Source: Thermoanaerobaculum aquaticum
GTDB taxonomy: Bacteria; Acidobacteriota; UBA4820
Direction: 5' to 3'
Length of the DNA: 44,200 nt
NCBI GenBank assembly: GCA_020722885.1
Contig: DYJZ01000005.1
Coordinates: 1 to 44,200, forward strand
The stretch's first letter is position 1. Each line of letters starts with the position of its first letter. The position numbers were made by a program, and so were the translations under genes. The notes under the pieces are model-generated. The model searched no databases, was not told where the DNA came from, and saw only the letters and a program-made list of their open reading frames with translations. Of this stretch, positions 1-44,200 are shown in pieces.

Positions 1-42
1 AGCAGTTGCAAACGAACTGATCTCCCTTTGTGAAAAGTTGAA

Positions 43-118
43 GATTGCTTCGCAAGACAAGGCTACGAAGAGGGGCTCGCAATGACAATTTTAGAAAGGG
101 CTCGCAATGACAGCGTTA
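43..118 (-). repeat. R1 repeat copy (GATTGCTTCG...CTCGCAATGACA type), 3' unit duplicated
   Basis: agattgcttcgcaagacaaggctacgaagaggggctcgcaatgacaattttagaaagggctcgcaatgacagcgtta; near-identical to 30021-30070. Confidence 0.8.
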
Positions 119-198
119 TGCTTCGCTCTCGGAACCATGTGGTTTGACTTGCAGTGGCATCTCAACATCTCCTATTCTCCCCTTAATAAATCCATTAT

Positions 199-218
199 GT
201 GATGGAATTCTACATTGC
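199..218 (-). repeat. Fragment of M2 (MITE-like) left end
   Basis: Reverse complement gcaaTGTAGAATTCCATCACATAATGG resembles M2 left end gcaaTGTAGAAGTCCACAACATTTGAG. Confidence 0.4.
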
Positions 219-246
219 TTGACAAATCTTAGATTTGTTATAAAAT
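219..246 (+). promoter_or_regulatory. Sigma70-type promoter for the CheW-like/RR genes
   Basis: TTGACA (219-224), 16-nt spacer, TAAAAT (241-246), 18 nt upstream of ATG 264. Confidence 0.55.
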
Positions 247-263
247 TTAAGTAGGGGAGACAG

Positions 264-638
264 ATGGCGGAATATGTTTATGCTGATGTTGGGTTAAGTT
301 TTAAACTTGCTTTTGAACTCGATTTTATGAGCAAAATTTTTCATTCGTTAGACCCTCTTTTTGATCAGGTAAAAGAAGACGCTTTTGATTTAGTTGAAAT
401 TTTTGGAGGGAAAAGGGGACAGGATGAATTTGCGGTAGTTCTGATGTTGAAAGATGGCACATCTTTTGTTGCCAATAACTGCCAGTTTGTGAAGTCGGAT
501 GAGGGTGTGAAAATCTATCCACTTCACCCTTCTTTATTTGAAGAGGGGAAAGTATGGGCGAGAGCAGCACTTATGAAAAAGGATGAATTGGCTTTTGCTA
601 TTGAAACGACTGGTTTTATAAGGGTATGCAATGGTTGA
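264..638 (+). CDS. Small hypothetical protein, possibly divergent CheW-like
   Basis: 124-aa ORF behind a promoter and SD (aggggag); overlaps the next ORF by 8 nt. Confidence 0.6.
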   Translation: MAEYVYADVGLSFKLAFELDFMSKIFHSLDPLFDQVKEDAFDLVEIFGGKRGQDEFAVVLMLKDGTSFVANNCQFVKSDEGVKIYPLHPSLFEEGKVWARAALMKKDELAFAIETTGFIRVCNG

Positions 639-1035
639 AGAGGATTTTTTGATAGCGGAAAATGATGAGTTGCTTTTCGCGGTGAAAAATGATTATGTTT
701 TTCAGATAGTTGTTGACAGGAAAATCCATCCTCTTCCTTTTTCACAAAATTATGTTGGAGGATTCTTTTTAAATGAAGAATTTTTGATTCCAGTTTTTTT
801 TATACCGGATGAGGGTTTTGGTGAATATTCTGGAACTCTGTTGATTCTAAACTGGCAGGGCAATTATTTGTCGATCCCCATAAAAAGAGTTCTTGAATTC
901 AGCAGGATTTGTACGAAACCTCCTAAAGACATTGAGAAAAATTCAGTTTTTTCCGAAGAGGTTGATTATAAAGGTTTGTTTGAAATACCTGTACTTGACA
1001 TTGAAAAACTTTACAAATTGACCGGGTTCAATTAA
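631..1035 (+). CDS. Divergent CheW-like domain protein
   Basis: 134 aa; CheW-like pattern IHPLPFSQNYVGGFFLNEEFLIPVFFIPDE...TLLILNWQGNYLSIPIKRVLEF. Confidence 0.6.
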   Translation: MVEEDFLIAENDELLFAVKNDYVFQIVVDRKIHPLPFSQNYVGGFFLNEEFLIPVFFIPDEGFGEYSGTLLILNWQGNYLSIPIKRVLEFSRICTKPPKDIEKNSVFSEEVDYKGLFEIPVLDIEKLYKLTGFN

Positions 1036-1080
1036 AATATAGTCTGGTAGTTTTGAATTTGACCAAGATAGGGGGTCGAA

Positions 1081-2646
1081 ATGCCCAAGAAGATTTTATT
1101 GGCGGATGACAGCGTAACAATCCAAAAGGTGGTGGAACTAACTTTCTCTGAAGGTGACTATTCAGTCACGAGTGTTTCAAACGGAAAACTTGCAATTGAG
1201 CAGTTGAGAAAAGAGAGACCTGATTTGGCTATAGTTGACATAATAATGCCAGAGATGAGCGGATATGATGTTGCGGAATACATTAAGAAAAACCCAGAGT
1301 TTTCTGCAATACCGGTAATTCTCCTCACTGGAACATTTGAACCGTTTGATGAAGAAAGAGCAAGGAAGACTGGTGCCGAAACCTATGTTACCAAACCTTT
1401 TGATTCTAAAATGCTTATCGAAAAAGTAGAGAGTCTTCTTGCTCAAAAGGTTAAAGTGGAAAGTGTGGAAAAAATTCCCCCTGCCACAATCTTTCAGGCG
1501 CGTCAGGAGTATGAAGTTCCTGGAGTTGTATCTGAAGAGTACATTGAAAAGATGAAAACTGAAAGTGAACAGGAATTTCCTAAAATTGAAGAGTTACAGA
1601 AAAAAAGCGAGAAAATTCCATCTTCAATGGCGGCTGACTTCATTCCGTCTGTTGACGAAATTCAACAACCTCCTGCAGAGGAAAGTCCTGCTGAATCTAC
1701 CGCGATTTCAGGTGAGCCTATGCCTCCTTCTGACTTTGAGGGATTTGAAACTCTTGCCGAGCCTCCTCTCCCCTCCTTTAATGAATCCATTCCATCCAAT
1801 GTGGAGGTTCAAGAAAGTTTAAATTTAAAGGAAGAACCTTTTGCTCAGGAATCGGTTCAAAAAGAGGATAAGAAAGAATTCATAGACGATGAAATTAAAG
1901 TAGCAGAAAAGGATTTTGCAGCTCCAGAACCTGCTTTTAAAGAATCCCCACCTGTACCAGAGACACCATCTATTGAAGAGGCAGTGGTAGAAATTCCACC
2001 TGCTGTTGCTGAAGAAAGTGTTCAGCAGGAAAATGTTGAATTGGAAAAACCCCTCTCAGCTGAGGAAGAGGGTTTTGCTCCCGTCGAGAAGGAAGAAGAG
2101 GTTTTTTCTTCTAACTATCAGGAGAGCGTGGTGGAGGTGGAAGAAGAGAAAGAAATACCTCCTTTTTTTGAAAGTGCTCCCTCTTTTGAAGAGCCAGTTG
2201 TCTCCGAGAAACCGGAAATTGTTACGGATCTGACCGAACAGGTTATGATGGTGGCTGAAGGTCAGCAAAAACTGGAAGAGGAGAAGAAAGAAATTACAAA
2301 AGAAAGTGAAGTGAGTTCAGAAGAACCTCCTGTAGAGGAAACATCATTTGAACAGCTTTCTGCTCCTATTGTTGAAAAAGTTTTAGAAGAAGAGCCAATT
2401 TTAGAAAAGATAGAAACAGAGGAGCATATAACCGAACAAAAGGAAAAACCTGTCGAAGAAGTTGTTGAGCCCCAAAAGGAACAGGTTGAAATTTCACAGG
2501 AAATGATCGAGAGCGCAGTGAGAAAAGTTGTGGAGGAACTTGCTCCTTCAATAATTAAAGACATAGCTTGGGAAGTTATTCCTGAACTTGCAAACACAAT
2601 CATCAAAAAGAGAATCGAAGAACTGGAAAAGGAAATCGAAAAGTAA
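1081..2646 (+). CDS. Response regulator (REC) with very long Glu/Pro-rich tail
   Basis: N-term ILLADDSVTIQKVVELTF...LAIVDIIMPEMSGYDV...PVILLTG...YVTKPFD receiver signature; ~390-aa low-complexity tail ending in a conserved-looking helix. Confidence 0.85.
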   Translation: MPKKILLADDSVTIQKVVELTFSEGDYSVTSVSNGKLAIEQLRKERPDLAIVDIIMPEMSGYDVAEYIKKNPEFSAIPVILLTGTFEPFDEERARKTGAETYVTKPFDSKMLIEKVESLLAQKVKVESVEKIPPATIFQARQEYEVPGVVSEEYIEKMKTESEQEFPKIEELQKKSEKIPSSMAADFIPSVDEIQQPPAEESPAESTAISGEPMPPSDFEGFETLAEPPLPSFNESIPSNVEVQESLNLKEEPFAQESVQKEDKKEFIDDEIKVAEKDFAAPEPAFKESPPVPETPSIEEAVVEIPPAVAEESVQQENVELEKPLSAEEEGFAPVEKEEEVFSSNYQESVVEVEEEKEIPPFFESAPSFEEPVVSEKPEIVTDLTEQVMMVAEGQQKLEEEKKEITKESEVSSEEPPVEETSFEQLSAPIVEKVLEEEPILEKIETEEHITEQKEKPVEEVVEPQKEQVEISQEMIESAVRKVVEELAPSIIKDIAWEVIPELANTIIKKRIEELEKEIEK

Positions 2647-2690
2647 GGAAATTAATTTCTTCGTCTTGTATCAAGTGTTAAGAGGAAAAA

Positions 2691-5342
2691 ATGGAAATAC
2701 CCAAATCTTACGAACCGAAGGAGTGTGAAGAGAGAATATATGCGATCTGGGATAAAGAAGGAATATTTAAGTCTGATCCCGAAAGCAGGAAGGAACCTTT
2801 TGTAATAGTCATTCCTCCCCCAAATGTGACCGGTGTATTACATGTTGGGCATGCAATGTTTGTCACTCTGCAGGACATATTAATAAGATGGAAGAGGATG
2901 CAGGGATACGATGCTTTATGGCTTCCTGGAACAGACCATGCTGGAATAGCAACTCAGATGGTTGTATCGAGGGAACTTGAAAAGCAGGGGATTTCAAGAC
3001 AGAAGATTGGGAGAGAAAAGTTTCTCGAATATGTCTGGAACTGGAAAAGAGAGAAAGGTGATACGATTCTTCTACAACTCAGGAAATTGGGGGCGTCCTG
3101 TGACTGGTCAAAAACCAGATTCACTCTTGATGAGGATTTATCACGGGCAGTGAGATATGCTTTTTACTCTCTTTACAAAGAAGGCCTTATATACAAAGGC
3201 GAATATTTAATAAACTGGTGTGTTTCCTGTGAAACTGCCATTTCAGATCTTGAAGTTGATTATGTTGAGACTAAAGGGAAACTATACTATATTAGATACA
3301 GGGGAGAGGATGGCTCAGACGGCATTGTTGTTGCTACAACAAGGCCAGAGACTTTACTTGGAGATACTGCTGTTGCTGTAAATCCTGAGGATAGTAGGTT
3401 TAAACATTTGATAGGAAAAAATGTGGTTCTTCCCATTCTCAAAAGAAAAATCCCCGTCATAGTGGACAGTATGGTTGATAAAGAGTTTGGAACAGGGGCT
3501 GTTAAAATCACCCCTGCACACGATCCGAATGATTTTGAAGTGGGAAAGAGACATAACCTCGATGTAATTAAGGTTATGAACGAAAAGGGAGTTATGACAG
3601 AAGAGGCAGGCCCATACAAAGGAGATTCGAGGTTTGAATGCAGAAAGAAAATTCTGAATGACCTTGAAAAGGAGGGGCTTCTTGTTAAAGTCGAGCCCTA
3701 TATGCATTATGTAGGGCACTGTCAGAGATGCAGAAATGTCCTTGAGTCTATGGTCTCAAAGCAGTGGTTCGTTAAAATTGATTCGCTTGCAAGAGCCGCA
3801 ATAGAAGTAGTAGAAAAAGGCGAAATAGAGATTATTCCTGAACACTGGAAAAAAGTTTATCTCAACTGGATGAGGGAAATTCATGACTGGTGCATTTCAA
3901 GACAGTTATGGTGGGGTCATAGAATACCCGCCTTTACCTGCACTTCCTGCGGAAAAGGCGCAGGAGATAATGACCCCAAAAGAATTTTAGTTTCAATGGA
4001 AGATATAAAAGAATGCCCATACTGCGGAGGAAAAGTTGTTCAGGAGGAAGATGTTATTGATACATGGTTTTCCTCGCAACTCTGGCCCTTTTCAACTCTC
4101 GGTTGGCCTGATGAAACTGAGGAATTCAAAAAATATTACCCGACTTCAGTTATGGAAACAGGCTACGACATACTCTTTTTCTGGGTTGCAAGAATGATAA
4201 TGGCTGGGCTCAAATTCACAGGCAGAATTCCATTTCGCAGAGTTTTCCTGCACGGACTTGTAAGAGATGCGCACGGCAAAAAGATGAGTAAGACAGCAGG
4301 TAATGTTCTTGACCCGCTTGACCTGATTGATAAGTATGGGGCTGATGCGGTCAGATTTACGCTTTCAATTCTCTGTGTTCCAGGAACAGATGTCAATCTT
4401 GATCCAAAGAGAATGGAGGGATACAGGGCTTTTGCAAACAAACTCTGGAATGCTTCGAGGTATGTACTTCTGCAAATTGAAGAAAAACCCAACAAACCTG
4501 ATTTTTCAAAACTTTCACTGTGGGATAAATGGATTTTAAGAGAAGCGGGGATTGTTTCCTTAAAGATCAATGAAGCACTGGAAAATTTTAAGTTTTACGA
4601 AGCCTCAGACAGTATTTACCATTTTGTCTGGCATTCCTACTGCGATTGGTATGTGGAAGCGGCAAAAGCAACACTAACGGGTAATTTTTCAGAAGAACGA
4701 AAGAATGCCGTAAAATGGGTTCTCTTAAAAGTTTTAAATGATATTTTAAAATTGCTTCATCCTTTTATGCCTTTTGTCACAGAAGAACTCTGGCGAAAAA
4801 TTAATGGAGAAGGAAAATCATTTTTGGCAATAGAACATTATCCAGAGGGAGAGAATTTATTCGACTCTTCGGTCTCAACAGACATAGAGGACCTGTGTGA
4901 ATTTGTTTCTTCAATTAGAAACATAAGGACTGAAAAACAGATTCCACCTTCTAAATTTATCGATGCTTTTGTACATCCGTCTTCAGAAGCGTGCAGGATT
5001 CTTATTGAAAACAATCTGAGTGAAATAAAAACTCTGGCTAAACTGTCAAAACTTTCATTCAATGGTGGGTTTGATTCAGAGAACGCCTTAAAGACTGTTA
5101 CAAAAATAGGTAAAGTTTTTGTAATCAACTCTGAAGTAAAAATAGATAAAGAAAAAGAGAGAGAAAGATTGAATAATGAGTTAAAAAAGATATCTCTGGA
5201 AAAACAAAGGTTTGCAAATAAACTCCAGAATGTTAACTTTATTGAAAAAGCCCCTAAGGAGGTTATTGAAAAGCATAGAGAAATTCTTGCAAATATTGAG
5301 AAGAAGGAAATGGAAATTCAGGAAATTTTGTCAAAACTATAG
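2691..5342 (+). CDS. valS: Valyl-tRNA synthetase
   Basis: 883 aa; PPPNVTGVLHVGHAMF (HIGH), KMSKTAGNVLDP (KMSKS), C-terminal coiled coil. Confidence 0.97.
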   Translation: MEIPKSYEPKECEERIYAIWDKEGIFKSDPESRKEPFVIVIPPPNVTGVLHVGHAMFVTLQDILIRWKRMQGYDALWLPGTDHAGIATQMVVSRELEKQGISRQKIGREKFLEYVWNWKREKGDTILLQLRKLGASCDWSKTRFTLDEDLSRAVRYAFYSLYKEGLIYKGEYLINWCVSCETAISDLEVDYVETKGKLYYIRYRGEDGSDGIVVATTRPETLLGDTAVAVNPEDSRFKHLIGKNVVLPILKRKIPVIVDSMVDKEFGTGAVKITPAHDPNDFEVGKRHNLDVIKVMNEKGVMTEEAGPYKGDSRFECRKKILNDLEKEGLLVKVEPYMHYVGHCQRCRNVLESMVSKQWFVKIDSLARAAIEVVEKGEIEIIPEHWKKVYLNWMREIHDWCISRQLWWGHRIPAFTCTSCGKGAGDNDPKRILVSMEDIKECPYCGGKVVQEEDVIDTWFSSQLWPFSTLGWPDETEEFKKYYPTSVMETGYDILFFWVARMIMAGLKFTGRIPFRRVFLHGLVRDAHGKKMSKTAGNVLDPLDLIDKYGADAVRFTLSILCVPGTDVNLDPKRMEGYRAFANKLWNASRYVLLQIEEKPNKPDFSKLSLWDKWILREAGIVSLKINEALENFKFYEASDSIYHFVWHSYCDWYVEAAKATLTGNFSEERKNAVKWVLLKVLNDILKLLHPFMPFVTEELWRKINGEGKSFLAIEHYPEGENLFDSSVSTDIEDLCEFVSSIRNIRTEKQIPPSKFIDAFVHPSSEACRILIENNLSEIKTLAKLSKLSFNGGFDSENALKTVTKIGKVFVINSEVKIDKEKERERLNNELKKISLEKQRFANKLQNVNFIEKAPKEVIEKHREILANIEKKEMEIQEILSKL

Positions 5343-5396
5343 ATTTGACAGAATTTAATTTTTATGCTAAATTATTAGTCGAAAGGGGTAGAGAGC

Positions 5397-5762
5397 ATGA
5401 GAAAAAAGGAATCGGGAAGAATCGCTTTTGGCCTCATAATTTTTATTTTAATTGTGGCTGGGTTGGTCTTTTTCCTTTTCAAATATGTTCCTCCGAAGGT
5501 AAACGCCATGCAGTTTAAGGAAGAGATGAACAGATTCAACACAGACCCAGATTATAAAATGAGAAGAATCCCGCAAGAGAAAGTACAGGAAATGCTTTAT
5601 CAAAAGGCTCAGGAATTAAAACTTCCTATCGAGAAAAAGCAGATAATTGTGGGACGAACAGGAGAAGATTACAAAATAGAGGTTTCTTTCCAGATCCCAA
5701 TTGATTTAAAAATTATTACCATTTATCAAAAATACGAATTTAAAGAGCCAAGAAATCTTTGA
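5397..5762 (+). CDS. Hypothetical protein with N-terminal TM segment
   Basis: 121 aa; IAFGLIIFILIVAGLVFFLF TM helix; SD aaaggggtag upstream. Confidence 0.65.
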   Translation: MRKKESGRIAFGLIIFILIVAGLVFFLFKYVPPKVNAMQFKEEMNRFNTDPDYKMRRIPQEKVQEMLYQKAQELKLPIEKKQIIVGRTGEDYKIEVSFQIPIDLKIITIYQKYEFKEPRNL

Positions 5763-5763
5763 T

Positions 5764-8897
<3,134 letters not shown>

Positions 8898-8901
<4 letters not shown>

Positions 8902-9281
8902 CCCTGTTTCTCCTTTGTTATGTATTTAATTGAATGTTTGTAGATGAGATAATTCTGTTCGCTGTAAGTATGAACCTTAATGCAATTTTTGTCGTACCAC
9001 TCTATCCAGCCGTGAATTTCTTCGCCGTCAAGAAGGACAACAATAAGCTGAGTTTTACCGGTCATCTGTTTGACATAGTAAAAATTTTCAGCGTTTGTCT
9101 GTTCCATTGGAATTGGCTTATGACGGGGAGCCGCTGAAGCACCGGACTGTGCAGGTTGATTGGGATTTGAAATTGAAGTATCTCGTGTTGTTTCGCACTC
9201 TCTTATTGTTTTTTCCTGAGGATGCTCTCGATGTTTGCGATACTGATTTAGATTTGGTCTGAAAAGCTTCCTTTCACTCAT
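8898..9281 (-). CDS. Hfq-like Sm-fold protein with ~75-aa N-terminal extension
   Basis: C-terminal TQLIVVLLDGEEIHGWIEWYDKNCIKVHTYSEQNYLIYKHSIKYITKE resembles Hfq Sm1/Sm2 (xxLxxGxxLxGxIexfD...YKHAIs). Confidence 0.75.
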
Positions 9282-9966
9282 CTTCTTTATCTCCTTTGGA
9301 GAAAGATTCTCCGTTAACGATTTCTTCTGAATTATTTGCTGTGGATTCGACTTCGTACCTCAGACAGCACATCAACCTTCCACACATTCCGGATATTTTG
9401 GCAGGATTAAGCGCAAGTCCCTGATCCTTAGCCATTTTAACTGTAACGGGTGCAAATTCATTTAAATAAGTGGAACAACAAAGTTCCAGCCCGCAATGAC
9501 CAAGCCCCCCACAAATCTTTGTTTCATCCCTTACGCCTATCTGTCTCATTTCAATTCTAATCTTGAAAGTTCTTGCAAGAATTTTAACAAGTTCCCTGAA
9601 ATCGACTCTGCTTTCGGCTGTGTAATAAAAAATCATCTTTGAGGAATCAAAGTAATGGTGAGCTTTCACAAGTCTCATTGATAAGTTAAGTTCCTTTGCT
9701 GTTGTTTTGCAGAATTTGAAAGCATCCTCCTCCACCGCCTTTTGTGCCTTTCTCTTTGCAAAATCTTCTTCTGCTGCGACCCTTATCACATCGCATTTTC
9801 TTGAATTCAGAAAGGGTTCAAGGCAGTCGAATCTTCCTTTGACTTCTCCCAGTTGCTCCATAGAATCTGCATTTACAATTATAAAAGTTCCTATTGGGTA
9901 AGAAACAGATGAAGTTGCATATACTGCTCTGCTCTGGCTTTCAAGTTGAATTTTCAAAACAATCAT
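9274..9966 (-). CDS. ricT: RicT/YaaT (PSP1 domain) family protein
   Basis: CGGLGHCGLELCCSTYLNEFAPVTVKMAKDQGLALNPAKISGMCGRLMCCLRYE Cys-rich PSP1 signature. Confidence 0.9.
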   Translation of the reverse strand: MIVLKIQLESQSRAVYATSSVSYPIGTFIIVNADSMEQLGEVKGRFDCLEPFLNSRKCDVIRVAAEEDFAKRKAQKAVEEDAFKFCKTTAKELNLSMRLVKAHHYFDSSKMIFYYTAESRVDFRELVKILARTFKIRIEMRQIGVRDETKICGGLGHCGLELCCSTYLNEFAPVTVKMAKDQGLALNPAKISGMCGRLMCCLRYEVESTANNSEEIVNGESFSKGDKEDE

Positions 9967-9983
9967 TTTCTTTCAGCCTTTTT

Positions 9984-10010
9984 TAAAAACGGCTCTCAAA
10001 TTAAGAGCCC
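9984..10010 (-). terminator. Rho-independent terminator downstream of yjbQ
   Basis: Minus strand GGGCTCTtaatttgAGAGCCgTTTTTaaaaaa. Confidence 0.7.
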
Positions 10011-10103
10011 GATTCGGCTATAAATTTACGAAAAGATTTTGACTTTGTCAAGTATTTTGTGGTTTGCATCTATGTTGTCTTTCCAAAAATAAGTCCCATT
10101 AAC

Positions 10104-10499
10104 TTATTCTCCCTCAATGAAAGTTAGATAAACCTGTCTTTTTCTGGGCCCGTCAAGTTCAAGGAGAAAAACTCCCTGCCATCTTCCAAGTAAAAGGTGT
10201 CCATTTGAAACAGGGACTGTTATTGAAACTCCGCAAAGGACGGACTTGATATGGGCATCGGCGTTGTTTTCACTGTGCCTGTAGCCAAAATTCTGCGGAA
10301 CAAGCCTTTCAAGGGTTAAAAGAATGTCATCTTTTACTGAAAGATCATAGTTTTCCTGTATAGTTAATCCTGCCGTAGTATGAGGACAATAGACATTTAT
10401 TATTCCGCTTTTTCTCCAGATCCTTGATTGTTCGATGAGTTCTTTTGTTATGTCAACTACCTGAGTTCTTTTGGTTGTGTCAAAAGATAGCATCTTCAT
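10104..10499 (-). CDS. YjbQ/UPF0047 family protein
   Basis: YCPHTTAGLTIQEN, NADAHIKSVLCGVSITVPVSNGHLLLGRWQGVFLLELDGPRKRQV. Confidence 0.92.
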   Translation of the reverse strand: MKMLSFDTTKRTQVVDITKELIEQSRIWRKSGIINVYCPHTTAGLTIQENYDLSVKDDILLTLERLVPQNFGYRHSENNADAHIKSVLCGVSITVPVSNGHLLLGRWQGVFLLELDGPRKRQVYLTFIEGE

Positions 10500-12413
10500 T
10501 TAGAGCTCCTTTGAAACTTTTCTAAGGTGAAGAGTTTTCTCGTAAACTTTCGCCTCAATGAAAAGATCTACAAGGTCTTTATCAAGCTGTCCAGAATTTG
10601 CCTCCATTTTTAAAATGTCGAGAGTCTTTTCTATTGGGACTGCTTTTTTATATGGTCTGTCAGCGGCGGAAAGAGCATCAAAAATATCCGAAATAGCCAT
10701 CATCATCGAGGGAAGAGGAATCTGACTCCTCGTAAGTTTCCTCGGATATCCCTCACCGTTAAGTTTTTCATGGTGTGCATAAGCGATGTCCGGGACATTC
10801 TTCAGTTCTTCAGTCCAGGGGATTTTTTTAAGAAACTCAAATGTATGTGTCACATGGGATTCAATTTCAAGCCTCTCTTCTTCAGTTAAAGTACCTTTAG
10901 GTATGGAGAGAACCTTTAACTCGTCGGAGGAAAGAAGCTGCTTTTCTTCGCCTTTGGAGGTAAGGTAAGTTATTTTTGCCAGTTCTTGAAGGAATTTGAA
11001 ATCTCTTTCGGGAAGGATCGTTGGCTCATTGCACCTTCTTACTGTTTCCTCTATGTCTGACATAATCTTCTTGTATTTCTCTATCTCACTTTTAATGCTT
11101 TCGATTCTTTCCTGTTCATTTTTACCCTTCTCGAGAAGCGAAATGATTTGTTTAAGGGAATCTCTTTCTTTTGTTAGCGAAGCTATTTCAATCCTCGACA
11201 TAATCGATTCAAATTGGTGAGGATACAATTTTTTCTCTTTAACAAGGACATTTTCTCTTACTCCTATTTTTCCGAAATCGTGCAATATGGAGGCATATCT
11301 AATCTGTCTTAAGTCCCTTTCATTAAAATAGAAATCTTTTAATCTGCCCTCCTGACATTTGTTGACGGCTTCAGCAAGAGAAAGAGTCAAAATCGAAACC
11401 CTTAAGGAATGTCCGGATGTAGTTGGATCTCTTTGTTCCACAGCTGTCACAGAAGCCTCGACCATTCCTTCAAAAAGTCTTTCTATGCTTTTTATGAGCT
11501 GGTTATTTTCAATTGCAACAGCTGCAACACTTGAAAAACTTCTCATAAGTTGAACTATGCTTTCGCTGTAATCAATTACAATTTCATCAATCTTGTCTAA
11601 ACTTTCTATTTTTTTCTCAAAGTCTTTTTTTCTATTGATAAGCTGCAGAACACCAATGATCTCACCACGAGAGTTTTTCATTGGCAAAACGAGCATTGAT
11701 TTTGCTCTGTAGCCGCTTTCACTATCGAATTTTTTGTTGTGAGAGTACGGTGCCTTTTCTGGAATCCTGTAAGCGTCTTTTATTAGCAGGATTTCACCTG
11801 TTATAGCAACTTGGCCTGCTATGCTTCTGGTCGTCAAAGGCATTATTTTTTCAGCAAAATTTGTTTTTATAGAATCATTTTGCGCAAGAGCAAATCTCAG
11901 GAATGCCTTTCCTGAATCGTCATCGTTCTTATCAATCAGATATAAAGACCCTGCGTCCGACTGAGATAGAAATCTTGCCCTTTCAAGTATAAGAGCGAGG
12001 AGTCTTTGATGATCTCTCTCTGTGGTTAAAGCAATAGTAACCTCTTCGAGTGCCTTAATTATCCCTTTCTCACCCACATCGGCATAAATATCTAACGGCA
12101 CTCTTGATACTGTCATTTCCTTTTTTATCGCTTCAAGGATAATTTTTGTGTCATATTCTTTGATTGTAACAATACCTTCTCTTTTATCGTCGGCTTTGAT
12201 TATTGGTGTAATATTAGTTGGGGTGTGAAATTCTTCTTTTTCAAAAATAGCAAAATTCCTTATTTCAGGAACAGGAGATATTGTTTGTACTGAATAATAG
12301 GGTGCAAGCAAAAGTCCTGTATGTGAGCAAAGATTTTTAATAAAATCTTTTTTGCCCCATTTTGCAGGATAATGTATTGCTATAAGAGTGTCTTTTCTTT
12401 CTTCCATCATCAT
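10500..12413 (-). CDS. GAF + HD-GYP domain protein
   Basis: GAF-like region (QSDAGSLYLIDKNDDDS...), HDFGKIGV HD motif, HHEKLNGEGYPRKL GYP motif, with a ~130-residue coiled-coil insertion between them. Confidence 0.88.
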   Translation of the reverse strand: MMMEERKDTLIAIHYPAKWGKKDFIKNLCSHTGLLLAPYYSVQTISPVPEIRNFAIFEKEEFHTPTNITPIIKADDKREGIVTIKEYDTKIILEAIKKEMTVSRVPLDIYADVGEKGIIKALEEVTIALTTERDHQRLLALILERARFLSQSDAGSLYLIDKNDDDSGKAFLRFALAQNDSIKTNFAEKIMPLTTRSIAGQVAITGEILLIKDAYRIPEKAPYSHNKKFDSESGYRAKSMLVLPMKNSRGEIIGVLQLINRKKDFEKKIESLDKIDEIVIDYSESIVQLMRSFSSVAAVAIENNQLIKSIERLFEGMVEASVTAVEQRDPTTSGHSLRVSILTLSLAEAVNKCQEGRLKDFYFNERDLRQIRYASILHDFGKIGVRENVLVKEKKLYPHQFESIMSRIEIASLTKERDSLKQIISLLEKGKNEQERIESIKSEIEKYKKIMSDIEETVRRCNEPTILPERDFKFLQELAKITYLTSKGEEKQLLSSDELKVLSIPKGTLTEEERLEIESHVTHTFEFLKKIPWTEELKNVPDIAYAHHEKLNGEGYPRKLTRSQIPLPSMMMAISDIFDALSAADRPYKKAVPIEKTLDILKMEANSGQLDKDLVDLFIEAKVYEKTLHLRKVSKEL

Positions 12414-12420
12414 AGTCAGT

Positions 12421-12454
12421 AAAAAGAGGGCTTTAATTGAAAGCCCTCTTTTTA
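12421..12454 (-). terminator. Terminator-like hairpin
   Basis: aaaaagagggcttt aattg aaagccctcttttt, near-perfect inverted repeat flanked by A/T tracts, between two minus-strand genes. Confidence 0.75.
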
Positions 12455-12468
12455 CTTAAACAACCGTT

Positions 12469-13644
12469 TTATTTATTTTGTTTCTTTTCTTCTTCAGTCA
12501 ATTTTAAAAGTGATTCAGGTGCGGGTGCCGGGACAAATTTTCCACCCTCCACCTTCCATACTGCCCAGGAAGATTCTTCAGGGTCTCCCTTTTTGTCGAA
12601 CTTTAAAGAACCGAGCGGGGTCTCAAATGTTTGAGAATGCATCAATTTTGAGACAACCACAGGATCTTTGCTCTGTGCGGATTCCATTGCTTTCAGGGCA
12701 ATCATTGCCGCGCTGTATGCGAAAATTGAGTAGGGTTTGGGGTCAACACCAAATTTTGCCTTATAATTCTTGGCGAATGTTTTTCCTTCTGAGGTTCCTT
12801 CAGGGTTTGGTGTGAATGTTATGAAAGAGCCTTCAGCAATTTCTTTGCCAGCCTTTTCAATAAACTGCTGGTTATAACAGCCGTCTCCTGAAAAAAATGT
12901 TGCCGTAACACCCTCTTTTCTTAAGGCTTTAAGAAGTTCAGAACCCTGAAGGAAAAGTCCTCCAAAATAGACGATGGAGGGATCTTTCTCTTTTACTTCT
13001 TTGGCGATGGCTGTAAAATCTATTAGTGACCTGTCGAAATGCTTGAACAGGACAGATTCCTTTTTTGCAAGGGCAGAGAACTCTGAAAGGAATCTCTCAG
13101 AGAGCCCTTTCCCATAAGGACTTTCATCATACAATAGAGCCACCTTTGCATCAGGCCATGCTTTAAAAACATATTGTGCAGCGGTTTTTCCCTGATCGTC
13201 GTCTCTACCGCAGACTCTGAAAATTGTCTGATAGATTCCGTCGGTTACTGCTGGATTTGTTGAAGAGGGTGTGATCATCAGGATTCTGTTTTCAACATAT
13301 TTGTCTCTTGCGGCAAGTGTACAGGCGGATGTGTAGTGGCCTATAACTGCTGAAACTTTTTTCCTGCTAAGTTCGTTAGCAATAGCAACAGCCACTTCAG
13401 GATTTTCTTTGTCGTCTTTCGAAATAAGTTCGATTGGTTTTCCGAAAAGTCCACCTCTGGCGTTCCACTCGTCAACGCAGAGTTGAACTGCGTTCAGTAT
13501 GCTTTCGCCCTCTTTCTGATCATCACCACTTAAAGGAGCAACGACAGCAATGGTTACCTTCTTTGAACCAAAACACCCGATAAATCCTGTTAACAGAAAA
13601 ATTGTAAGGATAAGAAAAACTGAGACTAAAATCTTTTTGACCAT
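12469..13644 (-). CDS. ABC transporter substrate-binding protein, branched-chain amino acid (LivJ-like) type
   Basis: Lipoprotein signal ILTIFLLTGFIGC; VTIAVVAPLSGDDQKEGESILNAVQLCVDEWNARGG. Confidence 0.9.
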   Translation of the reverse strand: MVKKILVSVFLILTIFLLTGFIGCFGSKKVTIAVVAPLSGDDQKEGESILNAVQLCVDEWNARGGLFGKPIELISKDDKENPEVAVAIANELSRKKVSAVIGHYTSACTLAARDKYVENRILMITPSSTNPAVTDGIYQTIFRVCGRDDDQGKTAAQYVFKAWPDAKVALLYDESPYGKGLSERFLSEFSALAKKESVLFKHFDRSLIDFTAIAKEVKEKDPSIVYFGGLFLQGSELLKALRKEGVTATFFSGDGCYNQQFIEKAGKEIAEGSFITFTPNPEGTSEGKTFAKNYKAKFGVDPKPYSIFAYSAAMIALKAMESAQSKDPVVVSKLMHSQTFETPLGSLKFDKKGDPEESSWAVWKVEGGKFVPAPAPESLLKLTEEEKKQNK

Positions 13645-13674
13645 TTTAACCTCCCTTCATCTTCCTCCATAGGA

Positions 13675-14373
13675 TTATTTTGATGACTGAACATTTGGTG
13701 ATTTATAATCAGCACGCTTGATTGTATATGCCTTTTTGATTGAGACGGGATTTTTAGGGCGACTGCCTTCAGGATCGGTTTGACTTTTTGGTCCAGCAGG
13801 CGCATTGACTATTTTGTCTACTACATCCATACCTTCAATAACTTTTCCAAAAGCAGTGTATTTATGGTCAAGAGATGAAGCATCTGCGACACAAATAAAA
13901 AATTGACTTGAGGCTGAGTCTGGGTCCATTGCTCTTGCCATGGATAAAATGCCTCTTGCGTGGTGAATGTCATTGAACTCTGCTTTCAAGGTAATTTCAG
14001 ATCCATCTGGACCGTAATTTCCACCTGTTCCCCATGTAGATGGGTCTCCCCCTTTGGTATTTGGGTCTCCTCCCTGAATCATAAAGCCTGGAATAACTCT
14101 GTGAAATTTTGTTCCATTGTAGAAGCCGCTTTTTGCAAGGTCAATAAAGTTTTTTACATGGTTTGGGGCTTTTTCGGGGAAAAATTCAAAAACTATCTTT
14201 CCGTAATCTGTTTCAAAAACAACTAATGTGTCCTTTAAATTTTCTGAAGTCATTTTTTTCTCCGTCTTGGTCTCTGTAGTTCCTTTTGTTGATTGATTTT
14301 TTTGCTGAGCGAAAGCAAAAATCCCGATTAAACCGACAACTAACAAAATAATGAGTTTCTTCATAATTAACAC
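13675..14373 (-). CDS. Secreted peptidyl-prolyl cis-trans isomerase (cyclophilin)
   Basis: Signal peptide plus DYGKIVFEFFPEKAPNHVKNFIDLAKSGFYNGTKFHRVIPGFMIQGGDP. Confidence 0.94.
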   Translation of the reverse strand: MLIMKKLIILLVVGLIGIFAFAQQKNQSTKGTTETKTEKKMTSENLKDTLVVFETDYGKIVFEFFPEKAPNHVKNFIDLAKSGFYNGTKFHRVIPGFMIQGGDPNTKGGDPSTWGTGGNYGPDGSEITLKAEFNDIHHARGILSMARAMDPDSASSQFFICVADASSLDHKYTAFGKVIEGMDVVDKIVNAPAGPKSQTDPEGSRPKNPVSIKKAYTIKRADYKSPNVQSSK

Positions 14374-14524
14374 CTCCTAAAATTTACAAAAGAAATTATA
14401 CCAAAAAAATCAACATAACAAAACATCTTATAGAAGTCCACAACATTTGATACTTTTTGGGAAGGAAAGACAGCATGACAAATTCATCTGGAACCCATCT
14501 ACTTTTGCACCGCTACCTCAACCT

Positions 14525-14636
14525 CTCATTGCGAGTGCTTCTTCGCAGCCCCCACTTACGAAGCAATCTCCCTCTTCCCAAACAAAGGAAGATCACTTCG
14601 TTTGTCAATGCCTCGAAGCAACCCCCGTGATGACAA
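14525..14636 (+). repeat. R1 repeat copy nested inside M2 copy A
   Basis: ctcattgcgag...acgaagcaatctccctcttcccaaacaaaggaagatcacttcg...gtgatgaca; matches the reverse complement of 29955-30065 over ~110 bp. Confidence 0.85.
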
Positions 14637-14651
14637 TCAATTGTTATTAAA

Positions 14652-14772
14652 ACCAATTTGACATCAACAGTAGGCAAATAAACTCTGCCCGTAGGCTGGG
14701 ATACATATCCCTTCCTGGGGGAGGATAGGTATCCTAACCTGCAAATTCATAAACGACGGATATCAAATTGGT
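14652..14772. repeat. Nested palindromic element inside M2 copy A
   Basis: Outer inverted repeat accaatttgacatc / gatatcaaattggt; inner arms gtaggctgggatacatatcc / ggataggtatcctaacctgc. Confidence 0.6.
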
Positions 14773-15048
14773 GTCATAACTATTAAAAATGTCTTCAAAA
14801 ATGGAAGTTCAGAATGTGATTGAGGGCAATCCGTTTCATCTTGCAGGTGAAAGGTTAAGGGGTGGAAAATAAAGAAACGAGGTTGTGGAAGCATTTCCCG
14901 CAGCCTCTACTAATTATTCTTTCATTGATATCATTAATAAGTTTTTTTCGTTCCTTTTGCACACTCAGAAAAGTTTTATGTGTTTCTGAACTTTTGCACT
15001 CTTTCAATTATATGAAAGATTAAGGTAAAATTACTTTTAGGAGGATAT

Positions 15049-16388
15049 TTGAAAAAACTGTTAGAGGACGAAAGGGTTTTTTTAGAAACAAAATACCTTT
15101 TGAAAATAATGGGGATTGCATCCTCTATGTTATGCAAAAAAGCCAGCGTCCCTTCGATAACCCTGCTCTTAATGTTGCTGTAAAAATTGCTAACAAATTC
15201 TTATTATCAGTTAAAGTTGTTGTTTTTATTTTTAAATATCCAAATGCTAACATAAGACACTACAAATTTTTTCCTGATGGCTTGATGGATACAGCAAAAT
15301 GCCTTTTAACAAAAGGAATCTCTTTTCATCTTAAAATTGCCGAAAAATTTTCAGATATTCCAAAAGGGATCTTAATTTTCAATCCAAAAGTTGTGGTAAT
15401 GGATGAAAATCCCATACAGGAAATGGAGCAGTTGAGACAGAACCTTTCTGAAGAATTGCCGATACCTTTTATTACTGTTGATAGCGATGTGGTGGTACCT
15501 TCAAGATTGTTTGGTAAAGAATTCTATAACGCAAAAATATTTAGAGACAAATACAAACAACATCTTTCAAAATATCTCAAAACAGAAAAAGAGCTACTAC
15601 CTGAAATTAAAGCCTCTTTTAATAAAACAAATATAGTAACTCTTGAAGAAGTGGGAAGAGCAGTAAAACTAAATTACTCTGTCACACCTGTTGAAAAAAA
15701 AGGTGGATACTTTGAGGGAGAACGGGTTCTAAAGAAGTTTGTCGAGGAAAGACTGAGTAACTATGAAAATAAAAGAAATGATCCCAACGAAGAAGTTACA
15801 AGTCAACTCTCCTCGTATCTCCACTTCGGTCATATAAGCCCGATAAGGGTGGCACTTACTGTTCTTTCTGCGAAGGCTTCTATTTCCAATATTGAGTCTT
15901 TCCTTGATAAGCTCTTAATTAGAAGAGAATTGGCAATAAATTTTGTGAAACACAATAAAAACTACAAAAATTTAAAGTGTTGTGAGAATTGGGCTTTAAA
16001 TACTCTTGAAAAGCACAGAAAAGATTTCCGAAAAAATTACTCTTTAAGTGAGTTAGAAAATGGAGAAACGGAAGATCCTCTCTGGAATGCCGCACAAAAG
16101 CAGATGGTAAAGAGCGGTTTTATGCACAACTATTTAAGGATGTATTGGGCAAAACAGCTTATTTTCTGGACAAAATCTCCCGAGGAGGCTTTTGAAACAG
16201 CAGTCTATCTTAACGATAAATATCAACTTGATGGAAGAGACCCGAATGGATATAAAGGAATAGCGTGGGCTATAGGGGGCAAACACGATAGACCATTTCC
16301 TCCCGACAAGCTTGTTCTGGGACTTATCCGTCCGATGACACTAAAAGGAGCAAAAAGGAAATTTGATGTTGATAAATTTTGCCTTTAA
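15049..16388 (+). CDS. Class II deoxyribodipyrimidine photolyase (5' end apparently frameshifted near 15093)
   Basis: ILYVMQKSQRPFDNPAL, SSYLHFGHISPIRVALTV, EDPLWNAAQKQMVKSGFMHNYLRMYWAKQLIFW, LNDKYQLDGRDPNGYKGIAWAIGGKHDRPF. The ORF track begins at 15132 but homology extends upstream. Confidence 0.88.
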
Positions 16389-16397
16389 AAATTAATT

Positions 16398-17162
16398 TTA
16401 TCCCGCGATTAACCCTGAAAGGTATCTTCTGGTTCTTTCGTCTTTTGGATTTGAAAAGATTTCGCTTGCTGAATTGAATTCAACAAGTTCTCCAAGGTAA
16501 ATAAATGCAACATAATCAGCAACCCTTTTTGCCTGCCGCAACATATGTGTAACAAGCACTATCGTATAATTTTCCTTAAGGTTGATAAATTGTTTTTCAA
16601 TAACTTCTGCAGATATTGGATCGAGTGCAGAAGTGGGTTCATCTCCCAGGATTATTTCCGGCTCAACCGCAAGTCCTCTTGCAAGACAGAGTCTTTGCTG
16701 TTGTCCTATAGAAAGTTTATATGCAGGTGATTTTAGTCTGTCTTTGACTTCGTCCCATAGATTAACCTTTTTCAATTCTTTTTCAACAAGAGCATCCGCC
16801 TCTTTTTTATTCATTTTTTTGTGGAGTTTTGCGCCAAAGACAACATTGTCGTAAATTGACATAGGTAAAACCTGGGGCTTCTGAAGCAATAAACCCATCT
16901 TTTTTCTTAGCTCAATGAGGTCAGTTTTTGGGTGAAGAATGTCCTCTCCATCGACAAAAAGTTTTCCTTCAATTTTGACATTCTCTTCAAGTTCTATAAT
17001 TCTATTGAAGCATTTTAGAAGAGTCGATTTTCCGCATCCGGAGGGACCTAAAATTACAGTAATTCCCTTTTCTGGTATTTCAAGATTTATTTTTTTTAAA
17101 ATCTTTTGTCCTCCGTAAGATATAGAAAGGTTTTCTATTTTAATCGGCTCTTTTGCACCCAT
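16398..17162 (-). CDS. pstB: Phosphate ABC transporter ATP-binding protein
   Basis: GPSGCGKSTLLKCFNR, LSIGQQQRLCLARGLAVEPEIILGDEPTSALDP. Confidence 0.93.
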   Translation of the reverse strand: MGAKEPIKIENLSISYGGQKILKKINLEIPEKGITVILGPSGCGKSTLLKCFNRIIELEENVKIEGKLFVDGEDILHPKTDLIELRKKMGLLLQKPQVLPMSIYDNVVFGAKLHKKMNKKEADALVEKELKKVNLWDEVKDRLKSPAYKLSIGQQQRLCLARGLAVEPEIILGDEPTSALDPISAEVIEKQFINLKENYTIVLVTHMLRQAKRVADYVAFIYLGELVEFNSASEIFSNPKDERTRRYLSGLIAG

Positions 17163-17170
17163 TTTATCTC

Positions 17171-18025
17171 CTACTTAACGACATATTTTGAAAAAGATTT
17201 AAATGAAAGTCTTGCAAGAAGACTTATGATAAGCATTAAAATTGTGAGAACGAATGCGGCAGCAAACCCTCTTTCCTGAACCTCTTTGAAGGGGGTTGAT
17301 AGCTCAAAAAGGACACAAAGAGGGAGTGTTGCGACAGGCCTTAAAAATGAAGTGGGAAGAGAATCTGTGTAACTTGCCGTCATTAAGATTGAAGCGGCGT
17401 CTCCTATCCCTCTTCCAAAGGCAAGAAGAATTGCTGTCAAAAGACCGGGAAAAGCCTGCCTTAAGATCACTTTGTGGGATATTTCAAACCTTGTTGCCCC
17501 CAGCGAATAGGCTGTTTGCTTCATCTCAAATGGAATCATCCTTAAAGTTTCATCCATAGTTCTTGCCATTATTGGAAGGATGACAAAAGAAAGAGTTAGC
17601 GAACCTGCGAGCAGAGAAGCAGGGATTTTAAAAATCAGCATTATTCCAAAACCAAAAGCACCGTAAACTATAGAAGGAATTCCCCAGAGAATATCAAGTA
17701 GAAATCTTACGCTTCTTGAGAATTTTGATTTTGTATACCTGTAAACATTTATGTAAAAAACAATGCAGAAGGCGTAAAGAAAAGATAGTAAAGTGGCGAG
17801 TGAACCGACTGCTATACTTCCAATTATTGCATTAAAGATTCCTCCCTCTTTTCCGAGGTAATACCCTCCTTGCGGAATTGTAAAAAGCATTTTAAAACTC
17901 AAAGCTTTAAATCCCTTTATAAAGACAATTGCAACAATTGATATAAGGGCGATAGCGAGAATTGCAAATGAGACAGACATAACCAATTTAAAAAAGTTCT
18001 CTTCAATTTTCTTTCTTAAATTCAA
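17171..18025 (-). CDS. pstA: Phosphate ABC transporter permease
   Basis: MetI-type permease (SLGATRFEISHKVILRQAFPGLLTAILLAFGRGIGDAAS), order in pst cluster. Confidence 0.92.
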   Translation of the reverse strand: MNLRKKIEENFFKLVMSVSFAILAIALISIVAIVFIKGFKALSFKMLFTIPQGGYYLGKEGGIFNAIIGSIAVGSLATLLSFLYAFCIVFYINVYRYTKSKFSRSVRFLLDILWGIPSIVYGAFGFGIMLIFKIPASLLAGSLTLSFVILPIMARTMDETLRMIPFEMKQTAYSLGATRFEISHKVILRQAFPGLLTAILLAFGRGIGDAASILMTASYTDSLPTSFLRPVATLPLCVLFELSTPFKEVQERGFAAAFVLTILMLIISLLARLSFKSFSKYVVK

Positions 18026-18966
18026 CTTTTTTCCTCCTCTATTTTAAGGAGAATAGACCAGCCGAAAAGATTCAAAGCAAGCGTCAGGATAAGGAGAATA
18101 AAGGAGGCAAGAAAAATGGCGCTTTTATAAAGAGGAATTGACATTGTCTCTCCGAAAGTGTTTGCTATTAGCGCAGGTAGGGGGTAGGCGGCGTCAAAAA
18201 GTGAAGTCGGCATTTTTGCCATCTGACATCCTGCAACCATTAGAACAGCCATAGTTTCTCCAACTGTTCTTGAAAAACTCAAAATTGTTGCTGCTACCAT
18301 TCCAGGTGCAGCCCTCTTTAAAAGGACTTTCTTTATCATTTCCCATTTTGTTGAGCCTAAAGACATTGTTGCCTGCCTTATTTCAAAAGGGATTGCCCTT
18401 AAGACCTCTTCTGTTATTGAAACCATAAGTGGTGATACCATCACCGAGAGAACCACTGAAGCTGAGAAAACATTGAATCCAGATTTGTTGTCGCTTAAAA
18501 AGGGTGTGAAGGGAAAAAGAGAGGATATAAAGGGTTGAACATAATTTCTCATAAGAGGAACTATAACCATAACTCCCCAGAAACCATAAACAACAGGAGA
18601 AACTCCTGAAAGAACATCAAAAATGAACTTTGTATTTGTAGCAACTTTTTTAGGCATATATTCGCTTATTAGTATAGCGGTGAATATACTTACAGGAAGC
18701 GAAATTAAAAGAGCAAAAAAAGTTGTGTAAATTGATCCCCAGATAAAAGTCAAAAGGCCAAACTTTTCATCGTGAGGAAGCCACTTTTTTTCTAAAATAA
18801 CTCCCAAAAAATCTTTTTTTAAAAGAGGAAATGAGCTCCCCAAAAGCATAAAACAGATAAGAATGAAAAGACAGAAAACAGAAAGGGACATAAGAAAAGA
18901 GAATTTTCTGACTGTTCTGTTAACTCTTCTTCTCTTTCTAAGTCTGAGATAAAAAGAATCATCCAT
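18022..18966 (-). CDS. pstC: Phosphate ABC transporter permease
   Basis: SLGSTKWEMIKKVLLKRAAPGMVAATILSFSRTVGETMAVLMVAG. Confidence 0.92.
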   Translation of the reverse strand: MDDSFYLRLRKRRRVNRTVRKFSFLMSLSVFCLFILICFMLLGSSFPLLKKDFLGVILEKKWLPHDEKFGLLTFIWGSIYTTFFALLISLPVSIFTAILISEYMPKKVATNTKFIFDVLSGVSPVVYGFWGVMVIVPLMRNYVQPFISSLFPFTPFLSDNKSGFNVFSASVVLSVMVSPLMVSITEEVLRAIPFEIRQATMSLGSTKWEMIKKVLLKRAAPGMVAATILSFSRTVGETMAVLMVAGCQMAKMPTSLFDAAYPLPALIANTFGETMSIPLYKSAIFLASFILLILTLALNLFGWSILLKIEEEKS

Positions 18967-18969
18967 TTA

Positions 18970-19908
18970 CTATTTTATCCTATTTTGGATTTCTTTTCTT
19001 TCTTCTTCAGGAAGTGGGATGCTTGTTCCGCATTCATTTAAAATAGAGGTTCCTTTATCAGAAAGACAGAAAGAAATGAAATTTTTTACACTCTCTTTCA
19101 TATTTCCTTTGACAAAGAAATAATTTTTTCTTGAAATAGGATAATTGCTGCTATTTATTGTTTTAATTGCATCTTCTCGGGAAGAGATTTTTTCGTTTTC
19201 CTCAATCATTCCATTCCCGTTAGCATCTATCGGGACCACTTTAACTTCAGGGAAAACTTTTCCATCTTTGCCGAAAGCATAGCTGAAATTGACATAGCTT
19301 ATTCCGTTAGAATCGTTGAGGACAGCGTTAATCATCTGAGGATCACTATTTACTCCAATTCCGTCAAGATTTTCCTGCTTAAAGTTGCCGAGAAACTTTG
19401 CGAATGTTGCTGCTGCACCGCAGGAGTCTGAACGGGTATAAACATTTAGAGAAAAATTCTTTTCCATAGGAATTGAAAGTATTTCTTCAAAAGTCAGTTT
19501 CTTTTTATTAATATAAAGGTTATATAAAATTTCTCGGGTAAACCCTTTTTCGACAATTTTATTTGAAAAGGGATTCTTTTCGTCAATTATTACAAACACT
19601 CCATCCTGAGAGATGGGAATTGCTGTAATCCCTTTTGCAAGTTCAGAAGGGTCGGGGTCTCTTGAAACCATACCGATGTCAACGAGCCCGGCTATACAAT
19701 CAGCTGCTCCTTTTCCTGCTCCTCCTGCCGAGACCTCAATTTTGGCGCCCGGGTTTGACTTTTGAAATTCTTCTCCCCACGCAATTGCTGTAGGGTAAAT
19801 TGCAAAAGCACCGGAAAGGGTTAAAACACTCTTCTTTTTATTATGGGAACAGGCGACTGTCAGGGTTAAAGAAACAAACAAAATAAGAGTAAGAACTTTT
19901 TTTAAAAT
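18970..19908 (-). CDS. pstS: Phosphate ABC transporter substrate-binding lipoprotein (probable non-canonical AUU start)
   Basis: GAGKGAADCIAGLVDIGMVSRDP, signal ILKKVLTLILFVSLTLTVAC; tracked ORF starts at TTG 19881 but in-frame ATT 19908 follows the SD. Confidence 0.85.
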   Translation of the reverse strand: MLKKVLTLILFVSLTLTVACSHNKKKSVLTLSGAFAIYPTAIAWGEEFQKSNPGAKIEVSAGGAGKGAADCIAGLVDIGMVSRDPDPSELAKGITAIPISQDGVFVIIDEKNPFSNKIVEKGFTREILYNLYINKKKLTFEEILSIPMEKNFSLNVYTRSDSCGAAATFAKFLGNFKQENLDGIGVNSDPQMINAVLNDSNGISYVNFSYAFGKDGKVFPEVKVVPIDANGNGMIEENEKISSREDAIKTINSSNYPISRKNYFFVKGNMKESVKNFISFCLSDKGTSILNECGTSIPLPEEERKEIQNRIK

Positions 19909-19936
19909 AGCCGTAGTAACCTCCTTTCGGAGTGTG

Positions 19937-19965
19937 ATTATACTCCAATTGGCGTGTTAAGTCAA
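19937..19965 (-). promoter_or_regulatory. Promoter of pstSCAB
   Basis: Minus strand TTGACT - 17 nt - TATAAT, followed by aaaggagg. Confidence 0.75.
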
Positions 19966-20027
19966 GTGATGCCAATTTATGAATTCAAGACTATCTGGAA
20001 ATGTTCCAGGAATTAACTAAATAGAAA

Positions 20028-20085
20028 TGTCTCATTGCGAGCGATCCTTCGTGGGAAAGTCCCCCGAAGCAATCTTCCTTATCTT
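20028..20085 (+). repeat. R1 repeat, short copy
   Basis: gtctcattgcgagcgatccttcgtgggaaagtcccccgaagcaatcttcctta. Confidence 0.75.
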
Positions 20086-20262
20086 GACATAGCCAAATTT
20101 AAAGGAATATACTCTGAACAGGAGTTGAAAAATAAAGAGCCTTAAGTGGAAGAAAAAAATGCGCTCCGAATCAAAAACCTCCTCCTAACAAATAACAAGA
20201 AAAGCTGAGGATTAAGCGAGCGTGACAGAATGAACTTTCGCGACTTTTTAAAGGAGGAAAAA

Positions 20263-21246
20263 ATGTTTAGAAAAATCTTTTTGTTTTCAGCCTTTTTATC
20301 TTTACTGTTTCTGTATGGCTGTTGCGGTATTTGTCATTCTAAGCTCATGTATTCAAGTTATATGGAACCGGGAGCGCCAGTTGTTGACCTTAATAAAGAA
20401 ATACAACAAAGATGTGTTGAGACATTTTCTGGGAGTTTTGGGAAGGAATGTCATCTTTCAATAATTGCCCCTATTGAAATAAAATTTTCATCTGAGAAAA
20501 TAGTTAAAGCTTATGAAAAAGTATTGTCCACTGTGGAAGCGCTTTCCCAGAAAAGTTTCCCTAAGAAACATTTTCAGCTAATTTTAATAAATTTCAACAA
20601 GACACCAAAAAATTACACGTACAATGTCCAAAATATTAAGAGCCAGGAGTCCATGCTTGTCATTCTTGAATGAAATTCTAATACTGATAGGACAAATGAA
20701 ATAATTTGCGAATTAGAAGCATTTGCTCATCACGAATTTTTTCATACTTCTGTTCATTGGCTTTATCCGGGTGTCAAAAGCGGTAATCTTAGCGGCGCGG
20801 GCTGGTTTGAAGAAGGGCTCGCCTGCTATTGCAACTATCTATGCGATTTTAATTTCCCTTGGTGCGCAGAAAAAAAGTCACATTCAGACGAAAAAACAGC
20901 TCAAAAAGCTTTTCTAAATGATGAAATAAGACAAAGACTGTGGCGCGATTTTTCACCGGGGAATGAAAGCTGGCAAAATCGCAAGAAGTTTAAGACCATG
21001 ACCAAGGATGAAATCAAGGCTTTTTGGAAACCAATAGATGACGGCTTTGATGCCTCTTTGGGCGCCTTTATATTTCTTGAGAAGAAAATAGGAAAGGACA
21101 AACTATTTCAGATCGTCCATGAACTGCAAGGAAAGCACGAATATCAAGATGAGGCTTTTTATCAAGACCTTGCATCGAAAGATGGCTTTGACATCAGAAA
21201 AGTGACCCAAAAGGAGATAGAAAAGACTTTTGCGGAAGATAAATAG
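20263..21246 (+). pseudogene. Lipoprotein, gluzincin-like metallopeptidase, interrupted by a single in-frame TGA at 20671-20673
   Basis: Lipobox LYGC; ORFs 20230-20673 and 20998-21246 are in the same frame; read-through gives ...MLVILE*NSNTDRTNEIICELEAFAHHEFFHTSVHWLYPG...GWFEEGLACYCNYL...FAEDK (HExxH plus downstream E). Confidence 0.75.
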
Positions 21247-21543
21247 CTCTTTCTACCGGCCTCTTGACAGATAATTTCATCTGTAGCTCAAAAACTTAGA
21301 GAAGCAAATGTAACTGGGGCAAGACAGCAGCTTGAAAAGGACATTATGGCGAAATGCGACGGTGAAAACGGCGGAAATGCCAATGACGACTGGATTGAAG
21401 ACTCTTATTGGAAAAACAATCACTATGGGATTTTGCTTAAAGTTGACAATTTGCAAAGTCAAGTGCAGTAGCTCGCTCTTTTGGAAGGTGGCAGTACAAG
21501 AATTGAACTGCCCCCTAATCGACACGGAAAGGGACGGTTCACA

Positions 21544-22475
21544 ATGAAAATAACAGGTTCTCTACCTTTGATAGTTCTTTTGCTTTGCCTGACTAGCTGT
21601 GATAAATTTGTTTCATATTTTCGTGATGAAAAAATAGTAAAACTTGTCGACCCATCGCTTCCCGTGATTGACCTTAATGAAAGAGCCGGAAATAATAAAA
21701 TCCTTGCAAGAACACAAATTGAAGGCACCGTTATTCTCTCCATTGAAGGCCCTGAAGAGCTATTGAACCAGGTTGACAATATTAGAACTCAAAGCATTAA
21801 GGCGGTATCTTTTATAAGAAGTTTCTACGGGAACAAGGCTACAAGGAAAATCAACTTTGTTTTCATTGACGGGCGTGATGTAACAAACTATTGTTTCAAG
21901 TTTTCAAGAAAAAATGGTTTCACTCACCTCATACTCTACAGCAGCAAGGAGGAAATCCTGTCCTCTTTCTCTCTTTATTCACTTGTGAGGGACCTGGCTT
22001 TCAATCTTATCCTTTTTAGAGATATTTCCGACGGCAACTGCTTTGAAGTGGGCATCTCGGAGTATGTTGCCCTGCAATATCTTAAAACGATTGATAATGC
22101 AAGATACAAAAAAAGAGCAAGGGCATTTGCCGAAGATTTCGTAGACTCCGAGACAAGAAAGGAACTATGGAACTGGTACAACGATAATGGGATGAATAAG
22201 GCGACAGCCAGATTTAAAAAGAAAGACAGGAAAGAGCTTGAATTGTATTACAACAAGGTTGATAAATTCTATCGCGCATCCGGCGGAATTTACCTTTACC
22301 TCGAAGAATTGTTGGGAAGAGAAGCATGCTATAAAGCAATTAACACTCTTGTCAACAAAGATTTTGTATGCCAGGACGATGTTTTTTCAGGAAATTCATT
22401 GAAATCTTCGGCGTTGATGTCAGGAAAGAAAACGACGAGAAAATCATAAAGACTCTGGCCCAATATTTGAAGTGA
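21544..22475 (+). pseudogene. Paralogous lipoprotein without HExxH, C-terminus frameshifted at T-run 22382-22387
   Basis: Lipobox LTSC; PVIDLNER aligns with PVVDLNKE of the upstream gene; -1 frame after 22386 gives FFRKFIEIFGVDVRKENDEKIIKTLAQYLK, aligning with FYQDLASKDGFDIRKVTQKEIEKTFAEDK. Confidence 0.65.
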
Positions 22476-22958
22476 TTATATGGTTTATAGAGATTCTTCC
22501 ATATCATAAAAAAACCCGTAAATGCGACAAGACATATAAAAGACTTTTCAAAAATAGGAGAAAATAGAGTCAGTCTTAGGACAGGAGGGAAAACCATCAG
22601 AAAAAATACCAGTGTCCAAAGCGCTGTTTTTAGTTTTGATGTGTTTTTTGAGTCTTTCCCAAGAAAATCCAGTATGTATATCAATGGCTGTAGCGCAAAG
22701 AGAAAAGGCAAAAGCGAAATATGTTCCAGTGAGTAGTAAGGCTTAACTGCAACTGCTACAAGAAACATTGAGGCACAAAGCTGAAGAATTGTCAGAAAAA
22801 AATCTTTTTCTATTTATCAATGAGTAGATGTAAATTGCTGATAAACAGAACAAGCAAAAATAAAGAAAATAGCCAATCCTAAAATATTTTTCTTTAACAT
22901 ACATACTGAAAAAGGGCTTGAATCCGTAAACAACTTGCAATAAAACAAGAACTAACAC
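22352..22958 (-). pseudogene. Fragmented polytopic membrane protein
   Basis: ORFs 22743-22958 and 22352-22768 join across an A7 run (22795-22801): ...YSLINRKRFF|LTILQLCASMFLVAVAVKPYYSLEHISLLPFLFALQPLIYILDF...; 3' end runs into the opposing gene. Confidence 0.5.
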
Positions 22959-23204
22959 TAAAGAAAAGAAACAAACAAAGCTTAATATCCTTAGTATCTA
23001 ATTGAAGTTTGGTTTTATCTTATTGGTTCGCGGGACTAAATTTTCTTCAGCCACTACTCTACTTCACCAATCCTTTACAGAGACATTTTACTCTTTTCCT
23101 TTCTGCAAGGGAAGTCTGCCTCATTTGATTTCTTGCACGAATCCATCGACTTTGTAAGGCATCTGTCAAGACTATTTAATAATGTCCCATTATAAGTATA
23201 ACTA

Positions 23205-23330
23205 TTAGAGGCTGTTGAAATTGTGGGAAACTATTTAAAAGTTTTCTTCCACAGCCTTGTTTCTTTACTTTCCTGCCCCAAGCCTTTCGCCCTCAGAACT
23301 AAAACGGAAAACCCTTTAAGCGGTGGTTCT
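23205..23330 (-). repeat. M2 internal-module fragment (copy D)
   Basis: Reverse complement gcgaaaggcttggggcaggaaagtaaagaaacaaggctgtggaag...cagcctctaatagtta aligns to 14834-14925 of copy A. Confidence 0.55.
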
Positions 23331-23539
23331 ATGAGGGTTTGCAAAACTTATTTAATCTTTCTGCGGTTTTTTAACTACCCTTTTAGAGGACATTTCTAAT
23401 TATACAGTTTTGCTAATTTAGGATTTGCCATTTTTCTTTTCATAATTTTATGTTATAATTTGATAACTTGCTGTTAATCAGGGTTTTCAAAAAGGTATAG
23501 AATTCCTGAAACCCTTACTAAAGAAAAGGAGCAAAAAAA

Positions 23540-26500
23540 ATGGAGAAAAAGAAAGTTACGATTGATGGAAATGAAGCAACCGCCTATACGGCGTACCACT
23601 GCAATGAAGTATGTGCAATTTACCCAATAACGCCTTCTTCTAACATGGGCGAATGGGCTGATGAATGGGCATCACAGGGAAAAAAGAACATCTGGGGAAC
23701 CGTTCCTTCCGTAATTGAGATGCAGAGCGAAGGCGGTGCCTCAGGGGCTGTTCATGGCTCGCTTCAAACAGGTGCTCTTACCACAACTTTCACTGCGTCA
23801 CAGGGGCTTTTACTTATGATTCCTAATATGTTCAAGATTGCGGGTGAACTAACATCAACCGTCTTTCATGTTTCGGCGCGAACTGTTGCAACGCACGCCC
23901 TTTCGATATTCGGGGACCACAGTGATGTAATGGCAACAAGGCAGACAGGGTGGAGTTTGCTTTCTTCCGCATCTGTTCAGGAGGCAATGGATTTTGCGCT
24001 GATTGCTCAGGCAGCTACTTTGAGGGGAAGGGTTCCAATTGTTCACTTTTTTGATGGGTTCAGAACTTCTCACGAGGTTCAGAAAATTGAACAACTTTCT
24101 CTAAACGATATGAGGGCTATGATTGATGACGAAATGGTAAGGAAGCATAGAGAAAGAGCGCTCAACCCTGAAAAGCCTGTTTTGAGAGGAACTGCCCAGA
24201 ATCCGGACGCTTTCTTTCAGGCTCGTGAAGCCAACAATCCTTTTTATGAAAAGTTTCCTCAAATTGTACTTGAGGAGATGGAGAAGTTTGAAAAAATAGT
24301 GGGAAGGAAGTACAGACCTTTTGAGTATTATGGCCCTGAGGATGCTGAAAGAATTATAATAATGATGGGTTCAGGGTGCGAAACAGCTTCTGAAACAGTT
24401 GATTACCTCAATGAAAAAGGACAAAAAGTGGGGCTTGTAAAAGTCCGTCTTTACAGGCCTTTCAGTACACAGTTTTTGATCAAATCTCTTCCAAAAACAG
24501 TTAATGCTATTGCAGTTCTTGATAGAACAAAAGAACCGGGAGCATCAGGTGAGCCCCTTTATAAAGATGTTGTTACAGCGCTGAGTGAATCTTTGATACA
24601 GGGAACTCTTCCTTTTGCTATGCCAAAAGTAATTGGTGGAAGGTACGGGCTTTCTTCAAAAGAGTTCACTCCCGCCATGGTTAAGGCTGTATTTGACGAA
24701 CTTGAAAAAAAGAACCCAAAAAATCGATTTACAGTGGGAATAGAGGACGATGTTTCAAAGACAAGTCTTAAAGTGGATCGTAATTTTGTTATTGAAAAGG
24801 ATGATGTTGTCAGGTGCGTATTTTATGGGCTCGGGTCAGATGGAACGGTAGGTGCAAACAAAAACTCAATCAAAATAATAGGAGGAGAGACAGATAATTT
24901 TGCTCAGGGTTATTTTGTTTATGATTCAAAGAAGGCGGGAGCCGTAACAATCTCTCACTTAAGATTTGGTCCAAGACCTATAAAATCAATTTACCTGATT
25001 GATTCTGCTAACTTCGTTGCCTGTCACCAGTTTGTCTTTCTTGAAAAATATGATATGTTAAAACTCGCAAAAGAAAATGCTGTATTTTTATTAAATAGCC
25101 CCTATTCAAAAGATGAAATATGGGACAAATTGCCAGGAAAAGTTCAGCAACAAATTATAGATAAGAAACTTCAATTCTATGTGATTGACGGATACAGGGT
25201 TGCAAAGGAAGCCGGTATGGGTAATAGAGTCAACACTATTATGCAAACCTGCTTTTTTGCGATATCCGGCGTTCTTCCAAAAGATGATGCGATTAAAGCC
25301 ATTAAAAAATCCATTGAGAAAACTTATGGCAGAAAAGGTGAGGATGTTGTAAAGAAGAATTTTGAGGCGGTTGACAAAACACTTGCGAACCTTTATAAAG
25401 TAGATTATCCGGATAAGGCTACAAGTTCAATTGAAATTCCTCCACCGGTTTCTCCTGAGGCACCAGAGTATGTTAGAAATGTTCTTGCGATGATAATAAA
25501 GGGAGAAGGTGATTCTCTTCCAGTTTCAGCTTTTTCTCCGGACGGCACTTTTCCTTCAGATACGGCGAAATGGGAGAAGAGAAACATTGCTCTTGAGATT
25601 CCGGTTTGGGAGCCGCAAATTTGTATTCAGTGCGGAAAATGTACCATAGTCTGTCCACACGCTGCAATAAGAATTAAAGCCTACGATGCTTCTCATTTAT
25701 CAAATGCTCCAAAGACTTTCAAATATACTGACTATAAAGGTGTAGAATTCAAGGGAATGAAATATACCATTCAGGTTGCTCCTGAAGATTGTACCGGTTG
25801 CGGGGCATGTGTCTTTGTCTGCCCGGCAAAGGATAAAACAGATCCGGGCAAAAAAGCACTTAATATGGCAAACCAGATTCCTCTCAGAATTCCAGAGAGA
25901 GAAAACTACAAGTTTTTCCTTGATCTGCCTGAAGTTGATGTTTCCAGAATTAAGGTTGATACAGTAAAGGGGTCTCAATTTCTTATGCCGTTATTTGAGT
26001 ATTCCGGTGCCTGCGCTGGTTGCGGTGAAACTCCCTATTTAAAACTCTTAAGCCAGCTCTTTGGAGATAGGGCTATAGTTGCCAATGCAACAGGATGTTC
26101 TTCAATCTATGGTGCCAATCTTCCGACTACCCCATGGGCTAAAAACAAGGAGGGTAGAGGTCCGGCGTGGTCAAATTCACTTTTCGAAGACAACGCTGAG
26201 TTTGGACTTGGTTTCAGACTTGCAATTGATAAACAAAAAGAGTTTGCAACGGAACTTCTAAAAAAACTTTCTTCTCAGGTAGGTGAAAAACTTGTTGAAG
26301 AGATTTTGAACAACAGTCAGAAAACCGATCCAGAAATTGCCCTGCAAAGAAAGCTTGTCTCTGAACTCAAAAGTAAACTTAATAATATAAATTCAGAAGA
26401 TGCAAAAATGCTTTTATCGCTCTCTGACAGCCTGATTAGAAAGAGTGTATGGATTGTTGGAGGAGATGGATGGGCTTACGACATCGGGTATGGTGGGCTT

Positions 26501-27106
26501 GACCATGTCCTTGCTTCAATGAGAAATGTAAACCTTCTTGTTCTTGATACGGGCGTTTACTCAAACACAGGCGGACAGTGTTCAAAAGCTACACCACTTG
26601 GTGGAGTTGCAAAATTTGCAATGTCTGGAAAGCCGACTCCAAGAAAAGATATTGGACTAATGGCTATGGCATACGGCTCTGTTTATGTTGCTCAGGTTGC
26701 ACTTGGGGCAAACGACAACCAGACGGTAAAAGCATTCGTAGAGGCTGAAAACTACGAAGGACCATCGATAATAATTGCGTATAGCCACTGTATAGCCCAC
26801 GGAATTGATATGATGAAGGGAATGGAGCACCAGAAACTTGCTGTGGAATGTGGACTCTGGCCTCTTTACAGGTACAACCCGGATCTGGTAAAAGAAGGTA
26901 AAAATCCCCTTAAGCTTGATTCCAGACCACCAAAAATCTTATACAGGGATTTTGCTATGAAGGAGACAAGGTTCAGAATGCTTGAAAAGACAAAGCCTGA
27001 ACTTGTTGAAAAGTATATGCAGTTAGGCGATGAATATATTAAAAGAGTATGGCAGGTATACAATCAGCTCGCTGCAATGTCGGGAAGCGAACCAGTTAAG
27101 GAGTAG
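23540..27106 (+). CDS. nifJ: Pyruvate:ferredoxin (flavodoxin) oxidoreductase
   Basis: 1188 aa; AYHCNEVCAIYPITPSSNMGEWADEW, two 4Fe-4S motifs (CIQCGKCTIVCPH, CTGCGACVFVCP), CAGCGETPYLKLLSQLFG TPP domain. Confidence 0.97.
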   Translation: MEKKKVTIDGNEATAYTAYHCNEVCAIYPITPSSNMGEWADEWASQGKKNIWGTVPSVIEMQSEGGASGAVHGSLQTGALTTTFTASQGLLLMIPNMFKIAGELTSTVFHVSARTVATHALSIFGDHSDVMATRQTGWSLLSSASVQEAMDFALIAQAATLRGRVPIVHFFDGFRTSHEVQKIEQLSLNDMRAMIDDEMVRKHRERALNPEKPVLRGTAQNPDAFFQAREANNPFYEKFPQIVLEEMEKFEKIVGRKYRPFEYYGPEDAERIIIMMGSGCETASETVDYLNEKGQKVGLVKVRLYRPFSTQFLIKSLPKTVNAIAVLDRTKEPGASGEPLYKDVVTALSESLIQGTLPFAMPKVIGGRYGLSSKEFTPAMVKAVFDELEKKNPKNRFTVGIEDDVSKTSLKVDRNFVIEKDDVVRCVFYGLGSDGTVGANKNSIKIIGGETDNFAQGYFVYDSKKAGAVTISHLRFGPRPIKSIYLIDSANFVACHQFVFLEKYDMLKLAKENAVFLLNSPYSKDEIWDKLPGKVQQQIIDKKLQFYVIDGYRVAKEAGMGNRVNTIMQTCFFAISGVLPKDDAIKAIKKSIEKTYGRKGEDVVKKNFEAVDKTLANLYKVDYPDKATSSIEIPPPVSPEAPEYVRNVLAMIIKGEGDSLPVSAFSPDGTFPSDTAKWEKRNIALEIPVWEPQICIQCGKCTIVCPHAAIRIKAYDASHLSNAPKTFKYTDYKGVEFKGMKYTIQVAPEDCTGCGACVFVCPAKDKTDPGKKALNMANQIPLRIPERENYKFFLDLPEVDVSRIKVDTVKGSQFLMPLFEYSGACAGCGETPYLKLLSQLFGDRAIVANATGCSSIYGANLPTTPWAKNKEGRGPAWSNSLFEDNAEFGLGFRLAIDKQKEFATELLKKLSSQVGEKLVEEILNNSQKTDPEIALQRKLVSELKSKLNNINSEDAKMLLSLSDSLIRKSVWIVGGDGWAYDIGYGGLDHVLASMRNVNLLVLDTGVYSNTGGQCSKATPLGGVAKFAMSGKPTPRKDIGLMAMAYGSVYVAQVALGANDNQTVKAFVEAENYEGPSIIIAYSHCIAHGIDMMKGMEHQKLAVECGLWPLYRYNPDLVKEGKNPLKLDSRPPKILYRDFAMKETRFRMLEKTKPELVEKYMQLGDEYIKRVWQVYNQLAAMSGSEPVKE

Positions 27107-27140
27107 GAGCTTAAAGCCCTGTTTCTATGAAGTTATTTCT

Positions 27141-27187
27141 AAACCGCCCGTGTAAAGAAAATTTTACGGGCGGTTTTTGTTTTTTTG
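27141..27187 (+). terminator. Rho-independent terminator of nifJ
   Basis: aaaccgcccgtgtaaa gaaaa ttttacgggcggttt ttgttttttt. Confidence 0.92.
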
Positions 27188-27202
27188 TTTGAAGGAGCTG
27201 AG

Positions 27203-29860
27203 ATGGTTTTAAACAAAATTTTGACTGCCCTATTTGGAACGAAATACGAAAAAGACATAAAAGCGATTCAGCCTATTGTATATGAAGTCAACAGTTTTGA
27301 ACCCCACTTAAGAAAACTTTCTGATGCTGAACTGAGGAATAAGACAGCAGAATTCAAATCAAGAATCTCAAAAATGGTTGAAGAGGGTTTTGAGGAAGAA
27401 CAGGCTCTTAATGCAATCCTTCCAGAAGCATTTGCTGTTGTAAGAGAGGCGGCTTTGAGGACAATAGGTTTAAGGCCCTACGATGTTCAGGTAATAGGAG
27501 GGATAGTTCTTCATCAGGGAAAAATTGCGGAGATGAAAACCGGTGAGGGAAAAACTTTAGTAGCAACAATGCCTGTGTATCTTAATGCTCTTTTGGGAAA
27601 AGGAGTTCATGTTGTAACGGTAAACGACTACCTTGCAAAAAGAGATGCTGAGTGGATGGGCAAAGTTTACAGGTTTCTTGGCCTTACGGTTGGGTGTATA
27701 CAGCAGAATATGGACAACGAAGAGAGACAAAAAGAATATAACTGCGACATTACTTACGGGCAGAACAACGAATTCGGTTTTGATTATTTACGAGACAACA
27801 TGAAATATAGGTTTGAGGATATGGTTCAGAGGGGGCATTACTTTGCGCTGGTTGACGAAGTTGATTCAATTCTGATTGACGAGGCAAGAACTCCTCTCAT
27901 CATCTCAGGGCCATCTGAAGAAAGAATAGATAAATACTACACAGCAAACACGATAATTCCTCGTTTACAAAATGAAAAAGACTACACTGTAGATGAAAAG
28001 CAAAGAACAGCGACTCTCACCGAAGAAGGAATTGCAAAATGCGAAAAACTTTTAAACCTTGAGAATCTCTATGATCCATCAAATATAGAAATTCTTCACT
28101 GTCTCCATCAGGCTCTTATTGCCCATAAACTCTACCACAAAGATACCGACTATATGGTCAAAGATGGAGAGGTTTTGATAGTTGACGAATTTACCGGAAG
28201 AGTTATGCCAGGCAGAAGGTGGTCTGACGGTCTTCATCAGGCCATAGAAGCCAAGGAAAATGTCAAGATACAGCAGGAGAATCAAACTCTGGCGACAATT
28301 ACTTTCCAGAACTATTTTCGCCTTTACAAAAAGCTCGCCGGGATGACCGGAACTGCAGACACCGAGGCAATGGAATTTGACAAAATTTACAAACTGGATG
28401 TTGTCGTAATTCCGACTCATAAGCCAATGATAAGGATAGACCACGCCGATGTTGTTTATAGAACTGAAGAAGAAAAGTGGGAAGCCGCGGCTGATGAAAT
28501 AGAAACTCTTCATAAAAAGGGACAGCCGGTTCTTGTGGGAACTGTCTCTATAGAAAAGAGCGAGAAAATGAGTGCTCTTCTTAAAAGGAGAGGGATTCCC
28601 CATGTGGTTTTGAATGCAAAATATCACGAAAAAGAGGCTGAAATTGTGGCACAGGCTGGAAGAAAAGGGGCGGTTACCATAGCAACAAATATGGCTGGAA
28701 GGGGAACCGACATTCTTCTCGGTGGGAATCCTGAAGGGCTTGCAAAAACAAAGTCAAACCCTTTGACACAGCCTGAAGAGTATTCAAAACAACTTGCAAT
28801 TTTCAGGGAGATATACGAAAAAGAGCATGAAGAAGTGGTTTCTCTTGGAGGTCTTCACATTCTTGGAACAGAAAGACACGAATCGAGAAGAATAGACAAC
28901 CAGTTGAGGGGAAGATCGGGAAGGCAGGGGGACCCTGGTTCATCAAGGTTTTATCTTTCTCTTGAAGATGACCTGATGCGACTTTTTGGCGGTGACCGTT
29001 TGAAGCAGATGATGGGAAAAGTTGGAATGGAGGAAGGGGTTCCTATCACTCATTCCTGGATTTCAAAATCGATAGAAAGGGCTCAAAAATCAGTTGAAGC
29101 AAGAAATTTTGAAATTAGAAAGCACCTTCTTGACTACGATGATGTGATGAATAAACAAAGGGAGACAATATATTCTCTAAGGCGAAAGATTCTTTCTGGA
29201 GAAAATTTGAGAGAATATTTGATGGAAAATGTTGAGAATATTATTCTGTGGCTTTTAGAAGAAAATGTTCCTAAGGGGGCACCCAAGGAAGGGTGGAATG
29301 AAGAGGCACTAAGAAACTCTCTCTGGCGCTTTTTTGGAATTGATTATGATTCAATAATAAAACAACTTGATAAGGTTTCTTCTGAAGAATTCGAGAAAAA
29401 AATTAAAGAGAAAGTTGAAGAAAAATATAAAGAAAAAGAAAGTAGAATAAAGCCCGAAATAATGAGGGAATATGAAAAACTTGTTATGCTTCAGGTAATA
29501 GACAATCAGTGGAAAGACCACCTTTTAACGATGGATCACTTAAAAGAAGGCATTGGATTAAGGGCTTACGGCCAGCGAGACCCTCTTGTTGAATACAAGA
29601 AAGAGGCTTATTATGCTTTTGAGTCAATGCTTGACAGGATAGAAGAGGAGATCGTCAGATATCTTATGCTTCTGGAACCTCAGGTTCAAAAGGAAGAGAA
29701 GAAAGTAGAAAGAAAAGAGAGACAGTTCACATACTCTGCTCCGGATAAGGGTGGAGAGAAGAAAGGGACCACTGTCATTAACAAATCGAGGAAAGTTGGA
29801 AGAAACGATCCCTGTCCCTGCGGGTCAGGCAAAAAATATAAGAAATGCTGTGGTGCTTGA
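27203..29860 (+). CDS. secA: Preprotein translocase ATPase SecA
   Basis: [20 protein letters not shown], Walker [22 protein letters not shown]-terminal [19 protein letters not shown]. Confidence 0.97.
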
Positions 29861-29954
29861 ACTGAAAATTTGGAATCCAATTCGCTTCCCCTGTCATAAC
29901 AATATAATAATGTTCTCACGGGATTTACTTTGAGGTATTCATTGACGAAGTGGC

Positions 29955-30065
29955 TGTCATCACGAGGTTTACCTCGAGGCACTGACAACCGAAGTGATCT
30001 TCCTTGTTTAGGAAAAGGGAGATTGCTTCGTAAGAGAAGGCTACGAAGAGGGGCTCGCAATGACA
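29955..30065 (-). repeat. R1 repeat, full-length copy
   Basis: TGTCATCACGAG...CTCGCAATGACA inverted ends; multi-hairpin interior; near-identical to 14525-14636 in reverse complement. Confidence 0.85.
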
Positions 30066-30212
30066 GCGTTAAACTACAAAGAGGAAGATTGCTTCGGTGA
30101 ACTTTCCCTTCAGTCAAAAAGAGGGAATTATCTTATAGTTTCGACAATCTAATTTGCCTCCCTTGACTTTGTTTTGAAAATCATTTAAATTGGTTATGGA
30201 AAGGAGGCACAA

Positions 30213-30611
30213 ATGACAGACGATGTTCAAAATGTTCAGCCGCAGCCAGATAAACCATATGACAGTGACGATGGGATTTTTCTTTTTCTTGCCTATTTTG
30301 GGATTTTTTCTCTCATTCCATTTTTTATGTACAGGGATAAGAGGGATAACCCGAAGAAAGACTACGTCTATTTTCATGCAAGACAGGGGCTTGCTCTCGC
30401 TTTAACCGGTTTTTGTTGCGCAATTGTAATGATGGTTTTATGGTTTGTTCTTGCATTTATTCCCGTAATAGGATGGATCCTTGACTGCGTTTTGTGGCTC
30501 GGTTTTATAATAATCTTTCTTGGATGTGCAATTCTTGGCTGGATAAAGGCTTTTAAGGGAGAAAGGTACGATATTCCCCTCTTTTCAAAAGTCGCCAATT
30601 TATTTGGTTGA
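30213..30611 (+). CDS. Small membrane protein, DUF4870/Tic20-like
   Basis: LAYFGIFSLIPFFMYRDKRDNPKKDYVYFHARQGLALAL... HARQG motif, three hydrophobic helices. Confidence 0.7.
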   Translation: MTDDVQNVQPQPDKPYDSDDGIFLFLAYFGIFSLIPFFMYRDKRDNPKKDYVYFHARQGLALALTGFCCAIVMMVLWFVLAFIPVIGWILDCVLWLGFIIIFLGCAILGWIKAFKGERYDIPLFSKVANLFG

Positions 30612-30624
30612 TTAAATTAAGATC

Positions 30625-31290
30625 TTGAATGAAGCACTGTTATCGCTCGGAATAGACACCTGCGGGCGGTTTCTAAACTTATCTCTCTCCTCTTCTCTAA
30701 AGGGAGAGAGAGATTTTTGTTTTGAAAAAGAGGTCAAAAACCATTCTGCCCATCTTCCGCTTGCAATTGAAGAGGTTCTCAAAAAAGCATCTGCTAAACT
30801 TAAGGAAATTCAAACTGTTGGAGTTGTAGCGGGTCCAGGTTCTTTCACAGGTTTAAGAGTTGGTATGTCAACGGCGCTTGGATTGAAATTTTCATTAAAA
30901 ATACCTGTACATAAGTTTTCTTCTCTTTATTGTCTTGCTAATTATTTTAAAATTGAGGGGAAGATAGGGGCGTTTCTTGATGCAAGAAAAGGTGAGTTTT
31001 ATTTCCAGTGTTTTGAAAAAAAGGGGGCACACTCCAATCCTCTATGCGAATCAATGGCTTTGAAGTATTGTATGCTAAAAGAGTATGCAAAAAAAATGGA
31101 TTGGGCAATCGTCCTCAAGGGTGGTGCTGAAATTGATTTTTCTGCCCCAAATATGAGGGTATTTGATAATCTAAATCTTGCAAAAGTCGCCTCGAGGGAA
31201 GCACTACAAAGATTGTCTAAAGGAATTGATGGGGATGAGAAACTTATTCCTATTTATGTAAGAGATCCGGATGCAATTGTTCAGATGTAA
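30625..31290 (+). CDS. tsaB: tRNA threonylcarbamoyladenosine biosynthesis protein TsaB (TTG start)
   Basis: LSLGIDTCGRFLNLSL, VGVVAGPGSFTGLRVGMSTALGL. Confidence 0.9.
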   Translation: MNEALLSLGIDTCGRFLNLSLSSSLKGERDFCFEKEVKNHSAHLPLAIEEVLKKASAKLKEIQTVGVVAGPGSFTGLRVGMSTALGLKFSLKIPVHKFSSLYCLANYFKIEGKIGAFLDARKGEFYFQCFEKKGAHSNPLCESMALKYCMLKEYAKKMDWAIVLKGGAEIDFSAPNMRVFDNLNLAKVASREALQRLSKGIDGDEKLIPIYVRDPDAIVQM

Positions 31291-32131
31291 TTTTTCTTAG
31301 GTAATTTTCCACATCGTCAACTATTGTGTCAGGAGTTGAAGCTCCGGCAGTCAGTCCTATTCCTTTGACTCCAATTAGCCATTCTTTTTTTATATCCTCT
31401 TTCCCCTGAATGAGATAGGACTTTTTAAAAGAATTGCAAATTTCAAAAAGATGGCGTGTGTTTGCTGATTTTTTGCCACCAATGACAAAAATTATTTCTA
31501 CCTCTTCATTTTGTGCAAGTTCTTTTGCTGCATTCTGGTTTTCCTTCGTTGCGTAGCAGATAGTGTCTGTTTTCTTTGCGTTTGGGTTTTTGTTCATAAT
31601 ATATAAAACTACATCTTCGAATTCGTCTGAATTTAAAGTGGTCTGGTAAAAAATTGTTATGGAGGGGTATTTTTCCCATTGAACCTTTTTTGCCTGTTCA
31701 ATATTTTCAATTATATGAAACTGCTCTTTTTTAAGATCGTGTGTATAGCCGATCACTTCTCTGTGGTTGGGGTCCCCAATAAAGACGAGGTGTTTTCCTT
31801 CCGAAAGGGCTTTTGCAGATTCTTTATGGATGTCGAGAACAAATTTGCAGGTTGCATCGACAACTTTAAGGTCTTTTTCTTTCGCCCTTTTGTAAAAAGA
31901 GGGTGGAACACCGTGTGCTGAAAATATTACATAAGGCTTTTTTACATCTGAAAGAGATTCGACAGTACTAAGTCCAAGTTGCTCCATCTCTTCAACCACT
32001 TTTTCATTGTGAACAATCTGTCCGAGAATGGTTCCTTCTTTATTTTCTGAAGCAAATCTTTTTGCTTTGAGGATGGCTGTTCTCACGCCAGAGCAAAAAC
32101 CATATTTTCTTGCCCTTAATATCTTTACCAT
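31250..32131 (-). CDS. ispH: 4-hydroxy-3-methylbut-2-enyl diphosphate reductase
   Basis: GFCSGVRTAILKA, VVDATCKFV, TTLN, ICYATKENQNAA, GLTAGASTPD. Confidence 0.95.
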   Translation of the reverse strand: MVKILRARKYGFCSGVRTAILKAKRFASENKEGTILGQIVHNEKVVEEMEQLGLSTVESLSDVKKPYVIFSAHGVPPSFYKRAKEKDLKVVDATCKFVLDIHKESAKALSEGKHLVFIGDPNHREVIGYTHDLKKEQFHIIENIEQAKKVQWEKYPSITIFYQTTLNSDEFEDVVLYIMNKNPNAKKTDTICYATKENQNAAKELAQNEEVEIIFVIGGKKSANTRHLFEICNSFKKSYLIQGKEDIKKEWLIGVKGIGLTAGASTPDTIVDDVENYLRKITSEQLHPDLLHK

Positions 32132-32197
32132 AGGAGAAGTTTAACACAACCTTGAAAAAATGCGTTAATGGTCATAAAATCTTTCTGGAGGTGAAAA

Positions 32198-33559
32198 ATG
32201 ATATCTGTTAACCCAGCCACTGAAGAAGTAATTAAAACCTTTGACCCCCATAATGATTCGAAGCTTGAAGATATTCTAAAGCAGTCACAGAAGGCTCATC
32301 TTATTTGGAAAGAATCAACAATAACTGAAAGAAAAGTATATAACATTAAACTCAAGGAAAATCTCAGTAAAAAAAGAGACGAATTAGCAAAGCTTATGAC
32401 AACTGAAATGGGAAAACCTATAACACAATCATATGCCGAAATAGACAAATGCTGCTGGGCATTAGAGTTTTATGCAGAGAAGGCAGATACATTTCTTTCC
32501 CCGCAACTTGTTGAAACGGAAAGTCCAAAAAGTTATGTAAGATTTGATCCTCTGGGAATAATTCTTGCGATAATGCCCTGGAATTTTCCTTTCTGGCAGG
32601 TTTTCAGGTTCTCTGCGCCGTCTGTTGTAGCGGGAAATTCGGCTCTTTTAAAACACGCTTCAAATGTTTCAATGTGCTCTTTAGCAATAGAAGAACTTTA
32701 TGCCAGATCTGGTTTTCCTGAAAATCTATTCAGGTCTTTGCTGATAAGCGGCGAAAGGGCTCTAAATCTTTTAAAAGACCCTCTTATAAAAGCTGCCACA
32801 CTCACTGGAAGTGAATATGCAGGGATTGCTGTTGCTACAGAAGCGGGAAAGCATTTAAAAAAAGTTGTTCTTGAACTTGGTGGTTCAGATCCTTTTATAG
32901 TTCTTGAAGATGCAGAGATTGAGAAAGCGGCTTTCTGGGCAGTTAAGGCGAGAACAATCAACAACGGACAGTCCTGTATTGCCGCCAAAAGATTCATAAT
33001 AGTGGAGGATGTTTACGAGAAATTTAAAGAGGCGTTTGTTGAAGAGATGAAAAAACTAAAAGTTGGAGACCCTATGGATACTTCAACCGATGTGGGCCCC
33101 ATTGCAAGAAAGGACCTTCTTGAGGAAATTGAGGGGCAGGTTACAAAATCTGTTTCAGAGGGGGCTAAAATTCTTCTCGGAGGAAAAAGAATGAACACAA
33201 GGGGTTATTATTATCCTCCAACAATTCTTGATAATGTAACTCCAGAAATGAAATGTTTTAAAGAAGAAATATTTGCTCCTGTTGCACCTTTGATAAAAGC
33301 GAAAAACCATAAAGAAGCAGTTTTGCTTGCAAACGATTCTCGCTTTGGCCTTGGTGCTTCAATATGGACAAGAGATCTTCAAAAGGCGGAAATAATGGCT
33401 TCGGAGATGGAGACGGGAACAGTCTTTATAAATGGTATGGTGAAAAGCGACCCGAGGCTCCCATTTGGAGGAGTAAAAGCATCAGGGTTCGGAAGAGAGC
33501 TTTCGTACTTTGGTATCAGGGAATTTGTTAATATTAAATCTGTTGTTATTGAATCATAG
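32198..33559 (+). CDS. NAD(P)-dependent aldehyde dehydrogenase (succinate-semialdehyde dehydrogenase-like)
   Basis: IMPWNFPFWQVFR, LELGGSDPFIVLEDA, NNGQSCIAAKRFI, EEIFAPVAPLI. Confidence 0.92.
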   Translation: MISVNPATEEVIKTFDPHNDSKLEDILKQSQKAHLIWKESTITERKVYNIKLKENLSKKRDELAKLMTTEMGKPITQSYAEIDKCCWALEFYAEKADTFLSPQLVETESPKSYVRFDPLGIILAIMPWNFPFWQVFRFSAPSVVAGNSALLKHASNVSMCSLAIEELYARSGFPENLFRSLLISGERALNLLKDPLIKAATLTGSEYAGIAVATEAGKHLKKVVLELGGSDPFIVLEDAEIEKAAFWAVKARTINNGQSCIAAKRFIIVEDVYEKFKEAFVEEMKKLKVGDPMDTSTDVGPIARKDLLEEIEGQVTKSVSEGAKILLGGKRMNTRGYYYPPTILDNVTPEMKCFKEEIFAPVAPLIKAKNHKEAVLLANDSRFGLGASIWTRDLQKAEIMASEMETGTVFINGMVKSDPRLPFGGVKASGFGRELSYFGIREFVNIKSVVIES

Positions 33560-33563
33560 AAGA

Positions 33564-35714
33564 TCAGGCAGCATTTCTTGAGATTGAGACCACACCATCA
33601 ATTTCGCTTAACTCTTCAATTATTTTATGAAGATGCTTCTTGTTTTTGACAAGCATTTTTAATTTAATGACAGCTTTCTCTCCCGTCCCTTGTTTTTCAA
33701 GGGCTTTTGCGTCGCAGGAGATTATATCGGCGTTATTTTTTGAAATGAGTAGTGTTACATTGCTGAGCATTCCTCTTCTGTTTTTTACAATGATAAAAAG
33801 AGGAATTTCAAATATATTCGTTTTGCTTTCTTCAGTCCAGTTAACTTCTGCTGCTCTTTCGGGATAGAGTTCTAAAAGCCGTTTAATGTTTGAACAAGTT
33901 GCCCTGTGGACCACAAGCCCCTTTCCTTTTGTAAAATATCCTTTTATTGGATCCCCTACAACTGGATTGCAACATTTTGCTATATTAAAAAGGTAATCGC
34001 TTTCACCCCCGAGTGACACAGGAACTGGCTGCGATTTTTTATAATCAGATTCTTTTATTGGAAGATTCCCGTTTTCCTCTACGCTGAAAATTCTTTTTAA
34101 GAATGCACGGGCTTCTATTTTGCCATAGCCAATTTCAGCATAAAGTGATTCAATATCGGGAAGCGCTGCCTTCTTTAAGCCTTCAATAATAGAGGGGTCT
34201 TGAGAAATATTTTTTGGAGATTTTTTTATTCGTCTTAGTTCTCTTTCAAAAACTTCTTTTCCTCTTTCTACCGCCAGTAATTTTTCGTTCTGAGCAAGCC
34301 AGGTTTTTATCTTAGTTTTTGCCCTTGCTGTGGTGGCAATATCAAGCCAGTCGTGGGATGGATGAACAGAACCATTCTTTATAATTTCGATCCTTTGGCC
34401 GCTCTTCAATTCTGTTTTGAGAGGAACCATTTTTCCATCAACTTTTGCGCCGGCACAGTGATGTCCCACTTCAGTGTGTATGTAGTAGGCAAAATCAAGA
34501 GGAGTGGCTCCTCTGGGAAGATGAATTATTTTTCCTTGAGGTGTAAATGCATAAATCTCTTTGGGACACAGGTCTTTTTTAAGGTTTGAAACTAAATCCT
34601 TTCCCGAATGGGAAAGAATTTCCTTAATCTCGTTTCTGAATTTTTGGATATACTCATCGTCCTCATTAACATATTTTCCATCTTTATACTTCCAGTGAGC
34701 AGCAATGCCCTCTTCGGCTTCTGTATGCATTTTATATGTTCTTATCTGGATTTCAAAAGGTTGTCCGGAAGGACCCATAACAGAAGTATGAAGGGATTTG
34801 TAACCATTTTCCTTTGGATTTGAAATAAAATCTTTAAGCCTGCCTGGAATGAGATTCCATTTACTGTGTATGAGTCCCATTACAGCATAACAATCTTTCT
34901 CCTCAGGAACCAAAATTCTAAAAGCCATATAGTCATAAACTTCTTTGATGTCAATATTTTGTCTTAAAAGTTTGCTATAGATGCTGTATAAATGCTTTAT
35001 CCTGCCTGTTATTTCCCCCCTGATTCCGTTTGATTCAATCAGGTCTTTTAATTGAATTTTTATATCTTCTATAAAAGTTTCGCTGTAACTTCTTTTTTCT
35101 TGAAGTGCTATCTTTATCATCTCGTAATCTTCGGGGTAAGCGTATTTGAATGCAAGGTCCTCAAGTTCATTCTTTATTTTGCCCAATCCTAATCTATTTG
35201 CAATTGGGGCAAAAATTTGAAGACACTCAAGTGCCTTTTTTCTTGCCTTTTCTGGTGGCATCTTTTCCATAGTTCTGAGATTGTGCAGACGATCGGCGAT
35301 TTTAACAAAAATCACCCTTATATCATTTGTCATAGCAACGATAAGTTTTCTCAGGCTTTCGATTTCCACCTCTTTTTGAGAATTGGGGGCTTTCGCAAGT
35401 ATGTCAAGTTCTATTTTAGTTACACCATCAACAATTTCGGCGACATCATTCCCAAAGCTTTTCCGTATTGCCTCAAGAGGAATGACAGGGTTATCTTCTA
35501 CAGTATCGTGAAGAAGGCCTGCAACAATTCCTGTGTCATCCATTTTCAGTTCAGTCAGAATGTATGCGACATTCATTGGGTGGCTAAGGTAAGGCTGCCC
35601 GTCTTTGCGCAAAATTCCCTCATGAGCCATCGCAGAGAAAAGGTAAGCCTTCTTTAGCAGAATATCATTAGAAGATGGATTGTAACTTTTAACTTTTTCT
35701 ATTATATGTTCAAT
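33564..35714 (-). CDS. RelA/SpoT (p)ppGpp synthetase/hydrolase (start codon uncertain)
   Basis: HD LLHDTVEDNP, synthetase YDYMAFRILVPEEKDCY...NPKENGYKSLHT, TGS GATPLDFAYYIHTEVGH, ACT at C-term. ORF track extends to 35840 through the promoter and repeat; in-frame ATT 35714 is a candidate start. Confidence 0.9.
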   Translation of the reverse strand: MEHIIEKVKSYNPSSNDILLKKAYLFSAMAHEGILRKDGQPYLSHPMNVAYILTELKMDDTGIVAGLLHDTVEDNPVIPLEAIRKSFGNDVAEIVDGVTKIELDILAKAPNSQKEVEIESLRKLIVAMTNDIRVIFVKIADRLHNLRTMEKMPPEKARKKALECLQIFAPIANRLGLGKIKNELEDLAFKYAYPEDYEMIKIALQEKRSYSETFIEDIKIQLKDLIESNGIRGEITGRIKHLYSIYSKLLRQNIDIKEVYDYMAFRILVPEEKDCYAVMGLIHSKWNLIPGRLKDFISNPKENGYKSLHTSVMGPSGQPFEIQIRTYKMHTEAEEGIAAHWKYKDGKYVNEDDEYIQKFRNEIKEILSHSGKDLVSNLKKDLCPKEIYAFTPQGKIIHLPRGATPLDFAYYIHTEVGHHCAGAKVDGKMVPLKTELKSGQRIEIIKNGSVHPSHDWLDIATTARAKTKIKTWLAQNEKLLAVERGKEVFERELRRIKKSPKNISQDPSIIEGLKKAALPDIESLYAEIGYGKIEARAFLKRIFSVEENGNLPIKESDYKKSQPVPVSLGGESDYLFNIAKCCNPVVGDPIKGYFTKGKGLVVHRATCSNIKRLLELYPERAAEVNWTEESKTNIFEIPLFIIVKNRRGMLSNVTLLISKNNADIISCDAKALEKQGTGEKAVIKLKMLVKNKKHLHKIIEELSEIDGVVSISRNAA

Positions 35715-35747
35715 TCGTGGAAAGAAAACAACCTCCTTTTCAATAAT

Positions 35748-35776
35748 AATATATATTCCGGAGTAAAATTTGTCAA
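35748..35776 (-). promoter_or_regulatory. Promoter of relA/spoT
   Basis: Minus strand TTGACA (35776-35771) - 17 nt - TATATT (35753-35748), then AGGAGG (35737-35732). Confidence 0.75.
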
Positions 35777-35781
35777 GGCAA

Positions 35782-36178
35782 TGTAGAAGTCCACAACATT
35801 TGAGATTTTTTGAAAAGGAAAGGCAGCAGGACAAATTCATTTTTGACTTCCATAAAAATGGGCAAAGGTTTCAAGTTCTTAAGGAATGTGCCTCAATCTT
35901 TTGTTCTTCGGTGCGCGCGAGCAAGGAATCAAAGCCGAAAGCGAACCTCCTTTAGCTTTCCTATTATAGCATTTGATGCCGCCAAAAACACTAAAAAGCC
36001 GCGTGCTCGTTCCTATTCTTCCTTTCAACGAAAATTCCCCCTTTCAGGAAAAAACGCAAAGGCTGTGGAAGCAATTCCCACAGCCTCTACTAATTATTCT
36101 TTCATTGATAACATAAATAAGTTTTTTTCGCTCCTTTTTCACCCTCAGAAAAGTCTTATGTGTTTCTGAACTTTTGCA
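35782..36178 (+). mobile_element. M2 MITE-like element copy B with candidate 5-bp duplication GGCAA
   Basis: Ends TGTAGAAGTCCACAACATTTGAGA / CAGAAAAGTCTTATGTGTTTCTGAACTTTTGCA (imperfect TIRs); GGCAA at 35777-35781 and 36179-36183. Confidence 0.75.
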
Positions 36179-36229
36179 GGCAATTTTCTTTTTCAAAATT
36201 CCTAAAAATAAGCAAATAAGGCAGTCAAC

Positions 36230-36258
36230 TTGACAGAAAAACGCTTTTACTATAAAAT
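36230..36258 (+). promoter_or_regulatory. Promoter of tRNA-Val
   Basis: TTGACA - 17 nt - TAAAAT, 13 nt upstream of the tRNA. Confidence 0.75.
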
Positions 36259-36271
36259 TGCAAGTTCAGTT

Positions 36272-36348
36272 GGGCGCGTAGCTCAGTTGGCTAGAGTGCT
36301 ACCTTGACACGGTAGAGGTCAGCGGTTCGATTCCGCTCGCGCCCACCA
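36272..36348 (+). tRNA. tRNA-Val (GAC)
   Basis: gggcgcg...cgcgccc acceptor stem, ctacc-TTGACAC-ggtag anticodon arm, agcggttcgattccgct T arm, encoded CCA. Confidence 0.93.
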
Positions 36349-36369
36349 CCTATTTTTAATGGAGTTAGT

Positions 36370-38310
36370 GTGGCAGAAGAGATTAAAATCACTTTCCCCG
36401 ATGGTAGTACTAAGGCTTTTCCAAAAGGCATAAGCGGGGAAGAGGTGGCAAAGTCAATTTCGGAAAGACTTCTTAACGATGCAGTAGCCGTTAAGATTGA
36501 CGGTGAACCAAAGGATCTTTATATTCCAATAGACAAGGATTGTGAACTGAAGATCATGACGAGCAGAGAAGATGAGTCTATTGATATCTACCGTCACACC
36601 ACGGCCCACCTGCTTGCAAACGCTGTAAAAGAACTTTTTCCGGAATCAAAGATTGCGATAGGGCCTACCATTGAGGATGGATTTTACTATGATTTTGACA
36701 GAGAAACCCCTTTTACTCCTTCCGATCTTGAGAAGATAGAAGAAAAAATGGTTGAAATCTCAAAAAGGGCTCTCCCTATAAGAAGAGAAGAGATGACATG
36801 GCAGGAGGCAAAGGAACTTTTTGAGAAGGAGAATGAGCCGTACAAAGCTGAGCTTGCATACGAAAAAGGGCAGAATGGGAAAGTGTCTATCTATCGTCAG
36901 GGAGAGTTCACCGATTTTTGCCGCGGTCCTCACCTTACGAACACTTCAAAAATAAAGGAGGGAACTTTCAAACTTCTTTCCATAGCGGGGGCTTACTGGA
37001 AGGGGGATGAAAAGAATAAGATGCTCCAGCGCATTTACGGAACCTCCTTTTTCTCAAAAAAAGAACTTCAGGAGTACCTGAAGAAAATTGAAGAAGCAAA
37101 AGAAAGAGATCATAGAAAACTCGGAAAAGAGCTTGACCTCTTCTCTGTTTCAGAAGAGGTGGGTGGAGGGTTAATTCTCTGGCACCCGAAAGGTGCGATG
37201 GTTAGAAAACTCATTGAGGATTTCTGGAGGGATGAGCACCTTAAAAGCGGATACGAATTCGTTTATACGCCCCATGTGGGAAAGTCAGCTCTCTGGGAAA
37301 CTTCAGGACATCTCGATTTTTACAAAGAAAATATGTATCCCTCTATGGAAATGGAGCATCAGACATTTTACACAAAACCAATGAACTGCCCCTTCCATGT
37401 AATGATTTATAAATCCAGACACAGAAGTTACAGGGAACTTCCGCTAAGATGGGCAGAACTTGGAACCGTTTACAGATACGAAAAATCTGGTGTTCTTCAC
37501 GGCTTGATGAGAGTCAGAGGTTTCACACAGGACGATGCCCACCTTTTTGTTCCACCAGACAAAATGGAAGAGGAAGTTATTGGAGTAATAAATTTTACCT
37601 TGAAAATGCTCAAAGCATTTGGTTTTGAAGAGTTCACAGCCTACATAGCCACAAAACCTGAAAAGGCTGTCGGAGAAACACAAAGATGGGAGGACGCCAC
37701 AAAAGCGCTTCAAAGAGCTGCGCAAAACGCCAGAATATCTTATGAATTTGATGAGGGTGGAGGAGCGTTTTACGGTCCAAAAATAGACATAAAGATAAAA
37801 GATGCTCTCAGAAGGGATTGGCAGCTTTCCACGGTTCAGTTTGACTTTAATCTTCCAGAAAAATTTCAGCTGGAGTTTATTGCATCAGACAATAGACCAC
37901 ACCGTCCTTATATGATTCACAGGGCACTTCTTGGAAGTCTTGAAAGATTTTTCGGCATTTTGATTGAGAACTTCAAGGGTGCTTTTCCGCTTTGGTTGTC
38001 GCCCGAACAGATAAGGATTATGCCCATTGCGGACAGACATGTTTCATATGCGGAAAAATTGAGTACCCAATTTAAATCCAGAAACCTGAGAGTTTCAGTA
38101 GATTCAAGAACTGAGAAAATAAACTTAAAAATAAGAGAAGCACAACTTGAAAAAATTCCGTATATGCTTATTGTTGGCGACAAAGAGATTGAGAGTGAGA
38201 CCGTTTCGGTGAGAACGAGAAGCGGTGGAGACAGGGGAGGCAAAAAGATTTCCGAGTTTTTAGAGGATGTTGAGCGAAGAATTCATGAAAAAGATTTGAA
38301 TTTAGAGTAA
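36370..38310 (+). CDS. thrS: Threonyl-tRNA synthetase (GTG start)
   Basis: TGS N-term, RHTTAHLLANAVKELFP, MNCPFHVMIYKSRHRSYRELPLRWAELGTVYRYEKSGVLHGLMRVRGFTQDDAH. Confidence 0.97.
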   Translation: MAEEIKITFPDGSTKAFPKGISGEEVAKSISERLLNDAVAVKIDGEPKDLYIPIDKDCELKIMTSREDESIDIYRHTTAHLLANAVKELFPESKIAIGPTIEDGFYYDFDRETPFTPSDLEKIEEKMVEISKRALPIRREEMTWQEAKELFEKENEPYKAELAYEKGQNGKVSIYRQGEFTDFCRGPHLTNTSKIKEGTFKLLSIAGAYWKGDEKNKMLQRIYGTSFFSKKELQEYLKKIEEAKERDHRKLGKELDLFSVSEEVGGGLILWHPKGAMVRKLIEDFWRDEHLKSGYEFVYTPHVGKSALWETSGHLDFYKENMYPSMEMEHQTFYTKPMNCPFHVMIYKSRHRSYRELPLRWAELGTVYRYEKSGVLHGLMRVRGFTQDDAHLFVPPDKMEEEVIGVINFTLKMLKAFGFEEFTAYIATKPEKAVGETQRWEDATKALQRAAQNARISYEFDEGGGAFYGPKIDIKIKDALRRDWQLSTVQFDFNLPEKFQLEFIASDNRPHRPYMIHRALLGSLERFFGILIENFKGAFPLWLSPEQIRIMPIADRHVSYAEKLSTQFKSRNLRVSVDSRTEKINLKIREAQLEKIPYMLIVGDKEIESETVSVRTRSGGDRGGKKISEFLEDVERRIHEKDLNLE

Positions 38311-38324
38311 TAAAGGAGGCAGTC

Positions 38325-38846
38325 ATTAGAGAAACAGGAGAAAAAGATTTAAGAATTAACAGCGAAATAAGATGTAAAGAAGTTCGTGTTGTTGACGAGA
38401 AGGGTGCAATGCTTGGAGTTATGAGCACGGAAGATGCGCTAAGAATTGCGGGGGCGAGAGGACTTGATTTGATTGAAATTGCTCCCAAAGCGGAGCCTCC
38501 CGTATGCAGAATAATGGATTTTGGCAAATTCATTTACGGAGAAAAGAAAAAGGCTCAGGAAGCCAAGAAAAAACAGAAGGTAATAGTAGTTAAAGAAATA
38601 AAGTTAAGACCTAAGATAGAAGAACATGATTATCAGGTAAAAAAAAGGCAAATGGAAGGATTTTTAAAAGAAGGGAACAAAGTAAAGATAAGCGTAAGAT
38701 TCAGAGGAAGGGAGATTTCGCACCCAGAAATGGCTCATCAGCTTCTTTTAAGACTTGCTGCAGACCTTTCAAATGTATCAAAAATTGAGCGCGTACCAGA
38801 TATGGACAACTGGACAATGGTAATGGTTCTTGCGCCAAAGAAATAA
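38325..38846 (+). CDS. infC: Translation initiation factor IF-3, AUU start
   Basis: AGGAGG 38314-38319 then ATT 38325; RETGEKDLRINSEIRCKEVRVVDEKGAMLGVMSTEDALRIA...; the ORF-track ATG 38409 lies inside the domain. Confidence 0.93.
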   Translation: MRETGEKDLRINSEIRCKEVRVVDEKGAMLGVMSTEDALRIAGARGLDLIEIAPKAEPPVCRIMDFGKFIYGEKKKAQEAKKKQKVIVVKEIKLRPKIEEHDYQVKKRQMEGFLKEGNKVKISVRFRGREISHPEMAHQLLLRLAADLSNVSKIERVPDMDNWTMVMVLAPKK

Positions 38847-38861
38847 ATGGAGGATTAAGAT

Positions 38862-39059
38862 ATGCCGAAGATGAAAACAAACAAAAGTGCGGCAAAGAGG
38901 TTTAAAATGACGGCAACAGGTAAAGTGAAAAGAAATCATGCCTTTCACCGTCATATTCTTTCAACTAAAAGCAGGAAAAGAAAGAACAGGCTTCTTGCTC
39001 CCGAGATGGTTGACAAAACAAACCTCAAAAAAGTTAGAAGAATGCTTATTAGTGCGTGA
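38862..39059 (+). CDS. rpmI: 50S ribosomal protein L35
   Basis: [44 protein letters not shown]. Confidence 0.96.
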
Positions 39060-39068
39060 GGTAGAAAG

Positions 39069-39428
39069 ATGGCAAGAGTTAAAAGAGGAAGCAATAAAGT
39101 AGAAAGAAGAAAGAAAATCTTTAAACTTGCGAAGGGTTATTTTGGCTCTAAACACAGGCTCTACAGAACTGCAAAAGAACAGGTTGAAAGGTCGCTTGCC
39201 TATGCCTTTGTCGGAAGAAAGCAAAAGAAAAGAGACTTTAGAAGAATGTTCACTATAAGGATAAATGCAGCGGTCAGACCTTTTGGAATTTCCTACAGCA
39301 GGTTTATGGACGGATTGAAAAAAGCAAATCTTGAACTCGACAGAAAGGTTCTTGCTCAGTTAGCAGTGGAAGACGAAGCGGCTTTTTCAACTCTTGTTGA
39401 AAAAGCTAAATTTGCTTTAGGACGATAA
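39069..39428 (+). CDS. rplT: 50S ribosomal protein L20
   Basis: [58 protein letters not shown]. Confidence 0.97.
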
Positions 39429-39449
39429 AAAGCCATTTTTCGGCTTTTT
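39427..39449 (+). terminator. Terminator after rplT
   Basis: AAAAAGCC atttttc GGCTTTTT. Confidence 0.75.
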
Positions 39450-39457
39450 AGAAAGAT

Positions 39458-40612
39458 ATGGCGTTATCAGGCGATTTTGCCACGATGCCACTTCCTGATC
39501 TTCTTCAGTGGCTGGCTTACAGCCAGAAGACGGGGATACTTATACTCTCGAAAAATGAAATAGTCAAAGAAATTTATTTTCAATCCGGTAAGATTGTTGC
39601 CTCGTCATCCAATGACCCGAGAGAATATTTTGGACAATTCCTTCTCTCATATGGAAAACTTTCGGAAGAGCAACTTCTCACCGCATTTAGCAGGCAGGCC
39701 CAAACAGGAGTAAAAATAGGGAGAATTCTTGTTGACGAAGGAATTCTTGAAGAGCAGGAAGTTCAGAAATTCTTAAGGATAAAAGCGGAAGAGACAATCT
39801 ACGATCTTTTCCTCTGGGGCGAAAAGGGGGAATTTAAGTTTTTTAACGACGCGACAGGAGAGGGGAATGCTGTCCCTATTGAAATGGAAGTTACATCAAT
39901 CCTTATGGAAGGTACCCGAAGGTCTGACGAATGGGAGAGAATAAGAAAAGTATTTCCAAATTCAAGTGTTATAGTGAAAGTCAGTGCTGATAACTTAACG
40001 AAGGAAGTTCTTGACGACCCTGTTTTTAATAGGGTCGTTCAAATTCTTGAATCACCGAGAAGAATAGCAGATGTATGCCTCGCTTTTCATTCAAACGATT
40101 TTGCAGTTTACAAGACACTTTTTGATCTATATTCATTCGGCTTGATAGAAGCTCACATGGGAGAAGAGGCAGAGCAAAAAGAAGAGAAAAAAGCAAGAGA
40201 TGAAGAAATAAGACTTTTATCCAATCAGGCGCTGAAAGAATATAACAGCGGTGAGTTCGAAAAATCGATTCAGATATTTAAGTACATACTTGCAATTGAT
40301 CCCAACCACGCATTTTCAAAAATGATGATAAAAAAAGCTCACGAAGAAATAAAAGAGACTTTAATTAGCAGTGACTTTACTATAGAGCATGTTCCTTACC
40401 TCAAAAGAACAGTCACTCCTCTTGACGAATTCAATTTTACTCCTCAGGAAAACTATATTTTAAGTAGAATAAATGGTTTTAATTCAGTTCAATCTATTAT
40501 AAGAATTTCACCCATTCAGGAACTTCAGGCACTTATGATTTTTAAGAAGCTTGCCAAAGACGGTCTTATAGGTTTTCTGCCGCCCTCTCCAGCAACGGGA
40601 ACTCAAAGGTAG
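39458..40612 (+). CDS. DUF4388 (PatA N-terminal-like) domain protein
   Basis: MALSGDFATMPLPDLLQWLAYSQKTGILILSKNEIVKEIYFQSGKIVASSSNDPREYFGQFLLSYGKLSEEQL. Confidence 0.82.
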   Translation: MALSGDFATMPLPDLLQWLAYSQKTGILILSKNEIVKEIYFQSGKIVASSSNDPREYFGQFLLSYGKLSEEQLLTAFSRQAQTGVKIGRILVDEGILEEQEVQKFLRIKAEETIYDLFLWGEKGEFKFFNDATGEGNAVPIEMEVTSILMEGTRRSDEWERIRKVFPNSSVIVKVSADNLTKEVLDDPVFNRVVQILESPRRIADVCLAFHSNDFAVYKTLFDLYSFGLIEAHMGEEAEQKEEKKARDEEIRLLSNQALKEYNSGEFEKSIQIFKYILAIDPNHAFSKMMIKKAHEEIKETLISSDFTIEHVPYLKRTVTPLDEFNFTPQENYILSRINGFNSVQSIIRISPIQELQALMIFKKLAKDGLIGFLPPSPATGTQR

Positions 40613-40816
40613 TAATTTTTCTCGGTTTGACAAAATTATTTAGAAAAGTCCACTATGTTTGAAATTCTATCAGAGGTTGTTTTTTTTGTGAAAGAAGGTA
40701 TACCATATTTAGTGAAAAGGATGATGAAGAGCGGGAAATGATGAAAAGAAGGAGTTGATAACATGTTCAAAGTTGCCGCATCTATTGTAAGATTGTTGTG
40801 GTGAGGTGAAGAAAGT

Positions 40817-41506
40817 ATGCTTAAAATAGACATAAGTATTTGCATTGTATTCCTTCTAGCGCTTTGCTTTTGGGCGAGAGGGCTTTGGCGGAGAAATAAA
40901 AGCGACCTTATCCTAAGTATCTTCATTTTTATTACCGCGGTTGTTATTTATACTCAATTTTATTCGTTAACTTCGCTGACGGGAGTTCCGTGGATGACCT
41001 TGCTTGGATATTCCGTTGTGGCGGCAAGTATTGGTACGGTTAAGCGAACAAGTGAAAGAAGCAAGATGTTTTTTATTGCTGCTGTTTTTGTCCCAGCATT
41101 GTTAAGCGCTTTCAGCTTTGTGATAGAGCGGAATTGGAGTGCACCGCCAAACTCCCTGATGGTCATTGCACCTTACAGACACGCGGGAACTTGGGTTTTT
41201 GACGATCCTCAAGTGGGACTGAAGGCAGAACCATTTGTTTCCGGAATTCCAGAGATGATCGACAAAATGGTGGCAGATGCAAAGATCAAGGACGCAGATA
41301 GAGGGTTTCGACTAATCTTCTCAACCGACCCGTTTCCAGGGTACCAGACAAAAATTGTATGGCGACGCGCGGAAAATGGTGGCAACTGGTATTACTCAGA
41401 AGATTATAAAGCTGAAGGCTGGCTTTGTCCGGCCCTTTTTAAGTATTTCAAGAAGGCCCCAAAGCAAATATATGTAAAGGCAGAGGCGAAAGGAATGAGC
41501 AATTAA
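40817..41506 (+). CDS. Membrane protein with a soluble C-terminal domain, unknown function (possibly DUF6717-like)
   Basis: N-terminal TM helices then NSLMVIAPYRHAGTWVFDDPQVGLKAEPFVSGIPEMIDKM...FPGYQTKIVWRR...WYYSEDYKAEGWLCPALFKYF; SD present. Confidence 0.65.
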   Translation: MLKIDISICIVFLLALCFWARGLWRRNKSDLILSIFIFITAVVIYTQFYSLTSLTGVPWMTLLGYSVVAASIGTVKRTSERSKMFFIAAVFVPALLSAFSFVIERNWSAPPNSLMVIAPYRHAGTWVFDDPQVGLKAEPFVSGIPEMIDKMVADAKIKDADRGFRLIFSTDPFPGYQTKIVWRRAENGGNWYYSEDYKAEGWLCPALFKYFKKAPKQIYVKAEAKGMSN

Positions 41507-41588
41507 AATGGTTAAACGCTGGCAATTTTTGAAAAAGCAATTTCTCCCCTCAAAGGTTGAGAGGCGATAAGCGCACTGCCTAACTCAC

Positions 41589-41672
41589 GAAGGCTGTTTC
41601 GCAGTGACAGTTTTTTCCAATAAGGAAGATTGCTTCGCCTGTTACAGCTCCGAAGGAGCACTCGCAATGACA
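41589..41672 (-). repeat. R1 repeat copy
   Basis: gtttcgcagtgacag...aggaagattgcttcgcctgttacagctccgaaggagcactcgcaatgacag. Confidence 0.75.
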
Positions 41673-41748
41673 GGTTTTTTCTTTTTCTCTTCCCTCTTAA
41701 CATCTTCTTTCTCCCCATGAAAAACCAGTATGTTAAAGGATTTCACAC

Positions 41749-41974
41749 TGCAAAAGTTCAGAAACATATGAGACTTTTCTGTGGAAAAAAGCTCGAAAGG
41801 AGAAAGGAGGATCGCTTTCTGCTTTAATTCCTGGCTCGCGCGCACCGAAGAACAAAAGGCGCAGGGACATTCCTAAAGAACTTGAAACATTTGCCCGTTT
41901 TTATGGAGGTCAAAAATGAATTTGTCTTGCTGCCTTTCCTTCCCAGAAAGTCTCAAATGTTGTGGACTTCTACA
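41749..41974 (-). mobile_element. M2 MITE-like element copy C, internally deleted
   Basis: TGCAAAAGTTCAGAAACATATGAGACTTTTCTG ... CAGAAAGTCTCAAATGTTGTGGACTTCTACA; inverted relative to copy B. Confidence 0.72.
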
Positions 41975-42085
41975 TCGCTTTGACAAATTAGTACAATTGA
42001 GAATAAAATAAAACCTGAAGTATTGTTGTAGGTGAGGTGTTTTGTGGCTAAAATCTTCGAAATTTTAAATTTGTAGGGAGTAAAT

Positions 42086-44200
42086 ATGAAAAGATTTTAT
42101 CTTTCACTTCTAATGCTGTTTTTAGCTGTTAATGTTTTTTGCGCTGAATGGGTTCCGGTTTCAAGCACCAAACCTGAAAAAGTGAAAATTGAGTTAATTT
42201 CAGATAGCGATGGTAAAACAACATTTTCAGTTTCCATACCAGGCTTTTTTGTTGATCGGGTTAAAATAGAGGGGGAAGAATATACGGTTATAAAATTGTA
42301 TGAAGGTTCCAACCTTATGGAGAAAGGGTGTCCAACTCTTCCTTTTGTTGTTGCAAACATTGCATTAAAGTCTGAAGGGGAGGTTGTTGTAAAGAGTGAG
42401 GAGTATGACACTTTCAGTATTAAAGTAGATAAGTATCTTCCTTCCAGAGGACATTTTACAAGGGATATTGATCCTGAGAGTGTTCCCTATGTTTTCTCTG
42501 AGGTATATGATAAAAACGGTTACTACCCTGAGGTTACAGCTACAGCAAGAGAGCCTTTTATATTGAGAAATGTTCGAGGAACGAATATTCAGGTTGTTCC
42601 ATTTCAATACAATCCTCAGACAGGGGAGATGAAAATACATCCAAAGGTTCTTGTTACAGTAAGAACAGAGGGAAGTGGCGGAAAGAACATACTAACATCT
42701 AAGATGAGGGTTCCAGAATCGATAGAATTTAAAAAAGTTTACAAAAGAGAATTTCTCAATTACGATTCTTTTTCACAAAGATACACAGCAATAAGTGAGG
42801 TAGGGAAACTTCTTATAATTACCTATGATTCTTTTTATGACTCAATGCTTCCGTTTATGTACTGGAAACTGCAAAAGGGGATACCAACGGAGATGGTAAA
42901 ACTTTCAACGATAGGGACGACTGCGGAGCAGGTACAGAGTTACATCCAGAACTACTACAACACAAATGGTGTGACCTACATTCTTCTTGTTGGAGATTCG
43001 GCGCAAATGCCATATTTTACGGGGAATGTAGGTAATTTCACAAGCGAACCTTCAGATCCCCGTTATGCTCTTCTTTCAGGAAGCGATAATTACCCGGAAG
43101 CGTTTGTTTCAAGATTTCCTGCGCAGAATACCACACAGGTTTCGGTGATGGTGAACAGAGTCATAAATTATGAAAAATATCCCGATTCATCAGCAACCTG
43201 GTATCATCAGGCTTTTGGAATAGGGTCAGATGAAGATGGTGAAACTGGTTTAAAAGATTGGCAAAGAATAAATTTGCTTAAAGACAAATTACTTGCCCCG
43301 AACTACAATTACACCCAATTTGACCAGATATTTGACCCTGGAGCAACTGCAACCCAGGTTTCCAATTCTGTTAACAGTGGAAGAGGAATAGGGCTATACA
43401 TAGGTCATGGTTCTCAGACTTCCTGGGGAACGACAGGTTTTTCCACAACCGATATAGCAAGTTTAACCAACACCAACATGTTTCCTTTCATACTTGATGT
43501 TGCCTGTGTAAATGGGAACTTTGCTTATTCAAGTGATTGCTTTGGAGAGAAATGGCTTCAGGTTGGAACATCATCAGAACCGAAAGGTGCCATAGCCATA
43601 TATGCCTCATCCACGAATCAGTCGTGGGTTCCACCCTGTGATGCACAATCTGCAAGCGTTGATTTGATAGTAAATGAAACATACCACACAGTAGGAGCAA
43701 TCTGTGTTAACGGATGTATGGCTGGAATGGATCTGTGGGATCCAACTGAAGCAGGGCAGCTTTATCAGCAATGGCACATATTCGGTGATGCTTCAACTAT
43801 GATTTACACTGATACTCCTACAGCAATGGTGGTGAATCACGATGGTTTTTTAGTGATAGGAGAAAATTCATATCAGGTTAATGTGGGGATCTCAAATGCT
43901 CTCTGCGCTCTTTATGACGAAACAGGTCACATTCTTTACGGACAAGCGTATACAGACTCAAGTGGAAATGCAACAATAACACTCAACCCGGTTCCTCAGG
44001 CAACTATGACTCTCACTTTAACGGTAACCGCTTTCAATAAAATGCCATATTTTGGAACTGTAGATGTAATGGCGCCTTCAGGTCCTTTTCTTGTTTATGC
44101 AGGAAAAGGCGAATTTACTGAGATAGTGGGGGATGGTGACACCAATTTTGACAGAGGTGAGAAGTGGTCTGTTGAGGTATATTTGAAAAATGTTGGTAGT
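42086..44200 (+). CDS. Gingipain-like C25 family cysteine peptidase, secreted (partial, runs off window)
   Basis: Open frame without stop to 44200; signal peptide MKRFYLSLLMLFLAVNVFCA; YILLVGDSAQMPYF, GIGLYIGHGSQTSWG (His), FILDVACVNGNFAYSSDCFGEKWL (Cys). Confidence 0.85.
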   Translation, partial: MKRFYLSLLMLFLAVNVFCAEWVPVSSTKPEKVKIELISDSDGKTTFSVSIPGFFVDRVKIEGEEYTVIKLYEGSNLMEKGCPTLPFVVANIALKSEGEVVVKSEEYDTFSIKVDKYLPSRGHFTRDIDPESVPYVFSEVYDKNGYYPEVTATAREPFILRNVRGTNIQVVPFQYNPQTGEMKIHPKVLVTVRTEGSGGKNILTSKMRVPESIEFKKVYKREFLNYDSFSQRYTAISEVGKLLIITYDSFYDSMLPFMYWKLQKGIPTEMVKLSTIGTTAEQVQSYIQNYYNTNGVTYILLVGDSAQMPYFTGNVGNFTSEPSDPRYALLSGSDNYPEAFVSRFPAQNTTQVSVMVNRVINYEKYPDSSATWYHQAFGIGSDEDGETGLKDWQRINLLKDKLLAPNYNYTQFDQIFDPGATATQVSNSVNSGRGIGLYIGHGSQTSWGTTGFSTTDIASLTNTNMFPFILDVACVNGNFAYSSDCFGEKWLQVGTSSEPKGAIAIYASSTNQSWVPPCDAQSASVDLIVNETYHTVGAICVNGCMAGMDLWDPTEAGQLYQQWHIFGDASTMIYTDTPTAMVVNHDGFLVIGENSYQVNVGISNALCALYDETGHILYGQAYTDSSGNATITLNPVPQATMTLTLTVTAFNKMPYFGTVDVMAPSGPFLVYAGKGEFTEIVGDGDTNFDRGEKWSVEVYLKNVGS

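Follow-up and report, generated by a model that had tools for sequence, protein, structure and literature searches.

Short IS481-derived elements of Thermoanaerobaculum aquaticum lie 5 bp upstream of predicted sigma70 promoters

In the genome of Thermoanaerobaculum aquaticum, nearly every copy of a short repeat family, M2, has its left end 5 bp ahead of the -35 box belonging to a predicted sigma70 promoter. The same rule is common to intact IS481 elements in E. coli, to one on a Klebsiella plasmid, and to IS481 elements in four other genomes. Three M2 copies are located in the window, that is, the whole stretch of 44,200 nucleotides that was analysed. An initial annotation of this stretch had described them as a MITE-like family; the spacing from the -35 box, which it had missed, is their most interesting property.

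The M2 family and its three copies in the window

A search of the 1.9-Mb genome, assembled in 107 contigs, with the 397-bp copy B as query yielded 56 matching pieces, and the 25-bp left end, allowing up to 3 mismatches, was found at 46 sites, compared with 0 for a reversed-pattern control. Because of these numbers, the repetition of the M2 copies is not a matter of chance. The initial annotation had allowed that the three copies might be the only ones, or might have no boundaries in common, but 46 left ends are present genome-wide, and the copies have precise ends in common and, where both ends are readable, a 5-bp duplication signal. Its description of a non-autonomous, MITE-like element with TG...CA ends and a 5-bp duplication holds across the genome: like MITEs, the M2 copies are short, present in many copies, bounded by terminal inverted repeats, devoid of a transposase, and accompanied by target duplications. 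The same left-end pattern (25 bp, up to 3 mismatches) occurs at 1 site in a congener (G002), and at none in the other congener or in two relatives that are further removed. Across 396 genomes of the phylum, this end was detected in this genome, in one congener, and, in a match at the 3-mismatch limit, in G121, and nowhere else. Matches of the pattern scan in unrelated organisms were isolated singles and were judged to be chance matches.

All three copies in the window were found at the coordinates and in the orientations first described. Copy B (397 bp, 35782..36178, plus strand) is a non-autonomous IS481-type element with its left end at 35782 and its right end at 36178; the left end corresponds to the C-terminal side of the transposase and is IRR-like. 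The flanking GGCAA reported for this copy is indeed present on both sides, at 35777..35781 and 36179..36183, and the left duplication doubles as the 5-bp gap between the element and the -35 box TTGACA (35771..35776, minus strand) of a predicted relA/SpoT promoter, whose -10 box TATATT (35748..35753, minus strand) follows after a 17-bp spacer. Copy A (570 bp, 14429..14998, plus strand) has a different interior, which includes another repeat, a palindrome of about 130 bp. At a distance of 5 bp from copy A lies the -35 box TTTTGT (14418..14423, minus strand), which is followed, after a 17-bp spacer, by the -10 box TATAAT (14395..14400, minus strand) of the predicted promoter serving a cyclophilin-type peptidyl-prolyl isomerase gene (13675-14373, minus strand). 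Copy C (226 bp, 41749..41974, minus strand, left end at 41974) belongs to a short subfamily; it is separated by 5 bp from a TTGACA -35 box (41980..41985, plus strand), and the -10 box TAAAAT (42004..42009, plus strand) lies beyond an 18-bp spacer, forming the predicted promoter of a gene that starts near 42087 on the plus strand. Copies A and C had been said to show no clear duplication, and their flanks agree at only 2 of 5 bases (A) and 0 of 5 bases (C).

Target duplications were evaluated in the 19 M2 copies with both ends readable, for lengths from 2 to 12 and with permuted pairs as the control. At a length of 5 bp, the mean flank match was 0.54 compared with 0.30 for permuted pairs (z = 5.0), and exact pairs were present in 4 of the 19 copies, with 0.2 expected. 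A length of 4 gave a weaker signal (z = 3.1) and 0 exact pairs, and the remaining lengths gave no significant signal in these 19 copies.

The copies differ mainly in their interiors. Six copies of 218-226 bp, copy C among them, have one internal junction in common, and because this junction is identical in all six, the short form has spread as a unit and is an amplified subfamily, not a product of chance deletions. Copy C is thus inverted, as had been proposed, but its internal deletion is not its own. Longer copies have mosaic interiors pieced together from other repeats. The palindromic repeat of about 130 bp in copy A (ATACCAATTTGACATC...GATGTCAAATTGGTGT, window positions 14652-14779) has about 20 copies in the genome. 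Intergenic repeats with GTCATTGCGAG and CGAAGCAATC ends are found at window positions 42-87, 14590-14635, 30020-30065, and 41627-41672, and also inside longer M2 copies. A further module, ending in GACAGCAGTG, is part of the long copies L036, L047, L052, and L054, and on contig C65 an M2 left end directly faces it.

Relationship of M2 to the IS481 family

The M2 ends are terminal inverted repeats of the form TG(T)...(A)CA and share homology with those of IS481 members; both ends match IS481 elements of other genera. Read in reverse, the left 30 bp correspond to the last codons of a transposase of the IS481 family, which overlap its terminal repeat: the reverse complement of the left end encodes KKSQMLWTST, and IS481 C-termini elsewhere read SNMLWTLT and SHMLWTYT. 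The right end, TGCAAAAGTTCAGAAACACATAAGACT, matches the left repeat TGCAGAAGTTCAGATACATATTGGACT of an IS481 element in another genome (G287). Because of the C-terminal codons at the left end and the match of the right end to an IS481 repeat, M2 is, as judged from sequence homology, a family of non-autonomous IS481 derivatives in which the left end represents the C-terminal end of the transposase. The 5-bp duplication is of the length also found with the E. coli IS481 element; for eukaryotic relatives, duplications of about 4, 15, or 25 bp have been described (PMC10045372).

In some IS481 members, the transposase frame may pass through the right repeat with no stop codon inside the element (PMC4803752), and the same is seen in the E. 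coli copies. Since M2 is geneless, this trait speaks for the relatives and for the homology of its left end and only indirectly for M2 itself.

The initial annotation had suggested a search for a transposase with similar ends, and IS481 can now be named as the putative parent, of which a decayed remnant is present in the home genome. Transposase remnants there are bounded by TGTATAAGTTAAAAACATTTGCGACATT, which is akin to the M2 left end, and a remnant peptide, assembled as a composite of two decayed copies, matched rve_3 with E = 2e-8 and was 43.6% identical to IS481 transposases. Four ends of the remnant type could be read, three of which lie about 5 bp from a promoter. On contig C39, one copy of the palindromic repeat found in copy A sits within the remnant of the IS481 transposase.

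A search for rve domains and an inspection of unpaired left ends brought up no intact transposase in this draft genome, so that the enzyme which moved M2 is not seen here; repeats are often lost from draft assemblies. The left ends that lack a right end mostly stop at contig edges or in mosaic interiors. A pair of ends 2.0 kb apart on contig C72 was considered as an autonomous M2 element and rejected: no transposase can be recognised in it, and the similarity of its left end is weak. In the congener G002, locus L142 on contig C10 encodes a 410-residue rve-type transposase of another kind.

Insertion upstream of promoters in T. aquaticum and other bacteria

An ungapped alignment of 44 M2 left flanks, read outward from the element, gave the pattern N5-TTGaca-N17-TAtAaT, that of a sigma70 promoter, with TTG at flank positions 6-8 and TATAAT at positions 29-34. 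The -35 box starts directly beyond the 5-bp duplication, and the promoter is directed away from the element. In statistics that cover about 450 kb of this genome and use promoters predicted from sequence, a simple sigma70 score at offset 5 averaged 9.07 out of 12, compared with 4.3 at random positions and 4.79 +/- 0.21 for shuffled flanks, and was much lower at other offsets. A score of at least 8 was reached by 39 of the 44 left flanks and by 1.6% of the background. The offset of the -35 box is exactly 5 in 35 of 44 flanks, and the spacer is 17 bp in 31 of 44, with a range from 15 to 19. The right flanks show no peak in the promoter score and nothing resembling the left-flank pattern.

Genes follow these promoters closely: the start of a tRNA or of an open reading frame preceded by a ribosome-binding site lies within 200 bp beyond the left flank in 42 of 44 cases (median 66 bp), and five tRNA genes, for tRNA-Gln, -Met, -Gly, -Ser, and -Thr, are included. 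Five left ends that were found later had not been used for deriving the rule, and four of them face a promoter. An exception, the left end on contig C65, has a TTGACA without a good -10 box and looks rearranged. The single M2 copy in G002 faces a promoter-like sequence at a less clear offset.

An intact IS481 element of 1,096 bp, similar to ISKpn28, is present in E. coli; matches were obtained in 1,219 of 5,426 E. coli genomes, at up to 38 places per genome. In E. coli and Klebsiella, 24 junctions were read, and a 25th (L223) was left out. Exact 5-bp target duplications are found at 14 distinct junction sequences (about 12 loci), and in all 14 the right repeat is followed after 5 bp by a -35-like hexamer and, 17 bp further on, by a -10 box. 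The hexamer is TTGnnn in 13 of the 14, and the promoter score ranges from 6 to 10, with a mean of 8.0 compared with a background of 3.9 and a peak only at offset 5. The loci include the sthA, ybaQ, and dinQ regions as well as promoters, presumably of antisense RNAs, at hokA, hokB, hokD, ldr, and a plasmid hok locus, the hok and ldr promoters being assigned by their position beside annotated toxin genes. Three exceptions (L216, L222, and L225) lack a duplication and appear to have been rearranged; in two of the three, a promoter is missing as well. IS481 elements in four further genomes (G043, G055, G239, and G003) end 4-5 bp ahead of promoter-like sequences.

On the Klebsiella plasmid NZ_CP082291.1, ISKpn28 is located at a promoter beside a hok-type toxin gene (L224), a site also occupied, on an F plasmid, by the E. 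coli element. In E. coli copies such as L207 and L212, the transposase frame continues past the right repeat, and the in-frame TGA of the target -35 box (TTGA) provides its stop codon. The supply of a stop codon was considered as the cause of the promoter rule and rejected, since the geneless M2 copies obey the rule too.

Target recognition and comparison with known systems

Taken together, we consider it highly probable that M2 consists of IS481 derivatives from the ISKpn28 subgroup and that IS481-type transposases insert in one orientation just upstream of sigma70 promoters, probably by way of promoter-bound RNA polymerase. An IS481 ancestor, from a subgroup that would include ISKpn28 and its E. 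coli relatives, would have kept both terminal repeats and lost nearly all of its transposase gene. The transposase would select promoters as targets in a single orientation, and, less certainly, it may recognise promoter DNA held by RNA polymerase with sigma70. The insertion point lies immediately before the -35 box, where the stretch bound by sigma region 4 has its upstream limit, so that the promoter survives and all sequence upstream of it is displaced.

The transposase might by itself read a bipartite promoter (TTGnnn-17-TAnnnT) on naked DNA, with RNA polymerase uninvolved. The fixed 5-bp distance and the orientation would fit this equally well, no other part of the site is as constant as the TTG in the -35 box, and two E. 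coli copies (L218 and L220) lie inside annotated genes beside promoter-like sequences. We nevertheless regard it as rather unlikely: the distance between the -35 and -10 boxes varies from 15 to 19, as in sigma70 promoters, and very poor hexamers are tolerated, such as the TTTTGT at copy A, with a gene or tRNA still following, whereas a stricter motif would be expected of a protein reading DNA alone. Variable spacer lengths and the acceptance of poor hexamers are both reminiscent of recognition by sigma70, so we favour contact of the transposase with the RNA polymerase holoenzyme over direct reading and hold it to be slightly more probable than not.

Random insertion followed by selection, which would retain harmless copies just outside promoters, could account for the intergenic location of M2 copies and for the spared promoters, and old copies have had time for such filtering. 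It cannot, however, explain why 35 of 44 copies have one orientation and a distance of exactly 5 bp; other harmless intergenic sites would not stay empty, the right ends follow no such rule, and the near-identical, presumably recent E. coli copies obey the rule too, which makes this explanation very unlikely.

Promoter boxes beside nearly every left end could also mean that the promoter is part of the element, with the repeat unit extending through N5-TTGACA-N17-TATAAT as a mobile promoter. The flanks, however, have only the hexamers in common, with unrelated spacers, and the 5-bp duplication sets the element boundary at TGTA. Empty sites refute the idea, to which we give almost no weight. The initial annotation had looked to such sites in related genomes as a sign of mobility, and at the relA/SpoT gene of three relatives (G001, G002, and G003) the corresponding promoter is kept and the element is absent, which is an indirect sign of mobility. 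Because the promoter is conserved without the element in these relatives, it predates the insertion and was not brought by M2. The sthA promoter is likewise present in E. coli genomes that have no element there, and 80% or more of the joined empty site is matched in 3,889 E. coli genomes.

An ordinary, immobile element between genes, such as a REP or a regulatory, terminator-like repeat, would suit the missing transposase, the hairpin-like interior, and the intergenic location, but is scarcely credible given the precise TG...CA ends, the 5-bp duplications, the many unrelated sites, and the IS481-homologous ends.

IS481 elements and MITEs are already known; what seems new is the oriented insertion before promoters, as the open-access papers searched describe no such behaviour for IS481 elements or MITEs. 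The sequence preferences of bacterial insertion sequences are generally described as weak or short. A transposase able to locate promoters to the exact base would represent a new targeting principle and would explain recurrent rewiring of gene regulation without promoter breakage. Such an enzyme might yield a tool for marking promoters, and targeting is directly testable, with intact copies present in E. coli. The broader proposal, that the transposases of a whole IS481 subgroup, found in at least two phyla, dock on RNA polymerase-sigma70 at promoters and place the element in one orientation immediately ahead of the -35 box, is in our judgement evenly balanced.

The closest known relatives are ISKpn28 and the ISKpn28-like E. 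coli element, which resemble M2 in their TGT...ACA ends, their repeats (TGTATGGGTCCACCACAT versus TGTAGAAGTCCACAACAT), their 5-bp duplications, the overlap of the transposase C-terminus with the right repeat, and the same promoter position. They are, however, intact elements of about 1.1 kb with a transposase, whereas M2 copies are 0.2-0.6 kb long and have none. Bacterial MITEs derived from insertion sequences are likewise short, lack a transposase, and have IS-family terminal inverted repeats, target duplications, and many copies; M2 differs by its strict promoter position and orientation and by its mosaic, variable interiors. ISKpn27, an IS481-family element upstream of blaKPC-2, also has TTGACA at its junction upstream of a gene, but its protein is about 26% identical to the E. 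coli one and the TTGACA may be part of the element end itself, and it was not counted as an example of the promoter rule. The yeast retrotransposon Ty3, the closest parallel in its way of working, targets RNA polymerase III genes through TFIIIB (PMC5911963); its integrase keeps a short, constant spacing between the element and the signals for transcription start. Ty3 is a eukaryotic retroelement that uses a Pol III factor, and no membership is claimed; if the proposed mechanism is true, M2 and its IS481 relatives would be a bacterial counterpart of Ty3 targeting, leaving the promoter intact but severed from its upstream regulators.
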